This document shows positions 1 through 64,000 of a stretch of DNA of 64,000 bases, one piece after another. Both the position numbers and the translations under genes were made by a program. Under the pieces are notes generated by a model that saw nothing but the letters and a program-made list of their open reading frames with translations, was not told where the DNA came from and did no database searches. Source of the DNA: an uncultured bacterium (GTDB lineage Bacteria; Bacillota_I; Bacilli_A; RFN20; CAG-826); NCBI GenBank assembly GCA_949291375.1, contig CASEVI010000001.1, forward strand, positions 256,980 through 320,979, read 5' to 3'. The first letter of the stretch is position 1. Every line of letters starts with the position of its first letter.

Positions 1-917
1 AAGGATACGAAGTTGTTACTCATTTAGGAACTTCTAAATTTAAAATTGACATTGCTATTGTTAATCCGAATAACAAAAATAAATATCTTTTAGCAATAAT
101 TATGGATTCATATTCATATATTTCTACTCCAACAGTTGAAGATAGAAATATTATTCAATTTAATAAACTGTCCTCTTTGGGGTGGAAAGTATTAATGGTT
201 TGGACGCTTGATTATTTTAATAACCGAACAAAAGTATTAAAAGTAATTGATGATGAAATAAAAAAAGCACTTGATGAAAACGCTAGTAGTAATACTTATT
301 TAGATACTGATTTTTCTTCACTTTCTTTTAAAAAGGTTGAAAAGAAAGAAGAAAGTGCTTTAAAACCTTATTTAATTTTTACTTTAAAAAATTTATACAA
401 CGAAAAACAATTTTTAAATCCTAAAAATAGAAAAAAAATTTATAAAATAATTAAAAACATAATTGATGTAGAATATCCAATTTCTAAATCAATATTAATT
501 AAAAAAATCTATTATTTATTCCAAATTAAAAGGAAAAATCGAGAAAATAGTGAGTTAACTAATTATTTTATTGCCAAGTTAAATAATCCAAATAATTATT
601 CTTATTATGTCGATAATATTTTTTATTTTAAAGATGGGATGGATGATTTTAAGATTGATTTTTATCGAAAAGCTGATGATCGAAATATTGAAGATATTCC
701 CAAAGAAGAAATAGAAGTATTAATAATAGAGCTTTTAAAAAGAGATATTTCAATTGAAAAAGAGTCTTTAAAAAAAGAAATTGTTAAAAAATTTGGTTTT
801 AAATCAAAAACTAAAAAGATTGATGATTGCTTAGAGTTTGTAATTAATTACATGATAAAAGATAAAAATGAAATAAAATTAAATAAAAATAATTATTTAG
901 AATTAACAATAAAATAA
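1..917 (+). CDS. C-terminal part of a large DUF4011/AAA helicase-type protein (MTES_1575 nuclease fold plus DUF3320), 5' end outside window
   Basis: The frame is open from base 3, so the gene starts before the window; the first ATG at 102 is internal. The visible start (GYEVVTHLGTSKFKIDIAIV) and the later SLGWKVLMVWTLDY match the PD-(D/E)XK-like domain (REase_MTES_1575) that ends large superfamily I helicase proteins. The rest (from about base 430) fits DUF3320: a helical segment starting IDVEYPIS, a DGMDDFKIDFYRKADDR core and a terminal FGF helix pair. Such proteins are thought to act in DNA restriction or defence; this is family knowledge and no substrate can be inferred. The segment LLAIIMDSYSY lacks the acidic residue often seen two positions before the conserved Asp in relatives (IECDG), so nuclease activity is uncertain. 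The gene ends in a bidirectional terminator. Confidence 0.7.
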   Translation, partial: GYEVVTHLGTSKFKIDIAIVNPNNKNKYLLAIIMDSYSYISTPTVEDRNIIQFNKLSSLGWKVLMVWTLDYFNNRTKVLKVIDDEIKKALDENASSNTYLDTDFSSLSFKKVEKKEESALKPYLIFTLKNLYNEKQFLNPKNRKKIYKIIKNIIDVEYPISKSILIKKIYYLFQIKRKNRENSELTNYFIAKLNNPNNYSYYVDNIFYFKDGMDDFKIDFYRKADDRNIEDIPKEEIEVLIIELLKRDISIEKESLKKEIVKKFGFKSKTKKIDDCLEFVINYMIKDKNEIKLNKNNYLELTIK

Positions 918-948
918 AAACTGTTAGAAAGATTTCTAGCAGTTTTTA
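917..948. terminator. Bidirectional Rho-independent terminator
   Basis: Inverted repeat AAAACTGTTAGA / TCTAGCAGTTTT (one wobble pair) with a T run on the right and an A run on the left. It lies between convergent genes (stop at 917, and the lipoprotein gene ending at 973 on the minus strand), so it can serve both. Confidence 0.85.
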
Positions 949-972
949 TTTATATAATGTTTAAATATTTAA

Positions 973-2001
973 TTACCAAGAATAGACTTCTTCAAATCTT
1001 GTGCTTCCATTTGAATCAACGACTTTTCTAAATACTAATAATGCTTCAGCTTCTACCCATCCACTTTCATTTTCGTATTCAACGACATAATATTTTTCGC
1101 CGTTTCTTTCGATAATCTCCATTTCATATTCAGTTTCATTTACTTCATAAGAAACAGATTTTCTATTCCATTCATTTTCAATTGAAATTGAATAATTGTC
1201 GACTCTTCTACCATTTTCTACGATTGTATATTCAAATTCGTTTTCAGTTTCATTCCATTCACTTTCACTTTCTTGTTGCACGAGGATATAAGAATTTGCT
1301 CCGGTTTGAATTCTAAAGTTTCTTTCTTCTTCAATTTCACCTCTATCATTTTCATGATGTGTCAAAGATGAGAATGAATAATGAGTTGAGTCATTATTTA
1401 ATAACGCAACTCCTTCAAGAGATTGCATGAAGTTTTCCCCTCTATTCCATGAATTTGTGATATTAAAATAAAGAGTGATATTTGAATTTGTCATCGTGTT
1501 ATCTTTATAACCAATGACTTCTTTAAATTGATATGTTTGATTATTAATAACTTCATTAACTTCGCTTATTGTAGATGTGAATGCTTGATCTTCCATCATT
1601 AATAAATCTAAAGTTGGAAGCATATCGATAATTTCTTGTTTTTCTGCCTCAGTAATTGGTCGATTTCTATCTCTGGTTTTAATTGCATTTAAAGTTAATG
1701 CTGATGAGGTATGGTTAAAATTTAATAAATTCATTACTGTAACAGCTTGTAAATTTGATAATGAATCGTTATTAATTTCATTAACTTCATCAATAACTTC
1801 ATCTCCATTTGGTTTTGATGGATCTTCTTGTGGAGTGTTTGGATTTGAAGGTTCACTAGGATTTGATGGATCTTTTGAAGGTTCATTTCCTTCAGTTGTT
1901 GGTGGGACAGGGCTAATAGTTTCTTTAGCGCAGGAAGTAATTAATAATGATCCTCCGAGTGCAATAGCTGGTAATAAGACAAATAATTTATTTTTTTTCA
2001 T
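973..2001 (-). CDS. Sigma-cluster lipoprotein, paralogous to the anti-sigma ectodomain
   Basis: 342 residues. The signal peptide ends in a lipobox (LLITSC, Cys24), so the product should be anchored on the outer face of the membrane. Residues 28-67 form a Pro/Ser/Asn linker, a spacer typical of surface lipoproteins. Residues about 175-342 are rich in Glu and Asn and align by eye with residues about 199-384 of the adjacent anti-sigma protein; both share an EGxxL...Y strand pattern and an EYENE...SG segment near the end. The start has a strong SD (AGGAGGAATT). It is the last of three minus-strand genes but is separated from them by a terminator and has its own promoter resembling that of the sigma gene. 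I infer it is a target of the sigma factor and perhaps a co-sensor. The domain is not one I recognise. Confidence 0.8.
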   Translation of the reverse strand: MKKNKLFVLLPAIALGGSLLITSCAKETISPVPPTTEGNEPSKDPSNPSEPSNPNTPQEDPSKPNGDEVIDEVNEINNDSLSNLQAVTVMNLLNFNHTSSALTLNAIKTRDRNRPITEAEKQEIIDMLPTLDLLMMEDQAFTSTISEVNEVINNQTYQFKEVIGYKDNTMTNSNITLYFNITNSWNRGENFMQSLEGVALLNNDSTHYSFSSLTHHENDRGEIEEERNFRIQTGANSYILVQQESESEWNETENEFEYTIVENGRRVDNYSISIENEWNRKSVSYEVNETEYEMEIIERNGEKYYVVEYENESGWVEAEALLVFRKVVDSNGSTRFEEVYSW

Positions 2002-2044
2002 TTTTAATTCCTCCTAAAATTAATTGTTCATTTTTGTTTTGATA

Positions 2045-2077
2045 CCATAAAAACGAGTATGTTAATAAAATTATTGG
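2045..2077 (-). promoter_or_regulatory. Putative ECF-sigma promoter of the lipoprotein gene
   Basis: Read on the minus strand: TTTCCAATAA (CCAATAA at 2077-2071), 14 bases, then TCGTTTTTATGG (2056-2045). The same two blocks with the same 14-base gap precede the sigma gene (3926-3893). A TCGT core at -10 and a CCAAT-type -35 block suit an ECF sigma factor, which usually reads a CGT-type -10. Assignment is inferred from motif sharing and gene context. Confidence 0.6.
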
Positions 2078-2114
2078 AAAAATTTTATAAAAATTTAATT
2101 TGTTTTAAAAAACA

Positions 2115-2126
2115 CGATAAATATCG
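2115..2126. promoter_or_regulatory. Inverted repeat CGATA-AA-TATCG upstream of the lipoprotein promoter
   Basis: CGATAAATATCG, followed by AAT, occurs here and again at 3974-3985 upstream of the sigma promoter. The gap to the CCAATAA block is 37 bases here and 47 there, a difference close to one helical turn. This suggests a binding site for a regulator or an upstream promoter element. Confidence 0.45.
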
Positions 2127-2155
2127 AATTTATATTTGTAAAATTTTTAATAGCA

Positions 2156-2194
2156 AATAAAAAAGCATCGAAATTTATTTAAAATTCGATGCTT
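2156..2194 (-). terminator. Terminator of the sigma/anti-sigma operon
   Basis: Minus-strand hairpin AGCATCGAA / TTCGATGCT followed by a T run (A run at 2157-2163 on the plus strand), 22 bases after the anti-sigma stop codon. It separates the sigma/anti-sigma pair from the lipoprotein gene. Confidence 0.8.
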
Positions 2195-2215
2195 ATTTAT
2201 TAGTTATTTATTTTT

Positions 2216-3370
2216 TTATCCACGCGGATAAATCGTTCCATTATATTCATAGGATCTAGAACCATCTTGGTTAATGCTACAACTTAATCTTTCATTTTCA
2301 CTTTCTAAACCACTAGCTTCATTTTCGTATTCAAATTCGAAATAAACACTATTTTGATCATGATGTAATACTTCTAATGATAATTCTTCCTTATTGTCTT
2401 TATAAAAACCACTATTTTGAACTTGTTTTTCAATTTCAACTTCCATTTCGATTTCGTTTTGTCCATGTTCGAGTTCGTTTTCATATTCATAAGTGAATTT
2501 TTCGATAAATAAATCATCATTTCTAGCATCTTCTTTAGAAGAATATGTAGCATAAGAAATAGAGTTTTCACTTTCCCATTTTCCGGGTTCATTTTCTTGC
2601 TCGATTTTTACAACATTAGTTGAAGAATATTCAATAATTGTTTCGACTTCCGTTTCATTACCTTCTTTTTCAGTATAAATACTTATTGGATAAGAACCAG
2701 AAGTTGTAATTAATATTCCTTCCATTAAGAATTCGTTTCTTCCAGTTTCGATAGCGATATTATATTCAATGGTTAAAACTTCTTCGTTATTCATTAATGT
2801 AAGGATATTTGCAAAATTTCCACTTTCTAAAGTTGTATTTGATAAATTAAATTCCTTATTATTAATAAGATTGATAACAGCGTGAGAATATGGATCGTAT
2901 AAATCGATAACAGTATTAATATCAATTTTTTGATAACGATCTTTATATCGATTATTTTCCATTGTTTTAATATTGTTATTATTTAAAGGAAGATAAGAAG
3001 AAGTGGAAACTTTATTTAAATCAGCTTGAAAGGAAGCTAAAGTATTAAGTTGTTTGCCAATAATTTCTTGCTGTTCTTGATTTAAATTTAAGATTGATTG
3101 TCCAGTTGAAGGAGTTGGAGGATTAATAATATTTCCTCCATTATTAGAAAGAGAAAAAACAGTAATTAGAGCAATTGAACAAGCAACTAGTGTTGGGATT
3201 GAAATTTTTAAAAATAGGTTAAAATTAAATTTTTTCTTTTTTAAGATTAATGGATCTTTTGCTTTTTCTTTTTCAAAGGCAGCTAAAATATCGCTAGCAG
3301 TAGTTTTTATTTCATAATTTTCTACGCTATTCAATGATTCAATTACTTTTTTATCATCAATATGTTTCAT
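2216..3370 (-). CDS. Membrane anti-sigma factor (inferred)
   Basis: 384 residues with a single membrane span at about 52-74 preceded by a lysine-rich stretch, which puts residues 1-50 in the cytoplasm and 76-384 outside. The gene overlaps the sigma gene by 14 bases (ATG at 3370, sigma stop at 3357-3359) and has its own strong SD (GGAGGTGCT). This tight coupling and topology are classic for an anti-sigma factor, although the short N-terminal domain has no zinc-binding HxxxCxxC motif and I cannot assign a known family. Residues 80-92 are a Pro/Asn/Gly linker. The ectodomain is acidic and resembles the downstream lipoprotein, so sensor and target seem to derive from a duplication. Release of the sigma factor on an envelope signal is inference. 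Confidence 0.7.
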   Translation of the reverse strand: MKHIDDKKVIESLNSVENYEIKTTASDILAAFEKEKAKDPLILKKKKFNFNLFLKISIPTLVACSIALITVFSLSNNGGNIINPPTPSTGQSILNLNQEQQEIIGKQLNTLASFQADLNKVSTSSYLPLNNNNIKTMENNRYKDRYQKIDINTVIDLYDPYSHAVINLINNKEFNLSNTTLESGNFANILTLMNNEEVLTIEYNIAIETGRNEFLMEGILITTSGSYPISIYTEKEGNETEVETIIEYSSTNVVKIEQENEPGKWESENSISYATYSSKEDARNDDLFIEKFTYEYENELEHGQNEIEMEVEIEKQVQNSGFYKDNKEELSLEVLHHDQNSVYFEFEYENEASGLESENERLSCSINQDGSRSYEYNGTIYPRG

Positions 3371-3878
3371 TTATTAGCACCTCCTTTGCTTTTTTTATTG
3401 CGTTATTATATCGGTATAACGTCGTACCTAATGGGGTATTTGTTAACGAACTTATTTCTTCGAAAGTAAGTTCGTCATATATATGGAAGATAATTACCTC
3501 GTATTCTTTTTCTTTTAATATTTCTTTTAATTTTTCCAATAAAAGTAATTTATCTTGATTAAAATCATCTTCGTGTTTTACTTGATAATCATCTTCAATC
3601 TCACTATCTTTAATCTTCTTTAAATAATCTAGCGAGAGATTTTTACTAATCATAATTAAATAACCGAGTATTGAAGAATGACTTTTAATTTCTTTAACAT
3701 GTTTTAAAAATTTTACATAAGTATCTTGCAAAATATCTTCGCTAGTTTCATGAGATTTTATAAATGAAAGGATATTATAAAACACTGCTTTTTTTGTTGA
3801 TTCGTAAAACTCGTTAAAATGTAGCAAGTTATCTTGCTGAAACTCTTTTAAATACTTTTTTAAACTGCTTTCAACCAT
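3357..3878 (-). CDS. ECF-type RNA polymerase sigma factor
   Basis: 173 residues from the ATG at 3878, chosen over the TTG at 3896 because AAAGGG sits six bases upstream. Region 2 is visible at about residues 21-65 (FNEFYESTKKAVFYNILSFI, then SEDILQDTYVKFLKHV) and region 4 at about 123-168 (a helix-turn-helix containing LTFEEISSLTNTPLGTTLYR). Regions 1 and 3 are missing, as in ECF sigma factors. It should direct polymerase to the cluster's own promoters and be held inactive by the overlapping downstream membrane protein. The promoter-like motif at 3893-3926 ends about 15 bases before the ATG and recurs before the lipoprotein gene, which suggests autoregulation. Confidence 0.9.
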   Translation of the reverse strand: MVESSLKKYLKEFQQDNLLHFNEFYESTKKAVFYNILSFIKSHETSEDILQDTYVKFLKHVKEIKSHSSILGYLIMISKNLSLDYLKKIKDSEIEDDYQVKHEDDFNQDKLLLLEKLKEILKEKEYEVIIFHIYDELTFEEISSLTNTPLGTTLYRYNNAIKKAKEVLINETY

Positions 3879-3892
3879 TTTTAACCCTTTCA

Positions 3893-3926
3893 CCAATAAA
3901 AACGATTATTGTTTATTTTTTATTGG
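3893..3926 (-). promoter_or_regulatory. Putative autoregulatory ECF promoter of the sigma gene
   Basis: Minus strand: TTTCCAATAA (CCAATAA at 3926-3920), 14 bases, then TCGTTTTTATTGG (3905-3893). Both blocks and the spacing match the site at 2045-2077. The SD AAAGGG follows directly, so the 5' UTR would be very short. Confidence 0.6.
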
Positions 3927-3973
3927 AAATTTTTAAAATATTTTTAAATATTTAAATATTTTTAATTTTTTAT

Positions 3974-3985
3974 CGATAAATATCG
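3974..3985. promoter_or_regulatory. Second copy of the CGATA-AA-TATCG inverted repeat
   Basis: Identical to 2115-2126, again followed by AAT, in the divergent region between the sigma gene and folD. It could serve either gene, but its match to the lipoprotein upstream region favours the sigma side. Confidence 0.45.
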
Positions 3986-4072
3986 AATAAAAAATTTACA
4001 AATCTTTACATATATAAAAAGATTTTTATATTTAAGGTTATACTTATAATAATATTTTTTTCGTTTCTAATG

Positions 4073-4078
4073 TATAAT
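4073..4078 (+). promoter_or_regulatory. -10 box of the folD operon
   Basis: A consensus TATAAT sits 35 bases before the folD ATG; no convincing -35 box was seen. No SD precedes the start codon. Confidence 0.45.
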
Positions 4079-4113
4079 TAAGTGGTTATTGTTAAATAAA
4101 TATAGATATATAT

Positions 4114-4920
4114 ATGGAAGAAATTATTGAATACGTTAAAAATAAGAAAGAAAAGTTAAAAGAGATAATTAAAAATATTCCTTTTACTAAACCTTTAAAA
4201 ATAGTTATTGTTCAAGTTAACGATGATGCTGCTTCTAATGCGTATATAAGGGGTAAAATAAATGATTTAACTGAACTTAATATTCCTTATCAACATTTAA
4301 AATTAAGAAATGATATTGATGAAACTTCACTTTTAGAAATAATTGATCGATTAAATAAAGACAATTCAATAACTGGATTTATTGTTCAACTCCCTCTACC
4401 TAAAAATATCAATGAAGAAAAGGTTAAAAGAAGTATTGATCCAAGAAAAGATATTGACGGCTTTAATCCATTATCTAAATTTTTAAGTGCAACACCTAAA
4501 GGAATTATCGAATATTTAATTGATAATAATTATGATTTTAATGGTAAAAACGCACTTATTTTAGGAAGAAGTGAAATAGTTGGTAAACCAATGGCTAAAG
4601 CTTTATTAACAAAAAATATGAATGTAACAGTATTACATTCATTTACATCTTTTGAAGATAGAAAGTTTTATATGGAACATGCCGATTTAATAATTGTCGC
4701 AATAGGGAAGCCATCTTATATAAAAAATAATGAATATAATTTTAAAGATAATGTTGTTATCTTTGATGTGGGAATTTCACGAGTTGATGGTAAATTAAAA
4801 GGAGATTGTGAACCAAATCTAAAATGTTATTTTCAATCTCCAGTTCCTAAGGGTGTAGGCTTATTGACTCGTTTAGCATTAATATTAAATCTTTTGGAGG
4901 CTTATAATTATGGACTTTAA
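4114..4920 (+). CDS. folD: Methylenetetrahydrofolate dehydrogenase / methenyltetrahydrofolate cyclohydrolase FolD
   Basis: 268 residues, slightly shorter than the usual ~285. FolD interconverts 5,10-methylene-, 5,10-methenyl- and 10-formyl-tetrahydrofolate using NADP. Visible signatures: the catalytic Lys segment AYIRGKINDL, GFIVQLPLPKNI, KDIDGFNPLS, the dinucleotide-binding GRSEIVGKPMAKALL, and PVPKGVGLLTRLAL near the end. The product of the next gene, whose start overlaps the folD end by 11 bases, may use the same folate pool. The start lacks an SD. Confidence 0.95.
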   Translation: MEEIIEYVKNKKEKLKEIIKNIPFTKPLKIVIVQVNDDAASNAYIRGKINDLTELNIPYQHLKLRNDIDETSLLEIIDRLNKDNSITGFIVQLPLPKNINEEKVKRSIDPRKDIDGFNPLSKFLSATPKGIIEYLIDNNYDFNGKNALILGRSEIVGKPMAKALLTKNMNVTVLHSFTSFEDRKFYMEHADLIIVAIGKPSYIKNNEYNFKDNVVIFDVGISRVDGKLKGDCEPNLKCYFQSPVPKGVGLLTRLALILNLLEAYNYGL

Positions 4921-5509
4921 TATTGGAAAAACTGAAGTATATGGATTAGATAGTGCTATCAAAGCTAGTGGAAATCCAATGCGCACTCTTTTTGATAGGG
5001 GAAATGTTAATGAAAATGATATCAAAAGAGCTATTGTTTTAGGAAGCGCTAAAAGTGGAGAAGGTCATGATAATTATTTGAAAGGAATAGTTGTAGAATT
5101 TGACATTACTGCCCCTTTATATTGGTGGAAACAAGCTCAAAGATATCATTTTTTTGAATACGTTTCTTCTCAATCAACAATGCATTGTTTATTAAAGTTT
5201 GATATTTCTAGTCAATGTGTTATTGATACAAACAAAGAAATTTTAAGTATTGTTGAAAAAATTAAAGATGAATATAATTCAATTCCTGACGAAAATAGAG
5301 CAGAAAAAAGGAAGAAATGGAGAGAATTAGTTGCATCTACTCCTTGTGGTTTTTGTTTAGGAGCAACAATGGTAACTAATTATCAACAATTAAAAACTAT
5401 GTATAATCAAAGAAAGAATCATAAATTAGATGAATGGCATGTTTTTTGTGATTGGTGCGACAAATTACCTCATTTTAATGAATTTACCGGTTGTGGAAGG
5501 AGCAAGTAA
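4910..5509 (+). CDS. ThyX-like protein of unknown function (tentative)
   Basis: 199 residues; start supported by GGAGG eight bases upstream, overlapping the folD stop. I recognise it as a family often annotated as hypothetical in Firmicutes and their phages. Two segments recall flavin-dependent thymidylate synthase: QRYHFFEYVSSQSTMH in place of the RHRxxSxNExSxR motif, and TNYQQLKTMYNQRKNH, which resembles the helix carrying the nucleotide-binding Arg. Coupling to folD, which makes the methylene-tetrahydrofolate that ThyX consumes, is consistent. The motif is too divergent to call it ThyX. Four cysteines near the end (CGFC, CDWC) could bind metal. Function is inferred. Confidence 0.5.
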   Translation: MDFNIGKTEVYGLDSAIKASGNPMRTLFDRGNVNENDIKRAIVLGSAKSGEGHDNYLKGIVVEFDITAPLYWWKQAQRYHFFEYVSSQSTMHCLLKFDISSQCVIDTNKEILSIVEKIKDEYNSIPDENRAEKRKKWRELVASTPCGFCLGATMVTNYQQLKTMYNQRKNHKLDEWHVFCDWCDKLPHFNEFTGCGRSK

Positions 5510-5512
5510 ATT

Positions 5513-6751
5513 ATGTATAAAAATAAGGATTTAGTTAAAAAATATATCGAACTTATCGTTAAATGTGGTGCAAACATTCAAAAGGGACAAGAAGTCGTAG
5601 TTCAGGCATCAACTGAAATTGCTGATTTTGTAATACCTTTAGTTGAAGAATGTTATAAAAATGGAGCTAAAAATGTTGAAGTAATTTGGGGGAATAGTTC
5701 TTTATCATTGCTCGATTATAAATATAGAAGCGTTGATGATTTAGGCAATTTAAAAGATTATCAAAAAGCAAAATGGGAACATTATGTTAAAACTGAACCT
5801 GTTAGAATTTATATTGAAAGTTCGGCTCCAGATGAATTAAAAGATGTTGATGGTGCTAAATTTGCTGAAGTTAGGAAAATTTTAGGACCACAAATTCGAA
5901 AATACCGTGATTTAATCGATGATAATTATCAATGGGTTATTGCTGGAGTACCTTCAAAAAGATGGGCAAAAACTGTTTTTCCATCATTAAATGAGGATGA
6001 AGCTTATGAAAAATTATGGGAAGCAATTTTAAGTGTGTCTAGAGTTTATGAAAATTCTTCCCCTCTTGATGAATGGAATAAACATAATAAAAATTTAGAA
6101 GAAAGAAGTGAAAAACTTAATTCTTTAAAATTAGTTAAACTCCAATATAAGTCTGAAAATGGGACTGATTTTACTTTAGAACTTAATCCAGATGTTAAAT
6201 GGGAAGGCGGAGGAGAATATACAAAAAATACTAAAGTTTTCTTTAATCCTAATATACCTAGCGAAGAAATTTTTACCTCGCCAATTGCTGGAAAAATTGA
6301 AGGTACGATTATATCTACAAAGCCTTTATCTTATAATGGAAATTTAATTGAAGATTTTTCTTTTGTTTTTAAAAATGGAAAAGTTGTAGAAGTTCACGCT
6401 AAAAAAGGCGAATCGATTTTAAAAGATATGGTAAATATGGATGAAGGAGCTTCAATGCTTGGAGAATGTGCCTTAATTCCATTTGATTCTCCAATAAATA
6501 ATACAAATATCTTATTTTATAATACTTTATATGATGAAAATGCTTCTTGTCACTTGGCTTTAGGTGCAGGTTTTACAAATCTTTATAAAGATTATGAAAA
6601 GTATTCTTTAGATGAACTTAAAGAAAGAGGCATTAATAAATCCATGATTCACGTTGATTTTATGATTGGAAGCAAAGATTTAGATATCATCGGATTTGAT
6701 AAAGATGGAAATAAGTTCCAAATTTTTAAAGATGGAAATTGGGCTTTTTAA
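5513..6751 (+). CDS. Aminopeptidase, M29 family
   Basis: 412 residues, normal for the family (AmpS/PepS/aminopeptidase T). It removes N-terminal residues from peptides in the cytoplasm using a two-metal centre. Likely metal ligands can be located: Glu in IPSEEIFTSP and in MLGECALIP, His in NASCHLALGAG, and His and Asp in MIHVDFMIG. An AAGGAG SD lies inside the last codons of the previous gene and only three bases separate the genes, so they are co-transcribed and probably coupled. Confidence 0.93.
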   Translation: MYKNKDLVKKYIELIVKCGANIQKGQEVVVQASTEIADFVIPLVEECYKNGAKNVEVIWGNSSLSLLDYKYRSVDDLGNLKDYQKAKWEHYVKTEPVRIYIESSAPDELKDVDGAKFAEVRKILGPQIRKYRDLIDDNYQWVIAGVPSKRWAKTVFPSLNEDEAYEKLWEAILSVSRVYENSSPLDEWNKHNKNLEERSEKLNSLKLVKLQYKSENGTDFTLELNPDVKWEGGGEYTKNTKVFFNPNIPSEEIFTSPIAGKIEGTIISTKPLSYNGNLIEDFSFVFKNGKVVEVHAKKGESILKDMVNMDEGASMLGECALIPFDSPINNTNILFYNTLYDENASCHLALGAGFTNLYKDYEKYSLDELKERGINKSMIHVDFMIGSKDLDIIGFDKDGNKFQIFKDGNWAF

Positions 6752-6768
6752 TATTTATTGGTGAGAAA

Positions 6769-7485
6769 ATGAAAGAACTATGTAAAATTTTTACAATAAC
6801 AACAAATTTTAGAGATTGTTATGATTATTTAAAAATGTCATCAATTTTAGATTTTACCCAAGAGATTGCTACACATCATGCTAATATATTGCATGTTGGT
6901 TTTGATGATTTTATTTTAAAAAACTTAATTTGGGTAATTGTTAGAAATAAATTCGAAATTACTGGAGATATTTCTAATTTATCAAAAGTTAAAATTAAAA
7001 CTTATCCTTTAAAAAATAATTTAATGGAATATCCAAGAGATTATGAAATTTATAATGAAAATGATGAACTTATTATAAAAGGTAGATCTATTTGGATGAT
7101 TTATTCTTTAATTGATAAAACTGTCGCTACTCCACATCTAGAAATCTATGATGAAGGTAGAAAAGGTGTTTTTGATTTTAGATTAAAAAGATTGCCTAAA
7201 CCTACTAGAAAAGAAGAAGATTATGTAAAAGATATTATCGTAAAACAATCACTTTTAGACCATAATATGCATTTAAATAACTCTCATTGTGCTGATCTAT
7301 TTATCGATTTGTTTAATCCGGATAAAGATTTAAAAATTAAATCTTTCCAAATTGAATATACTTCACAATGTTTTTTAAATGATTTACTTTCTCTTTATAA
7401 ATATAGAATTGATAATAAATATTATATTTATGCTTATAAAGATGATACATTAAAGTTTTATTTTGAAGTTGAATGCAATAAGTAA
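6769..7485 (+). CDS. Acyl-ACP thioesterase
   Basis: 238 residues from the ATG at 6769; an upstream TTG at 6739 would overlap the aminopeptidase and add residues unlike the family. It releases fatty acids from acyl-carrier protein. Two hot-dog folds are expected: the first begins CYDYLKMSSILDFTQE, and the second holds the catalytic Asp-Asn-His group in LLDHNMHLNNSHCADLF, matching the DxNxHxNN pattern of bacterial FatA/FatB-type enzymes. A weak SD (GGTGAG) precedes the start. Confidence 0.9.
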   Translation: MKELCKIFTITTNFRDCYDYLKMSSILDFTQEIATHHANILHVGFDDFILKNLIWVIVRNKFEITGDISNLSKVKIKTYPLKNNLMEYPRDYEIYNENDELIIKGRSIWMIYSLIDKTVATPHLEIYDEGRKGVFDFRLKRLPKPTRKEEDYVKDIIVKQSLLDHNMHLNNSHCADLFIDLFNPDKDLKIKSFQIEYTSQCFLNDLLSLYKYRIDNKYYIYAYKDDTLKFYFEVECNK

Positions 7486-7518
7486 TAAAATAATTTCTTT
7501 CTTAAAAGGAGCTTAGTT

Positions 7519-8430
7519 ATGAATATTAGAATTTCAAAAAAAGTCGAAGAAGCTTTAAAAGAAAAAAAGCCTGTAGTCGTTTTAGAATCAACAATTATTT
7601 CGCATGGAATGCCATATCCTAAAAATGTTGAATGTGCTTTAGCTGTTGAAAAAGCTATCGAAGAAGAAGGTGTTGTTGCTGCAACTATTGGTATTATCGA
7701 TGGAGTTGCCGTTATTGGGATGAGCCCTGAAGAAATTGAGGAATTCGGCAAAAGAAAAGGAATCGTTAAATGCTCAAGAAGAGATCTTCCTATAGTTTTT
7801 GCTACGAAAAATTGGGGCGCAACAACTGTTGCTGCAACAATGTTTATTGCTTCTATGGCAAACATTGAATTTTTTGTTACAGGGGGAATAGGGGGAGCCC
7901 ATCGAAAAGCTAATGAAACATTTGATATTTCAACAGATTTAGAAGAGCTTGGAAGAACAAATGTTAGTGTTATTTGTGCTGGTCCAAAAGCTATTCTTGA
8001 TTTAGGTTTAACTTTAGAAATATTAGAAACAAAAGGTGTTCCTGTAATTGGATATAATACTGATTATCTTCCTGCATTTTATACTAAAACATCAAAATAT
8101 AAAGTTGATTATAACGCTAAAACACCATTAGATATTGCTAAAATTATTAAAGCAAAAAGAGATAATAAACTTGATGGCGGAGTTTTGATTACCAATCCGG
8201 TTGATGATGAACACTCTTTAGATGAAGGTAAAATTGAGAAAGTCATTAAAGAAGCAATTAAAGAAATGGAAAGAAAAGGAATAAAAGGAAAAGAAGAAAC
8301 CCCATTCTTACTTTCTAAAATTGTTGAATTAACTCAAGGGAAATCATTAGAAACTAATATTGCGTTAATTTTAAACAATGCTCATTTAGGTGCTAAAATT
8401 GCTAAAGAATATTATTTATTAAAGAAATAA
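7519..8430 (+). CDS. psuG: Pseudouridine-5'-phosphate glycosidase PsuG
   Basis: 303 residues, the usual length. PsuG splits pseudouridine 5'-phosphate to uracil and ribose 5-phosphate. Visible family signatures: VVLESTIISHGMPYP (catalytic Glu23), FATKNWGATTVAAT with the Lys that engages the sugar, the glycine-rich FFVTGGIGGAHR, AGPKAILDLGLTLE and the terminal NIALILNNAHLGAKIA. SD AAAGGAG is well placed. The kinase that normally precedes it in the pathway seems to be the PfkB gene at 10446, on the other side of guaA. A terminator follows. Confidence 0.95.
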   Translation: MNIRISKKVEEALKEKKPVVVLESTIISHGMPYPKNVECALAVEKAIEEEGVVAATIGIIDGVAVIGMSPEEIEEFGKRKGIVKCSRRDLPIVFATKNWGATTVAATMFIASMANIEFFVTGGIGGAHRKANETFDISTDLEELGRTNVSVICAGPKAILDLGLTLEILETKGVPVIGYNTDYLPAFYTKTSKYKVDYNAKTPLDIAKIIKAKRDNKLDGGVLITNPVDDEHSLDEGKIEKVIKEAIKEMERKGIKGKEETPFLLSKIVELTQGKSLETNIALILNNAHLGAKIAKEYYLLKK

Positions 8431-8463
8431 TTTATTACTCAGTTTTAAAATTATAAAATGAAG

Positions 8464-8493
8464 AGGTATAGCTTAAAAAGTTATACCTTTTTT
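8464..8493 (+). terminator. Terminator after psuG
   Basis: Hairpin AGGTATAGCTT / AAGTTATACCT (one wobble pair, three-base loop) followed by TTTTTT. Confidence 0.85.
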
Positions 8494-8511
8494 ATTAGTT
8501 TTGATTACTAT

Positions 8512-8527
8512 TTTTTCACGTGAAAAA
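8512..8527. promoter_or_regulatory. Perfect 16-bp palindrome upstream of guaA
   Basis: TTTTTCACGTGAAAAA with a CACGTG core, in the 300-base gap between psuG and guaA. It could be an operator. The rest of this gap holds the psuG terminator, an unassigned AT-rich stretch, a weak AGGGC/GCTCT hairpin near 8670, and the strong guaA SD (AAAGGAGGAG). No purine riboswitch was found here. Confidence 0.3.
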
Positions 8528-8729
8528 TGTAAAAAATGATAAAATTCGACTTATAAATTAATAATTAAACAAGTTTCAAAAAAATTCAAAAATTATTAGG
8601 CAAAAAGAAAATGTTATATTAAAATAATAGTTAGATGAAAGAAAATTTTGACATAATAATGGACTCAATTTAGGGCTTCTTTTTTGCTCTAATAAAATAA
8701 ATAATTTTAAGAAAAGGAGGAGTCGACCA

Positions 8730-10232
8730 ATGGACAAAATAGTTATATTAGACTATGGAAGCCAATATAATGAATTACTCTTAAGAAAATTAAGAGATAA
8801 TGGCGTCTATAGTCTCTTGCTTCCAAAAACGACAAGCAAGGAAAGAATTGAAGAACTTCATCATGTAAAAGGAATTATCCTTTCAGGTGGGCCTAATGTT
8901 ATTAGTGATGAAGATAAAGAACTTTTTGATGAAAGATTACTTGAACTCAACATTCCAATTTTAGGTATTTGCTATGGCATGGAAGCTTTAGCAAGATATT
9001 ACGGAGCAAAAATCGAATCTATAAAGGACAGAGAGTATGATAAGCATGTAGTGCGTATTAATACAAAATGTCCTTTATTTTTAGATATACCTGAAGAAAC
9101 CGTTGTTTATATGAGCAAAAATGACCGAGTTATTGGATTAACGGGCGTTGAAGAAATTGCTGAAAGTGCCTCTTCAGGATTAGTAGGTTTTTCTAAAGGA
9201 TATGTTTTTGGTTTATTATTCCATCCAGAAATTGATTCAACAGAATATGGTTCAAAAATTTTACAAAATTTCATTAAACTTTGCGGATGTAATGGACACT
9301 GGACTATTGATAACTTTATTGAAAACAAAATTAAAGGTTTAAAGAAAGAAATTGGTGATAAAAAGGTTATTTTAGGTCTTAGTGGTGGCGTTGATAGTGC
9401 CGTTGCTGCATTACTTTTACATGAAGCAATAGGGGATAATTTAACTTGCTTATTTGTTGAAACCGGTTTACATAGATATAACGAATATAATGTTATTATT
9501 AAACGTTTCGAAGAACATTTTAAAATTAAAGTTCATATAGCTGATGAAGGAGAATTATTCTTAGGTAGATTAAAAGGAGTTGTTGATCCAGAAGAAAAAA
9601 GAAAAGTTATATCATCTACTTTTGTTGAAGTATTTAAAAAAGCTGCAACTAAATTAGGCCATTTTGATTTCTTGGGTCAAGGAACACTTTATACTGATAT
9701 AAGAGAATCTAAATGGGGTGGAAAGAGTAAAGTTATTAAAGATTTGCCTGAAGATATTGGTTTTAAAATTATTGAACCAATTAGACAATTAACAAAAGAT
9801 GAAGTTAGAAGCGTTGGTAGAAGACTTGGTCTTGATGAATCATTTATTACTCGTCAACCATTCCCTTTCCCTGGACTTGCTATTCGTATAATAGGTGAAG
9901 TTACACTTCTTAAACTTGAAATTTTAAGAGAAGCAAATGAAATCTTATCTCAAGAAGTAAGAAAAGCACATTTAGAAAAAGATATTTATCAATATTTCTG
10001 TGTTTTAACTAATATTGATAGTGTTGGTGTAGAAGGTAATAACAAGATTTATTATCATACAGTTGCTATTAGAGCAGTTAAATCAATTGATGGAATTAAT
10101 GCTGATTTCTATCATTTCGATATCGATTTCTTAGCAAGAGTATCTAGAAGAATCGTTAATGAAGTAGCTGGAGTTAATAGAGTAGTTTATGATATTACTA
10201 CAAAACCACCATCCACAATTGAATATCAATAG
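8730..10232 (+). CDS. guaA: GMP synthase (glutamine-hydrolysing)
   Basis: 500 residues. It converts XMP to GMP with ATP and glutamine. The N-terminal class I amidotransferase has the catalytic Cys81 in GICYGME and the His/Glu pair in LLFHPEID. The ATP pyrophosphatase domain has VILGLSGGVDSAVAALL, and the C-terminal dimerisation domain ends TTKPPSTIEYQ as usual. SD AAAGGAGGAG is strong. It stands alone between two terminators, so it is likely a single-gene transcript. Confidence 0.97.
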   Translation: MDKIVILDYGSQYNELLLRKLRDNGVYSLLLPKTTSKERIEELHHVKGIILSGGPNVISDEDKELFDERLLELNIPILGICYGMEALARYYGAKIESIKDREYDKHVVRINTKCPLFLDIPEETVVYMSKNDRVIGLTGVEEIAESASSGLVGFSKGYVFGLLFHPEIDSTEYGSKILQNFIKLCGCNGHWTIDNFIENKIKGLKKEIGDKKVILGLSGGVDSAVAALLLHEAIGDNLTCLFVETGLHRYNEYNVIIKRFEEHFKIKVHIADEGELFLGRLKGVVDPEEKRKVISSTFVEVFKKAATKLGHFDFLGQGTLYTDIRESKWGGKSKVIKDLPEDIGFKIIEPIRQLTKDEVRSVGRRLGLDESFITRQPFPFPGLAIRIIGEVTLLKLEILREANEILSQEVRKAHLEKDIYQYFCVLTNIDSVGVEGNNKIYYHTVAIRAVKSIDGINADFYHFDIDFLARVSRRIVNEVAGVNRVVYDITTKPPSTIEYQ

Positions 10233-10243
10233 AAAAGAAAATA

Positions 10244-10280
10244 TAACTAAAAACAGCAAGTTAATTGCTGTTTTTAGTTA
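10244..10280 (+). terminator. Terminator after guaA
   Basis: Perfect 16-base-pair hairpin TAACTAAAAACAGCAA / TTGCTGTTTTTAGTTA with a GTTA loop region; its 3' arm contains the T run. Confidence 0.88.
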
Positions 10281-10445
10281 TTATTAATTAAAAATAGTCG
10301 CTATTATAATGTTAATAAAATATTAAAAATTTTAATTTGCTTATAACTTCTTGACTAGTATAAATAAAAGTTTAATATTTTAATTAATTTTTATTATTAA
10401 ATATTTGTTTAAGTTAAAAAAATATTTAAGGGGAAAAATATTGTT

Positions 10446-11345
10446 ATGCTATTTTCTAATTATAAACTTGTATTAATTGGTGGTTCGAATATTGACTTTA
10501 TTTCAACAAGTTTAAAACCATTAATTAATGGAACATCAAATATTGGTAAACTTAAAATTTCTTTTGGCGGAGTCATGAAAAATGTTGCTTACGATTTAGC
10601 AATTTTAAATGATGATTTCTTATTTTTTACAGCAATAGGGAATGATTTATATGGTAAAAGATTAAAAGAAGAACTTAAAGAAGCATCAATTAATTATATT
10701 TCTCCTAAATCAAATCGTATTTCTTCAACCTATTTAGCAATCAATAATGAAAAAAATGATTTATATGTTAGTGTTTGTGATAATCAAATAATTGATTGTA
10801 TTTCTCCATTTTTCCTATCTAAATATCAAAAAATATTGAAAAATAGCAATTATATTTGCATTGATGCAAATATAAGTGAAGAAACAATTAAATACATTTT
10901 TAATAATTATAGTGATAAAAAAATTATGGTTGAAGGAGTCTCAATTCCTAAAATTGTTAAGTTTGAAAATTATTTAGATAAAATTTATTTATTAAAATGT
11001 AATATTGGCGAAGCTAAAGCTCTATTTTCTAAGAATTTAAATGAAGAACATGTTGTTGAAAAGTTGATTGAAAAAGGAGTTAAAAAATTCATTATTTCAA
11101 ACAAAGATAAGGATGTTATCGGATATGATGGTTCTCACGTGGAAACTTTCTTTGTTGATAGACTCGATAACATTGTTAATTCTAATGGAGCTGGAGATGC
11201 CTTATTTGCTGGTTTTGTTCATGAATATATTAAAAGCGAAAATTTTGATGAAGCTGTTAAGTTTGGTATTAAATTATCATCGTACGTTCTTCAAAGTGAT
11301 GAAGCATATTCATTAGATTCTAAGGAATTGGTTTTAAAAAAATAA
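10446..11345 (+). CDS. PfkB-family kinase, probably pseudouridine kinase PsuK
   Basis: 299 residues. PfkB signatures are clear: the N-terminal GGSNIDFIS, the first family motif KISFGGVMKNVAYDLA, and the catalytic-base motif NSNGAGDALFAGF. DANISEETIKYIF, followed by VEGVSIPKIVKFENYL and LLKCNIGEAKALF, fits pseudouridine kinases better than ribo- or fructokinases. PsuK makes pseudouridine 5'-phosphate, the substrate of PsuG encoded at 7519. The SD (AAGGGG) lies rather far upstream (12 bases). No terminator follows directly. Confidence 0.75.
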   Translation: MLFSNYKLVLIGGSNIDFISTSLKPLINGTSNIGKLKISFGGVMKNVAYDLAILNDDFLFFTAIGNDLYGKRLKEELKEASINYISPKSNRISSTYLAINNEKNDLYVSVCDNQIIDCISPFFLSKYQKILKNSNYICIDANISEETIKYIFNNYSDKKIMVEGVSIPKIVKFENYLDKIYLLKCNIGEAKALFSKNLNEEHVVEKLIEKGVKKFIISNKDKDVIGYDGSHVETFFVDRLDNIVNSNGAGDALFAGFVHEYIKSENFDEAVKFGIKLSSYVLQSDEAYSLDSKELVLKK

Positions 11346-11529
11346 AATTTTTTGGCATAAAATTTTGAATTTTAGCATTCTTGTATAGTGAAGGGACTAA
11401 AAATTCTTTACTTTAAAGGGCTATTCTTATATACTTATTTAGCACTTTTATATAGTTTACTATATAGGGTCGCTTCTCTGCTTGTTTGAAAAAATAACAA
11501 GCCAGATGTCCAAAGGGAGGTATAAAGAT
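11346..11529 (+). promoter_or_regulatory. Leader region of the rpsF operon, possible S6:S18 autoregulatory element
   Basis: 184 bases without a gene. Just before the SD an imperfect stem can form between 11469 and 11515: CTTGTT/AACAAG at the tip, CTG/CAG below with a single bulged C, an internal loop, and GG..C/G..CC at the base. Such bulged hairpins precede rpsF in many bacteria and bind the S6:S18 complex, but I could not match the consensus closely. Further upstream, TTTAGCATTCTTGTAT (11371-11386) is followed by a hairpin GTGAAG/CTTTAC; the same 16 bases occur at 24181. Confidence 0.35.
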
Positions 11530-11817
11530 ATGAAAAAGTACGAAATCATGTACATTCTCAAATCAACCCTTGAAGAAGCTGATAGAAAAGCTGAAATCGA
11601 AAAATTAGCAAAATTATTAACAAATAATGGTGCTAAGGTTACAAAAACCAATGAATGGGGCGCAAGAGACCTTGCTTATGAAATTAAAAAAGAAAAGAAA
11701 GGTTACTACGTTGTCTTAAAGGTTGAAGCTGAACCAGCTGCATTAAAGGAATTTGATCGTCTCACAAAGATTGATAGTAATGTATTAAGATTCTTAATCA
11801 CTGTCGATCACGAATAA
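11530..11817 (+). CDS. rpsF: 30S ribosomal protein S6
   Basis: 95 residues from the ATG at 11530, preceded by GGGAGG; an in-frame TTG at 11482 is rejected because it would add residues foreign to S6. Family marks: MKKYEIMYILKS at the start, and WGARDLAYEIKKEKKGYYVVL with the conserved Arg-x-Leu-Ala-Tyr core. It binds S18 on the small subunit platform; rpsR follows in the same operon with ssb between them, the standard arrangement. Confidence 0.97.
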   Translation: MKKYEIMYILKSTLEEADRKAEIEKLAKLLTNNGAKVTKTNEWGARDLAYEIKKEKKGYYVVLKVEAEPAALKEFDRLTKIDSNVLRFLITVDHE

Positions 11818-11833
11818 GAAGGAGATAGAAAAA

Positions 11834-12295
11834 ATGATTAATCGTGTAGTTTTAGTAGGTCGTATCACAAGAGAATTAGAAATTAGAAGAAGTACTTCAG
11901 GAGTTGCTGTTTTACCTTTTACTCTTGCAATTGATTCATTAAGAAAAGACGCTCAAGGTAATAGAATGACTAATTTTATTCCATGTAGAGCATTAGGAAA
12001 TATTGCAGAAACAATTGAAAAATATTGTACAAAAGGTAGTTTAATTGCTGTTGAAGGTTACATTGAGTCTTCTAGATATGAAAGAAGAGATGGAACAAGC
12101 GCAACTTCTCTTGATGTATTTGTTCAAGCTATGACTCTTTGCGATAACCGTAAAAATACACAAAAGAATAGCGAAGACTCAATCAGTCAATTAAATGACA
12201 ATACTTCTGGATACGAACCAGATACACATGAGAACGAAAGTGATAACACTGATTATTCTCAAATGGATTTAGCTGATGATGATCTTCCATTCTAA
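11834..12295 (+). CDS. ssb: Single-stranded DNA-binding protein
   Basis: 153 residues. The N-terminal OB fold starts MINRVVLVGRITRELEIRRS and includes NFIPCRALGNIAETIEKYC and LIAVEGYIESSRYE. A flexible Asn/Ser/Asp-rich tail follows and ends DDDLPF, the acidic tip that recruits partner proteins. SD AAGGAG. Second gene of the rpsF-ssb-rpsR operon. Confidence 0.97.
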   Translation: MINRVVLVGRITRELEIRRSTSGVAVLPFTLAIDSLRKDAQGNRMTNFIPCRALGNIAETIEKYCTKGSLIAVEGYIESSRYERRDGTSATSLDVFVQAMTLCDNRKNTQKNSEDSISQLNDNTSGYEPDTHENESDNTDYSQMDLADDDLPF

Positions 12296-12329
12296 AAATC
12301 TTATTTAAGATTAAAGAAAGGAGAAGAGA

Positions 12330-12557
12330 ATGGCATTTATTAAGAAAAGAAGTAAGAAAAAAGTTTGCTACTTCACAAAGAATAAAATTAAATTCATCGA
12401 TTATAAAGATGTCGATTTATTAAAGAAATTTATTTCTTCATCTGGTAGAATTTCTCCACGTAGAATTACCGGAACAAGTGCAAAATATCAAAGAGAATTA
12501 GCAAGAGCAATTAAAAATGCTCGTTATATGGCTCTTTTACCATATATTGAAGACTAA
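12330..12557 (+). CDS. rpsR: 30S ribosomal protein S18
   Basis: 75 residues. Recognised by the basic start, [20 protein letters not shown], and by the segment [20 protein letters not shown] followed by [18 protein letters not shown]. Last gene of the operon, followed by a terminator. Confidence 0.97.
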
Positions 12558-12581
12558 TTTGTTCTTAATTCGTATTAAAAT

Positions 12582-12607
12582 AAGTCGCTAGAAATGGCGA
12601 CTTTTTT
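12582..12607 (+). terminator. Terminator of the rpsF operon
   Basis: AAGTCGC / GCGACTT hairpin followed by TTTT. Confidence 0.88.
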
Positions 12608-12680
12608 GCTAGTTATTAATTTTATTAATAAAAATAAGCATTTAATGTATAATTAAAAAAGTAATCGCGGAAATTTAGAT

Positions 12681-14714
12681 ATGAAAAAAGTTTTAAAAGT
12701 AATTCAAATAGTTGCTTTATTATTGGCTATTTTTGAAATATTAGCATTTGGTATTTTTATTTCACTTTATGTTATTGATATTTGGAATCTTCAAACTCAT
12801 ATGAGCGTTGAAGGAATTGGATATTTAACAATTGGTATCGTTTTATTTAATCTCGTTGTTTTAGCTTGTTTTGTAATGATTATTAATTACAATAAAACGA
12901 AAAATGATTTATTTTTAGAAGAAATTGTTGGAAAAGAGATAAATGAAACATTTCTTTTTGGCGAAATTGGATTTTTAGTATTTGACACTGATAATAAAAT
13001 TGTTTGGACTAGTGATATTTTTCATATGAGAGGAATAAATATCATTAACCAAGATGTTTTCGAATGGAACGAAGAATTAAAAGAATTTTTAAACGAAGAT
13101 GATACTTATGAAAAAACAATTCAAATAGATGATAACTTTTATGTTGTTAAATTATTAAAAAATAATAATATTTTTCTTTTCAAAGATGTTACTGAATATG
13201 AAAATGCGGTTGCATTATTCCAAAGAAACTCTTTAGTTCTTGGAATTATTATGATTGATAATTATGCAGAAATTGCGCAAAATAACGAAGATAGTAACGA
13301 TATTATTCCACAAATTAAAAATGCAATAACTAATTATGCTAGAACTTTCCATTTTGTTATTAGAAGTTTTAAGAGTGATTCATTTTTTGTTGTTTCTAGA
13401 AATGAAGATTTAGAAAGTTTAAAGAAAGATAATTTTTCAATTTTGAATACAGTTAGAGCTATCGGCAAAAAAGAAGATGTAAACACAACATTATCAATTG
13501 CTTTTGCACATGATTTTTCTACCATTGCCCAAAATAATGAAATGGCCTCAACTGCTTTAAGTATTGCAATGTCACGAGGCGGCGATCAAGCAGTTATTGC
13601 TCAAATGAACCATGAATTAATATTCTTTGGAGGAAAAAGTGGAGCTGAAGAAAGTAGAAACAAAGTTAAAGTTAAAAGCGATGCCAATGCATTGCTTAAC
13701 CATATTGAAACCTATAAAGATAATAAAATTTTTATTATGGGACATAAAGACATGGATATGGATGCTCTTGGTTCATGTTTAGGAATGTATGAAATTTGTA
13801 AATATAAAAAATGTAAAGATTTTCATATTGTTTTTGACCATATATTAACTGAAAAAAAGACTAGGTATGCTTTTATGACAAGTTTCCCTAAAAATCAGTT
13901 TGATGATATAACAATTTCTTTAAGAAAAGCAATTGATGAATGTGACCCTACCTCACTTTTAATCATTGTAGATGTTAACCGCTCAGATAAAGTTATGTGT
14001 TCAGATCTTTTAGATAAAACCGAAAAGTACATCGTTATTGACCATCATCGTCAATCTGATACAAATGTTATTGAAAATCCTTTATTAAAGATTATCGACA
14101 CATCTGCCTCTTCAGCTTCAGAACTTATAACTGAGTTAATTAAATATGGTTCAAAATTTCCGCCTATTCCAATTGATCCAAAAATTGCTACTATTATGCT
14201 TTCAGGAATTTTCCTTGATACGCAATTTTTCAAAACAAAAACAGTTGGTATTAGAACTTTTGAATCCTCGATGGTTTTAAAAGAATATGGTGCTGATAAC
14301 CATGAAGCTGATGATTTCTTAAAGGATGAAATTCAAGAATTTGCAGCGGTTATGAGTATTGTTGAAAATATGATTACTCCTTTTTCTGGAGTTGTCTATT
14401 GCAAATGTAAAGACGATGAAATTGTTGACTCTGTAACTTTAGCAAAAGCTGCTAATCAATGTTTAGAAATTAAAGGAAACAGTGCATCTTTTGTTATTGG
14501 ACGAACTGGAGAAAATGAAGTTGGTATTTCAGCTAGAAGTGATGGAAAAATCAATGTTCAATTAATTTGTGAAAAACTTGGAGGTGGCGGTCATTTAAAT
14601 GCTGCTGCCACAACTTTAAAAGATTTAAGTGTTAATGAAGTTGAAAAGAGATTGTTAGATGCTTTAACAACTTCATTAGATGAAGCACGTAAAAATGTTG
14701 AAGGAGAAGATTAA
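12681..14714 (+). CDS. gdpP: Cyclic-di-AMP phosphodiesterase GdpP
   Basis: 677 residues, usual for GdpP. Two N-terminal membrane spans (about 8-32 and 46-70), then a PAS-like domain, a degenerate GGDEF domain (about 180-320) and a DHH/DHHA1 phosphodiesterase. The active-site motifs are present: GHKDMDMDALGS, IIVDVNRSDK, VIDHHRQS and the terminal GGGGHLNAAAT. It hydrolyses c-di-AMP to pApA at the membrane and so affects potassium and osmotic homeostasis. A TATAAT box lies about 25 bases before the ATG and the SD is weak. It is followed after 3 bases by rplI, the order seen in Bacillus. Confidence 0.95.
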   Translation: MKKVLKVIQIVALLLAIFEILAFGIFISLYVIDIWNLQTHMSVEGIGYLTIGIVLFNLVVLACFVMIINYNKTKNDLFLEEIVGKEINETFLFGEIGFLVFDTDNKIVWTSDIFHMRGINIINQDVFEWNEELKEFLNEDDTYEKTIQIDDNFYVVKLLKNNNIFLFKDVTEYENAVALFQRNSLVLGIIMIDNYAEIAQNNEDSNDIIPQIKNAITNYARTFHFVIRSFKSDSFFVVSRNEDLESLKKDNFSILNTVRAIGKKEDVNTTLSIAFAHDFSTIAQNNEMASTALSIAMSRGGDQAVIAQMNHELIFFGGKSGAEESRNKVKVKSDANALLNHIETYKDNKIFIMGHKDMDMDALGSCLGMYEICKYKKCKDFHIVFDHILTEKKTRYAFMTSFPKNQFDDITISLRKAIDECDPTSLLIIVDVNRSDKVMCSDLLDKTEKYIVIDHHRQSDTNVIENPLLKIIDTSASSASELITELIKYGSKFPPIPIDPKIATIMLSGIFLDTQFFKTKTVGIRTFESSMVLKEYGADNHEADDFLKDEIQEFAAVMSIVENMITPFSGVVYCKCKDDEIVDSVTLAKAANQCLEIKGNSASFVIGRTGENEVGISARSDGKINVQLICEKLGGGGHLNAAATTLKDLSVNEVEKRLLDALTTSLDEARKNVEGED

Positions 14715-14717
14715 TTT

Positions 14718-15167
14718 ATGGAAGTAATTTTACTTAAAGATGTAAAAGGAGTTGGAAAAAAAGGCGAAACCAAAACTGTAAGTGATGGCTATGGCAATAA
14801 CTTCTTAATTAAAAATAAATTTGCCGTTAGAAAAACCGAAGCTTCTGTTGCTCATTTAGAAAAAGAAAAAGCTTTGCAAGCCCAAAAAGAAGAAGAATTA
14901 AGACAAGAAGCTTTAAAAAATAAAGAAAAGTTAAGCCAAATAACCTTAGAATTTAAAGCCAAAGCTCAAGGAAGCGGGAATATGGCTGGAACTATTTCAA
15001 CAAAAGAAGTTGAAGATAGATTAAAAAAAGAATACGGTATTATTATTGATAAAAGAAAATTTGTTGAAAAATACCCAATTAATGCTTTTGGATATACCAA
15101 TTTAAAAATTGAATTATATAAAGGTGTAATTGCTGAAATTAGAGTTCACGTAAGTGAAGACAAATAG
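14718..15167 (+). CDS. rplI: 50S ribosomal protein L9
   Basis: 149 residues. The N-terminal domain starts MEVILLKDVKGVGKKGETKTV and includes GYGNNFLIKNKFAV, the L9 signature. A long charged connecting helix (about 45-80) and a C-terminal domain with GTISTKEVEDRLKKEYGI and KIELYKGVIAEIRVHV complete it. The SD GAAGGAGAAG lies in the end of gdpP. Confidence 0.97.
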   Translation: MEVILLKDVKGVGKKGETKTVSDGYGNNFLIKNKFAVRKTEASVAHLEKEKALQAQKEEELRQEALKNKEKLSQITLEFKAKAQGSGNMAGTISTKEVEDRLKKEYGIIIDKRKFVEKYPINAFGYTNLKIELYKGVIAEIRVHVSEDK

Positions 15168-15172
15168 TTCAT

Positions 15173-16633
15173 ATGGATTTAACTTTTTTACATGATGATG
15201 AATTAGAACAAATTGTTTTAGGTTCGATGTTAACTGATAAAAAATGTGCACTTGATGGCGTTTCTTTATTAGAAATCGATGATTTTTTTGTTGCGAATCG
15301 TGGAAATCGCGAGGTTTTTAGAGCAATGAAACAACTTGATTTAGCAGATAATGCTATCGATGCAGCTAATGTTACTTCGCAACTTAAACAAAATAAAGTT
15401 TATGATGAAATCGGTGGTTTTGACTTTCTTGCCGAACTTATTGATAGCGTTACGATTTATCAAAACTTTGATCAATATGTAAAAAAATTACAAGAATTTA
15501 AACTTTTAAGAAATTTAGTTGAGGTTTGTCAAAAAACTATTGATAACGCCTCTGAAAAAAGCATTGAATCGATTAGCGATTTTTTAGCCGTTACCGAGAA
15601 AAAAATTGATGATATTACTTCAAAAAGAAGCGTTTCTGATTTTAAAAGTGCTAGAGAAGTTGCTAAAATCGTTGGAAATTTAATTCAAAGATCAAAATCA
15701 GGAATTGATGGTATTGAAACAGGTTTTTCAGATTTAGACCGTCAAATGGGTGGACTCGGGAATGGCCAACTAATTGTTGTCGCAGCTCGTCCAGGTATGG
15801 GTAAATCAATGCTTGCTTTAAATATTTGCTATAACATTGCAAAAAGAACTAATAGAACAATAGCATATTTTTCTTTGGAAATGAGTAACGAAGAACTTAT
15901 GCGAAGACTTTTTGCGGTGGCAAGTGGGATAACTCAAAGAAAAATTAATTTTGGTTTCTTGTCTCCCCAAGATAAAGTTTTATTAAAAGATGCAGAAAAT
16001 GAAATTTCTAAAACTAATTTATATTTTGAAGAATCTACTGCAATAACAATTGATGATATTGTTGTTAAATGCAGAAAATTAAAAGAACAAAGAGAGGATT
16101 TAGCTTTAATAGTTGTTGACCATATCGGCATTATTCAAGAAGGCGCTCATAAATTTAATTCTGATCAAGAAAAAATTGCTTATTTTAGTAGAACTTTAAA
16201 AGCTCTAGCTCTTGAACTTAATATACCAATTATTATAGTCGCTCATATTAATAGAGGAGCCGAAAAAAAAGAAAATCGTATCCCTGAATTAAGCGAACTT
16301 AGAGGAAGCGGACAAATTGAGAACGATTGTGATAAAGCTTTACTTTTATATCGTCAAGGATACTATCGTCGACAAGGAATTGATGTTAAAGAAAAACGTG
16401 GTTTTGGGGATGCTAGTTTAAATCAAGGGAATCCTATTGGCGAAAATGATGATGAAAAACAAGAAACAAATTTTCAAGAAGATGACAATCGTGGCGAAAA
16501 AATGGATATTATTGTTGCAAAAAATAGACAGGGTGCAACTGGTAAAGTTTGGTTATTATTTTTCCCAGCAATAGGCAGATTTTCAACTGCTACCGACAAA
16601 CAATATGATGATAGTGACTTCACTACCGATTAA
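15173..16633 (+). CDS. dnaB: Replicative DNA helicase DnaB
   Basis: 486 residues (called DnaC in Bacillus). The N-terminal helicase-loader interaction domain is followed by a RecA-like motor with Walker A ARPGMGKSMLAL, the Walker B segment LALIVVDHIGII, and RGSGQIENDCDKALLLYRQ near the Arg finger. The C-terminal stretch GENDDEKQETNFQEDDN is an acidic insertion before the last strand; it may be lineage-specific. No SD precedes the ATG, five bases after the rplI stop, so translation probably depends on coupling. Confidence 0.96.
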   Translation: MDLTFLHDDELEQIVLGSMLTDKKCALDGVSLLEIDDFFVANRGNREVFRAMKQLDLADNAIDAANVTSQLKQNKVYDEIGGFDFLAELIDSVTIYQNFDQYVKKLQEFKLLRNLVEVCQKTIDNASEKSIESISDFLAVTEKKIDDITSKRSVSDFKSAREVAKIVGNLIQRSKSGIDGIETGFSDLDRQMGGLGNGQLIVVAARPGMGKSMLALNICYNIAKRTNRTIAYFSLEMSNEELMRRLFAVASGITQRKINFGFLSPQDKVLLKDAENEISKTNLYFEESTAITIDDIVVKCRKLKEQREDLALIVVDHIGIIQEGAHKFNSDQEKIAYFSRTLKALALELNIPIIIVAHINRGAEKKENRIPELSELRGSGQIENDCDKALLLYRQGYYRRQGIDVKEKRGFGDASLNQGNPIGENDDEKQETNFQEDDNRGEKMDIIVAKNRQGATGKVWLLFFPAIGRFSTATDKQYDDSDFTTD

Positions 16634-16642
16634 TAAAATTTT

Positions 16643-17386
16643 ATGGAATTTATAAATATAGCAAGCGGTTCAAAAGGTAATGGTTCTCTTATAATAGATA
16701 ATGGAACCATTATTTTAATTGACGCAGGAATGAATATAACGCCTTTAAAAAAATTATTAAAAGAAAGAAATTTGTCTTTAAATGATATAGATTTTATTCT
16801 TTTAACGCATAATCACACTGATCATATTAAAAATCTTAATAAATTCGATATTTCTAAAGTTTATTGTTTAAAAGGAATTATAAGTTTAAAAGATAAAACG
16901 CATTATTTATCTTTTGATAAAGAATATAATTTTAAAAATATAAAAGTTGAACTTATTAAAACTAGTCATGATGCAATTTCATCCTGTGGATTTATTTTTA
17001 CTTTTAAAAATGACGAGAAGATAGGATTCATTACTGATAGTGGATATTTATCAATTGATTCTTTAAATAAACTAAAAAATTTAGACTATTATTATTTTGA
17101 AAGCAATTATGATATTTCTTTATTGGTTTCTTCTTCTAGAAGCGATGCTTTAAAATCAAGAATTTTATCTTCTAAAGGACATTTATCAAATGAACAAGCA
17201 GCAATTTATTTATCTTATTTAATAGGAGAAAAAACTAAAAAGATTATGCTTGCTCATTTAAGCGAAGAATGTAATTCAAAATTTACAGCCTTATCAACTC
17301 TATTTAAAATATTTAACGAAAATAATATTAAATATGGTGAATATGATTTTAAATGCGCATCTCAAAAAGAGGTTACTATTTTATGA
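16643..17386 (+). CDS. walJ: MBL-fold metallohydrolase of the WalJ/YycJ type
   Basis: 247 residues. The start (NIASGSKGNGSLI), the metal-binding LLTHNHTDHIKN, SGYLS after the third ligand, and the late motifs KGHLSNEQAA and LAHLSEECN are typical of YycJ. Relatives are predicted nucleases linked to cell division or DNA metabolism. The gene overlaps rlmH by 4 bases and lies next to it, as in other Firmicutes, though the walKR genes themselves are not in the window. No SD was seen. Confidence 0.88.
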   Translation: MEFINIASGSKGNGSLIIDNGTIILIDAGMNITPLKKLLKERNLSLNDIDFILLTHNHTDHIKNLNKFDISKVYCLKGIISLKDKTHYLSFDKEYNFKNIKVELIKTSHDAISSCGFIFTFKNDEKIGFITDSGYLSIDSLNKLKNLDYYYFESNYDISLLVSSSRSDALKSRILSSKGHLSNEQAAIYLSYLIGEKTKKIMLAHLSEECNSKFTALSTLFKIFNENNIKYGEYDFKCASQKEVTIL

Positions 17387-17853
17387 TTAAGATTAATGTT
17401 TATGCTGTTGGTTCAATTAAAGAGAAATTTTTTAAAGATGCGATTAACGAATATTTAAAAAGAATTTCTAAATTTGCAAAAATTAATATTATTGAGGTCA
17501 ATGAAATTAAACTTCAAAATGGAGAAGAAAATAAAATAAAAGAAAAAGAAGGGGAAGAATTATTAAAAAAAATTAAAGAAAATGAATATTTAATCGCTTT
17601 AGATTTAAATAAAAAAGAATATGACTCTTTATCGTTTGCTTCTCATCTTTCTTCTTTATTTGATAAAGGAAAAGGCGAAATTGCTTTTATTATTGGAGGG
17701 AGTTTAGGATTAGGAGAAAATATTAAAAAAAGAGTGAATGAATCAATTACTTTTTCAAAACTCACTTTCCCTCACCAATTAATTAGAATATTTTTATTAG
17801 AACAAATATATCGTTCTTTTAAAATTATAAATAAAGAGTCTTATCATCATTAA
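17383..17853 (+). CDS. rlmH: 23S rRNA (pseudouridine1915-N3)-methyltransferase RlmH
   Basis: 156 residues from the ATG at 17383, which overlaps the walJ stop (ATGA) and has an AGAGG SD; the earlier in-frame ATG at 17353 is inside walJ. SPOUT methyltransferase marks: IIGGSLGLGENI in the knot region and FPHQLIRIFLLEQIYRSF ending in KESYHH. It methylates pseudouridine 1915 in helix 69 of 23S rRNA. Confidence 0.96.
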   Translation: MIKINVYAVGSIKEKFFKDAINEYLKRISKFAKINIIEVNEIKLQNGEENKIKEKEGEELLKKIKENEYLIALDLNKKEYDSLSFASHLSSLFDKGKGEIAFIIGGSLGLGENIKKRVNESITFSKLTFPHQLIRIFLLEQIYRSFKIINKESYHH

Positions 17854-17922
17854 ATTATGTTAAAATATTTTAGTTTTATTTTTAAAGTTAATTATTTTTA
17901 GTTTAAAGAGGAAAATATTTAT

Positions 17923-18267
17923 ATGGAATTTAAAGAATTTAATCAATATAAAAAAAACATAGATGAAAGATATGATAAATATTGTCCTTCATATATATTA
18001 GATGATGGTTCAATATTTTATATTGAACCAAATTTTTATACTCAACTTATTAATTTAAAATTACATTTTGATAAAGAATTTGATAAGTTAATTTCTTCGA
18101 TTGTAGAAATTACTAAAAGAAATAAAAAAGTAATTTTTACTGGTAATTTTGATTCTCCTTTAGTAAATAAAGAAGGATTTATTTATCGTGATATTAATGA
18201 TTTACTTGCTTATAATCATTTAAGTATTGATATAAAAATTAATCCAGAAAGCGATTGGAAAGATTAA
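17923..18267 (+). CDS. Hypothetical protein, 114 residues
   Basis: Not recognised. Good SD (AGAGG) and its own terminator suggest a real, separately transcribed gene. The sequence is rich in Tyr, Asp, Asn and Lys, with no signal peptide or membrane span, and ends PESDWKD. A central helix (about 38-66) is followed by short strands (KKVIFTGNFDSP). Confidence 0.7.
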   Translation: MEFKEFNQYKKNIDERYDKYCPSYILDDGSIFYIEPNFYTQLINLKLHFDKEFDKLISSIVEITKRNKKVIFTGNFDSPLVNKEGFIYRDINDLLAYNHLSIDIKINPESDWKD

Positions 18268-18333
18268 AATAATAATATTTTAAAAATGTAAGTGCTTTCA
18301 TAATTATTAATATAATCTTAATATTTCAAAAAT

Positions 18334-18358
18334 ATCCGATATCTATCGGATTTTTTTT
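18334..18358 (+). terminator. Terminator after the 114-residue gene
   Basis: Inverted repeat ATCCGATA / TATCGGAT with a minimal loop and a run of eight Ts. Confidence 0.8.
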
Positions 18359-18440
18359 GAATGTAAATATTTTAAATATTTAATAATAATCTTTTTTTTG
18401 TTATTATACTTGCAATGTTAAAGAAGTTAATTCTTTAACG

Positions 18441-18506
18441 CGGGTATATCGATGCAAAAAGGTGCATCACTTTCCAGCCTGAAGCCAAAGTTTAGGGGCT
18501 ACCCAC
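18441..18506 (+). ncRNA. Purine-class riboswitch aptamer (guanine or 2'-deoxyguanosine type, candidate)
   Basis: Three-way junction: P1 GGGTA (18442-18446)/TACCC (18500-18504); P2 GATGCA/TGCATC (18451-18468) with a six-base loop ending in GG; P3 CCTGAA/TTTAGG (18478-18496) with loop GCCAAAG. The loop GG and CC can kiss as in purine riboswitches. J2/3 reads ACTTTCCA, close to the consensus GUUUCUAC, but with C where guanine riboswitches have U51; C18499 fits the ligand-pairing C74. The U51-to-C change is known from 2'-deoxyguanosine-binding variants. One extra G lies in J3/1 and L2 is one base short. A TATACT box at 18405-18410 and a hairpin TTAAAGAA/TTCTTTAA (18423-18438 region) lie upstream. 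It precedes a nucleoside importer operon. Confidence 0.65.
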
Positions 18507-18556
18507 TAATATATAATAGATATAAGATTAGTAAATAACTTATATAAAGTTTTGTT

Positions 18557-18610
18557 AAGTGTGGTAAGGATCAGGAAAGTAAAAGATTAACCACACTTTT
18601 CTTTATATAA
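18557..18610 (+). terminator. Regulated terminator (expression platform) before the nucleoside importer
   Basis: AAGTGTGGT / ACCACACTT hairpin followed by TTCTTTATAT, ending just before the SD AAGGAGG. Its 5' arm AGTGTGGTA can pair instead with TACCCACT (18500-18507), the 3' side of P1, giving an antiterminator. Ligand binding would stabilise P1 and so favour termination: an OFF switch. Confidence 0.65.
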
Positions 18611-18628
18611 GGAGGAAATTATTAACAT

Positions 18629-19948
18629 ATGAAGAAAAATAAAATTTTTGCTACACTTGGCGCTTTAGCTGCTGTCGCAACAATTGCTACATCTTGTGGA
18701 GGAACAGGTGTTGATTACGGTGATTGGGAAGGAGTTGAATTCACAGAATTACAAGAAACAAATATCGGCACAAATGCTACACCAGATGCAGACAAATTAG
18801 CAAATTATACTGAAGAAAATCCTTTAAAAATTGCTTTAGTTACTGACTCAGGTACATTAAATGACCACTCATTTAATGAATCTGCATGGTTAGGTGTTAA
18901 TACTTTTGCTACTGCTAATGGTGGTGGAACAATTGATGCATCTTCAAATACAGTTAAAACTGGTACAATTCATACTCAATATTATCAACCAGCAAATGAT
19001 GCTTATGATACTCAAGGTAGATTGGCTGCTATGAGAGAAGCCGCTACAAACTTTGGTGCAGATGTTATCGTTTTACCTGGTTACTTATTCCAAGGTGCAA
19101 TTAAAGAAGCTATTAGTGATTCCGCTTTTGATGATGTTTATCTCCTTGCTCTTGACTGTGTCAAAGAAGATGATAACTATCAACCTTATGAATATAATGA
19201 AAGAGTTACCTCTGTTATTTATAGAGAAGAACAATGTGGTTTCTTAGCAGGTTATGCTGCTGTTATGGATGGCTATGAAAAATTAGGCTTCGTTGGTGGT
19301 ATGGCTGTTCCTGCAGTTATTAGATATGGTTCAGGCTACGTTCAAGGTGCTGCTGCTGCCGCTAAAGAAAAAGGATTAGAAAATCCAGTTTCAGTCCAAT
19401 ATTACTATGCAGGACAATTTGCTGCTACTCCAGAAGCAACTGAATATGCTAATACTTGGTATGCTAATGATATGGCAGAAATTATCTTCGCTTGTGGTGG
19501 TGCTGTCTATCAATCAGTAGTTGAAGCTTCTATTCAAAATAATAATTCTCCATGGATTGGTGTTGACGTTAACCAACATGCCGATACTTCCTTAACTGAA
19601 GGCACAAGAAGCGCTTTAAAAACTTCAGCTATGAAAAACTTAACATTCGCCACACAAGTCTTATTAGCTGGATGGGTTAATGAAGGCGAAAAATGGAATG
19701 ATACGTTAGCTGGTGAAGTCGTTACTGTCGGTGCTGAATCAGAAATGGTCAAATTACCAACTCCTGAAGCTGATAATGATCCTGGATGCTGGGGCTTTAC
19801 AAATTATACAGTCGAAGAATACAACGAACTTTACAAATTAGTCCAAAGTGGTTCAATCAAAGTTAATTCAAATTCTGATAATGAATCATTAAGTGCTAAT
19901 AACTTCGGTGTTGATCCAACTTATTGTACAGTTAACTATATTGGTTAA
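18629..19948 (+). CDS. BMP-family nucleoside-binding lipoprotein
   Basis: 439 residues. Signal peptide with lipobox IATSC (Cys23), then a PnrA/BmpA-type periplasmic-binding fold: PLKIALVTDSGTLNDHSFNESAW, DVIVLPGYLFQGAI, GFLAGYAAVMDGYEKLGFVGG, and IIFACGGAVYQSVVEA with WIGVDVNQ. Relatives bind purine and pyrimidine nucleosides for an ABC importer. It is the first gene of the operon with the ATPase and two permeases downstream, behind a putative purine riboswitch. A terminator after it probably raises its level relative to the transporter subunits. Confidence 0.93.
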   Translation: MKKNKIFATLGALAAVATIATSCGGTGVDYGDWEGVEFTELQETNIGTNATPDADKLANYTEENPLKIALVTDSGTLNDHSFNESAWLGVNTFATANGGGTIDASSNTVKTGTIHTQYYQPANDAYDTQGRLAAMREAATNFGADVIVLPGYLFQGAIKEAISDSAFDDVYLLALDCVKEDDNYQPYEYNERVTSVIYREEQCGFLAGYAAVMDGYEKLGFVGGMAVPAVIRYGSGYVQGAAAAAKEKGLENPVSVQYYYAGQFAATPEATEYANTWYANDMAEIIFACGGAVYQSVVEASIQNNNSPWIGVDVNQHADTSLTEGTRSALKTSAMKNLTFATQVLLAGWVNEGEKWNDTLAGEVVTVGAESEMVKLPTPEADNDPGCWGFTNYTVEEYNELYKLVQSGSIKVNSNSDNESLSANNFGVDPTYCTVNYIG

Positions 19949-19968
19949 TTAGTTTAATTTGATATTAT

Positions 19969-20014
19969 GTTAGTAGGCAAACTGAAATAAGTCTGCCTAC
20001 TAACTTATTTTTTT
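19969..20014 (+). terminator. Intra-operon terminator after the binding protein
   Basis: GTTAGTAGGCA / TGCCTACTAAC, 11 perfect pairs, then TTATTTTTTT. It lies between the binding-protein gene and the ATPase gene with no obvious new promoter, so it likely gives partial termination. Confidence 0.8.
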
Positions 20015-20032
20015 AAAAAGAGGAAAGAAATT

Positions 20033-21853
20033 ATGGAATATGAAAATGTAATTGAATTAAAACACATTAGCAAATCTTTCCCAGGCATTAAGGCCAACGA
20101 TGATATCTCACTTACTCTTAGAAAAGGTGAAATTCACGCTCTTTTAGGAGAAAATGGTGCTGGTAAATCTACATTAATGTCTATCCTTTTCGGATTATAT
20201 GAACCTGATGAAGGAGAAATCTATGTTAATGGTAAAAAAAGTGAAATTAGAAATCCTAATGATGCAACTCGATTAGGTATAGGAATGGTTCATCAACATT
20301 TTAAACTTGTTGAATGCTATAGTGCACTTCAAAACATAATTTTGGGCGCTGAACCATGTAATAAACTTGGTTTTTTACAACCAAAAAAAGTTAGACAAAC
20401 TTTAGAAGATTTATGTAAAAAATTCAATTTCCATGTTAACTTAGACGAGAAAATTGAAGATATGCCTGTTGGCGAACAACAAAAAGTCGAAATATTAAAA
20501 ATGCTTTATAGAGAAAACGATATTCTTATTTTCGATGAACCAACAGCAGTTTTAACTCCACAAGAAATCGATGAACTTATGGAGTCAATGAGAGTTTTAA
20601 CAAAAGAAGGAAAGTCAATTTTGTTTATTTCTCATAAATTAAACGAAATTATGGCTGTTTCTGATAGAGTTACTATTTTACAACGTGGTAAATGTTTAGG
20701 AACTTTGAAAACAAAAAATACAAATCCTCAAGAACTCTCAAGATTAATGGTTGGTAGAGATGTTGAACTTGTTTTGCAAAAAGAAGAATGTAAACCTGCT
20801 AATCCAATTTTAACAATTAAAAATTTGAATGTTTATAACAGCGAGAAGAAAAAAGAAGTTGTTCATGATGTTTCGTTTAATGTCAGAGCAGGAGAAATTG
20901 TTTGTATCGCTGGTATTGAAGGCAATGGTCAAACTGATTTAGTTTACGCTCTTACTGGTTTAGAAAAAGTAAAGAGTGGCGAAATCATTTTGCATAATGT
21001 TAATGCTGAAAAATATATTAAAAATAATAGACTTGATAAAAAGAAAAATGCTTTAGAAAAAGTATGGGGAAAAATCAACTTCGCTTTAGGAATTGCATGG
21101 TATGATTTCTCATTTGGCTGTTCTTTTGTTTGGTATAATTTTAAGAAGTTTTTTAAAGTCTTATTTAATAAAATAGGTAATATTTTCCGAAAAGAAAAGA
21201 AACAATTACAAATTGAAGATTTCCAAAAATTTGTTCCATATAAAGAAGTTAAAAATCAACCTTTAGTTGGTGATGTTCATTTAGAAAGATTATCAATTAG
21301 AGATAGGGACATAAGAGGCGTTTCTCATATTCCTGAAGATAGACATAAACATGGCCTTGTTCTTGATTTTAATTTAAGAGACAACCTAGTTTTAGACACA
21401 TATTTTGATCCAAGATTCCAAAAATTTGGCTTTTTAAAGAACAAAGATAAAGAAAAATATGCTAATGAATTAATTTCTAAATACGATATAAGAAGTGGTA
21501 AAGGGGCTCAAAGTATTGTTAGAAGCATGAGTGGTGGTAACCAACAAAAATCTATTGTTGCTCGTGAACTTGAAAGAGAAACCCCGCTATTAGTTGCTGT
21601 TCAACCAACACGTGGACTTGATGTTGGTGCTATCGAAGCAATTCATAGACATATTTTAAAATCACGCGATAATGGTAATGCCGTTTTACTTGTTTCTTTA
21701 GAACTCGAAGAAGTTTTTAACTTAGCAGATCGAATTTTAGTTATGTATAATGGGGAAATTGTTGGTCAATTTAGCCCAAAAGAAACATCTCCAAACGAAT
21801 TAGGACTTTATATGAGTGGCGCTAAGCGTGATGATGTTAATGCAATTTTATAG
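20033..21853 (+). CDS. Nucleoside ABC importer, ATPase subunit with an unusual insertion
   Basis: 606 residues; relatives (NupO-type, two fused nucleotide-binding domains) are near 510. Domain 1 has Walker A GENGAGKST, signature MPVGEQQ and Walker B LIFDEPTAVL. Domain 2 has the degenerate Walker A GIEGNGQTD and signature MSGGNQQKS with QPTRGLDVG, as usual for this family. About 93 extra residues (324-416) interrupt domain 2 between GEIILHNVN and LSIRDRDIRGVSHIPEDR. The insertion is aromatic and basic (INFALGIAWYDFSFG, then WYNFKKFFKVLFNKIGNIF), suggesting amphipathic helices that could touch the membrane or a partner. SD AGAGGAAAG. Confidence 0.92.
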   Translation: MEYENVIELKHISKSFPGIKANDDISLTLRKGEIHALLGENGAGKSTLMSILFGLYEPDEGEIYVNGKKSEIRNPNDATRLGIGMVHQHFKLVECYSALQNIILGAEPCNKLGFLQPKKVRQTLEDLCKKFNFHVNLDEKIEDMPVGEQQKVEILKMLYRENDILIFDEPTAVLTPQEIDELMESMRVLTKEGKSILFISHKLNEIMAVSDRVTILQRGKCLGTLKTKNTNPQELSRLMVGRDVELVLQKEECKPANPILTIKNLNVYNSEKKKEVVHDVSFNVRAGEIVCIAGIEGNGQTDLVYALTGLEKVKSGEIILHNVNAEKYIKNNRLDKKKNALEKVWGKINFALGIAWYDFSFGCSFVWYNFKKFFKVLFNKIGNIFRKEKKQLQIEDFQKFVPYKEVKNQPLVGDVHLERLSIRDRDIRGVSHIPEDRHKHGLVLDFNLRDNLVLDTYFDPRFQKFGFLKNKDKEKYANELISKYDIRSGKGAQSIVRSMSGGNQQKSIVARELERETPLLVAVQPTRGLDVGAIEAIHRHILKSRDNGNAVLLVSLELEEVFNLADRILVMYNGEIVGQFSPKETSPNELGLYMSGAKRDDVNAIL

Positions 21854-21867
21854 GAGGCAGCTAAAAT

Positions 21868-23049
21868 ATGAATAAATTTACTTCGGTAGTAAAAAAGGGA
21901 TTTAGACCATTTGCTGTCTTTACTCATTTTTGCAATAAAAAACCTGGTTTTAGGTCTTTAATCGCAGGTGTTATTTCAGTTATTATTGGTCTTTTGTGCG
22001 GAGCAATAGTAATGTTAATTCTTTCACCATCACATGCAGGTGTTGGTTTATGGACTCTTATTTCAACAGGCTTTAGTACACCTGAGTTATTTGGTAGAGC
22101 TGTTTATCAAGCAACTCCAATGATTCTTTCAGGTCTTGCTATTGCTTTTGCTTTTAAACTTAACTTATTCAATATTGGAGTAACTGGGCAAGTTACAATC
22201 GGTGCTTTTGCTTCAATTTGTTGCGGACTTGCTGGTGCTAACTGGTTTGTTTGCATGCTTGTTGGTGCGCTTTGTGGTGCTGTTGCTGGTTTTATTCCAG
22301 GATTCTTAAAAGCAAAATTTAATGTTAATGAAGTTCTTTCGGGAATTATGGTTAACTGGGTTCTTTATTATATTATTGGAATTATTGGTAGAATTGGCAT
22401 TCCTTCAAGTTTTAAAGATAGAGCTACACCATCAGAACTTATGATGATTCCAGAAGCAGCTAGAATGCCTTCTTTAGGAATTCCTGGAATGACCGGTGTT
22501 AGTGTTGGCTTAATTATTGCATTAATTATTGTTGTCATTATTTCTATTGTTTTAAATAGAACCACATTCGGTTTTGAATTAAAAATGACAGGAAGAAATA
22601 AATTTGCATCTGCTTATAGCGGTGTTAATCAAACAAAATCAATTATTCTTGCATTAACAATCTCAGGTGCTTTAGCTGGAATTTGTGGTTATATGCTTTA
22701 TGCTGAACCTGGAACTCCTACAAAATTTGTTTGGGATTCTTCTTCAAATACATTATTAGCTGATGGTTTTAATGGTATATCTGTAAGCTTAATTGCTCAA
22801 AATAGTCCAATTGGATGTATTTTTTCTTCGTTACTTTTAACATTAATAAGTGCAGCTCAAAACTCACTTAAAACAGTTTCAAATGGTGCATACAACATTC
22901 ACTATACTGAATTAATTAAAAATATTGTTATTTATGTTGCTGCACTATCTTCATTCTTTGTTATGTTGTTAACAAGATTAAACGAAAAACACGATGGAAT
23001 ACCTTATTTTAATAGGGGAAAAGAAGTCGCATTGAAAAAGGAGGAATAA
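21868..23049 (+). CDS. Nucleoside ABC importer permease 1 (NupP/YufP-like)
   Basis: 393 residues, multi-spanning. Family cues: SGLAIAFAFKLNLFNIGVTGQ and, after the central loop, GFELKMTGRNKFASAYSGVN, the coupling segment facing the ATPase. It ends in a cytoplasmic lysine-rich tail. SD AGGAGG; 14 bases after the ATPase gene. Confidence 0.92.
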   Translation: MNKFTSVVKKGFRPFAVFTHFCNKKPGFRSLIAGVISVIIGLLCGAIVMLILSPSHAGVGLWTLISTGFSTPELFGRAVYQATPMILSGLAIAFAFKLNLFNIGVTGQVTIGAFASICCGLAGANWFVCMLVGALCGAVAGFIPGFLKAKFNVNEVLSGIMVNWVLYYIIGIIGRIGIPSSFKDRATPSELMMIPEAARMPSLGIPGMTGVSVGLIIALIIVVIISIVLNRTTFGFELKMTGRNKFASAYSGVNQTKSIILALTISGALAGICGYMLYAEPGTPTKFVWDSSSNTLLADGFNGISVSLIAQNSPIGCIFSSLLLTLISAAQNSLKTVSNGAYNIHYTELIKNIVIYVAALSSFFVMLLTRLNEKHDGIPYFNRGKEVALKKEE

Positions 23050-23052
23050 AGT

Positions 23053-24066
23053 ATGTTATCTGCATCAAGTTTTGGTTCATTTGTTAAATACTTAATAATG
23101 TACGTTATCGGATTTACTTTAGGTTCTTATGGCGGTCTTTTCTCAGAAAGTGCTGGTATTATTAATATTGCTCTTGAAGGTTCAATGGTTTTCGGCGCTT
23201 TTGCTGGAATAATTTTCCTTCAAGGCATGAATACTTGGGTAGCTGGCACATGGCTTGTTACAACTATTAGCGGTCTTTTAATTGTTTATCTTTTAGCTTC
23301 AATTATTGCAATTATTGCCGGCCTTTTATTCTCATATTTATTGTCTTTTGTTTCAATTAAACTTAAAGCTGATCAAACAGTCGTTGGTACTGCATTAAAT
23401 TCACTTGCAGTCGCAATCTGTACTATTTTTAATACAGCTATTACAGGAATCGATTCAACAGAAGTTGCAAATAATATTTTTTCACAAGTTTTACGTATTG
23501 ATACCGGAATAACTTTTATTGATTACGCTTTCTCTGGATTAAATATTTCTGTTTTACTAGGAATTATAGCAATTGTCTGTTTATGGCTTGTCATGAATAA
23601 GACAAGATATGGTTTAAGATTAAGAGCTTGTGGTGAAAATCCTTCTGCTGCTGATAGTGTGGGTATTAATGTTTATAGAATGAGATATTCAGGAACAGCA
23701 ATCGGAAGTGCTGCCGCAGCTTTAGCTGGCTTCGTTATTTTCTCATGTATGCCTATTGGAACATGGCAAATTTCTGCTCTTGGCTATGGATTCCTTGTTC
23801 TTGCTATTGAGATTTTCGGTAACTGGAAAGCAACAAATATTATTTTCTGTTCATTATTCTTTGCTTTCTTCTTTGCGTTTGCTCCAACATTTACAGCTCA
23901 AATTTCCATTCATCCAGAATGGGGCTTAAACAATACTTTATTTGGGCAAAGAGCACTTTATTATTTATTACCATACTTCCTTGCTTTATTATCTCTTGTT
24001 ATTTTCTCCAAGAAATCAAGAGCACCTAAAGCAGAAGGTATACCTTATGATAAATCTACTCGATAG
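23053..24066 (+). CDS. Nucleoside ABC importer permease 2 (NupQ/YufQ-like)
   Basis: 337 residues, about nine or ten membrane spans. Typical stretches: GGLFSESAGIINIALEGSMV near the start and YGLRLRACGENPSAADSVGI, the ATPase-coupling loop. It pairs with the preceding permease to form the channel. Strong SD AAAGGAGG, three bases after the previous stop. Confidence 0.92.
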   Translation: MLSASSFGSFVKYLIMYVIGFTLGSYGGLFSESAGIINIALEGSMVFGAFAGIIFLQGMNTWVAGTWLVTTISGLLIVYLLASIIAIIAGLLFSYLLSFVSIKLKADQTVVGTALNSLAVAICTIFNTAITGIDSTEVANNIFSQVLRIDTGITFIDYAFSGLNISVLLGIIAIVCLWLVMNKTRYGLRLRACGENPSAADSVGINVYRMRYSGTAIGSAAAALAGFVIFSCMPIGTWQISALGYGFLVLAIEIFGNWKATNIIFCSLFFAFFFAFAPTFTAQISIHPEWGLNNTLFGQRALYYLLPYFLALLSLVIFSKKSRAPKAEGIPYDKSTR

Positions 24067-24086
24067 TTCTTGTTATTTACAAAATG

Positions 24087-24120
24087 AAAACTGCTAGGAT
24101 TTAGTTCCTGGCAGTTTTTT
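24087..24120 (+). terminator. Terminator of the nucleoside importer operon
   Basis: AAAACTGCTAGGA / TCCTGGCAGTTTT (one wobble pair) with TTTTTT. Confidence 0.88.
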
Positions 24121-24261
24121 CATAGTTTTTAGTAAAAAATTTTTAGTAATTTTTACATAAAGTGAATATTATTTTTTCTTTTTAGCATTCTTGTATGTAA
24201 AGGGTATGGGAAACCTTTTATTCCCTTTATATTATATATAAAGGTATTTATTGAAAATTCG

Positions 24262-25458
24262 CTAATTAATTTCAGTTAAGCCAAGAGAATCTAAATAATC
24301 TTCTAATTCTTTTGGGTCGTTTCCATAAACGATAATATGGTGATTTCCTAAAGGTTTCTTTAAGAAATAAGTTATATCATCATGTATTTTGACTTTAATT
24401 TGGGTTCTACAAAGATTGTATCTATCTAAGTTTTCTTCAATTGTCCCTCTTAAAATTGCATATTTTGTAAAGTCTGAAGAAATTCTAAATAAAAGTATAT
24501 CTTCTTCCTTTAATTCCCCTTTAATGCCAATACCTATATTTGATTCAAAATGTGTATCAAATTTATAAGAGGTAGTCATTTTTAATGGAATTGTGCAATG
24601 AGCAATAATAAGTTCGCTATTTTTTACATCAAGAAGAGATGGATTTGCCATAAAGGATGGTTGATGTAAAACTTTTAATGCGGTATACATTGAAATCATT
24701 GCAGGAATATCACCTTCACATCCAGCAATAATACCTTCATCATTTAAAAGAGCTAATGCTAAGCAAGAAGTTGATTTAACTGTATTTAAAAGATCAAAGC
24801 ATCTAATTGTAAAGCCTTTTAAATAGTATTTATTAACGATATTTCTTAACGACAAATAAATATGATAAGCTTTTTTTAATTCTTCATAATCAAATTTTGC
24901 TTTAAACATTGAAGGATCTAAATCTTCATTGTGTTTGGCAATCTCATCTAATAATTCTTTAGAATTAATGTTAACTAATTCAATATTAAACTTATCTTTT
25001 AATGCTTTCTCATCAACTTTTCCAGAAGAAATTAACCAATCTGAAGGTCTGCCAATAACACCTAATTTTGTTGGTTTAATTTCATTATTAACAATATCTC
25101 TAATTCTTGAAGCAATATATTCATCGCTGCCGTGTAAAATTTCTCCTCTTAAATTATTATTTCTTAAATAGGTTAAGATTTCTAAGCTTGCTGCAAGTGA
25201 ATTATTGTGAGGATATGTTAAGAATATAAAAGGTGGTTTAAAATACTTAATATTTTTTAAAAATTCGTTTTCGCTTCCTCCGCTTTCAACTAAAATTATA
25301 CCGAGGTCGCTTCCTTCATACAATTTTGAAGGATCATTAACTAATTCGAACTCATAATTAGTTAAGTCATGAAGTGAAGAGAACAATCTTTCTCTTTGTC
25401 CTTTGATGTATTCATCATCATGAAGTGATGAAACAATAGTGTAAACATTAATTTTCAT
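24262..25458 (-). CDS. L-fucose isomerase-like protein (COG2407), substrate unknown
   Basis: 398 residues. The C-terminal half carries the fucose/arabinose isomerase-like signature: FTIRCFDLLNTV, then ALLNDEGIIAGCEGDIPAMI, FMANPSLLD and LIIAHCTIP. Members of COG2407 act on or bind sugars, but most are uncharacterised; no kinase or aldolase lies nearby to suggest a pathway. No SD; TAAAAT at 25465-25470 lies six bases before the ATG, so the mRNA may be leaderless. The hairpin CCTTTATAT/ATATAAAGG near 24223-24246 follows the stop and may terminate transcription, although it lacks a T run. Confidence 0.75.
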   Translation of the reverse strand: MKINVYTIVSSLHDDEYIKGQRERLFSSLHDLTNYEFELVNDPSKLYEGSDLGIILVESGGSENEFLKNIKYFKPPFIFLTYPHNNSLAASLEILTYLRNNNLRGEILHGSDEYIASRIRDIVNNEIKPTKLGVIGRPSDWLISSGKVDEKALKDKFNIELVNINSKELLDEIAKHNEDLDPSMFKAKFDYEELKKAYHIYLSLRNIVNKYYLKGFTIRCFDLLNTVKSTSCLALALLNDEGIIAGCEGDIPAMISMYTALKVLHQPSFMANPSLLDVKNSELIIAHCTIPLKMTTSYKFDTHFESNIGIGIKGELKEEDILLFRISSDFTKYAILRGTIEENLDRYNLCRTQIKVKIHDDITYFLKKPLGNHHIIVYGNDPKELEDYLDSLGLTEIN

Positions 25459-25568
25459 ATCTATATTTTAAATAAAATGAAAAATAAAATTAAGTTTAAA
25501 ATAATGGTTCTTCTTTTTAATTGACAAAATTAATTATTTCTTAATGTTTGATATAGTTTTGAAAAAAA

Positions 25569-25649
25569 CTAACTTTTTGCAAATTTGGGTATTTTGAAAA
25601 CCTAACTTTTTGCAAATATACCTAAAATAAAAACCTAACTTTTTGCAAA
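25569..25649 (+). repeat. Three direct repeats of CTAACTTTTTGCAAA with a 33-bp period
   Basis: Copies start at 25569, 25602 and 25635, exactly 33 bases apart. The conserved part extends to the left as roughly AAAAC, giving about 20 conserved and 11-13 variable bases per unit. They lie in the 352-base gap between the divergent COG2407 and EamA genes. A 33-bp spacing is about three helical turns, so protein binding on one DNA face is plausible. TTGACA at 25523 and an AT-rich stretch complete the gap; no other gene is seen. Confidence 0.85.
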
Positions 25650-25787
25650 ACGATATAAATATACAATATTTATCTATGTTTTTATAAATATTATTAAAAA
25701 TATTATTTCTTTTAGTTATGAAAATGCAAAGTTATTTCTTATTGACTACAATTAAATTTTTTTAATAAATTATTTTTAAATTTAATT

Positions 25788-25793
25788 TATAAT
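25788..25793 (+). promoter_or_regulatory. -10 box of the EamA gene
   Basis: TATAAT ends 16 bases before the ATG at 25810, and there is no SD between, so the transcript should have a leader of only about 10 bases. Confidence 0.5.
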
Positions 25794-25809
25794 AATTTTA
25801 TTAAATTTT

Positions 25810-26739
25810 ATGAATGAAAAAGTAGAAAAAAATAACAGAAAGGGGATTTTCTTATCTATTATAGCTGCACTTTGCTATTCAATTTCTTCTCCACTATCTA
25901 AATTAATTTTAGATTTTATTTCACCAACTCTTCTAGCAGGATTTTTATATTTCGGTGCAGGGATATGTATGCTTTTTATTCTTTTAATAAGGAAGATTTT
26001 TAAAAAACAAATTAAAAGAGAAGAAAAACTTACAAAAAAAGATATTCCTTCCGTGATTATGATGGTTCTTTTAGATGTTATTGCACCTATTTTAATGATG
26101 TTTGGTTTAAAAGGAAGTAGTGCGGCAAACGCTTCTTTATTAAATAATTTTGAAATAGTTATGACCTCTTTAATTGCTCTACTTATTTTTAAAGAAAAAA
26201 TTTCACCTAGATTATGGGGTGGAATTATTGTTATAACTATTTCTTGTATAATTTTATCTTTTGACAAAAATGAATCTTTTTCTTTTTCTTTTTATTCATT
26301 ATTAATTCTACTTGCTTCATTGTGTTGGGGTTTAGAAAACAATTGCACTAAAAAGATATCTTCCTCGGATCCTTTAGAAATAGTATTAATTAAAGGACTT
26401 TGTTCGGGGACTTGTTCATTAATTATTGGCTTTATTATTGGAGAAAGGATAGTACTTAAAAATATTTGGGTAATATTTATTGCTTTATTAATTGGTTTAA
26501 TTGCTTATGGATTATCTATTTTCTTTTATATTTATGCTCAAAGATTTATTGGAGCTGCTAAAACTAGTACTTATTATGCGATAAATCCTTTTATCGCATC
26601 AATATTTTCATTAATATTATTTTTAGAAATACCTTCTATTCAATATTTGATTGCTTTAATTATTATGATTATTGGTGCTTTTTTAGCTTCACGCGATAAA
26701 CCATTAATAAAAAGAAAATCTAATTATAAAAACGAATAA
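25810..26739 (+). CDS. EamA-family (DMT) transporter
   Basis: 309 residues with ten predicted membrane spans in two EamA repeats. The first opens FLSIIAALCYSISSPLSKLI and ends with the typical SLIALLIFKEKISPRLWGGI; the second ends LFLEIPSIQYLIALIIMIIG. Drug/metabolite exporters of this type move small metabolites; the substrate cannot be told. Divergent from COG2407 across the 33-bp repeats. No SD. Confidence 0.88.
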   Translation: MNEKVEKNNRKGIFLSIIAALCYSISSPLSKLILDFISPTLLAGFLYFGAGICMLFILLIRKIFKKQIKREEKLTKKDIPSVIMMVLLDVIAPILMMFGLKGSSAANASLLNNFEIVMTSLIALLIFKEKISPRLWGGIIVITISCIILSFDKNESFSFSFYSLLILLASLCWGLENNCTKKISSSDPLEIVLIKGLCSGTCSLIIGFIIGERIVLKNIWVIFIALLIGLIAYGLSIFFYIYAQRFIGAAKTSTYYAINPFIASIFSLILFLEIPSIQYLIALIIMIIGAFLASRDKPLIKRKSNYKNE

Positions 26740-26783
26740 ATATATAGATTTTATCTTCTTTTTCTATTAATATATTTTTTCGT

Positions 26784-28688
26784 ATGGCACTTTTAACTTT
26801 TACAAATGTCTCAAAAATGTTTAATACTGGTTTAATTTTAGATCACGTATCTTTTCAAATTAATAAAAATGAAAAAGTAGCCTTAATTGGTAATAATGGA
26901 ACTGGTAAAACTACCATTATGAAATTAATTTTAAAAGAAATAGAACCAACCTTAATGCCAAAAGAAGATAAGGTTGGAGAAATCTCAATTTTAAAAGATA
27001 CTAAAATAGGTTATTTAGATCAAAACGCGATAAAAAATATAAATAATACTGTAAAAGAAGAATTAGAAGAAGTCTTTATTCCATTTAAAAAGTTAGAAGA
27101 AGAATTAAATAATATTACTAATAAGTTAGCTAATGATCCAGAAAATGGATCTTATTTAAAAAAATATAATGAAATCATTGAAAATGATATTTATACATCA
27201 AATTTTGATTATGAAAACCAAATTAAAACTTTAATTTCAAAATTTTCTTTCCCTCTTTCTATTTTAGATAAAAAGATTAACTCTTTAAGTGGTGGAGAAA
27301 GAATGAAAATTGCTTTTATTAAAATTTTACTTTCTAAATACGACTTATTACTTTTAGATGAACCTACAAATCACCTTGATATTTCAACAATTGAATGGCT
27401 TGAAAATTATTTAAAAGATTATAGTGGGACAATTCTTTTTATTTCTCACGATAGATATTTTATAGAAAAAATTTCCGATAAGATTTTAGAGTTAGAAAAT
27501 GAAAAAATAACTACTTTTAATACAACTTATGAAGGATATTTAAAAGAAAAAGAAGATCGATATAAATTATTAATGGAGCAATATAAAAAAGAAGAAGAAA
27601 AAATGGCTCATTATAAAAAATTTATCGAATTTTATCGTTATAAACCAAGATTTGTCGGAAGAGTCAAAGATCGAATTAAAAAGTTAGAAAGAATTGAAGA
27701 AAATCATGTTGAGCCACCTAAAAAAGAAAATAAAAATATTAAAATCAATCTAGAAGGTGGTAATTTAAAAAATAAAGAATTATTAGAAGTAAAGGATTTA
27801 GTCGTTGGCTATTCTTCAGCCCTTCTTCCCCCAATCTCTTTTTCTTTATATGGAAAAGATAAGTTAGCAATAATTGGTGATAATGGAATAGGGAAAACAA
27901 CCTTAATTAAAACTATTTTAGGTGAAATTCATCCAATTTCCGGAAAAATAATTGAAAAAAGAAAACTAAATATCGGGTATATTAAGCAAAATGATTACTC
28001 TTTTAAAAAAGGTGAGGATATTTTATCTCATCTAAAAAATATATATCCTTTAAAAAGTGAAAAAGAATTAAGAAGTGCACTAGGAAGATTTTTATTTAAA
28101 AAAGAAGATGTTTTTAAAGAGATATCTACTCTTTCTAATGGTGAAAAAATGAGAGTAAATTTATGCGCTTTAATGCTTTCTAGTTATGATTTACTTATTT
28201 TAGATGAACCTACTAATCATTTAGATATGATTACAAAGGAATGTTTAATTTCTGGATTAAAAGATTATCAAGGCGCAATAATTTTTATTTCTCACGATAG
28301 ATATTTTATTAATGAATGTAGCGATTTTATTTTTTCTTTAAGTAAAGAAAAAGTAATTTATTTTGAAGGAAACTACGATGAATTTAAATTATCTTTAGAT
28401 AAAGAAAACAGCGATAATAATGTAAATAATTCAACAAAAGAACCTCAAAATAGTAACGTTAAAAAAGATAGCGAATTAGTTTATGATCAGTTAAATAAAA
28501 AAGAAAAGTTATCTAAAAACACGATTAACGAACTCCATAAAAGAATGAAAGAAATCGAGGAAGATTTAGAAACAATCGATACACTTTTAAGTGATGATTT
28601 TACGGATTATAAAAAAATAGAAGAACTTAGCGATGAAAAAGATGAATTAGAAAAAGAATATTTAGAGATATTAAGAAAACTAAATTGA
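26784..28688 (+). CDS. ABC-F family ATPase (ribosome-associated type)
   Basis: 634 residues, two ATP-binding domains and no membrane span. Domain 1: GNNGTGKTT, LSGGERMK and LLLDEPTNHLD; domain 2: GDNGIGKTT, LSNGEKMR and LILDEPTNHLD. The linker between them (about 240-320) is lysine-rich and contains YRYKPRFVGRVKDRIKKLERI. A C-terminal coiled coil (about 560-634) resembles YdiF/Uup. ABC-F proteins bind the ribosomal E site and rescue or regulate translation, and some give antibiotic resistance; which applies here is unknown. No SD; a TAATATATT box lies seven bases before the ATG. TGA stop. Confidence 0.9.
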   Translation: MALLTFTNVSKMFNTGLILDHVSFQINKNEKVALIGNNGTGKTTIMKLILKEIEPTLMPKEDKVGEISILKDTKIGYLDQNAIKNINNTVKEELEEVFIPFKKLEEELNNITNKLANDPENGSYLKKYNEIIENDIYTSNFDYENQIKTLISKFSFPLSILDKKINSLSGGERMKIAFIKILLSKYDLLLLDEPTNHLDISTIEWLENYLKDYSGTILFISHDRYFIEKISDKILELENEKITTFNTTYEGYLKEKEDRYKLLMEQYKKEEEKMAHYKKFIEFYRYKPRFVGRVKDRIKKLERIEENHVEPPKKENKNIKINLEGGNLKNKELLEVKDLVVGYSSALLPPISFSLYGKDKLAIIGDNGIGKTTLIKTILGEIHPISGKIIEKRKLNIGYIKQNDYSFKKGEDILSHLKNIYPLKSEKELRSALGRFLFKKEDVFKEISTLSNGEKMRVNLCALMLSSYDLLILDEPTNHLDMITKECLISGLKDYQGAIIFISHDRYFINECSDFIFSLSKEKVIYFEGNYDEFKLSLDKENSDNNVNNSTKEPQNSNVKKDSELVYDQLNKKEKLSKNTINELHKRMKEIEEDLETIDTLLSDDFTDYKKIEELSDEKDELEKEYLEILRKLN

Positions 28689-28691
28689 TAT

Positions 28692-28697
28692 TATAAT
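28692..28697 (+). promoter_or_regulatory. -10 box of the 137-residue gene
   Basis: TATAAT, ten bases before the ATG at 28708, with no SD: a likely leaderless transcript. Confidence 0.5.
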
Positions 28698-28707
28698 TAA
28701 TGTAGTT

Positions 28708-29121
28708 ATGTTAAATATTACTAAAATTCGCAAATACATTAGAGGAATTGAAGAAAGTAAGCGCAAAGTCGTTACTGTTTTTATGCTTTCAAAAAATATT
28801 GGAATAAAAGAAGAAATAATTAAAGATGATTTAGTAAATCTCATCCCTTTAATAAATTTCGATGATTCTTTAAATTTAAAAGATTATTTATCTTTGCTTA
28901 AAAATGAGGAAGAAAAAATTAATGAAGGAAGAACCATTAAAAAAAGAATCATCAAAAATAATGAAGCAAAAGAATACGAAGGTGTAATCGATTATATTTA
29001 TAAGAATTTTTGTGTTGAAGGTGGCGTTTTAGACCTGGGCTATCAAATAAATAAAAAAGATATAAAAATTTTAAATAAACTATTAAAAGAAGAAAAAGAA
29101 AATTTAGAAAAAATGAAATAA
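28708..29121 (+). CDS. Hypothetical protein with a possible N-terminal winged helix
   Basis: 137 residues. The first 45 (ITKIRKYIRGIEESKRKVV, then MLSKNIGIKEEIIKDDLVNL) resemble a small helix-turn-helix and faintly recall the N-terminal domain of Rex, but there is no nucleotide-binding domain. The middle and end are charged helices. It has its own TATAAT box and a terminator, directly upstream of the PFOR promoter. Function unknown; a regulatory role is only a guess. Confidence 0.6.
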   Translation: MLNITKIRKYIRGIEESKRKVVTVFMLSKNIGIKEEIIKDDLVNLIPLINFDDSLNLKDYLSLLKNEEEKINEGRTIKKRIIKNNEAKEYEGVIDYIYKNFCVEGGVLDLGYQINKKDIKILNKLLKEEKENLEKMK

Positions 29122-29146
29122 AATGGCTATAAAATTAGCCATTTTT
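29121..29146 (+). terminator. Terminator before the PFOR promoter region
   Basis: AAATGGCT / AGCCATTT with a trailing TT run, overlapping the stop codon region of the 137-residue gene. Confidence 0.75.
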
Positions 29147-29158
29147 AAATGAAATTAA

Positions 29159-29206
29159 TGTTAGTTTTAACTAACAACGACATGAGAATATTTCTTGAAA
29201 ATATTC
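29159..29206 (+). promoter_or_regulatory. Two inverted repeats upstream of the PFOR gene
   Basis: First: TGTTAGTT-TT-AACTAACA (29159-29176). Second: GAATATTT-CTTGA-AAATATTC (29186-29206). Both lie 56-103 bases upstream of the TATAAT box at 29262-29267. The first has the size and TGTTA ends of a Rex-type redox operator, but does not match the Rex consensus exactly. Confidence 0.45.
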
Positions 29207-29298
29207 ACGTTTTTCTTTAAAAATTTATTAATAACTTATAGAAATTAGACTTTTAAAAATATATAATATTTTCGTTTAGAAAATAAGGAGAAATTAAC

Positions 29299-32200
29299 AT
29301 GGCAGAAATTAAAAAGACAATGCTTAGTGTTGATGGTAATACAGCCGCTGCTTTAATGAGTTATAATTTCACAGAAGTTGCAGCTATTTTCCCAATTACT
29401 CCATCTTCACCAATGGCAAATTATGTCGACATTTATGCTTCACAAGGAAAGAAAAACTTTTTCGGAAGTACAGTAAAGGTTTGTGAAATGCAATCTGAAG
29501 GTGGTGCTTCAGGTGCAGTCCACGGTGCTTTACAAGGTGGTACTTTTGCAACAACTTATACCGCATCACAAGGTTTACTTTTAATGATTCCTAATGTTTA
29601 TAAATGGTGTGGTGAATTACTTCCTGCAGTTATGCATGTTTCAGCAAGAAGCTTAGCAACAAGATCGTTATCTATTTTCGGTGATCATCAAGACGTTTAT
29701 TCAATTAGACAAAGTGGTATCGCACTTTTATGTTCAGATTCAGTTCAAGAAGTCGCTGATTTAGCTTCAGTTGCTCACTTAATCGCAATTGATGCTGAAT
29801 ATCCTGTTTGCCATTTCTTTGATGGCTTCAGAACTTCACACGAAATCCAAAATGTTGAATTCTTAGCTGATGAAGAATGGAAGAAATTAGTCCCATGGGA
29901 TAAAGTTGCTAAATTTAAAGCAAGAGCATTAAACCCACATGGACACGCAGTCACTAGAGGTGGCGCTGAAAACGATGATATTTACTTCCAAGGTAGAGAA
30001 GCTCAAAATGAACATTTCGCAAATGTTTTACCAATCGCAAAGAAATATTTTGCAAAAGTTAGTGAATTAACCGGAAGAACATATGCTCCTTTCGTTTATG
30101 AAGGCGCACCAGATGCTACTAAAGTTATTATCGCTATGGGTAGTGTCAATGAAACAGCTCATGAAGTTGTTGAAGATTTAAATAAAAAAGGTGAAAAAGT
30201 TGGTTTAATTAGATGCCATCTTTATAGACCATTCTCAGCAGAAGATTTAGTTGCTGTTATTCCTTCAACGTGTAAAGAACTCGCTGTTTTAGATAGAACA
30301 AAAGAATTAGGCAGTATTGGTGAAGGACTTTATGAAGATGTCTGTTCAGCACTCGTCTTACAAGGCAGAAGTGACCTTAAAGTTATTGGTGGAAGATATG
30401 GTCTTTCATCAAAAGATACTCAACCAAAACACATCAAATCAGTCTATGATTGGATGTTAAGTGGTAAAGAACATCACAATTTCACAGTTGGAATTATTGA
30501 TGATGTTACACATCTTTCAATCCCTGTTGATGATAATTATGAAATTAACCATTCATATACATCATGCTTATTCTATGGATTAGGAAGCGATGGAACAGTT
30601 GGTGCTAATAAATCTTCTGTTAAGATTATCGGTGATGCAACTCATCAATATGCTCAAGCATATTTTGCTTACGACTCAAGAAAATCAGGTGGTGTTACAC
30701 GTTCACACTTAAGATTTGGTAAAGAACCAATTCATTCAACTTATTATGTTGAACATGCTGATTTCATTTCTTGTTCGGTTGATACATACGTTTTAAAATT
30801 CGATATGTTAAAGAATTTAAAAAACGGTGGAACATTCTTACTCAACACTGATATGAGCGATGAAGATTTAATTAAAGCATTACCAAATAGAGTTAAATAT
30901 CAACTTGCTACAAAAAATGCAAAATTCTATGTTATCGATGCTAATAAGATTGCTCTTGAAGTTGGTATGGGAAGACATACAAATACAATTCTTCAAAGTG
31001 CATTCTTCTATTTAAACCCACAAATCATGCCATATGATGAAGCTAATAAATGGATGAAGAAATTAGCAGAAAAAACATATGCAAGAAAAGGACAAGAAGT
31101 TGTCGAACTTAACTATAAAGCAATCGATAAAGGTACCGAAGGCTTAAGAGAAGTTAAAGTTGATCCATCATGGAAAGATTTAGACTTCAAACGTGTTAGA
31201 AATACAACTGGAGATGAATATTTCGATTCATATGTTGATTATGTCGGTACTCTTGATGGTTACGATATTCCAGTTTCTAAATTCACAGAATATGAATTAT
31301 TAGATGGAACAATGAGGGAAGATGTTACTTTCAAAGAAGAAAGAAGTATCGCTGATAGAGTTCCAGTTTGGAATAAAGATTACTGTGTCCAATGTAATAA
31401 CTGTGCATTCGTTTGTCCTCATGCAACAATTCGTCCATTCTTATTAACAGATGAAGAAGTTGCTAAAGGTCCAGAAGGATTAGCTGATAGAGTTAAAGAC
31501 GCAGTTGGTCCAACTGTTAAAGGTTATAAATATGTTATTCAAGTTTCACCAAAAAACTGTGTTGGATGTGGACTTTGTGCTAAAGAATGTTTAGCTAATA
31601 AAAATGCTACAAAACTTGGCAATGATCACTTCGCACTTAAGATGGTTGAAGCTAAATCACAATTCGATGATGAAAAATATGCTCAATATTTATTCAAACA
31701 CGTCGAATATAAAGCAGATAAATTCCCATTGACAACTGTTAAAGGTGTTGCATTCTTAATGCCATATATGGAAGTTAGTGGAGCTTGTGCAGGTTGTGGA
31801 GAAACTCCATATTATGAATTATTATCTAGATTATTTGGTAAAGATTTAATGATTGGCAATGCTACAGGTTGTTCATCAATTTATTCAGGTTCAACTCCAT
31901 TAACACCATTTGTTAATGATAAAGATCATAATGGTCCAGCATGGTCTAACTCCTTATTTGAAGACAATGCTGAATTCGGTTATGGTATGAGACTTGCTAC
32001 TGACTATAAACTCGCTCTTATTTCTTCTATCTTAACAAGCGCTAAAGAAAGAGGTGTTGAACCAGAATTAGCTGATTTAATCGATAAATATCTTGCTAAT
32101 ATTAAAAATAAAGACGAAGCAAGAAAGATTGCTCCAGAATTAATTAAAGCTGTTGAAGCTAGTAAAGATGAAGAAGTCAAAGCTGTCCTCGAATTAAAGA

Positions 32201-32862
32201 ATGATTTAGTTGATAAATCAATCTGGATTGTTGGTGGTGATGGATGGGCATATGATATTGGTTATGGCGGACTTGATCATGTCTTAGCTAGTGAAGACGA
32301 TATCAATGTCATGGTTCTTGATACTGAAGTTTATTCTAATACCGGTGGTCAATCATCAAAATCATCTCAAGCAGGTTCAATTGCTCAATTCACTGCGTCA
32401 GGTAAGAGACAAAATAAAAAGAACTTAGCATTAATGGCTATGACTTATGGTAATATTTATGTTGCTCAAGTTGCTTTAGGTGCAAACCCAATGGCCGCTA
32501 TTAAGGCATTCAAAGAAGCTGAAAGTTATAATGGACCATCCTTAATTATTTGTTATGCTCCATGTATTAACCAAGGTATTAAAGGTGGCTTAGTTAACTC
32601 AATTGAAACTGAAAGAGCAGCAGTTGAATGTGGTTACTTTACAACATTTAGATATGATCCACGTTTAGCAGAAGAAGGTAAATCTCCATTACAACTCGAT
32701 TGTAAAGAACCAGACTTCACTAAAGTACGTGAATTCATTATGAAAGAAACAAGATATAACCAATTACCAAAAGTTAACCCAGAACATTACGAAGAATTAT
32801 TCGCTAAAAACGAAAAAGCTTGTAAAGATAGATGGGAAAGAATTAAAAAATTCGGTTTATAA
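29299..32862 (+). CDS. nifJ: Pyruvate:ferredoxin (flavodoxin) oxidoreductase
   Basis: 1187 residues, a full single-chain PFOR. It converts pyruvate and CoA to acetyl-CoA and CO2 and reduces ferredoxin. N-terminal domain: AAIFPITPSSPMANYVD. The two [4Fe-4S] motifs are CVQCNNCAFVCPH and CVGCGLCAKECLA (about residues 700-770). The thiamine diphosphate domain has CAGCGETPYYELL, GDGWAYDIGYGG and DTEVYSNTGGQSS. Strong SD AAGGAG and more C-ending codons than neighbours suggest high expression. Ferredoxin made here can feed NfnAB (35158-37418). Oxygen sensitivity of the enzyme supports an anaerobic host. Confidence 0.97.
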   Translation: MAEIKKTMLSVDGNTAAALMSYNFTEVAAIFPITPSSPMANYVDIYASQGKKNFFGSTVKVCEMQSEGGASGAVHGALQGGTFATTYTASQGLLLMIPNVYKWCGELLPAVMHVSARSLATRSLSIFGDHQDVYSIRQSGIALLCSDSVQEVADLASVAHLIAIDAEYPVCHFFDGFRTSHEIQNVEFLADEEWKKLVPWDKVAKFKARALNPHGHAVTRGGAENDDIYFQGREAQNEHFANVLPIAKKYFAKVSELTGRTYAPFVYEGAPDATKVIIAMGSVNETAHEVVEDLNKKGEKVGLIRCHLYRPFSAEDLVAVIPSTCKELAVLDRTKELGSIGEGLYEDVCSALVLQGRSDLKVIGGRYGLSSKDTQPKHIKSVYDWMLSGKEHHNFTVGIIDDVTHLSIPVDDNYEINHSYTSCLFYGLGSDGTVGANKSSVKIIGDATHQYAQAYFAYDSRKSGGVTRSHLRFGKEPIHSTYYVEHADFISCSVDTYVLKFDMLKNLKNGGTFLLNTDMSDEDLIKALPNRVKYQLATKNAKFYVIDANKIALEVGMGRHTNTILQSAFFYLNPQIMPYDEANKWMKKLAEKTYARKGQEVVELNYKAIDKGTEGLREVKVDPSWKDLDFKRVRNTTGDEYFDSYVDYVGTLDGYDIPVSKFTEYELLDGTMREDVTFKEERSIADRVPVWNKDYCVQCNNCAFVCPHATIRPFLLTDEEVAKGPEGLADRVKDAVGPTVKGYKYVIQVSPKNCVGCGLCAKECLANKNATKLGNDHFALKMVEAKSQFDDEKYAQYLFKHVEYKADKFPLTTVKGVAFLMPYMEVSGACAGCGETPYYELLSRLFGKDLMIGNATGCSSIYSGSTPLTPFVNDKDHNGPAWSNSLFEDNAEFGYGMRLATDYKLALISSILTSAKERGVEPELADLIDKYLANIKNKDEARKIAPELIKAVEASKDEEVKAVLELKNDLVDKSIWIVGGDGWAYDIGYGGLDHVLASEDDINVMVLDTEVYSNTGGQSSKSSQAGSIAQFTASGKRQNKKNLALMAMTYGNIYVAQVALGANPMAAIKAFKEAESYNGPSLIICYAPCINQGIKGGLVNSIETERAAVECGYFTTFRYDPRLAEEGKSPLQLDCKEPDFTKVREFIMKETRYNQLPKVNPEHYEELFAKNEKACKDRWERIKKFGL

Positions 32863-32881
32863 TCTATAAATACTAAACTAT

Positions 32882-32910
32882 AAAGAGAAGGGCTCATCCT
32901 TCTCTTTTTT
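32882..32910 (+). terminator. Terminator after the PFOR gene
   Basis: AAAGAGAAGG / CCTTCTCTTT with a GCTCAT loop and T run. Confidence 0.9.
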
Positions 32911-32979
32911 ACATTATTTTTTTAAATTTATTGTAAAATAAAAAAATCAATTAAATTAAAACTATATTATTCATTATTA

Positions 32980-33012
32980 TTGCACCAAAAAGTAAAATCA
33001 TGATTCTTATTA
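32980..33012 (+). promoter_or_regulatory. Shared lipoprotein promoter motif, copy 1
   Basis: TTGCACCAAAAA, 13 bases, then TCTTATTA; the same two blocks and spacing precede the serpin lipoprotein gene (48374-48342, minus strand). The motif starts about 60 bases before the ATG at 33042. The CCAAAAA part resembles the CCAATAA block of the putative ECF promoters. Confidence 0.5.
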
Positions 33013-33041
33013 TTTATATAAATTAAAAAGGAAAGTAAGAA

Positions 33042-33590
33042 ATGAAAAGAGTAAGGAAAATATTTATAGTATCATTATTATCATTATTTTTATTTTCTTC
33101 ATGTAAAGACAAAAATTCTTTTATCTATAATAATTTAGAAAAATAAGTATCACATTTTATATTTAGAAGTTTTTCAATAGATGAATTTTCAATAATGGAG
33201 CTTTTAAATTCTTACTTTTATGAGATTACTTTAGTAGAAGAGCATTATAAAATAATTGATTATGAAACTTATAATCAAAGATTAAATAGTTTTAATATAG
33301 AAGCACATAAAAATGAAACATCTTTAGGAAGATTAAATAAGGAAGATTTAATTAATAAAACAATTATTGAAGTGCCTTTACTTTCAGGGAGTGGATCTTA
33401 TAAAGTGTATTTTCTTGATATTTCTAATAATAATGAAAATATTAAGTTAAATTTTCTTTTAGATAATTATGTATGTGATACATGCGGTGTTACAGGAGAT
33501 GTAGTAACTCATCTTTATTATGTTTATTTAGATAACTCAGTTTATGATTTAAATAAACCAATTAAAATAAATTATGATAGTTTAGTGTAG
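33042..33590 (+). pseudogene. Lipoprotein gene interrupted by an in-frame TAA
   Basis: ATG at 33042 with SD AAAAGG opens a lipoprotein signal peptide (MKRVRKIFIVSLLSLFLFSS, Cys21). A TAA at codon 35 (33144-33146) stops it, but the same frame is open again to the TAG at 33588-33590 for another 147 codons. The downstream part (MELLNSYFYEITL onwards, with CDTCG near residue 148) has no SD or signal of its own, so it looks like the body of the same protein. One base change could explain the stop. The body is not recognised. Readthrough or a sequencing error are alternatives. Confidence 0.7.
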
Positions 33591-33684
33591 TTAATTCTTT
33601 ATTATATTTATTTTTTTAATTGCTAAATAATTTAATATAATTAATAAAAAAATAGTTTTTATTTTTAAGGAGATTTAATAATTT

Positions 33685-34197
33685 ATGGATACTTATGAAA
33701 CAATATTAAAAAGAAGAAGTATAAGAAGTTATTTAAATAAGGAAGTTGAAAAGCAAAAGGAAGAAAAGATAATTAACGCTGCTTTTCATGCACCTATAGC
33801 AAGTGCTCGATATGATAATGTATTAATTAAAATTTATAAAAATGAAAAATTAAAAGAATTGCAAAATGAACTTATTTCTTTAACCTCTAAAGATAATACA
33901 TATAATGCTCCACTTGTATTATTTATTTATCATAAAGGTGAAAATATTGATTTAGCTAATTTAGATAGTGGAGCGATTATTGAAAATATATTATTAGAAG
34001 CAACAAACCTTTCATTAGGTAGTTTATTTATTTATTCTTTTGTTAGACTAACAAAAGAATACCCTTCTTTATATAAATATTATGAAATTAAAAGAGATGA
34101 TGGGAATTATATTTTAAGAAGTATAGTTTCTATTGGATATGTTGATAAAGAAAATGTAAGTCATATCGAACATAAAATGAAAGTTGAAGTTGAATAA
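33685..34197 (+). CDS. Nitroreductase-family protein
   Basis: 170 residues. Signatures: ILKRRSIRSYLNKEV at the start with the FMN-phosphate Arg residues, AAFHAPIASAR, and the later SGAIIENILLEATNLSLGS. It should bind FMN and reduce nitro or quinone-like compounds with NAD(P)H; the natural substrate is unknown. SD AAGGAG; terminator follows. Confidence 0.88.
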   Translation: MDTYETILKRRSIRSYLNKEVEKQKEEKIINAAFHAPIASARYDNVLIKIYKNEKLKELQNELISLTSKDNTYNAPLVLFIYHKGENIDLANLDSGAIIENILLEATNLSLGSLFIYSFVRLTKEYPSLYKYYEIKRDDGNYILRSIVSIGYVDKENVSHIEHKMKVEVE

Positions 34198-34217
34198 CTT
34201 TTAAATAATAAATTAAT

Positions 34218-34257
34218 AAGTTTCTGTTTTTATAAAAAAGAAGCAGAAACTTTTTTT
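34218..34257 (+). terminator. Terminator after the nitroreductase gene
   Basis: AAGTTTCTG / CAGAAACTT with an inner T/A stem and TTTTTTT tail. Confidence 0.85.
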
Positions 34258-34327
34258 ATAAATATATCTTTACTTGTAATAAATATCTTATATAATAGTA
34301 ATTAATACTAGATGAGGTCGTTTTATT

Positions 34328-35050
34328 ATGAGTGTTAAAGATATTGAATTGCCAAATTATAAGTTAAGACATGAACTTTTTAATTCGATAAGTCACGGTT
34401 TAGGAAGTGTTTTCGGAATAATTATTTTTATTTTATGTATGTTAAAAATTAATGGAGTATTTATTCCTAATACTCTTCATTTAACATCTTTAGTTGATAA
34501 AATATACGCTAATATTTCTATTTCTATTTATTTTTTAGGCATAATTACATGCATGACAATGTCATGCATTTATCATGCCTTAAAAAAGAATAATGGTAAA
34601 AGAGTGTTTAGAGTTTTAGATCATTCTTTTATATTTTTACTTGTTGCTGGAACATACACTCCTTATTGTTTAATTACTTTAAGAGAAGCTTCTTTTTATT
34701 CTATACCTTCTTCTAATTTTGCTGGATGGATATTATTAGCTATTGTATGGATTTTATGTATTTTAGGAATTGTTTTTAATTCGATAAATATTAAAAAGTT
34801 TGCGGCTTTTTCAATGGTTATGTATATAGTTAGCGGATGGAGCATACTTCTTTTTGTGTATGAAATTTATTCTTTATTAGAATTTAATGGATTTATGTTG
34901 CTCCTTTTTGGGGGGATATCTTTCTCAATTGGTGCAATTTTATATGGATTAGGTTCTAAAAAAAGTGTATGGTGGCATACAGTATTTCATTTTTTTGTTC
35001 TTTTTGGAGTAATTTTACAAGGCTTATCAATTTATCTATATGTTTTATAA
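34328..35050 (+). CDS. Hemolysin III family membrane protein (YqfA/PAQR type)
   Basis: 240 residues with seven predicted membrane spans. The family's putative zinc-site motifs are present: NSISHGLGS in the first span region, MSCIYHALKK, RVLDHSFIFLLVAGTYTPY and WWHTVFHFFVLFG near the end. The bacterial function is unsettled, and despite the name it need not be a haemolysin. SD is modest (GATGAGG). Ends in a terminator. Confidence 0.9.
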   Translation: MSVKDIELPNYKLRHELFNSISHGLGSVFGIIIFILCMLKINGVFIPNTLHLTSLVDKIYANISISIYFLGIITCMTMSCIYHALKKNNGKRVFRVLDHSFIFLLVAGTYTPYCLITLREASFYSIPSSNFAGWILLAIVWILCILGIVFNSINIKKFAAFSMVMYIVSGWSILLFVYEIYSLLEFNGFMLLLFGGISFSIGAILYGLGSKKSVWWHTVFHFFVLFGVILQGLSIYLYVL

Positions 35051-35072
35051 GATTTTAGAGAAAATTTCTATT

Positions 35073-35115
35073 AAAAAGTTAAGAACTTTGCATAATGTGT
35101 TCTTAACTTTTTTTA
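35073..35115 (+). terminator. Terminator after the HlyIII gene
   Basis: AAAAAGTTAAGAAC / GTTCTTAACTTTTT, 14 pairs, T-rich 3' end. Confidence 0.88.
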
Positions 35116-35125
35116 TATATTTTTA

Positions 35126-35131
35126 TATAAT
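35126..35131 (+). promoter_or_regulatory. -10 box of the nfnAB operon
   Basis: TATAAT 26 bases before the ATG at 35158, followed by SD TTAGGAG. Confidence 0.45.
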
Positions 35132-35157
35132 TTAATAGTCATTTTAGGAGAAAAATT

Positions 35158-36003
35158 ATGTATAAAATTGTAAGAAAACATGTTTTTAATCCAACAGAAA
35201 CCTTATTTGAAATCGAAGCTCCTGAGATTGCTAAAAAAGCACAACCAGGCCAATTCGTTATTTTAAGAGGTGATGAAAATGCAGAAAGAATTCCTCTTAC
35301 TGTTGGGGGTTATGACAGAGAAAAAGGTACTGTCACTGTTATTTTCCAAATTGTCGGAGCTTCAACATTTAAATTAAATCAACTTAACGAAGGCGACTGT
35401 TTACACGATTTCGTCGGTCCTTTAGGAAAACCAACTGAAATTACCGGAGAAAAAGTTTGTGTCGTTGGTGGTGGATTAGGGTGCGCCATTGCTTATCCTA
35501 TTGCTAAAGCTTTCCACGATGCAGGAAAAGATGTTACATCAATTGCTGGATTTAGAACAAAAGACTTAGTTATTTTAGCTGATGAATTTGAAGCTAATTC
35601 AACAAAATTTATTCCATGTTCTGATGATGGAACTTATGGCACAAAAGGTGTTGTTACCGGGCCTTTAGAAGAATTATTAAAAAATGGTGAAAAATTCGAT
35701 AAAGTCATCACCATTGGTCCTGTTATTATGATGAAATTTGTTACTGATGTTTGTAAAAAATATAATGTTCCAGAATGTGTTTGTTCAATGAACCCAATTA
35801 TGATTGATGGAACTGGTATGTGTGGCTGCTGCCGTTTAACAGTTGGTGGTCAAACAAAGTTTGCTTGTGTCGATGGTCCAGATTTTGATGCTTATGAAGT
35901 TGACTTCAATGAAGCAATGAATAGAGGAAGATTCTATAAAGCATTCGAAAAGAAGGCTTATGAAGAAGCAAAATGTAATTTACTTAAAAAGGAAGGTAAG
36001 TAA
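35158..36003 (+). CDS. nfnA: NfnA-type FAD/NAD-binding subunit (ferredoxin:NADP oxidoreductase alpha subunit)
   Basis: 281 residues. An FNR-like flavin domain (PGQFVILRG, ERIPLTVGGYD) precedes an NAD-binding domain (VCVVGGGLGCAIAYPIAKAF) and a C-terminal [2Fe-2S] site with MCGCCRLTVGG and FACVDGPDF. With NfnB it catalyses electron bifurcation: NADPH reduces NAD+ and ferredoxin, or the reverse to make NADPH. It also resembles dihydroorotate dehydrogenase PyrK and SudB, but the adjacent glutamate-synthase-like gene favours Nfn. Confidence 0.88.
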   Translation: MYKIVRKHVFNPTETLFEIEAPEIAKKAQPGQFVILRGDENAERIPLTVGGYDREKGTVTVIFQIVGASTFKLNQLNEGDCLHDFVGPLGKPTEITGEKVCVVGGGLGCAIAYPIAKAFHDAGKDVTSIAGFRTKDLVILADEFEANSTKFIPCSDDGTYGTKGVVTGPLEELLKNGEKFDKVITIGPVIMMKFVTDVCKKYNVPECVCSMNPIMIDGTGMCGCCRLTVGGQTKFACVDGPDFDAYEVDFNEAMNRGRFYKAFEKKAYEEAKCNLLKKEGK

Positions 36004-36005
36004 TT

Positions 36006-37418
36006 ATGTATAAAGAATACAAAATGAATCCAAGAAAAGATAAAAATCCAATGCCTTCTCAAGATCCAAAAGTAAGAGCTCATAATTTTGAAGAAGTTGC
36101 ACAAGGTTATACAGCTGAAATGGCAATTGATGAAGCTAAAAGATGTATTGGATGTCCTAATAAGCCATGTGTTGCTCATTGCCCTGTTAACATTAATATC
36201 CCTGATTTCATTCATGAAGTTGCTTTAGGAAATTTTGAAAAAGCATATGAAATTATTGCTGAATCAAGTTCTTTACCGGCAGTTTGTGGTAGAGTTTGTC
36301 CTCAAGAAACACAATGTGAAATGAAATGTACTAGAGGCATTGCTCCAGGAAGTGAACCAGTTGCAATTGGTAGACTTGAAAGATTTGTTGCTGATTATCA
36401 TAATGCTCATGCCGAAGATAAACCATCAAATATTGTTAAAAATGGTCATAAAGTCGCTGTTATAGGTTCAGGCCCTTCAGGATTAACTTGTGCTGGTGAT
36501 TTAGCTAAAAAAGGTTATGATGTAACTGTTTTTGAAGCTTTACATTCAGCAGGTGGCGTTCTTGTTTATGGTATTCCTGAATTCAGATTACCAAAAGCTA
36601 TTGTTCAAAAAGAAGTTGATGGTTTAAAGAAACTTGGCGTTAAAGTTGAAACTAATATGGTTATTGGTAGAGTTATCACAATTGATGAACTCCAAAAAGA
36701 ATATGGTTTCGAAGCTATTTTCATTGGCAGCGGAGCTGGATTACCTAACTTCTTAAAGATTCCAGGCGAAAACTTAAATGGTGTTTATAGTGCTAATGAA
36801 TTCTTAACAAGAACTAACTTAATGAAAGCTTATTTACCAGATTCAAATACTCCTATAGAACATGCAAAAAGAGTTGCAGTTGTTGGTGGAGGAAACGTTG
36901 CAATGGATGCAGCAAGATGTGCTTTAAGACTTGGTGCTGAACATGTCTATGTTGTTTATAGAAGAAGTATGGAAGAACTTCCAGCTAGAAAAGAAGAAGT
37001 TCACCATGCTATGGAAGAAGGAATTGATTTCTCAACACTTTTAATGAATCCTGTTGAAATTTATGGTGATGAAAATGGTCTTGTTAAAGGAATGAAAGTT
37101 GAAGTCATGAAACTTGGTGAACCAGATGCAAGTGGTAGAAGAAGACCAGTAGGAACCGGTGAATATAAAGAGTTAGATGTTGACTGTGTTATTATTTCAA
37201 TTGGAACATCTCCAAACCCATTAATTAAGCATACAACAGAAGGACTTGAAACAAATCCTCATGGATGTATTGTTACTAAAAATGAAAGCGGTTTAACTTC
37301 ACGTCCACATGTTTATGCAGGTGGCGATGCTGTTACCGGAGCAGCAACAGTTATTCTTGCTATGGGAGCAGGTAAAGCTGCTGCTAAAGCAATTGATGAA
37401 GAATTAAGTGCTAAATAG
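36006..37418 (+). CDS. nfnB: NfnB-type NADPH-binding subunit (glutamate synthase small-subunit-like)
   Basis: 470 residues. N-terminal [4Fe-4S] motifs RCIGCPNKPCVAHCPV and CGRVCPQETQCEMKC, then FAD binding (VAVIGSGPSGLTCAGDLA), the NADP-binding RVAVVGGGNVAMDAAR and the C-terminal VYAGGDAVTGAATV with ILAMGAGKAAA. Two bases separate it from nfnA, with an SD (AAGGAAGG) inside the nfnA end. No large glutamate synthase subunit is present, so the Nfn role is preferred over GltD. Confidence 0.88.
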   Translation: MYKEYKMNPRKDKNPMPSQDPKVRAHNFEEVAQGYTAEMAIDEAKRCIGCPNKPCVAHCPVNINIPDFIHEVALGNFEKAYEIIAESSSLPAVCGRVCPQETQCEMKCTRGIAPGSEPVAIGRLERFVADYHNAHAEDKPSNIVKNGHKVAVIGSGPSGLTCAGDLAKKGYDVTVFEALHSAGGVLVYGIPEFRLPKAIVQKEVDGLKKLGVKVETNMVIGRVITIDELQKEYGFEAIFIGSGAGLPNFLKIPGENLNGVYSANEFLTRTNLMKAYLPDSNTPIEHAKRVAVVGGGNVAMDAARCALRLGAEHVYVVYRRSMEELPARKEEVHHAMEEGIDFSTLLMNPVEIYGDENGLVKGMKVEVMKLGEPDASGRRRPVGTGEYKELDVDCVIISIGTSPNPLIKHTTEGLETNPHGCIVTKNESGLTSRPHVYAGGDAVTGAATVILAMGAGKAAAKAIDEELSAK

Positions 37419-37440
37419 TTTATAATTTATTTAAAGTATC

Positions 37441-37469
37441 AAAAAAAGAGGCATTTCTGCCTCTTTTTT
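37441..37469. terminator. Bidirectional terminator between nfnB and asnA
   Basis: AAGAGGCA / TGCCTCTT with an A run before and a T run after, between convergent genes. Confidence 0.88.
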
Positions 37470-38469
37470 ATAATAGATGAATGTTATGTTTTTTACAAAA
37501 TTCAAGTGTTTTATCATCCCAAATAGATGCTTCGACTTCTCCAATATGTACTTTATTTAGCATAACTAAACACATTCTAGATTGGCCAATTCCTCCACCA
37601 ATTGATAAAGGAAGTTTATCTTCCATCAAAAGTTTATGCCAAAATAGATTTAATCTATCTAAAGTTTTAGTAGCTTTCAATTGTTTAACTAAAGACTCTT
37701 TATCAACTCTTATACCCATACTTGAAAGCTCAACTACATCATTTAAAGGCGGGTAGTAAAGAATAATATCGCCATTAAGTGCCCAATCATCATAATCAGG
37801 TGCTCTTAAATCGTGAGGATTTTTATCGCTTAATTTTTTACCTATTCCAATAACAAAAATCGCATGATTATATGTTTTTGCATATTCTAATTCTCTTTCT
37901 TTACTTGTTAAATTAGGATAAAGTTTTAATAATTTTTTAGATGTTACAAACTCAATATTTTTGGGAAAGTAGTTAACTAATGAAGGATATTTTTTAATAG
38001 TTTTTTCATTAATTTTTTTCATTACATTATAAATTTCACGAACTGTCTTTTTTAAATATGTTAAATTTCTATCTTCTATAGAAATAACTTTTTCCCAATC
38101 CCATTGATCAACATAAATTGAATGAATATTATCCATATTTTCATCTCTTCTAATAGCATTCATATCGGTATAAATACCTTTATGAAGAGGAATGTTATAT
38201 CTAGCTAATGCTAGTCTTTTCCATTTAGCAAGTGAATGAACAACAACGGCTTCTTTATTTGGTATTGACTTAATATCAAAACTAACTGGTCTTTCAATTC
38301 CATTTAAATCATCATTAATACCGCTATCACTATAAGTAAAAAGAGGTGCACTAACTCTAATTAAATCTAATTTTTTAGCTAATTCATTTTCAAAATTATC
38401 TTTAATATATTTAATTGCGACCTCGGTGTCTAATTCACTTAATACTGATTTATAATTTTTTACTTCCAT
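37468..38469 (-). CDS. asnA: Aspartate-ammonia ligase (asparagine synthetase A)
   Basis: 333 residues from the ATG at 38469, matching the usual ~330; upstream in-frame codons to 38514 would add a non-homologous stretch. It makes asparagine from aspartate, ammonia and ATP. Class II synthetase-like segments: RVSAPLFTYSDSGINDDLNG, IYTDMNAIRRDE, YVDQWDWEKVI, DYDDWALNGDI, and LPLSIGGGIGQSRMCLVML. SD GGAAGGAT lies 9-10 bases upstream. The 5' region has an inverted repeat AATGTAAA (38492-38499) / TTTACATT (38524-38531), which may be regulatory. Confidence 0.96.
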   Translation of the reverse strand: MEVKNYKSVLSELDTEVAIKYIKDNFENELAKKLDLIRVSAPLFTYSDSGINDDLNGIERPVSFDIKSIPNKEAVVVHSLAKWKRLALARYNIPLHKGIYTDMNAIRRDENMDNIHSIYVDQWDWEKVISIEDRNLTYLKKTVREIYNVMKKINEKTIKKYPSLVNYFPKNIEFVTSKKLLKLYPNLTSKERELEYAKTYNHAIFVIGIGKKLSDKNPHDLRAPDYDDWALNGDIILYYPPLNDVVELSSMGIRVDKESLVKQLKATKTLDRLNLFWHKLLMEDKLPLSIGGGIGQSRMCLVMLNKVHIGEVEASIWDDKTLEFCKKHNIHLL

Positions 38470-38586
38470 AATGTTTTTATCCTTCCTATTTAATGTAAAG
38501 TAAATAAACAACAATAAAAATATTTTACATTAACTTTTATTTTTGAAAATATATAAATTCTTTATTCTTAAATTAATTAATTAATT

Positions 38587-38592
38587 TATAAT
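38587..38592 (+). promoter_or_regulatory. -10 box of the NAD(P)HX repair gene
   Basis: TATAAT ends nine bases before the ATG at 38602; no SD. The transcript start should fall almost at the ATG. Confidence 0.5.
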
Positions 38593-38601
38593 TATTAATA
38601 T

Positions 38602-40110
38602 ATGGAATATATTTTATCAAGTAAAGAGATGAAGGAAGCTGATCAATATACAATTGCTTCTTATGCTTCTTCTTTAGAATTAATGGAAAGAGCTGGTCGC
38701 TCGATTTTTGAATTTTTAAAAACTAATTTTTCCAAAGGATTTTATTATTTAATAGTTACTGGAAGTGGAAATAATGGTGGAGATGGATTTGTAGTTGCAA
38801 GATTTCTTTTAGAAAATGGTTATAAAGTTGATGTTTATGAAGCTAGTGAAGCTAAAAGTAGGGAAGCTATTGAAAATAAAAAGGCCTTTTTAAAAGAACC
38901 AATTAAAGAACTTATTATTAATAAAAACACGATTGTAATCGATGCAATTTTTGGATATGGATTAAATAAGAAAATTGAAGAACCGTATTTATCTATAATT
39001 AGAAAAATTAATGAAAGCGAAAAATATAAGGTGATAAGCGTTGATATAGCTAGTGGTATTTCTTCATCAAATGGGAAAAAATTAAATGAAGCAATTAAAA
39101 GCGATATAACGCTTGCTTTAGGCGAATATAAGCTTGGTCATTTTTTAAATGATGGAAAAGATTATAATAAATTGACCATTAAACTTGATATTGGGATAAT
39201 TTTGCCAAAAAAAGCTTATATTAAAAGATTAGATAAAGATGACTTTAAAGATTTATTTATAAATAGAAAAGAAAATTCTAACAAAGGAACTTATGGTAAA
39301 GTTACTTTGTTAGGTGGAATGGAAAAAACTCCAGGAGCATTAATTTTAGCTTATAAATCATATATTTCATTAAAACTTGGTGTAGGATATAGCGAACTTG
39401 CTTTTCCTCGTTCATTAAAATTTTTATATTCTTCTTTAACTCCAGAAATAATTTATCATCCTTTGAAAGATACAAAAGACGGAAGAATTAAATTTAATAA
39501 GAAAGATTTAAAATCGATGCTAAATAGCAAAGTTATTACTATAGGAATGGGGATAGGAATCAGTAAAAATGTTTATAAAATAATTAAATATTTCCTTAAG
39601 AATTATAAAAATAATTTGATTATTGACGCTGATGGTCTTAATTCTTTAGCAAAATATGGTATTGATATTTTAAAAGAAAAAAGAGAATGCAATGTGATTT
39701 TAACTCCCCATATTAAAGAATTTTCACGCTTGTCTAAAAAAAGTGTTGATGAAATTAAAACTACAAGAGTAAAATTCGCTAAAGAATTTTCCTATCTTTA
39801 TAATGTTTATTTAGTTTTAAAAGATAACTCAACTTTAATAGTTTATAAAAACGATGCTTTTTTAAATACAAATGGAAATAGTGGTTTAGCTAAGGGAGGA
39901 AGCGGTGATCTTTTAAGTGGCCTTATTGCTGGAAGCGTTTCTTTAAATAATAATAGAGAAGATTTATTAAGAAAAATTGCTTTAGGAAGTTATATTTTAG
40001 GAAGAAGCGCCGATATTTTAAAACTCCATGAAAGAATTAATGAATTTTCGCTTATTCCTTCAGAAATCGTAATGGTAGTAAATAAAGTAATAAATGAAAT
40101 AATTGGGTAG
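38602..40110 (+). CDS. Bifunctional NAD(P)H-hydrate epimerase / dehydratase
   Basis: 502 residues, the fused YjeF layout. The N-terminal epimerase (about 1-210) has SLELMERAGRSI, VTGSGNNGGDGFVVARFLL and VIDAIFGYGLNK. The C-terminal ribokinase-like dehydratase (about 220-500) has GTYGKVTLLGG, LIIDADGLNSLA, VILTPHIKEFSRL and GNSGLAKGGSGDLLSGLIAG. It repairs hydrated NADH and NADPH. Leaderless by appearance. Confidence 0.95.
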   Translation: MEYILSSKEMKEADQYTIASYASSLELMERAGRSIFEFLKTNFSKGFYYLIVTGSGNNGGDGFVVARFLLENGYKVDVYEASEAKSREAIENKKAFLKEPIKELIINKNTIVIDAIFGYGLNKKIEEPYLSIIRKINESEKYKVISVDIASGISSSNGKKLNEAIKSDITLALGEYKLGHFLNDGKDYNKLTIKLDIGIILPKKAYIKRLDKDDFKDLFINRKENSNKGTYGKVTLLGGMEKTPGALILAYKSYISLKLGVGYSELAFPRSLKFLYSSLTPEIIYHPLKDTKDGRIKFNKKDLKSMLNSKVITIGMGIGISKNVYKIIKYFLKNYKNNLIIDADGLNSLAKYGIDILKEKRECNVILTPHIKEFSRLSKKSVDEIKTTRVKFAKEFSYLYNVYLVLKDNSTLIVYKNDAFLNTNGNSGLAKGGSGDLLSGLIAGSVSLNNNREDLLRKIALGSYILGRSADILKLHERINEFSLIPSEIVMVVNKVINEIIG

Positions 40111-40157
40111 ATATGTAAACTTTTTTAAAAATAAAAAATGAAGGAAAGGGTTAATTT

Positions 40158-43100
40158 ATGGGAAAAGTAGAAAAAAATAATAAAAATAAAGGAAAAGTAG
40201 GCTTTAGACAATGGATTTTATTTATATTAATTGGATTTGCTGGCCAACTTGCTTGGAACGTTGAAAATATGTATTTAAATAAATTTATTTTCTCATTTGG
40301 CGATCCTAACTATTCTTTAATGATTACTTTAACAGTAGCAATAAGTGCGATAGTTGCTTGTTTAACAACTATATTTATGGGGGCTTTATCAGATAAAATT
40401 GGAAAAAGGAAAATATTTATTGCTTTAGGTTATCTACTTTGGGGAATTTCTACAGCTTCATTTGGACTTATTAGCGTAGAAAATGTTTCTATATTATTTC
40501 CTAGCTTAAGTGCAGCAAGTGTTGCAGCTATTTTAGTAATTGTTATGGATGCAATTATGACTTTTATTGGAAGTAGTGCTAATGATGCAGCTTTTAATGC
40601 TTACGTAACTGAAAGTGTTGATGATAAAAATAGAGGTAAGGTTGAAGGAGTTTTATCAATTCTTCCTCTTATTGCAATGCTTGTTATATTTATTGGTTTA
40701 GATACTTTAACAACTTCGGGACATTGGGATTTATTCTTTTATATTATTGGTGGTTTTGCTTTTATAGTCGGTATTATTTCTTTTTTCCTCATTCCAAAAG
40801 AGGAAAAAAGAAATAATATAGGTAAAAGAACTTATATAAAAACTATTGCTGAAGGATTTAGAATTAAAACTATTAAAAATAATAAAAGTTTATATATTAT
40901 TTTAATTGCTTATTTAATATTTGGAATTGCTACACAAATATTTTTCCCATATTTAATGATTTATTTCCAATATAGTTTAAATTTCCAAGGTTTAGACTTT
41001 ATGATTTGTTTAGGTGTAGTTTTAGTTCTCGGTTCACTTTTAACTGTTTTAGTTGGGATAATGATGGACAAATTAGGCAAAAATAAACTTATAATTCCTA
41101 TTATGATATTGGCTATTTTAGGGTTATTTTTAGTTTATTTCGTTAAACCTGGTCAATTAGTTTTTGCAATTATTGCCGGAACTGTTATGCTTTTTGGATA
41201 TATTTGCGGAGGTTCTATATTAAATGCGATTGTAAGAGAAAAAATACCAGAAGGCGATGAAGGAATATTTATGGGGGTAAGAATGATATTTGTTGTTATG
41301 CTCCCAATGGTAAGTGGACCTTATATTGCCCAAGTTTTAGTCGATAATTTTGCCAATGGAACTTATATTGGCGATTATGGAACACCTCAAAATTTGCCTC
41401 CTGCTTTAATTTGGCTAGTTGCAGCAATTGTTTTAATTTTTATTTTTATTCCAATTTATTTTTATTTAAAAAAAGAAAAAAACGATAAGAAAAATAGTGA
41501 AAAAGAAAACTTTGGTAAAGTTAATAATGGAATTTCTTATAAAATTGAAAAAGAAAATCACGATGAAAATTTTATTCCTTTAAAAGAACATCCAAATCCA
41601 TATTTTAAAAGAAATAATTACCTTTCTCTTAATGGTTATTGGGATTTATATATTGGAAAAGAAGAAAGTCTTCCTTCTTTTTATAATAAAAAAATACTTG
41701 TTCCTTATGCTATAGAATCACCCTTAAGTGAAGTTGAAATAAATATTTTGCCTGATGATGTTATTTTTTATCATAAAGAAATAGTTTTACCATTAGAAAT
41801 GTATAAAGAACATTTAATTATTAATTTTTTAGGCGTTGATCAGACGTGTGAACTATACGTTAATAAGATGCTAGTTATGAAAAATGAATCTGGATATAAT
41901 TCTTTTTCCTATGATATTCGCCCTTTAATTAAAGAAGATAAAAAATTAGATATTATTCTTAAGGTAAAAGATGTAAGCGATACTTCTTACTTTTCACGTG
42001 GAAAACAATCGTTAAATAGAGGGAATATTTGGTATACAACTACAAGTGGAATTTATAAACCTGTTTATTTAGAAAGTGTTTCTTCTAAAGAGTATATTAA
42101 ATCTTTTAATATTGTTCCTAATGCTAATGAAGAGATGATTAGTGGCATTATTGAAACAAATAATGGATATACTTGTTTATTAAAAGTCGGCGAAGAAGAA
42201 TTTTTAGTCGAACCAAATAAACCTTTCTCTTTTAAAATTAAAAATATACATTATTGGAATTTAGATGATCCATTTTTATATGATGTAAAAGTTAAATATT
42301 TTGATGATGAGGTTTCTTCGGTTTTAGGGTTTAGAAAAATTGAAATAAAAAAGAAAAATAACAAAAATAGGTTATTTTTAAATGATAAAGAAATAATTTT
42401 AAAAGGGTTATTAGACCAAGGATATTATTTTAAAGGAAATTTAACACCTGAAAAATATGAAGATTATTTTGAAGAAATCAAAAAAATAAAACTTTTAGGG
42501 TTTAACACTTTAAGAAAGCATATAAAACTCGAAATACCACTCTTTTATTATTATTGTGATAAATTAGGCATTTTTACAATTCAAGATATTGTTAATGGCG
42601 GAAGAAGTTATGATAAACGGACTATTCAATCACCATTAATTTTGAACACACATAAAAAAGATATTGATAAAAATTATAAAAAGTTTAAAAGAGAAGATGA
42701 AAAAGGAAGACAAGAATATTTAGTCGATTTAAATTTTACTCTTTCTTTATTATCTTCCTCTCCTTCAAATATCATAATTTGTTTATTTAATGAAGGATGG
42801 GGTCAATTTGATTCAACTCTTTATTATAAACACACTAAAAATATTGTTAAAAATAATAAATTAATCGATACAGCTAGTGGATGGTATGATAATGAAAATA
42901 GTGATTTTTATAGTAAACATATTTATTTCTTACCTATCAAAAATGTAAAAATGAAAGGTAAAAGAGCTTATTTATTAAGTGAATTCGGTGGATACTCTCT
43001 TTATTTAGAAGATCATTTTTATGGTAAATCACCTTATGGGTATAAAAAATTTAAAGATAGTAAATCTTTAACTAAAGCTTATAAAAGGTTAATGAATTCC

Positions 43101-43265
43101 GTAATTAAATCATTAAAAAAAGATATGGTTGGGTTTATTTATACTCAATTAAGTGATGTAGAAGATGAAGTTAATGGTTTATTTACTTTTGATAGAAAAA
43201 TATTAAAAATAGATGAGCAGACCATTAAGGATATTAATAAAAAAGTAGATGAATTAATAAAATAA
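40158..43265 (+). CDS. MFS sugar transporter fused to a GH2-family glycoside hydrolase
   Basis: 1035 residues in one uninterrupted frame. Residues about 15-437 form a 12-span MFS carrier with the loop motif GALSDKIGKRKIF after span 2 and GIMMDKLGKNKLI in the second half. Span 12 is followed by a lysine-rich linker (about 438-483), so the rest should lie in the cytoplasm. Residues 484-640 are the GH2 jelly roll (LSLNGYWDLYIGKEE), about 650-735 an Ig-like domain, and 746-1030 the TIM barrel (GFNTLRKHIKLE, QDIVNGG). Likely acid/base Glu879 is in FNEGWGQFD and likely nucleophile Glu942 in LSEFGGYS. No internal SD-ATG near the join suggests a separate second gene. Inferred role: import of a beta-glycoside and cleavage on arrival. 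Specificity unknown. SD AAGGAAAGGG. Confidence 0.88.
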   Translation: MGKVEKNNKNKGKVGFRQWILFILIGFAGQLAWNVENMYLNKFIFSFGDPNYSLMITLTVAISAIVACLTTIFMGALSDKIGKRKIFIALGYLLWGISTASFGLISVENVSILFPSLSAASVAAILVIVMDAIMTFIGSSANDAAFNAYVTESVDDKNRGKVEGVLSILPLIAMLVIFIGLDTLTTSGHWDLFFYIIGGFAFIVGIISFFLIPKEEKRNNIGKRTYIKTIAEGFRIKTIKNNKSLYIILIAYLIFGIATQIFFPYLMIYFQYSLNFQGLDFMICLGVVLVLGSLLTVLVGIMMDKLGKNKLIIPIMILAILGLFLVYFVKPGQLVFAIIAGTVMLFGYICGGSILNAIVREKIPEGDEGIFMGVRMIFVVMLPMVSGPYIAQVLVDNFANGTYIGDYGTPQNLPPALIWLVAAIVLIFIFIPIYFYLKKEKNDKKNSEKENFGKVNNGISYKIEKENHDENFIPLKEHPNPYFKRNNYLSLNGYWDLYIGKEESLPSFYNKKILVPYAIESPLSEVEINILPDDVIFYHKEIVLPLEMYKEHLIINFLGVDQTCELYVNKMLVMKNESGYNSFSYDIRPLIKEDKKLDIILKVKDVSDTSYFSRGKQSLNRGNIWYTTTSGIYKPVYLESVSSKEYIKSFNIVPNANEEMISGIIETNNGYTCLLKVGEEEFLVEPNKPFSFKIKNIHYWNLDDPFLYDVKVKYFDDEVSSVLGFRKIEIKKKNNKNRLFLNDKEIILKGLLDQGYYFKGNLTPEKYEDYFEEIKKIKLLGFNTLRKHIKLEIPLFYYYCDKLGIFTIQDIVNGGRSYDKRTIQSPLILNTHKKDIDKNYKKFKREDEKGRQEYLVDLNFTLSLLSSSPSNIIICLFNEGWGQFDSTLYYKHTKNIVKNNKLIDTASGWYDNENSDFYSKHIYFLPIKNVKMKGKRAYLLSEFGGYSLYLEDHFYGKSPYGYKKFKDSKSLTKAYKRLMNSVIKSLKKDMVGFIYTQLSDVEDEVNGLFTFDRKILKIDEQTIKDINKKVDELIK

Positions 43266-43272
43266 AATTATT

Positions 43273-43304
43273 GACTCTTAATATAATTATTAAGAGTCTT
43301 TTTT
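43273..43304 (+). terminator. Terminator after the MFS-GH2 gene
   Basis: GACTCTTAAT / ATTAAGAGTC with an ATAATT loop and six Ts. Confidence 0.9.
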
Positions 43305-43337
43305 CTAAAATAAACTTTATAAATAGTTAATTTTTGA

Positions 43338-43343
43338 TATAAT
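43338..43343 (+). promoter_or_regulatory. -10 box upstream of the Mn2+ riboswitch
   Basis: TATAAT about a dozen bases before the aptamer start. Confidence 0.45.
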
Positions 43344-43353
43344 AATCTTCGTA

Positions 43354-43452
43354 TTTAGGGAGTAGCTTTTAAGTTACTATTCGACAATCACGATTTTATT
43401 TTTTTATAAATCCGGATGTAACAAGATATTTCTTAGCAAGACTAAATATCAA
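43354..43452 (+). ncRNA. yybP-ykoY manganese riboswitch
   Basis: Contains the hallmark AGGGAGTAG at the 5' side and TAGCAAGACT at the 3' side, with the paired GTAGC...GTTAC arm and an ATCACGATTTTAT / ATAAATCCGGATG arm between them. This class senses Mn2+ and is known upstream of P-type cation ATPases and other Mn exporters. No terminator was seen between the aptamer and the SD (TTAGGAG at 43461), so control may be at translation. Confidence 0.85.
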
Positions 43453-43473
43453 ATAATTTTTTAGGAGATAAAA

Positions 43474-46230
43474 ATGGAAACAAATGAAAATCGAACTGTG
43501 GCCTTTGAAACACTTTCTTCCAAAGATACAGTCACTTATTTTTCTAGTGATGTCGAAAAAGGCTTAAGTAGCGATGAAGCTAAGGCTAGATTAGAGAAGT
43601 ATGGTCCCAATAAACTAGCTGAAAAGAAAAAGAAAAACATTTTCATGGTCTTTCTTTCTCAACTTGCAGATCCAATGATTTATGTTCTTTTTGCAGCTGT
43701 TGTCGTTACTTTAATTATTTCAATTATTAATATGATGCAAGGGGAAGAAGGCGATTGGGCTGATATTATCATCATTTTAATTGTTGTATTACTTAACGCA
43801 ATTATTGGAACTGTTCAAGAAAAGAAAGCTGAAACTTCATTAGAAGCATTGAAAAAGATGTCTTCTCCTGAATCAACAGTTATTAGAGATGGGAAAAGAT
43901 TTAAAATCAAAAGTGAAGAGCTTGTTCCAGGTGATATTGTTATTTTAGAAGAAGGCGATACTATCGGAGCAGATCTTAGACTTATTGAAGCTATAAATTT
44001 AAAGGCTAATGAATCATCATTAACTGGTGAATCTGTTCCAGTTGATAAGAAAGACGATGTTGTTTTCTCCCAATCTGTTGCTTTAGGTGATCAAATTAAT
44101 ATGGCATTTATGTCTACTCCAGTTACCTATGGAAGAGGCAAAGGTATTGTTACTAATACTGGAATGAATACTCAAATTGGTAAAATTGCAGGTGCTTTAG
44201 ATAATGAAGAAGAAACCGAGACACCTTTACAAAAGAAACTTGCTCAATTATCAAAAATCTTAGGTATTTTAACAATTATTATTATCGTTGTTGTTTTAAT
44301 TACTGATATTATTTGGCTTGCTGTTCATGGAGACATTGGAAGTGTTGAAGGTTGGATGGATTCAATCCTTTCCTCTATTGCTTTGGCTGTTGCGGCAATT
44401 CCTGAAGGATTACCTGCTGTTGTTACAATTGTTTTAGCAATTGGTGTCAGAAGAATGGTTAAAGCCAATACAATTGTCAGAAAATTACCCTCTGTTGAGA
44501 CATTAGGTGCGGTCAAAGTTGTTTGTAGTGATAAAACAGGTACTTTAACTCAAAATAAAATGACAGTTGTTGAAGCATATTTACCAAATAAATATTTTAA
44601 AGAAGAAGACTTTAAAGATGCTCATAAAGATGAATTAAAAACTTTAGCAACTGGAATGTCTTTATGTTCAAATGCAACTGTTGACGAAGGATTATATGGT
44701 GATCCAACTGAAATTGCATTAGTTGCATTTGCAAATGTATTTGATTTACATAAAAAAGATTTAGAAATTATTGAACCAAGAATTAACGAACTTCCATTCG
44801 ACAGTGTTAGAAAAATGATGTCGACACTTCATAGAAGAAGTGATGGGAGCGAAGTCCAATATACGAAAGGTGCATTAGATTCAATTCTTGCCTATACAAA
44901 ATATATTCATGATGGTGATACTGTAAGAGAAATTACTAGTGAAGATATCAAAAAAATTAATGAAGCAAATACTTATTTCGCTTCAAAAGCTTTAAGATCA
45001 CTTGCTCTTGCTTATAAAAATACGAATTCTATAGAAGAAAACGATCTTATTTTTGTTGGGCTTGTTGCGATGATTGATCCACCTCGTCCAGAAGCAAAAG
45101 GCGCAGTTAAAAACTTTAAAGGCGCAGGTATTACAACGGTTATGATTACAGGCGACCATAAAGATACCGCTTATGCAATTGCTAAAGATTTAGGAATTGT
45201 TAATAATATTGATGAATGTATGACCGGAAAAGAAGTTGATGCTTTAAGTGAAAACGAACTTCAAGAAGTTTGTAAACGAGTTAGAGTTTTCGCTCGTGTT
45301 TCTCCAGAAAATAAAGTTAATATTGTCAAAGCATTTAAAGCAAACGGAAACATTTGTGCTATGACTGGTGATGGTGTTAACGATGCTCCTTCTCTTAAAG
45401 CTGCTGATATTGGTATAGCAATGGGTATTACTGGTACTGATGTTGCTAAAAGTGCAGCTGATATGGTTTTAACAGACGATAACTTTGCTTCTATTGAAAA
45501 AGCTGTTGAAGAAGGTAGAGGAATTTACGCTAATATTAAAAAGACTGTTTTATTCCTTCTTTCTTGTAATATGGGTGAAGTTTTCTCAATGTTCTTCATG
45601 ATTTGTTTAGGTTTACCTGCTCCATTAATTGCGATACATCTATTATGGGTTAACTTAATTACTGACTCATTACCTGCTATTTCATTAGGTATGGATCCAA
45701 AAGACCCATTAAATATGAAAGATAAACCACGCGATCCAAATGAGTCTATATTTGCTCATGGCGGATATTTTGCAACATTTGGATATGGTCTTGTTGTTTC
45801 ACTAATTACAATTGCTGGATTTATTTTAACTGCAGCTCATTTAAATAATTGGCAAATTTCTTATGAATATTTAGTTAATTTAGATGGAACAACTTTACAT
45901 CATTGTCAAACAGTTGCATTTACTGTTTTAGCCGTTTCTCAACTTTTCCATATGCTAGGTATGTCAAATACAAGAAGATCATTTATTCATGTTTTCAAAA
46001 ACAAAAACTGGATGATGCTCGTTGCCTTCCTTGTTGGATTAGCATTACAACTTTTAGTTGTTGAAGTGCCTATCTTTAATAGTTTCTTCTCAACTCATAA
46101 CTTTGATGGTTTTGAATGGGGTATCACAGCATGTCTTGCTATTGTTCCTCTTGTAATTCATGAAATTAGTGTATTCATTATGTGGATAATTAGAAAAAGA
46201 AAAGAGAAAAAAGAAACAGTTAGTGAATAA
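43474..46230 (+). CDS. P2-type cation-transporting ATPase, probable Mn2+/Ca2+ exporter
   Basis: 918 residues. Actuator domain motif TGESVPVDK; phosphorylation site CSDKTGTLTQNK with Asp353; hinge MTGDGVNDAPSLKAADIGIAMG; membrane helix 4 IPEGLPAVVTIVLAIG, the PEGL type of Ca2+/Mn2+ pumps. The N-terminal cation ATPase domain starts near residue 10. The Mn2+ riboswitch in front argues that manganese detoxification is the main job, as for relatives YoaB and YloB. Terminator follows. Confidence 0.93.
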   Translation: METNENRTVAFETLSSKDTVTYFSSDVEKGLSSDEAKARLEKYGPNKLAEKKKKNIFMVFLSQLADPMIYVLFAAVVVTLIISIINMMQGEEGDWADIIIILIVVLLNAIIGTVQEKKAETSLEALKKMSSPESTVIRDGKRFKIKSEELVPGDIVILEEGDTIGADLRLIEAINLKANESSLTGESVPVDKKDDVVFSQSVALGDQINMAFMSTPVTYGRGKGIVTNTGMNTQIGKIAGALDNEEETETPLQKKLAQLSKILGILTIIIIVVVLITDIIWLAVHGDIGSVEGWMDSILSSIALAVAAIPEGLPAVVTIVLAIGVRRMVKANTIVRKLPSVETLGAVKVVCSDKTGTLTQNKMTVVEAYLPNKYFKEEDFKDAHKDELKTLATGMSLCSNATVDEGLYGDPTEIALVAFANVFDLHKKDLEIIEPRINELPFDSVRKMMSTLHRRSDGSEVQYTKGALDSILAYTKYIHDGDTVREITSEDIKKINEANTYFASKALRSLALAYKNTNSIEENDLIFVGLVAMIDPPRPEAKGAVKNFKGAGITTVMITGDHKDTAYAIAKDLGIVNNIDECMTGKEVDALSENELQEVCKRVRVFARVSPENKVNIVKAFKANGNICAMTGDGVNDAPSLKAADIGIAMGITGTDVAKSAADMVLTDDNFASIEKAVEEGRGIYANIKKTVLFLLSCNMGEVFSMFFMICLGLPAPLIAIHLLWVNLITDSLPAISLGMDPKDPLNMKDKPRDPNESIFAHGGYFATFGYGLVVSLITIAGFILTAAHLNNWQISYEYLVNLDGTTLHHCQTVAFTVLAVSQLFHMLGMSNTRRSFIHVFKNKNWMMLVAFLVGLALQLLVVEVPIFNSFFSTHNFDGFEWGITACLAIVPLVIHEISVFIMWIIRKRKEKKETVSE

Positions 46231-46245
46231 ATAAAAATATTGATT

Positions 46246-46280
46246 AACCACTAAGTCAGATTACTTAGTGGTTTTCTTTT
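46246..46280 (+). terminator. Terminator after the P-type ATPase gene
   Basis: AACCACTAAG / CTTAGTGGTT and TTCTTTT. Confidence 0.88.
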
Positions 46281-46293
46281 ATCTACCTATATA

Positions 46294-46350
46294 TGGGGAA
46301 TAAATTTAATTATTCCCTCCCGCAACCGACGTCGACGTCTTACAAGACAA
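46294..46350. other. Short GC-richer patch with inverted repeats
   Basis: GGGAATA / TATTCCC hairpin (46295-46317), then CCCTCCCGCAACC and the palindrome GACGTCGACGTC. The composition stands out in AT-rich intergenic DNA. It lies between the ATPase terminator and the GNAT promoter and has no assigned role. Confidence 0.45.
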
Positions 46351-46418
46351 GAAGGTTTTTCAAAAGAAAAAATATTCACTTTTTAAGAATATTTAATATA
46401 ATTTTAATATTAAAGTAT

Positions 46419-46973
46419 ATGAATTATATCGGAACAAAAATTATATCTTTAGATAAAATAGTTTTAACTAAGTTTAATGAAAACGATTATTTAGATTTGT
46501 ATGAATATGCTTCTAATAAAGAAGTAGTAAAATTTTTAACGTGGGATGCTTATAAAAATATTGAGGAAGCAAAAGAGTATTTAAAAAATGTAGCATGTAA
46601 ATACGATAATTTAACCTTTAGATGGGCAATACGTTATAAAGAAAACAATAAACTTATTGGATGTATTGATGTTGTTTCTTTAGATTTAAATAAAGAAGAA
46701 GTTGAACTCGGTTATGTATTAAATCCTAAATATCAAAAACAAGGTTTAATGAGTGAAGCTTTAAGAGGTGTAACTAAATATTTATTTAATGAAGTATTAA
46801 TAAATAAAATAAAAATAAGATGCATTGTCGATAACATTGCATCTTATAAAGTTATGAAAAATGCTTCTTTTAAAGATATGAATATAATAAGGGTAGAAAA
46901 TATAAAAGGGAAAGATGTTTTTGTTAGATATACATATCTAACTAAATATGATTATTTTTATAAATTTAGATAA
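46419..46973 (+). CDS. GNAT acetyltransferase, RimJ/RimL type
   Basis: 184 residues from the ATG at 46419. An earlier in-frame ATG at 46293 would add 42 residues unlike the family and would start before the TATAAT box at 46398-46403. Family marks: KIVLTKFNENDYLDLYEYAS, the central WAIRYKENNKLIGCIDVV, and the acetyl-CoA motif VELGYVLNPKYQKQGLMSEA, followed by the Asn-containing VDNIASYKVMKNASF. Target unknown: a protein N-terminus or small amine. No SD; leader about 10 bases. Confidence 0.9.
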   Translation: MNYIGTKIISLDKIVLTKFNENDYLDLYEYASNKEVVKFLTWDAYKNIEEAKEYLKNVACKYDNLTFRWAIRYKENNKLIGCIDVVSLDLNKEEVELGYVLNPKYQKQGLMSEALRGVTKYLFNEVLINKIKIRCIVDNIASYKVMKNASFKDMNIIRVENIKGKDVFVRYTYLTKYDYFYKFR

Positions 46974-46999
46974 TAATATATTAAATGTTAAATATTTAA

Positions 47000-48319
47000 T
47001 TAAATTTTATTAATTACACCAGAAAATATAATATTTTCATTAGCATCTTTAATATAGAATCCAAATGTTTTATCAATTATAAAATCTTTATAGACGTCCT
47101 TATATTCTATAGGACGATCACCGGCTGCTCCATCCTCTCCTATAGCTGTAACGGCTGCCCCTTCAATTCCCTTTTTATTAACCTTTAATTTAGTAATATG
47201 AATAATAGTAGATATAAATACGTTCATTTCTTTTAAGAAATCTTCTTTTATAATCGATGAAAAATCTGCTAAAACTTTGTTAGTAGAATTAATAAGATTA
47301 AATCTATTTTTCATAAAATCGAGCAAATCTTCATTAAACTCACCTTCAAATTCTGGGAAAATTGTTCTAGTGTGATATCTAATTTTATTTATTTCATCAT
47401 AAGCATTATAACTTTCAATATTTTCAATTTCTTTAATTGTTGATTCGTTAAATACTTCATCAATAGAATATCCTTCTTTAGGTTTAATAAATTGTAAAGT
47501 GTAGTTTCTTCTAGTTTTAGTATAGAAAGTTTCATATTTTTTATTTTCATAAACTTGACCTATATTATAATAACCTTGTAAAAATTTCTTTTTACTTACT
47601 TCACCATTTTTATTTTTAAATTCAATTTCTTGATTAAAATAAGCTAAGTCATTTCCAAGCTCGTTCCAAATATCTTTATAATAAAGAATATTTAATAAAA
47701 CAAGCATTGTGTTTTCGCTAAAATTAAATTCTTGATCAATTAATCCTTTAGTTTTATCTTTAACATAATTTTGGATAGATTTATTCATTTCTTTATTTTG
47801 ATTGAAAAAATCTCCATAGTAAGAGGATGTAAAGAAATTAGCGCTTAACTCTTTTAATCCTTCCTCTTTAAAATCACATTTTGTAGCAAGCCATAAAGAA
47901 TTAGTAAAATTAGTTACCCCAAAATGACTTTCATCATTTAATATAGAATAAAAATAAGGAATGTTATCAACTAATTCATCATATGAAGAAATATTTAATG
48001 CTTTTAATATTTCTTCTCTTGATGAATTATTTGCTGAAGCAGCTGCCATAGCTAAACCCATATACATTGAAGCTGGCGAAACAACTAAATTATCGTAATT
48101 ATTTTTATAGTCTTGATAGGCATAAGAAGAAAATTTTGAAGCAAATGATAAAGTTGATTCTTCAAAAGTTTGATATGTTTCACTATAAATATAATCACTA
48201 TCTAATTTAATATTATCTTTGCTTTCGTAAATTAATGTTGCGACATTACTATTCATACAAGAAGTTAAAGAAAAAGGAATAACTGCAAAAGAAAATAAAA
48301 ATCTAACTATATTTTTCAT
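47000..48319 (-). CDS. Surface lipoprotein serpin (serine protease inhibitor)
   Basis: 439 residues. A lipoprotein signal peptide ends LTSC (Cys21), so it is displayed outside the cell. The serpin fold is clear: NLVVSPASMYMGLAMAAASA, VTNFTNSLWLAT, VLLNILYYKDIWN, and the C-terminal FGFYIKDANENIIFSGVI. The reactive-centre hinge GIEGAAVTAI (384-393) has the small residues needed for loop insertion, so it is probably inhibitory; the scissile bond lies around residues 397-402 (GAAGDR), which suggests a protease preferring small residues. SD GAGGTGAG. It shares an upstream motif with the broken lipoprotein gene at 33042. Confidence 0.92.
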   Translation of the reverse strand: MKNIVRFLFSFAVIPFSLTSCMNSNVATLIYESKDNIKLDSDYIYSETYQTFEESTLSFASKFSSYAYQDYKNNYDNLVVSPASMYMGLAMAAASANNSSREEILKALNISSYDELVDNIPYFYSILNDESHFGVTNFTNSLWLATKCDFKEEGLKELSANFFTSSYYGDFFNQNKEMNKSIQNYVKDKTKGLIDQEFNFSENTMLVLLNILYYKDIWNELGNDLAYFNQEIEFKNKNGEVSKKKFLQGYYNIGQVYENKKYETFYTKTRRNYTLQFIKPKEGYSIDEVFNESTIKEIENIESYNAYDEINKIRYHTRTIFPEFEGEFNEDLLDFMKNRFNLINSTNKVLADFSSIIKEDFLKEMNVFISTIIHITKLKVNKKGIEGAAVTAIGEDGAAGDRPIEYKDVYKDFIIDKTFGFYIKDANENIIFSGVINKI

Positions 48320-48341
48320 ACTCTCACCTCGTTTATTTAAT

Positions 48342-48374
48342 TAATAAGAGATATACATAGTATTTTTGGTGCAA
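48342..48374 (-). promoter_or_regulatory. Shared lipoprotein promoter motif, copy 2
   Basis: Minus strand: TTGCACCAAAAA (48374-48363), 13 bases, TCTTATTA (48349-48342), 22 bases upstream of the serpin ATG. The blocks and spacing equal those at 32980-33012. Confidence 0.5.
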
Positions 48375-48415
48375 ATAAATTATATAAAAAAGAGATTTAT
48401 TTTAATAATAAATCT

Positions 48416-50359
48416 CTAAATATTAATATTTTTATTAATGATTTGATCTTCGAATTGATCAATTTGTTCACCGATATTAAGTTCTTTAAATTGATTTGTA
48501 TAAAGCTTATGATAATACCCTTTTTTCTCCATCAAACTCTTATGATTTCCATCTTCAACTACAACGCCATCTTTCATAACTAATATTCTTGAAGCATCGA
48601 CAATAGTTGATAAACGGTGAGCGATGATTAACGATGTTCTTCCAACAAGCATCTTATTGATAGCACCTTGAATATCATGCTCAGTTTCAGTATCGATAGA
48701 AGAAGTTGCTTCATCTAAAATTAAAATTTTTGGGTTTCTAACAATTGCTCTAGCAAATGAAATAAGTTGTTTTTGTCCTTGAGATAATTCATTACCGCCA
48801 TCTTTAAGATAAGTATTATATCCATCTTTAAGCGACATAATGAAATCATGAATATCAAGTTCTTTACACACTTTTATTATTTCTTCATCTGTTGCATCAA
48901 GTTTTCCATAACGAATATTGTCATTAATTGTTCCTTTAAAGATAAAAGGGGTTTGTTGAACAAATCCAATATTACTTCTTAACCAACCGACACTTCTTTC
49001 TTTATAATCAACTCCATCAATTAAGATTCTTCCTTTTGTAGGTTCGTAGAATCGGCAAAGTAAATTGACAGTAGTAGATTTTCCACTTCCAGTTTCTCCA
49101 ACAATTGCTAAAGAAGTACCTTTTTTGATATGCAAATTTAAATCATGCAAAACTTCGATTTCTGGATTATAAGAAAAAGAAACATGGTCAAACTCAATAT
49201 CTCCTTCTAAGGGCTCAAAATTTTCAGTTTTGTTATTAAAAATATCACCATATTTCTTGATAACTGATGGAGTATCAACTAGTGTTGGTTTTGTATCAAT
49301 TAACATGAATAATTTTTCAACGCTTGCTTGAGTTCCCATTAAATCAGCGAATATTTCAGCAAACTGTCTAATTGGGTTATAAATATGTGATACAAAGTTG
49401 ATAAATAAGACAAGCATAGCCGCATTAATAATAATGATATGATTATCATTAAAAATTGGAACGACTAAAATAATAATTGCAGTTGTTATATATGAAAGAA
49501 AATCAACACAAGGCCAGAAAAATCCGCTAGTTCTTTGAGTTTTTAATCTCTTTTTTCTAACATCATCAGTAATTTCTTCACATTCTTCTTTAATTGTTTC
49601 TTCAATTGCCATAGTTTTAATTGTTTTATTTCCGTTAATTGATTCAGCAAGCCAACCAACAAAATAAGAATATGCACTACGAGCAATACGAGAGAATTTT
49701 AAAATTAATTTTTCAAATACCATTACAACAACAAAAATTAATGGAGTTGTTGCAAGGATAATTAATGATAATTGCCATGATTGGCTAAACATTGTAATTA
49801 AAGTAAAGATAAGAGAAAAAGAAATTTGAAAAATTCTTAAAACTGAATAAGATAAAACCTCGCCAATACTAGCAGCATCGTTATTTAAACGAGCAATTAA
49901 CCAACCTGAAGGAGTTTTATCAAAATATGAGAATGATAATTCTTGAATTCTCTTAAATGCATCTCTTCTAAGTTGAGTCATAATTTCCATTTCGATGTAG
50001 TTCATCGAAAAGAAAAGTCCAAACATTGCAAATGACCTAACAACAACAAGAACAATTGCTAAAATCAGGTAATTTCTAAAAGATAAAATAAATGGAATTC
50101 CTAAAATATTAAAGTTTAATAAAACATTCCAAATATTAACATCTCCTCCAAAAAGAGGGCCGTTATCTTCAAATGCAGCAATTAAAGCGGCATTAGCAAC
50201 AGGAACAAAAGAAGAATCATAGAATGCTTGAAAAAGCATACATAAAAGTAAAACTATAACAATTGGCCATAGTTTTTTAATATACTTGACTGTTTTAATC
50301 CAAACAGAGAAGTTCAGTTTATTAGTTACAACACTTTCTTCAACGTATGCGCTTGCCAT
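48416..50359 (-). CDS. ABC exporter, heterodimer subunit B (intact catalytic Glu)
   Basis: 647 residues: a six-span membrane domain (about 25-340) and an ATPase domain. Walker A GETGSGKSTT, signature altered to LSQGQKQL, Walker B ILILDEATSSID with the catalytic Glu, and H-loop IIAHRLSTI. The altered signature completes the degenerate site with the partner subunit encoded just upstream (three-base gap). LmrCD/BmrCD-type pairs export drugs or lipids; the substrate is not known. Confidence 0.92.
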   Translation of the reverse strand: MASAYVEESVVTNKLNFSVWIKTVKYIKKLWPIVIVLLLCMLFQAFYDSSFVPVANAALIAAFEDNGPLFGGDVNIWNVLLNFNILGIPFILSFRNYLILAIVLVVVRSFAMFGLFFSMNYIEMEIMTQLRRDAFKRIQELSFSYFDKTPSGWLIARLNNDAASIGEVLSYSVLRIFQISFSLIFTLITMFSQSWQLSLIILATTPLIFVVVMVFEKLILKFSRIARSAYSYFVGWLAESINGNKTIKTMAIEETIKEECEEITDDVRKKRLKTQRTSGFFWPCVDFLSYITTAIIILVVPIFNDNHIIIINAAMLVLFINFVSHIYNPIRQFAEIFADLMGTQASVEKLFMLIDTKPTLVDTPSVIKKYGDIFNNKTENFEPLEGDIEFDHVSFSYNPEIEVLHDLNLHIKKGTSLAIVGETGSGKSTTVNLLCRFYEPTKGRILIDGVDYKERSVGWLRSNIGFVQQTPFIFKGTINDNIRYGKLDATDEEIIKVCKELDIHDFIMSLKDGYNTYLKDGGNELSQGQKQLISFARAIVRNPKILILDEATSSIDTETEHDIQGAINKMLVGRTSLIIAHRLSTIVDASRILVMKDGVVVEDGNHKSLMEKKGYYHKLYTNQFKELNIGEQIDQFEDQIINKNINI

Positions 50360-50362
50360 ATA

Positions 50363-52171
50363 TTACTCCATTTTTGTTTGAATTTTATAAATTCTTGAAT
50401 ATAATCCTTCTTTATTTACTAAATCGTTATGTTTACCCATTGCTTCAATTTTTCCATTATTTAATACAATGATTAAATCAGCATCTTTTGCAGTAGCAAT
50501 TCTATGAGTAATAATAATAGTTGTGGATTTGGTATCACGATTTTTTAAAGCTTGTCTAATGTTATAATCGGTTTCAGTATCAACTGCTGATAATGAATCA
50601 TCAAAAATTAAAACTGGTGAATTTAAAATTAAACTTCTTGCGATAGCAACTCTTTGTTTTTGTCCACCAGAAAGAGTAGTTCCTCTTTCTCCAACAGGTG
50701 TATCATAGCCAAATTGAAATTTATTGATCGAATCATGAATTTGGGATATTTTTGTAGCTTTTTTAATATCGTCTTCAGTTACATCCTTTTTACCGATTGT
50801 TAAATTATCTTTAATAGTTTTTGAAAAAAGGAATGGTTCTTGTAAAATTAAAGCGATATTTTTTCTAAGCCACGCTTTTTCAATTTTTTGAATATTCATT
50901 CCATCGATATCAATTTCGCCACTTTGATAATCATAAAGTCTATTTAGTAAATAGGCCAAGGTAGATTTTCCACTACCTGTTTTGCCCATAATTGCTACAG
51001 TTTGCCCAGCTTTAATACTGAAAGAAACATCTTTTATAGCATTTCTATCTGGTTCATCTGGGAAAGCAAATGAAACATGTTTGAATTCGATGTCTCCTTT
51101 AATTACAGGTTTTTCTCCTGTATAAATATCTTCATTTGGAGAATCTAAAAGAATGTTTATTCTTTCAACTGCTGCATAAGCTCTAGCAACATTAGAAAGA
51201 ATAGTAGCTAAGTCTCTAATAGGCCAAACGATTGTATCAGCATAAGTAAAGGCAATTACCATAGTTCCTACACTAATTCCCGCTAAATGAAGCGGATCAG
51301 AATATCTTTGATAGCAAAGATAAAATCCGAAGACAGTCGTTAATAAAATTTGACCAAAAATGAAAATATCTGAAGATGAAAAGAAAAATGCACTCATTTT
51401 TCTCCAATGAATGAATTTTTTCTTATAATCATCTATATATGTTTCAAAATTATTGATTTCATATGCTTCGTTATTAAAAGCTTTAACAACTCTAACTGCT
51501 GAAAGATTTTCTTCGACCTTGGCAGTCATTTCGCCTTCGCTATCATCGGTTGCTCTATATCTTCTTCTAACTTCTTTAATTAAAAAGAAAGAATAAACGA
51601 ACATAATAGGCATTAAAGCCATTGTGATTAAGGTAATTTCTACATTTGTAATAAATAAAATAATAACTGCAATAATTACAATAAAAACCGAATAAAAAAT
51701 TGAATACATATGGTCAGTTAAAAATCTTCTAAAAACATCTTCATCACGCGTACAAGTTTGCAAAATATCGCCGTTTTTCATACCCTTTACCTGCGAATAT
51801 GGAAGTCTTTCTACTTTATAAAATAAAGCATCTTGAAGTTGTTTACCCATTTGAGTAGAAGTTTTTGCTCTATAAACAAATCTAAATGCTGCAGTTCCAC
51901 CACTTAAAAGTGCAAAAATTACTAAAATAATAGCAAAAACCCAAAGATTACTTGTTAATAAGTCATATCCACCAAATACATTAAAAAAAGCTTTTTCCAA
52001 GAAATCCATTGTTTCAAAGCTTTCTTTATTAATCGCATCAATTAATGCTTTTGTTGTATATGTTCCAAGCATATAAAATAAAAGCGATATAAAAAGTAAG
52101 ACATAATAGAAATAATATCTAAATCGTACTCCCTTGAGCATGATATTTTTTGCCTTAGTAATTTTACTCAT
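50363..52171 (-). CDS. ABC exporter, heterodimer subunit A (degenerate Walker B)
   Basis: 602 residues with an N-terminal six-span exporter domain and an ATPase with GKTGSGKST, a canonical LSGGQKQR signature and Walker B LIFDDSLSAVD, where Asp replaces the catalytic Glu. This asymmetry is typical of heterodimeric exporters in which only one site hydrolyses ATP efficiently. No SD; TAAAAT (52184-52179) ends seven bases before the ATG, with TTGCAA 16 bases further up, so the mRNA looks leaderless. Divergent from the flippase-like gene. Confidence 0.92.
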   Translation of the reverse strand: MSKITKAKNIMLKGVRFRYYFYYVLLFISLLFYMLGTYTTKALIDAINKESFETMDFLEKAFFNVFGGYDLLTSNLWVFAIILVIFALLSGGTAAFRFVYRAKTSTQMGKQLQDALFYKVERLPYSQVKGMKNGDILQTCTRDEDVFRRFLTDHMYSIFYSVFIVIIAVIILFITNVEITLITMALMPIMFVYSFFLIKEVRRRYRATDDSEGEMTAKVEENLSAVRVVKAFNNEAYEINNFETYIDDYKKKFIHWRKMSAFFFSSSDIFIFGQILLTTVFGFYLCYQRYSDPLHLAGISVGTMVIAFTYADTIVWPIRDLATILSNVARAYAAVERINILLDSPNEDIYTGEKPVIKGDIEFKHVSFAFPDEPDRNAIKDVSFSIKAGQTVAIMGKTGSGKSTLAYLLNRLYDYQSGEIDIDGMNIQKIEKAWLRKNIALILQEPFLFSKTIKDNLTIGKKDVTEDDIKKATKISQIHDSINKFQFGYDTPVGERGTTLSGGQKQRVAIARSLILNSPVLIFDDSLSAVDTETDYNIRQALKNRDTKSTTIIITHRIATAKDADLIIVLNNGKIEAMGKHNDLVNKEGLYSRIYKIQTKME

Positions 52172-52220
52172 AGCGTTTATTTTAAACTTATTTTCAATAA
52201 TTGCAAACGCATTTTTATGG

Positions 52221-52226
52221 TATACT
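52221..52226 (+). promoter_or_regulatory. -10 box of the flippase-glycosyltransferase operon
   Basis: TATACT ends eight bases before the ATG at 52235. It rules out the earlier ATG at 52217, which would lie upstream of the transcript start. Confidence 0.5.
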
Positions 52227-52234
52227 TTAAAGGT

Positions 52235-53653
52235 ATGAATGAAGATAAAAAATTAGTTAATGAAAAGGAAATAGAGGAAATTAAAAAAGAAAAAAAAGAA
52301 CAAATTGAAGAGTTAAAAATTGAAAAAGAAAATAGTAAAGACGATAAACAAAAAAAGAAAAAGAATGCTCGGAAATATTTTGTATATTTACTTATTGTTT
52401 TAGTTATTACAGTATTTGTTCTTTGGATAAATCTTGTTCAACCTGTTGAAGGAGAAGAAGGAACATTAGTCTATGAAATGATTCCTTATTTTATTCAAAA
52501 CATGAATTATGGCTTTTTAGCTTTATTTTTAGGAATCGTTTTATTTTCGTTTCTATTAAATGCTTTTATGATGTTTTTATATGCTAGACTTTACCAAAGA
52601 CATTATAAATATCATCAAGGTTTAGCTTCGCAAGCTTATGATATATTTTATTCTTCAATTACTCCTGGAGCCTATGGAGGGGAAATTGCAAAAGTTTATC
52701 TATTTAATAAACAAGGTGTTGGCTTGTCAAACGCAGCTTCTTTAATGGTAATGAACTTTATTGTTTATCAAACTTGTTTAATATTTGTTGGATTAGTTTC
52801 ATTATGTGTTAATTTTAATCAAATATTAGCTATTCCTGCTTTCCCAATTTCTATTACAATTAATGGAAATCCTATCCCAGATATTCCTTTTTACATATTC
52901 ATTATATTAGGATTCCTTTTAAATCTTTTAACTATGGGATTAATTCTTTTGATGTCTTCATCAAGAGCAATTCATAATTTTGTTATTAATCATCTAATTA
53001 ACTTTTTAGGCAAGATTAAGCTGGTTAAAAATGTTGAAGAAAAAAAAGAAAGTGTGAGGCTACAAATCGAAAATTATAGAATTGAATTAAGAAGATTACG
53101 TTCAAATATTCCATTTTCGATTTTAGTTTTCTCTCTTACTTTAGTTTCAATTATTGTAGGTAATCTATATCCCTTATTAAGCGGATTAACTCTAAATGGA
53201 TTTAGTGGAATGGAAAATGTTAATTATTTTCAAAAAATAGTTGATTGCGTATCTTTTTCTAATTTCCATCAAATGGTTACAGGTTTAATTCCGATTCCTG
53301 GAACAGCCGGAATAAGTGAATATGTTTTCGATAGACTTTTTGGAGCAAATTCTTCATATTTTTCACAACAATTTTATAATTTAGGTGGTGCAAACTTAGT
53401 CTTACTTTTATGGAGATTTATTACTTTCTATTTACAATTTGCAGTATGTGGAATTGTAAGTGCTACTTATAAAACACGAGGAGTTCCTATTGAAGACCGT
53501 CTTATGCCAGTTTCAAATAGAAAAACTATTTTAACTTTATCAATCGATACTATTGAAGATAGAAAAGAAGAACTTGAAGAAATGACAAAAGAGAAAGAGA
53601 TTAAGAAAAATAAAGAAAAAAGAGAAAATAAAGAGGAGAGAATAAATAGGTAA
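52235..53653 (+). CDS. Flippase-like membrane protein (UPF0104 / MprF transmembrane-domain family)
   Basis: 472 residues from the ATG at 52235. A lysine- and glutamate-rich cytoplasmic head (about 1-45) is followed by eight or more spans with the family motifs IFYSSITPGAYGGEIAKVYL and GLIPIPGTAGISEYVF. The tail is again a charged coil. These proteins resemble the lipid-flipping half of MprF but lack the aminoacyltransferase. The next gene is a lipid glucosyltransferase, so it may move glycolipids across the membrane; that link is inferred. Confidence 0.85.
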   Translation: MNEDKKLVNEKEIEEIKKEKKEQIEELKIEKENSKDDKQKKKKNARKYFVYLLIVLVITVFVLWINLVQPVEGEEGTLVYEMIPYFIQNMNYGFLALFLGIVLFSFLLNAFMMFLYARLYQRHYKYHQGLASQAYDIFYSSITPGAYGGEIAKVYLFNKQGVGLSNAASLMVMNFIVYQTCLIFVGLVSLCVNFNQILAIPAFPISITINGNPIPDIPFYIFIILGFLLNLLTMGLILLMSSSRAIHNFVINHLINFLGKIKLVKNVEEKKESVRLQIENYRIELRRLRSNIPFSILVFSLTLVSIIVGNLYPLLSGLTLNGFSGMENVNYFQKIVDCVSFSNFHQMVTGLIPIPGTAGISEYVFDRLFGANSSYFSQQFYNLGGANLVLLLWRFITFYLQFAVCGIVSATYKTRGVPIEDRLMPVSNRKTILTLSIDTIEDRKEELEEMTKEKEIKKNKEKRENKEERINR

Positions 53654-53655
53654 AT

Positions 53656-54828
53656 ATGAATATTGCTTTATTTAGTGACACGTTCTATCCAGAAGTTAAT
53701 GGGGTTGCTACTTCAGTAAACTCTCTTTTTACTTTGCTTAATGAAAAAGGTCATAACTGTTATGTAATTACAACGACTTCATCAAAATATGTAACATATA
53801 AAGATAAAGTCATTGGAATTCCAGGTATTGAACTTAAACAACTTTATGGTTATAGAGCAGCATTTGTTTTTAATAATGATGCATTTAAACTTATAAAGTC
53901 CCTAAATTTAGATGTTGTTCATGTAAATACCGAATTTGGAATTGGTCAATTTGGTTTTATTGTTGCCAAAAAGTTAAATATTGCTTCAGTTTATACTTAT
54001 CATACTATGTATGAAGATTATACTTATTATGCCACAAAAGGATATTTTGACCGTTTTTCTAAATGGGCAATTAGAGAATTTGCTAGAGCTTGCATGATTA
54101 GAGCGACAGAGATTATTTCTCCCTCCGCTAAAACCGAAGTTTACTTAAGAAGTATTGGCTTAGAAAAAATGATAAATATCGTTCCGACAGGTTTTGATTT
54201 TTCGCGTTTTGAAGTAGATGATGAAGAAATGATAGTTAAATTAAAAAAAGAATATGGGCTTGATCAATATGATAAAATTCTTCTTTGCTTAGGAAGAATT
54301 GCCAAAGAAAAAAGTTTTGATGTTATTATAGAAGGTTATAAAGGTTATTTAGATAAATATAAAGATAATAAAATAAAAACTATTTTAATATTTGTTGGGG
54401 CGGGACCTGATGAAAATAATTTAATTAAATTAACAAAAGATTTGAAAATAGACAACCATGTTATGTTTTTAGGAAAAGTAAATTTAGAAAAAGTGCCATA
54501 TTATTATGCAATGAGTGATATCTTTTTAAATGCTTCAATTAGTGAAACTCAAGGCTTAACTTTTATGGAAGCAATGGCTGCACATATTCCAATTTTATGT
54601 CGATACGATAATAATTTAGTAAATGTTATTAATAATAAAGTTACAGGTTTCTTTTTTGAAGATACAATCGATTTTAAAGATAAATTAAATGAAGTTATTA
54701 ATATGAAAAAAGAAGAAATTGAAGAGATAGTAAAAAACGCTTATAATTCGATTTCACAATTTTCAGATAATACTTTTTATAACAATATAATGGAGGTATA
54801 TAAACGTGCAATTAGAAAAAACTGGTAA
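53656..54828 (+). CDS. Glycosyltransferase family 4, probable 1,2-diacylglycerol 3-glucosyltransferase
   Basis: 390 residues, GT-B fold. The start IALFSDTFYPEVNGVATSV and VVHVNTEFGIGQFG with YTYHTMYEDYTYY are characteristic of monoglucosyldiacylglycerol synthases of Acholeplasma, Listeria and streptococci. The C-terminal donor site has the E-x7-E motif in ETQGLTFMEAM. It would make glucolipids at the inner face of the membrane. Two bases after the flippase-like gene; SD is the GAGGAGA at its end. Confidence 0.88.
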   Translation: MNIALFSDTFYPEVNGVATSVNSLFTLLNEKGHNCYVITTTSSKYVTYKDKVIGIPGIELKQLYGYRAAFVFNNDAFKLIKSLNLDVVHVNTEFGIGQFGFIVAKKLNIASVYTYHTMYEDYTYYATKGYFDRFSKWAIREFARACMIRATEIISPSAKTEVYLRSIGLEKMINIVPTGFDFSRFEVDDEEMIVKLKKEYGLDQYDKILLCLGRIAKEKSFDVIIEGYKGYLDKYKDNKIKTILIFVGAGPDENNLIKLTKDLKIDNHVMFLGKVNLEKVPYYYAMSDIFLNASISETQGLTFMEAMAAHIPILCRYDNNLVNVINNKVTGFFFEDTIDFKDKLNEVINMKKEEIEEIVKNAYNSISQFSDNTFYNNIMEVYKRAIRKNW

Positions 54829-55606
54829 TTATATTGAAATAGTAAAAATTAAAATCAAAGATGATAAAGTTTTAATCGATTATAAATCAAGTGAAGATAA
54901 AAAAATTGAAAGAATAAAAATTTCTTATCAAACATATGAAGATCACTTTTTAAAAGAAGGAAAACTTTTAAAAAGTGAATTAAATGAAGTTATTAAAGAA
55001 GATAAGAAAAATGAAATTAAAAAATATATTTCTACTTTATTAATGAAAAAACCTTATTCAAAAAATGATCTACTTTTAAAATGCTTAGATAAATATAAAA
55101 ACGATAAAATTTTAGTATATCAAGTAATTAAAGAAGCTGAAAAAGTAAAGATTATTGATGATAGAGAATATGTTTTAACGTATTTAGAATATTTTAATAA
55201 TTCTTTATATGGAAAATATTATATTACTAATTATTTTAACGAAAAAGAAATCAGTAGCGAGATTATTGACGAAATAAAATTTGACGAAAATTATGAAAAA
55301 GAAAAAGCTAAAAGATATTTTGAATTAATTAAAAATAAATATGTTTCATCAAATTTTGCTAAACAAAAAAGGAAAATAAGTGAAACGATGCTTAAAAGAG
55401 GTTTCGATATTGAAATAATTAATGATATTTTAAAATCCTTAAATATTAATCACGAAGAAGAAAAAAGAAAATTAATGAAGGAATATTTAAAGTTAAAAGA
55501 AAAAGATTATAAAGAAGAAAATATTATTTCAACGCTTGTTAATAAAGGTTATCAATTAGATGAAGTTGAAAATTTAATTAGAAAAGATAATAAAAATGAA
55601 AAATAA
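54806..55606 (+). CDS. recX: RecX-family regulatory protein
   Basis: 266 residues, GTG start at 54806 with GGAGG nine bases upstream, overlapping the glycosyltransferase end by 23 bases. The helical three-repeat RecX pattern is visible: LLMKKPYSKNDLLLKCL, VKIIDDREYVLTYLEYF and LYGKYYITNYFNEKEIS. RecX limits RecA filaments. The sequence is divergent and very lysine-rich. RecA is not in the window. Confidence 0.85.
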   Translation: MQLEKTGNYIEIVKIKIKDDKVLIDYKSSEDKKIERIKISYQTYEDHFLKEGKLLKSELNEVIKEDKKNEIKKYISTLLMKKPYSKNDLLLKCLDKYKNDKILVYQVIKEAEKVKIIDDREYVLTYLEYFNNSLYGKYYITNYFNEKEISSEIIDEIKFDENYEKEKAKRYFELIKNKYVSSNFAKQKRKISETMLKRGFDIEIINDILKSLNINHEEEKRKLMKEYLKLKEKDYKEENIISTLVNKGYQLDEVENLIRKDNKNEK

Positions 55607-55658
55607 AATAAAAAATTACATAAATTAAGAGGATTTTTATAAAAAAAGAGAGAAAATT

Positions 55659-56600
55659 ATGATTAAGGATTTGATGGATGGAATGAACGCTTCAGGATTT
55701 TATATCGTTAAAAATTCTTTAAAGGGCGTTACTACAAACGGTTTAACTTATTTAACGGTTACATTACAAGATAAAACTGGAGTTATCGAAGCTAAAAAGT
55801 GGCAAGTAAATAGTGAAGATTTACTTACGTTTAAAATTGGAAATGTAGTTTATATTGATGGAGAAGTAATTGATTATAAAGACAAATTACAAGTTAAAAT
55901 TTTTGAAGGAAATATTGTTGATCCTAAAAACGCTGATATGGAATCTTTAATTCCTTCTTCACCTTTTGAAAAAGAAGAATTGATTAAAAAATTAAAATCC
56001 TTTTTAACTTCTATAAACAATGAGAAACTAAAAAAGATTGTTTATGATATTTTTGGTGTTTATAAAGATAGGTTTATAAATTATCCAGCGGCAATGAGTA
56101 ATCATCATGATTATTTAAATGGATTAATGGATCATACAGTTTCTATGTGTGAAATTGCTAAAATGATATCTTCCCATTATTCAACTTTAAATTATGATTT
56201 ATTAATTAGCGGATGTTTACTTCATGATATAGGTAAATGTGAAGAATTAAGTGGAGTTATTGGAACAACCTATACTAAAGAAGGAAGTTTATTGGGCCAT
56301 TTAGTAATTGGAGCGATGATGGTTGATGAAAGTGCTGCTCGTTTAAAAATAGAAGGAGAGGAAGTAACTTTACTTAAACATTTAATTCTATCTCATCATG
56401 GAAAATTAGAGTTCGGTTCTCCAGTTATGCCTTTAACTAGAGAAGCATTAATTCTTTCTTTAATTGATGAAATGGATGCAAAAATGAAAACATTAGATAA
56501 AGCTTTTAAAGATATTAATGGTGGAGAATTTAGTGCAAAATTATTCCCTTTAGACGGAAGAATGTTTTATAAACTAAAAAGTGAAAAAGATGAAAAATGA
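55659..56600 (+). CDS. yhaM: 3'-5' exoribonuclease YhaM
   Basis: 313 residues, the usual length. N-terminal OB fold (NGLTYLTVTLQDKTGVIEAKKW) and C-terminal HD domain with NHHDYLNGLMDHTVSM, GCLLHDIGKCEEL, LGHLVIG and LILSHHGKLEFGSPVMP. It trims RNA and single-stranded DNA 3' ends with a metal ion. SD GAGAGA. Terminator follows. Confidence 0.94.
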   Translation: MIKDLMDGMNASGFYIVKNSLKGVTTNGLTYLTVTLQDKTGVIEAKKWQVNSEDLLTFKIGNVVYIDGEVIDYKDKLQVKIFEGNIVDPKNADMESLIPSSPFEKEELIKKLKSFLTSINNEKLKKIVYDIFGVYKDRFINYPAAMSNHHDYLNGLMDHTVSMCEIAKMISSHYSTLNYDLLISGCLLHDIGKCEELSGVIGTTYTKEGSLLGHLVIGAMMVDESAARLKIEGEEVTLLKHLILSHHGKLEFGSPVMPLTREALILSLIDEMDAKMKTLDKAFKDINGGEFSAKLFPLDGRMFYKLKSEKDEK

Positions 56601-56628
56601 TAATCGCTTAAAGTGATTATCATTTTTT
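56599..56628. terminator. Terminator between yhaM and the HIT gene
   Basis: GATAATCGCTT / AAGTGATTATC (one wobble) and TTTTTT; between convergent genes. Confidence 0.85.
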
Positions 56629-56649
56629 ATAAGGAGCAATTTATATTTA

Positions 56650-57069
56650 TTAAATTTTACCTTTAAATTTTTCAACTACACTAGGAAGATTAACATCTTT
56701 CATTGGTTTATTTTCAATTTTTAAGCCATCACTAGCATCATATCTAGGAATAACATGGACATGGAAATGAGGGATTGCTTGTCCTGCTGATGGATAACAA
56801 TTACAAATAATATTAACTCCTTTTGCTCCTAAAATTTCCATATCAATTTGACCGATTCTTTGAGCGACGTTCATTACTTGATTCATAATATTTTTAGGAG
56901 TTGATAAAAAAGATTCATAATGTCTTTTTGAGATAACTAAAGCATGACCATAAGTTAAAGGAGCGTTATCTAAAAATGCAACAACTTCATCATCTTCATA
57001 TATTTTTGAAGATGATATAATTCCATCAACAATTTTGCAAAATACACAATTTGGATCAAATTCTTTCAT
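56650..57069 (-). CDS. HIT-family nucleotide hydrolase (HinT-like)
   Basis: 139 residues. The triad motif is HFHVHVIPR; CVFCKIVDG at the start is the usual HIT opening with a possible zinc pair. Members cleave AMP-lysine or AMP-amine type phosphoramidates. SD GAAAGGAA. Single gene. Confidence 0.95.
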   Translation of the reverse strand: MKEFDPNCVFCKIVDGIISSSKIYEDDEVVAFLDNAPLTYGHALVISKRHYESFLSTPKNIMNQVMNVAQRIGQIDMEILGAKGVNIICNCYPSAGQAIPHFHVHVIPRYDASDGLKIENKPMKDVNLPSVVEKFKGKI

Positions 57070-57149
57070 ATGTTTATTTCCTTTCTTTATCTTTATTTTA
57101 TTTAGTAAAAATCTATATAAATATTTTAATACTATTTTTATATATAGAT

Positions 57150-57184
57150 AAATAAAAATGCCTTTAATTATAACTTAAAGGCAT
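57150..57184 (-). terminator. Terminator of the two-lipoprotein operon
   Basis: Minus strand ATGCCTTTAA / TTAAAGGCAT followed by a T run (A run at 57154-57158 on plus). Confidence 0.85.
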
Positions 57185-57196
57185 TTAATAGATTAA

Positions 57197-58996
57197 TTAA
57201 TCAAATAAATCTGGGAATTCACTTTCGAAATAATCTCTTACATCTTCATCGTAGTAATTGATATTTGATTTTTCAAGATAATATAAAAGTGCATTATTAG
57301 TATAAGTTCCACCACTTGCAACAGTATAACCAATATCTCTAGCATAGTTTTCAACACTAGTTTTTTCTTCGTCGGTTGAATCACTATTTAAAGCGAGAGT
57401 ATCTAATGAAACTTGATCAACAATTTCTACAATATAATAATCGTCTTCGTTTTGCCATAAAATTGAGTCGACATCACTAGCGTAAGTATTATTTTTTAAG
57501 AATACTGGGCCACCTTGAGTGAATTGTTTAACATAATATCCATCAACTACATAAGAAGTATTTGGATCAGTTGCTCTTTCAAATTCTGTAGCAAGACCAT
57601 AAGAGAAGAGATTAGTAATCATATCACTTCCACCAAGATCAAATGATGAAGAAGTACCCCATTCATTTGTAACATAAGATGTAGTTTCTAAGTTTTCAAT
57701 TTGAATTGCTAAACCTTCTTCAGGAGTATAAGGAATTCCATCAATGGAAGTAAATGAAGTGTAAAGAGTTGAATCATTAGTAGTTGGATTGTTTGTTAAT
57801 TCACTATAATTTTTAATAATATCTCCATAAAGTGAACCATTAAAATATGGATAATCTTCGCCACTTTTACCATCAATATAAGAATTGAATCCAGAATTGA
57901 TTTTTGTTGATTCTTCTCCATAAACGCTTAAAGCTAAATCTTTAGCATCTTTGTTTTCTTCTAAAGATAATTTTTCATGATTTCCTTCCCAAGCATCAAT
58001 AAGAGTTGAAAAATCAATATTTCTTTCACTTTCATTTCTTAAAATAGTATTGATATAGCTTCTCATTAATGGTTGAGCCATTTTTGAAGAAGTATCGCTT
58101 ATTTTAATAAAGTTAACTTTTCTAGCTTGAGTTCTACCAATTGATTGATATTGTCTTTCAAAAATATAAGATTCAGTTAATAAATTTGAAAGAATATCTG
58201 GAATCATTGAAAGATTAATATAATCTACATAATGATATAAATGTAATAATTGAGTATCTCCTTCAATGACCATCTTATAGTTATCTTCTGGATTATATTC
58301 ACGAGTTACAAGTTTACCAGTTGTAAATCCAGCATCAATAAATTCTTTATTTTCAGGAGCATTTTCTGGATCTTTATATGTTGGTTGAGTATATAAAAGT
58401 TCTGGATCAACACTTTTACCGCTATTATCATAAACTGTATAAAGTTTTTCATAAATTGATTTAGCGTATAAAGATTCATAGAAACGGTTGTTTTTCATAT
58501 AAGTAACAACAACAGCTTCATCATATAAAGTAGTAACAATTTCTTTTTGAACGAGCTCAATATAAGCTTTAATTCTTTCTCTATAATAATCAACATTTGA
58601 AGAAGAAGGTTCTTCTTCAAATTCAACTGAGGTAGATGTTGAAACCCAGTTCCAATAGAATTTGTGTTCATTAACAAAGTTCATAACTGAAGTATCATCA
58701 TCTAAATTTAATCCTTCAATATAAACTAAGCCATCACTCCCTACTCTATAATCCCCTACATAAGCTTTAGCAATAGCTTCAGTTAACATTTCTTTAACGC
58801 TTGTTTTATAGCTATCACCATTTTTAATAGAGTTAAAAATTTGATTAATTTCGTTGTTTTCAACATTTACTGCATTTCCAGCTTGATCTACAACAATTGG
58901 ATCATTTGGATTTTTTAAATTAGCACTAACTTTTGAACAACCAGTGACTAATAAAGCAGCAGATAACAGTAATAATGTAGTTTTTGCCTTTTTCAT
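57197..58996 (-). CDS. Large lipoprotein, possibly foldase-related
   Basis: 599 residues with lipobox LVTGC (Cys20). No firm family. The end (SILWQNEDDYYIVEIVDQVS followed by a helical tail) resembles the last strand of a parvulin-type domain, and the helical body recalls SurA/PrsA chaperone regions. Asn, Ser, Tyr and Asp are abundant. It follows the 657-residue lipoprotein by 15 bases with SD AGGAGGAAT, so the two are co-translated and likely act together outside the cell. Confidence 0.65.
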   Translation of the reverse strand: MKKAKTTLLLLSAALLVTGCSKVSANLKNPNDPIVVDQAGNAVNVENNEINQIFNSIKNGDSYKTSVKEMLTEAIAKAYVGDYRVGSDGLVYIEGLNLDDDTSVMNFVNEHKFYWNWVSTSTSVEFEEEPSSSNVDYYRERIKAYIELVQKEIVTTLYDEAVVVTYMKNNRFYESLYAKSIYEKLYTVYDNSGKSVDPELLYTQPTYKDPENAPENKEFIDAGFTTGKLVTREYNPEDNYKMVIEGDTQLLHLYHYVDYINLSMIPDILSNLLTESYIFERQYQSIGRTQARKVNFIKISDTSSKMAQPLMRSYINTILRNESERNIDFSTLIDAWEGNHEKLSLEENKDAKDLALSVYGEESTKINSGFNSYIDGKSGEDYPYFNGSLYGDIIKNYSELTNNPTTNDSTLYTSFTSIDGIPYTPEEGLAIQIENLETTSYVTNEWGTSSSFDLGGSDMITNLFSYGLATEFERATDPNTSYVVDGYYVKQFTQGGPVFLKNNTYASDVDSILWQNEDDYYIVEIVDQVSLDTLALNSDSTDEEKTSVENYARDIGYTVASGGTYTNNALLYYLEKSNINYYDEDVRDYFESEFPDLFD

Positions 58997-59011
58997 ATAA
59001 CTTTATTCCTC

Positions 59012-60985
59012 CTAGTTGCTTCCTTCACTACCACTTCCTGGATTTGTATTTAAAGAAGTTGAGTAGTAACAGAGTTTTCCTTCGCCATAATATTCCATAT
59101 CACCGAAATGAATAGCGCATGTTTCAGGAATTAATCCGATTTGTCTATTTCTTTCTTGGTCCATTAAAGTGGTGCTATATGAATTCCAAGAATCAATTAA
59201 ATTTTGATCGCTAGTTTGTTGGACGCTTAACATTTTTTGAGTAATGTATTGGTCAACTTTAGCTTGAATTGTTTCATCTTGAGCTTTGAAGTTACCTTCT
59301 GTAACCCATTCGAACAATTGATATTCTTTTTGCGTTCCAGTATAAGTTTCATATTTTTCACCGATACCAGTAACACCGCTATCAGAATTGCCATAAATTC
59401 TTTCGTTATATCCTTCAACAGTTGTTTGAATTGAATTAACATAAGTTGGTAATGGTTTTCCATTTTCATCAGTTGGGAATTCACTATTATAGTAATAATT
59501 ACCATTAGCATCTTGGCCGTTTTGTTCAAGAGGATTAACTGGAGCATAATATTCATTTAATTTAACTTCGGCAGTTGCTTGATTTTCTAATGGTGATTTT
59601 TCAATAACAACAAAGTGAATACCAGCATTTCCAGTTTCACTTCTTGAAACAACGATTGGATTTCCTTTTTCATCACATAAAACAGGATAATCTAAACCGT
59701 TAATTTTTTGGAAATGAGCAGCTTCGCTTGTCCCCTCTTCAAAATATGCTTCGCTTCCAATAGCATAATCGCCATTTTCATCTAAGTCTGATTTAACCAT
59801 TACGCCAGTATCTGTTAAGGCGTATTCATGTGTTGGATCACTTGAATCAACTTTTTGGTTAACGATAAAGCAAATGTTATGTGAGTTGAAATATTTGTTA
59901 AAAATAATATTTCTTGGATAATAAGAAGCTTTTCCCTCGTTAACTGTTAATTCTTGACCTGTAACAGGGTCTTTATATGAATCAACATCTTTATATTCGT
60001 TGAGTTTAACAACAGCTTCATATGGAATATAAGTTGGACCAACAGCTTTTAACTCTTCTTCAACATCGCTTGGCATTAAGAATTTTTCTGTTAATGAATC
60101 GAAGTCAGCGTTTCCTCCCCTTATATCTTCATTATATAAAGCATCGAATGTGTATAAACCAAGTTTGAATTCGTTAATAAATGATGTATCTAAGTCCATC
60201 AAGTGTTCGCCATAGTTAGTAGCTGAAGAACTATCATCGGTTAATCTTTTTGCAATGTCAGCATATGTATTTGTTGAAGTATCGGATTTAACTAATGCTT
60301 CGAAAAGATTATAAAGTTGTTCAGCATCATCGCTTGATATTTCACCTGTTGAATAATTAGCTGCATCAGCATCAACTTGAATAAGAATATCTCTTACATG
60401 ATATGGTAATTTTGTTTTAATATAACCATTTTCACCATAAACCATGTTGAATTCATTAATTTCATCTTGGTCCGCAGAATCTTCATCTGGATTCCATTGA
60501 TTGAAAGTATTATAGAATTCATCGCTGACAATATCTTTCATTGCGGTGACTTCACATTGTAAGTAATATTGGTGTTCTCTTTCGCTTTCGCTCATGTCAC
60601 CAACTATATTTAAAGTATCCGTTAAATAGTCTTCCCAAGAAGTTCCAGCATTATCTGCAGCATCCTTTGCTTCATCAACAGCACGATTAGCATCAGCTTG
60701 AGCGTCGCTTAATCTATCTTGGAATCTACCGTTTGTGAATACTTCTCTAAGGGCAACCTCATAAATAGCATTGTAATAAGCTTCAGCAGCAGAAGAGCCA
60801 TTATTTGTTAAATAACGATCTAAAATATCTTGAGCTGTGATTTCTTCTGTAACGGAATTGCCATTTGCAGTTTCGTAAGTAAAGTCGATAACGAAATCTT
60901 CTTTAGCAGAGATTCCGCAACCACTTAATGCTATTGTGGAAAAGGCTGATAAGGCTAAAATCATTGATTTAGTACTTTTTTTCAT
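59012..60985 (-). CDS. Parvulin-like foldase lipoprotein (PrsA/SurA type, tentative)
   Basis: 657 residues with lipobox IALSGC (Cys23). Residues about 40-170 are helical, as in SurA-N. A parvulin-like unit follows: LPYHVRDILIQVD (the HILV-type strand), LYNLFEALVKSD, a YADIAKRLTDDSSS helix, then NYGEHLMDLDTSFINEFKLG, matching the GGDLG...F..A pattern. A second unit may end at NAGIHFVVIEKSP. Parvulin lipoproteins assist folding of exported proteins; isomerase activity is uncertain because active-site residues are not obvious. It has a good SD (GGAAGGAAA), a sigma-A promoter and a hairpin in its leader. Confidence 0.7.
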   Translation of the reverse strand: MKKSTKSMILALSAFSTIALSGCGISAKEDFVIDFTYETANGNSVTEEITAQDILDRYLTNNGSSAAEAYYNAIYEVALREVFTNGRFQDRLSDAQADANRAVDEAKDAADNAGTSWEDYLTDTLNIVGDMSESEREHQYYLQCEVTAMKDIVSDEFYNTFNQWNPDEDSADQDEINEFNMVYGENGYIKTKLPYHVRDILIQVDADAANYSTGEISSDDAEQLYNLFEALVKSDTSTNTYADIAKRLTDDSSSATNYGEHLMDLDTSFINEFKLGLYTFDALYNEDIRGGNADFDSLTEKFLMPSDVEEELKAVGPTYIPYEAVVKLNEYKDVDSYKDPVTGQELTVNEGKASYYPRNIIFNKYFNSHNICFIVNQKVDSSDPTHEYALTDTGVMVKSDLDENGDYAIGSEAYFEEGTSEAAHFQKINGLDYPVLCDEKGNPIVVSRSETGNAGIHFVVIEKSPLENQATAEVKLNEYYAPVNPLEQNGQDANGNYYYNSEFPTDENGKPLPTYVNSIQTTVEGYNERIYGNSDSGVTGIGEKYETYTGTQKEYQLFEWVTEGNFKAQDETIQAKVDQYITQKMLSVQQTSDQNLIDSWNSYSTTLMDQERNRQIGLIPETCAIHFGDMEYYGEGKLCYYSTSLNTNPGSGSEGSN

Positions 60986-61002
60986 ATCTTTTTCCTTCCA
61001 TA

Positions 61003-61030
61003 AATAAAATGGCTATCGTTTAAATAGCCT
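61003..61030 (-). terminator. Leader hairpin, possible attenuator of the lipoprotein operon
   Basis: Minus strand GGCTAT / ATAGCC followed by ATTTTATTT, located between the promoter and the SD of the 657-residue lipoprotein gene. It could reduce or regulate read-through. Confidence 0.45.
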
Positions 61031-61035
61031 TATAA

Positions 61036-61064
61036 TTTTATACTATAAGTATAAAAGTTTCAAC
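61036..61064 (-). promoter_or_regulatory. Sigma-A promoter of the lipoprotein operon
   Basis: Minus strand TTGAAA (61064-61059), 17 bases, TAAAAT (61041-61036). Confidence 0.65.
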
Positions 61065-61153
61065 ATAAGAAAATTTTACATTTGAGAGAATATAATTTGA
61101 GGGTTTATTGCAATTGTTATACAATATTTACGCAAAAAAATAGGGTATTAAAG

Positions 61154-61987
61154 ATGAAAAGTTTAAAAATTGAAAATTTACATGTCGAAGTCGAAGGAAA
61201 AGAAATACTCAAAGGTGTTAATCTCGATATAAATGAGGGCGAAATTCTAGCTCTTTTAGGCCCTAATGGCCATGGTAAATCTACATTACTTGCTGCTATT
61301 ATGGGCAATCCACGTTATAAAGTAACTGAAGGTAAAATTACTTTTGATGGGAAAGATGTTTTATCGATGAGTGTTGATGAAAGAAGCAAAGCGGGTTTAT
61401 TTCTAGCTTTCCAAAATCCAAGTGAAATTCCTGGCGTTGTTTCTGCAGACTTTTTTAAAGGGGCCATGAATGCTCATAGAGAAAACAAAATTAAATTATT
61501 CGAATTTTATCGTTCTTTAGAAGAAGCTTGCAAAGAAGTTAATTTACCTTTTGATATGGTTAATAGAAATTTAAATGATGGATTTAGTGGTGGAGAAAAG
61601 AAAAGAAATGAAATTTTACAAATGATTCTTTTAAATCCAAATATCGCAATGCTTGATGAAATTGATTCTGGACTTGATGTCGATGCTGTTAATACTGTTT
61701 CACAATGTATAGTTAAGCAAAACAGGGAAAAAAATACCGGATTCCTCGTTATTTCACATTATGCTAGATTATTTGATTTAATTCATCCTTCAAAGGCTGC
61801 GATTATGGTCAATGGTAAAATAGCAACTATTGGCGATGCATCTTTAATCACACGTATTGATAAAGAAGGTTATGAGTGGATTGAAAAAGAATATAATGTT
61901 TCGATTAAGAAAGAAGAAGATCAACCAATGAACAAAGTTTCTATTGGTGTTTGTGCAACGAAAGAAGTTTTGAAAAATGGCAAATAG
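61154..61987 (+). CDS. sufC: Fe-S assembly ATPase SufC
   Basis: 277 residues from the ATG at 61154, where the family homology begins (MKSLKIENLHVEVEGKEILK). Walker A GPNGHGKST, signature FSGGEKKRNEI, Walker B IAMLDEIDSGLDVD and the H-loop ISHYARLFD. It powers the SufBCD scaffold. The C-terminal 25 or so residues after YEWIEKEYN exceed the usual ~250-residue length. The next gene overlaps by 11 bases. A TATAAT at 61090-61095 and a small inverted repeat ATTGT-TAT-ACAAT lie upstream. Confidence 0.95.
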   Translation: MKSLKIENLHVEVEGKEILKGVNLDINEGEILALLGPNGHGKSTLLAAIMGNPRYKVTEGKITFDGKDVLSMSVDERSKAGLFLAFQNPSEIPGVVSADFFKGAMNAHRENKIKLFEFYRSLEEACKEVNLPFDMVNRNLNDGFSGGEKKRNEILQMILLNPNIAMLDEIDSGLDVDAVNTVSQCIVKQNREKNTGFLVISHYARLFDLIHPSKAAIMVNGKIATIGDASLITRIDKEGYEWIEKEYNVSIKKEEDQPMNKVSIGVCATKEVLKNGK

Positions 61988-62759
61988 TATTACTAGTTAT
62001 TTTTATGAAGGCGAAACAAAAAATACAGTTTCTTTAAAAAAAGAAGATGCTGTTTCTTTTTTAATTCACGATAATAGTAATGTTACTTTAGACATTGATT
62101 CTTTTAATAAAGATAATAAAGTTTCCGTTGTCGTTGGAAATAATTCATCAATAAAATTAAGACTTTTAATTTTAGTAGATATAAATTCTTTTGAAATTAA
62201 TGTAAATGTTCCACGTGGAAGCAATTTTGAATTGGTAATTGCAGATTTTTCTAAAGAAATCGGCTCATTTAAATCGCTTGTTAATTTAGAAGGAGAAAAT
62301 AGTGAAGCTGCCATTCATTTAGCCACTCTTTCTAATGATAACAATAAGAAAAAATTTAATTTATCATTTGATCATAAGGTTGGAAAAACAAAATCTTTAA
62401 TTGATTGTTATGGAGTAAGTAAAGATTCTTCATTAATTAAAATTGATGGAATTTCTCATATTTATGAAAACGCTAATAAAGCTGATGCTACTCAAAAAGT
62501 TAGAGTTATACTTTTTGATAAAGAGAGTGAAGCAATTGCTAATCCAATTTTAAAAATTGATTGTAATGATATTAAAGCTCAACATGCTTGTGCTATCGGC
62601 TCTTTAAGAGAAGAACATTTATATTATTTACTTTCTAGAGGGATTGAAATTAATGAAGCAAGAAGTTTAATCACTTTAGGTTATCTTTTACCAATCGCTA
62701 CATATTTTGATGAAAAAGAAAGTGAAAAGATAAAAGAAATTATTGGAGGTGTTTTTTAA
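61977..62759 (+). CDS. sufD: Short SufD-like scaffold protein
   Basis: 260 residues against the usual ~420; the N-terminal helical domain of SufD is missing and only the beta-helix core and C-terminal helices remain. The SufB/SufD signature survives in GISHIYENANKADATQKV, LKIDCNDIKAQHACAIG and LYYLLSRGIEINEARSLITLGYL, including the conserved His of AQHACAIG. It sits between sufC and sufS in standard order; sufB is presumably beyond the window. Reduced SufD may reflect genome streamlining. Confidence 0.88.
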   Translation: MANSITSYFYEGETKNTVSLKKEDAVSFLIHDNSNVTLDIDSFNKDNKVSVVVGNNSSIKLRLLILVDINSFEINVNVPRGSNFELVIADFSKEIGSFKSLVNLEGENSEAAIHLATLSNDNNKKKFNLSFDHKVGKTKSLIDCYGVSKDSSLIKIDGISHIYENANKADATQKVRVILFDKESEAIANPILKIDCNDIKAQHACAIGSLREEHLYYLLSRGIEINEARSLITLGYLLPIATYFDEKESEKIKEIIGGVF

Positions 62760-62762
62760 ATT

Positions 62763-63992
62763 ATGTTAGATGTAAAAAATATAAAAAAAGATTTTCCAAT
62801 TTTTAAAACTCATGAAAACAATGAAAAACCTTTAATTTATTTAGATAATGCTGCAACAACATTTAAACCTAAATCAGTTATTGATGCATGTTCAAGATAT
62901 TATATTGAAGATGGAGCAAACGCTCATCGAGGAGATTATGATTTAGCATATCGCGTTGATAAAGAAGTTGAAAAATGTAGAGCTCATCTTGCTTCTTTTT
63001 TAAATTGTTATAGCCGAGAAATAATTTTTACTAGCGGAACTTCAATGTCGATGAATTTAGTTGCATATGGATGTGGAATCAAATTTTTAAAAGAAGGTGA
63101 TGAAATTTTACTTACCGAAGCTGAACATGCTTCTAATGTTTTGCCTTGGTTTAAGGTCAGTGAAGTAACAAAAGCAAAAATTAGTTATATTCCTTTAGAT
63201 CAAGATGGAAGATGTACTCCTGAAGCATTAAGAAAAGTTATTAATAAAAATACAAAAGTAGTTTCGATTGCTCAAGTTACAAATGTTTTAGGATTTAAAA
63301 TAGATATTAAAGAAATGGCTAAAATTGCCCATGAATATGGTGCAATTTTAGTATGCGATGCTGCTCAAAGCGCACCACATATGAAGATAGATATAAAAGA
63401 ATTAGATTGTGATTTTTTATGTTTAAGTGCTCATAAAATGCTTGGACCTACTGGAATAGGCGCTTTATTTGGTAAATTTGATTTACTTAAAAAAATGGAT
63501 CCATTTATGATGGGTGGCGGAGATAATGCTCGTTTTGATATGTGTGGAAATGTTGCTTATTTAGAACCACCTGCTAAGTTTGAAGCGGGAACTATGAATA
63601 TTTCGGCAATTTATGGTTTTGATGAAGCTTTAACATATCTAGAAAATATTGGTTTAACAAATATTGAAAATCATGAAAAAGAATTAAGAAAATATGCTAT
63701 TTCTAAGTTAAAAGAATTAGATAATGTAATTATTTATAATGAAAAAGCCGATGCTGGAATAATTACTTTAAATGTTAAAGGAGTTTTTCCTCAAGATGAA
63801 GCTAGTTATTTAAATAGTAAGGGTATATGTGTTAGAAGTGGTGAACACTGTGCTAAATTACTTAAAGATAGATTGAAAACTGTCGGTACTATTCGTGTTT
63901 CTTTTTATTTATATAACGATAAAAACGATGTTGATGCATTATATAACGCTTTAAAAAATGGAGGTAATTTTTTAGATGCTTTCTTTAACTAA
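62763..63992 (+). CDS. sufS: Cysteine desulfurase SufS
   Basis: 409 residues. It takes sulfur from cysteine with pyridoxal phosphate. Seen: LDNAATTFKPKSVIDA, GTSMSMNLVAYG, EAEHASNVLPW, the PLP lysine in LSAHKMLGPTGIGALFG, and the catalytic Cys in VRSGEHCAKLL. The SD GGAGGT lies inside the sufD end, and sufU starts within its last codons. Confidence 0.96.
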   Translation: MLDVKNIKKDFPIFKTHENNEKPLIYLDNAATTFKPKSVIDACSRYYIEDGANAHRGDYDLAYRVDKEVEKCRAHLASFLNCYSREIIFTSGTSMSMNLVAYGCGIKFLKEGDEILLTEAEHASNVLPWFKVSEVTKAKISYIPLDQDGRCTPEALRKVINKNTKVVSIAQVTNVLGFKIDIKEMAKIAHEYGAILVCDAAQSAPHMKIDIKELDCDFLCLSAHKMLGPTGIGALFGKFDLLKKMDPFMMGGGDNARFDMCGNVAYLEPPAKFEAGTMNISAIYGFDEALTYLENIGLTNIENHEKELRKYAISKLKELDNVIIYNEKADAGIITLNVKGVFPQDEASYLNSKGICVRSGEHCAKLLKDRLKTVGTIRVSFYLYNDKNDVDALYNALKNGGNFLDAFFN

Positions 63993-64000
63993 TGAAATGA
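63976..64000 (+). CDS. sufU: SufU start (partial, cut by the window end)
   Basis: ATG at 63976 with GGAGGT 11 bases upstream opens the peptide MLSLTNEM, which fits the N-terminus of the SufU scaffold or sulfur-transfer protein. The position right after sufS, overlapping it by 17 bases, is the standard sufCDSUB order. Confidence 0.65.

Follow-up and report, generated by a model that had tools for sequence, protein, structure and literature searches.

In the described lac, gus and bgl systems, the symporter and the glycosidase are separate proteins, which is how such carriers and hydrolases have long been investigated. Those pairs resemble the gene analysed here in combining a secondary carrier with a cytoplasmic hydrolase of the GH2 type, but differ from it in being separate proteins, in the GH2 subfamilies involved and in their substrates. 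The nearest precedent for a fusion is LplT-Aas, an MFS lysophospholipid flippase and a cytoplasmic acyltransferase encoded by neighbouring genes in many bacteria and by one ORF in others, the fused versions being stated to be uncharacterised (PMC11416262). Both arrangements associate an MFS carrier with a cytoplasmic enzyme acting on its cargo, but the LplT-Aas enzyme is unrelated to the C-terminal GH2 domain of the present protein and the cargo is a lipid and not a sugar, so that the likeness is one of arrangement only.

Among hydrolases, ORF1110 of Streptomyces sp. JHA19 (PDB 9j6m/9j6n) is a beta-D-galactofuranosidase, Galf-specific and inactive on nine pyranosides tested, in which alanine mutants defined eight residues whose loss leaves <16% activity (PMC4560423). 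Group III of GH2 (subfamilies GH2_18 and GH2_19) also includes alpha-L-arabinofuranosidases, and secretion signals are mostly lacking in GH2_19 proteins (PMC12243196). A literature search, with subscription journals largely outside its coverage, gave no paper describing an MFS-glycosidase fusion, in agreement with the initial annotation, which had named no described system with this arrangement. The architecture is probably present, without comment, in annotation databases.

Results

Gene and domain organization

The window analysed was a stretch of 64,000 nucleotides of an uncultured bacterium. Its features relevant to the fusion were:

38602..40110, + strand: upstream neighbour, NAD(P)HX epimerase/dehydratase (Pfam, synteny), marking the syntenic locus at which G018 has a split pair
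40158..43265, + strand: MFS-GH2 fusion gene, 1035 aa (open frame, Pfam; 16/26 same-genus genomes fused)
40203..41507, + strand: MFS carrier domain, residues 16-450, 12 transmembrane helices, both termini cytoplasmic (Pfam MFS_1/MFS_2, AlphaFold2 model, VIA Z, positive-inside 32:2)
41490..41582, + strand: linker, approximately residues 445-475, mostly disordered (pLDDT, motif comparison, dN/dS)
41583..43262, + strand: GH2 domain, residues 476-1035, with jelly-roll, Ig-like and TIM-barrel parts (Pfam, 7sf2 match, VIA Z)
42792..42794, + strand: Glu879 (NEGW), predicted acid/base, equivalent to E464 of ORF1110 (motif, alignment)
42981..42983, + strand: Glu942 (SEFGG), predicted nucleophile, equivalent to E530 of ORF1110 (motif, alignment)
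43273..43298, + strand: intrinsic terminator-like stem-loop with a T-run, 3' of the fusion gene (pattern match)

The fusion gene ran from ATG to TAA with zero internal stops and was single-copy in the host genome. Terminator-like sites found by pattern match numbered 3, vs. 0.6 in shuffles. The leader of a P-type ATPase gene at 43320-43470 looked structured by eye; a manganese-riboswitch-like appearance of 43330-43470 had no Rfam match.

The MFS_1 profile (PF07690) matched residues 54-388 (E = 8.6e-37; 127 bits vs. a cut-off of 33.4), and this match, 12 helices and the MFS fold (VIA Z of approximately 35 to MFS structures) placed the domain in the MFS superfamily. Hydropathy gave 12 hydrophobic spans, and Lys plus Arg numbered 32 in the predicted inside loops vs. 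2 in the outside loops, which puts both termini, and hence the GH2 part, in the cytoplasm. The structural matches were generic MFS, with no sugar-hydrolase-linked carrier among those listed for the domain. MFS_2 (PF13347) passed its own cut-off (47 vs. 27 bits). The GPH:cation symporter model TIGR00792 reached 34.9 bits, far below its curated cut-off of 231, and the carrier was not assigned to that family; a kinship with GPH symporters is possible from the PF13347 match. The best PDB match of the MFS profile was AmpG, a weak one (E = 2.4e-4), and there was no close characterised relative. Pairing with a cytoplasmic exo-hydrolase suggests that the carrier works as an importer.

In the hydrolase half, Glyco_hydro_2_N (PF02837; residues 532-638, E = 1.3e-14) and Glyco_hydro_2 (PF00703; residues 684-726, E = 3.9e-5) were matched over their curated cut-offs, whereas PF02836, which was matched in fused and split relatives, was without a match in the window protein. 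The N-terminal and Ig-like domains, the TIM barrel, E879 and E942 identified a member of glycoside hydrolase family 2. Both glutamates were invariant among all 36 fused proteins aligned. The initial annotation had read from this gene one polypeptide joining MFS and GH2 parts, 12 spans with a cytoplasmic hydrolase domain and a conserved catalytic pair; the uninterrupted frame and the Pfam domains of both kinds bore out the first point, the hydropathy, the AlphaFold2 model and the charge distribution the second, and the NEGW and SEFGG motifs, at the positions it gave, the third.

In both sequence and fold, the closest solved structures were 7sf2 (E = 4e-76 to the GH2 domain by sequence; VIA Z 41.5), 9j6m/9j6n (VIA Z 40.5 to 9j6n, a beta-D-galactofuranosidase) and 7xyr; 7sf2 carries the title 'beta-galactosidase', and 9j6m and 7xyr belong to GH2_18 and GH2_19, respectively. 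These proteins resemble the GH2 half of the fusion in fold (Z 40-41), in the catalytic Glu pair and in the residues essential in ORF1110: D423, E464, D330, E405, D500, E594, E530 and D201 of ORF1110 corresponded to D810, E879, D717, E792, D911, E1004, E942 and D605 (8/8 identical). ORF1110 differs in that its activity was obtained from culture supernatant and in having an AbfB domain and no membrane domain, while the enzyme of the fusion would be tethered intracellularly to a carrier. Group III is marked by a Thr in place of the loop 8 Trp, for which T996, invariant within a YTQ/YTE segment, is a candidate. As judged from sequence and fold, the GH2 part appears closest to the group III furanosidases (GH2_18/19). 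A GH2 of the LacZ, GUS or GalA type found no support, the NCBIfam equivalog models scoring 68.6, 56.1, 54.3 and 52.4 bits vs. cut-offs of 544-999. With group III furanosidases as nearest structures and those models far below their cut-offs, the beta-glycoside substrate of the initial annotation, if taken as a beta-pyranoside of lac/bgl type, found no support.

Linker between carrier and hydrolase

An AlphaFold2 model built from 36 fused sequences (mean pLDDT 84, pTM 0.67) comprised an MFS bundle at residues 16-450, a stretch with pLDDT <50 around residues 445-460 and a complete GH2 fold extending to residue 1035. The linker, approximately 30 residues long, contained NNG (residues 456-458), a match to the N-x-G motif at the start of the GH2 genes that stand alone in relatives. 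Its dN/dS was 0.08-0.32 in five species pairs (0.16-0.32 in the clade of the window), and that of the MFS and GH2 domains was 0.04-0.20 in five species pairs; these ratios indicate purifying selection on the linker as well. Linker identity to relatives <65% identical was only 17-42%.

Since the linker was disordered and pTM was 0.67, the model gives no fixed docking or channel. The initial placement of the hydrolase at the exit of the carrier was thus retained for the cytoplasmic side but not for a fixed docking or channel. A disordered linker of approximately 30 residues argues for tethering, with high local concentration and equal stoichiometry, over a rigid channel.

Distribution of the fusion

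An open, full-length fusion was found in 16/26 same-genus species, window included, at 100-44% identity (94, 86, 75, 62, 56 and down to 44%), and in more distant relatives down to 37% identity. Beyond the genus, it was carried by members of further families, both within the order (G070, G066, G072, G047 and, shortened, G068) and, for one family, elsewhere in the class (G545, G363). Scanning a one-genome-per-species collection gave 442 confirmed relatives; among the best 80, which were examined for state, 39 had the one-frame fusion, in Bacilli, Clostridia and one Spirochaetota MAG; the isolate Acetatifactor muris DSM 23669 was one of the 39. Most fused loci were from Clostridia (>30), of the Oscillospiraceae and Lachnospiraceae, and from animal guts. 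The MFS was always N-terminal and the GH2 always C-terminal in fusions. The initial annotation would have fallen with a break near residues 438-480 or with no relatives carrying both domains in one chain; such relatives exist, and the frames were open across a linker under constraint.

The Spirochaetota MAG, labelled Treponemataceae, carried a fusion (L117:7914-11129) that grouped with Lachnospiraceae fusions in the tree, either through horizontal transfer or through mis-binning. A plasmid search returned unfused GH2 relatives only.

Fusion and fission

Separate adjacent MFS and GH2 genes were found in 13 relatives examined, 5 of them of the genus of the window. The GH2 frame was +1 to the MFS frame in all (13/13), the longest GH2 ORF overlapping the MFS end by 11-68 nt, so that a frame change by a single indel would be a sufficient route to fusion. 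In most split relatives, the MFS stop was in or beside an N-x-G motif near the GH2 N-terminus; this motif or a close form of it was retained in the linker of 20/21 fused proteins, where it precedes the GH2 anchor by 18-26 residues, and some proteins of the clade of the window had NFGK followed by NNGI a few residues on. Within the end of the MFS gene, split GH2 genes had in-frame starts of their own, frequently preceded by a GGAG-like stretch (by eye); given these starts, translational coupling is a simpler reading of the split pairs than programmed frameshifting.

Both states occurred at the same loci. Next to the NAD(P)HX dehydratase gene, the pair was fused in G003, G010, G023, G017 and G020 and split in G018; at a recR/tmk/holB-like locus, fused in G025, G016, G013 and G001 and split in G014, G004, G024 and G009; at a dnaN-like locus, split in G062, G067 and G064 and fused in G066, with G068 also fused but next to the opposite flank (gene names at the last two loci were read from the sequences). 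Neighbours at all three syntenic loci were housekeeping genes, with no sugar operon and no lead to the substrate. The GH2 and MFS trees needed 5 and 7 state changes, respectively, and a concatenated tree of 60 rows at least 7, all forced by supported branches; one clade of that tree held 10 fused species. Persistence of both states in sister species implies that the fusion is not essential.

Two further arrangements were observed. At L094:7959-10979 (Clostridia), the halves were in the same frame with one TAA between them and an ATG immediately after, possibly a fission or pre-fusion state, or a case of readthrough. At L120:7977-11034 the order was reversed, GH2 first and an overlapping MFS second.

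Related carriers joined to DUF2804

A related MFS (33% identical) carried a C-terminal DUF2804 (PF10974, E of approximately 1e-87) in two genomes (L192:1044-3464 in G012 and L193:930-3341 in G172). These proteins resemble MFS-GH2 in having a related MFS and a cytoplasmic C-terminal domain, and differ in that this domain is DUF2804, a domain of unknown function. The fusion hints that DUF2804 may act on imported glycosides. At L194:1795-5952 (G429), the three genes for MFS, DUF2804 and GH2 followed one another on the same strand with overlaps. With the MFS-DUF2804 fusions, this trio makes the joining of this carrier type to cytoplasmic enzymes seem a wider habit. DUF2804 was present in 33/59 relatives vs. 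0/14 control genomes. Single DUF2804 genes were also seen near an MFS-GH2 fusion (L196:12684-13718, G545) and, free, in the host genome (L208:3132-4154, C1, approximately 179.1-180.2 kb) beside an alcohol dehydrogenase-like gene (by eye).

Discussion

The reading preferred, with a probability of about 0.6, is that of a bifunctional protein for uptake and hydrolysis of a furanoside, born from an overlapping gene pair. An overlapping, co-directional carrier-hydrolase pair would have become fused when the reading frame shifted within the overlap, with fusion and fission recurring in several lineages. The N-terminal MFS domain would import a small glycoside that contains a furanose, its terminal unit being most likely beta-D-galactofuranosyl; the exo-furanosidase of the C-terminal GH2 half, flexibly tethered by approximately 30 residues on the cytoplasmic face, would cleave it, and the freed galactose would enter metabolism via galactokinase. 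Equal stoichiometry, high local enzyme concentration and removal of imported substrate may be the benefits of tethering. Import coupled to cleavage, the role suggested initially, is likely for a carrier and a cytoplasmic exo-hydrolase in one chain. More tentatively, and with rather low confidence, covalent coupling of carrier and hydrolase may be recurrent and selected in gut Bacillota, the tethered enzyme driving uptake by removing the emerging glycoside, and DUF2804 being another kind of cytoplasmic enzyme joined to the same carrier family.

Fusion might instead be a near-neutral by-product of overlapping genes, frames being joined or parted by indels with no gain beyond a fixed stoichiometry. 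Alternation of split and fused states between closely related species and within single loci, the low conservation of the linker and the sufficiency of one indel in overlapping pairs agree with such an origin; retention of the fused state along long branches (the 10-species clade and the 39 fused loci), purifying selection on the linker, the fixed domain order and the independent fusion of a related MFS to DUF2804 do not, and a neutral by-product was judged possible but the less probable account. The joined protein occurs in dozens of related gut bacteria, and its recurrent joining and parting suggests that sugar import and digestion are worth tying together. Loci with orthologues in both states offer matched pairs for the kinetic value of coupling transport to metabolism.

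Small beta-D-galactofuranosides are the best reading of the cargo from sequence comparison, alpha-L-arabinofuranosides being less likely. Galactokinase (galK) was present in 26/26 and L-arabinose isomerase (araA) in 0/26 same-genus genomes, which fits galactose better than arabinose, although galK is weak evidence because it is widespread. UDP-galactopyranose mutase was present in the host genome and missing from several fusion carriers, which, like the housekeeping surroundings of the gene, speaks against the preferred reading. The same architecture could serve an alpha-L-arabinofuranoside or another glycoside than a galactofuranoside, as the arabinofuranosidases within group III and the title of 7sf2, the closest structure, would allow; with araA absent and all residues essential in the Galf-specific ORF1110 kept, such other substrates were considered possible but less probable. 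The fusion suggests furanoside uptake as a function for an uncharacterised MFS branch, and the DUF2804 carrier-enzyme fusion is brought to attention.

A transceptor, in which the GH2 domain would gate the carrier or signal its state instead of serving catabolism, would suit a gene apart from sugar operons, and sensors of the MFS type are known, but the full set of catalytic residues was invariant and the enzyme of split relatives is complete and free-standing, which makes this role highly improbable. That an assembly or indel artefact joined two real genes, as a single false indel could do in these mostly metagenome-assembled genomes with split genes overlapping in another frame, was refuted for the family by unbroken fusions across numerous independent assemblies (94-37% identity), by selection on the linker and by a fused gene in an isolate genome.

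The isolate, Acetatifactor muris DSM 23669, had a fusion of 1127 aa with its domains confirmed, and its being cultured makes the fusion experimentally tractable. An open frame of 816 aa lay antisense to most of the fusion gene of this isolate (L110:8754-11204, - strand) and is probably a by-product of codon composition.
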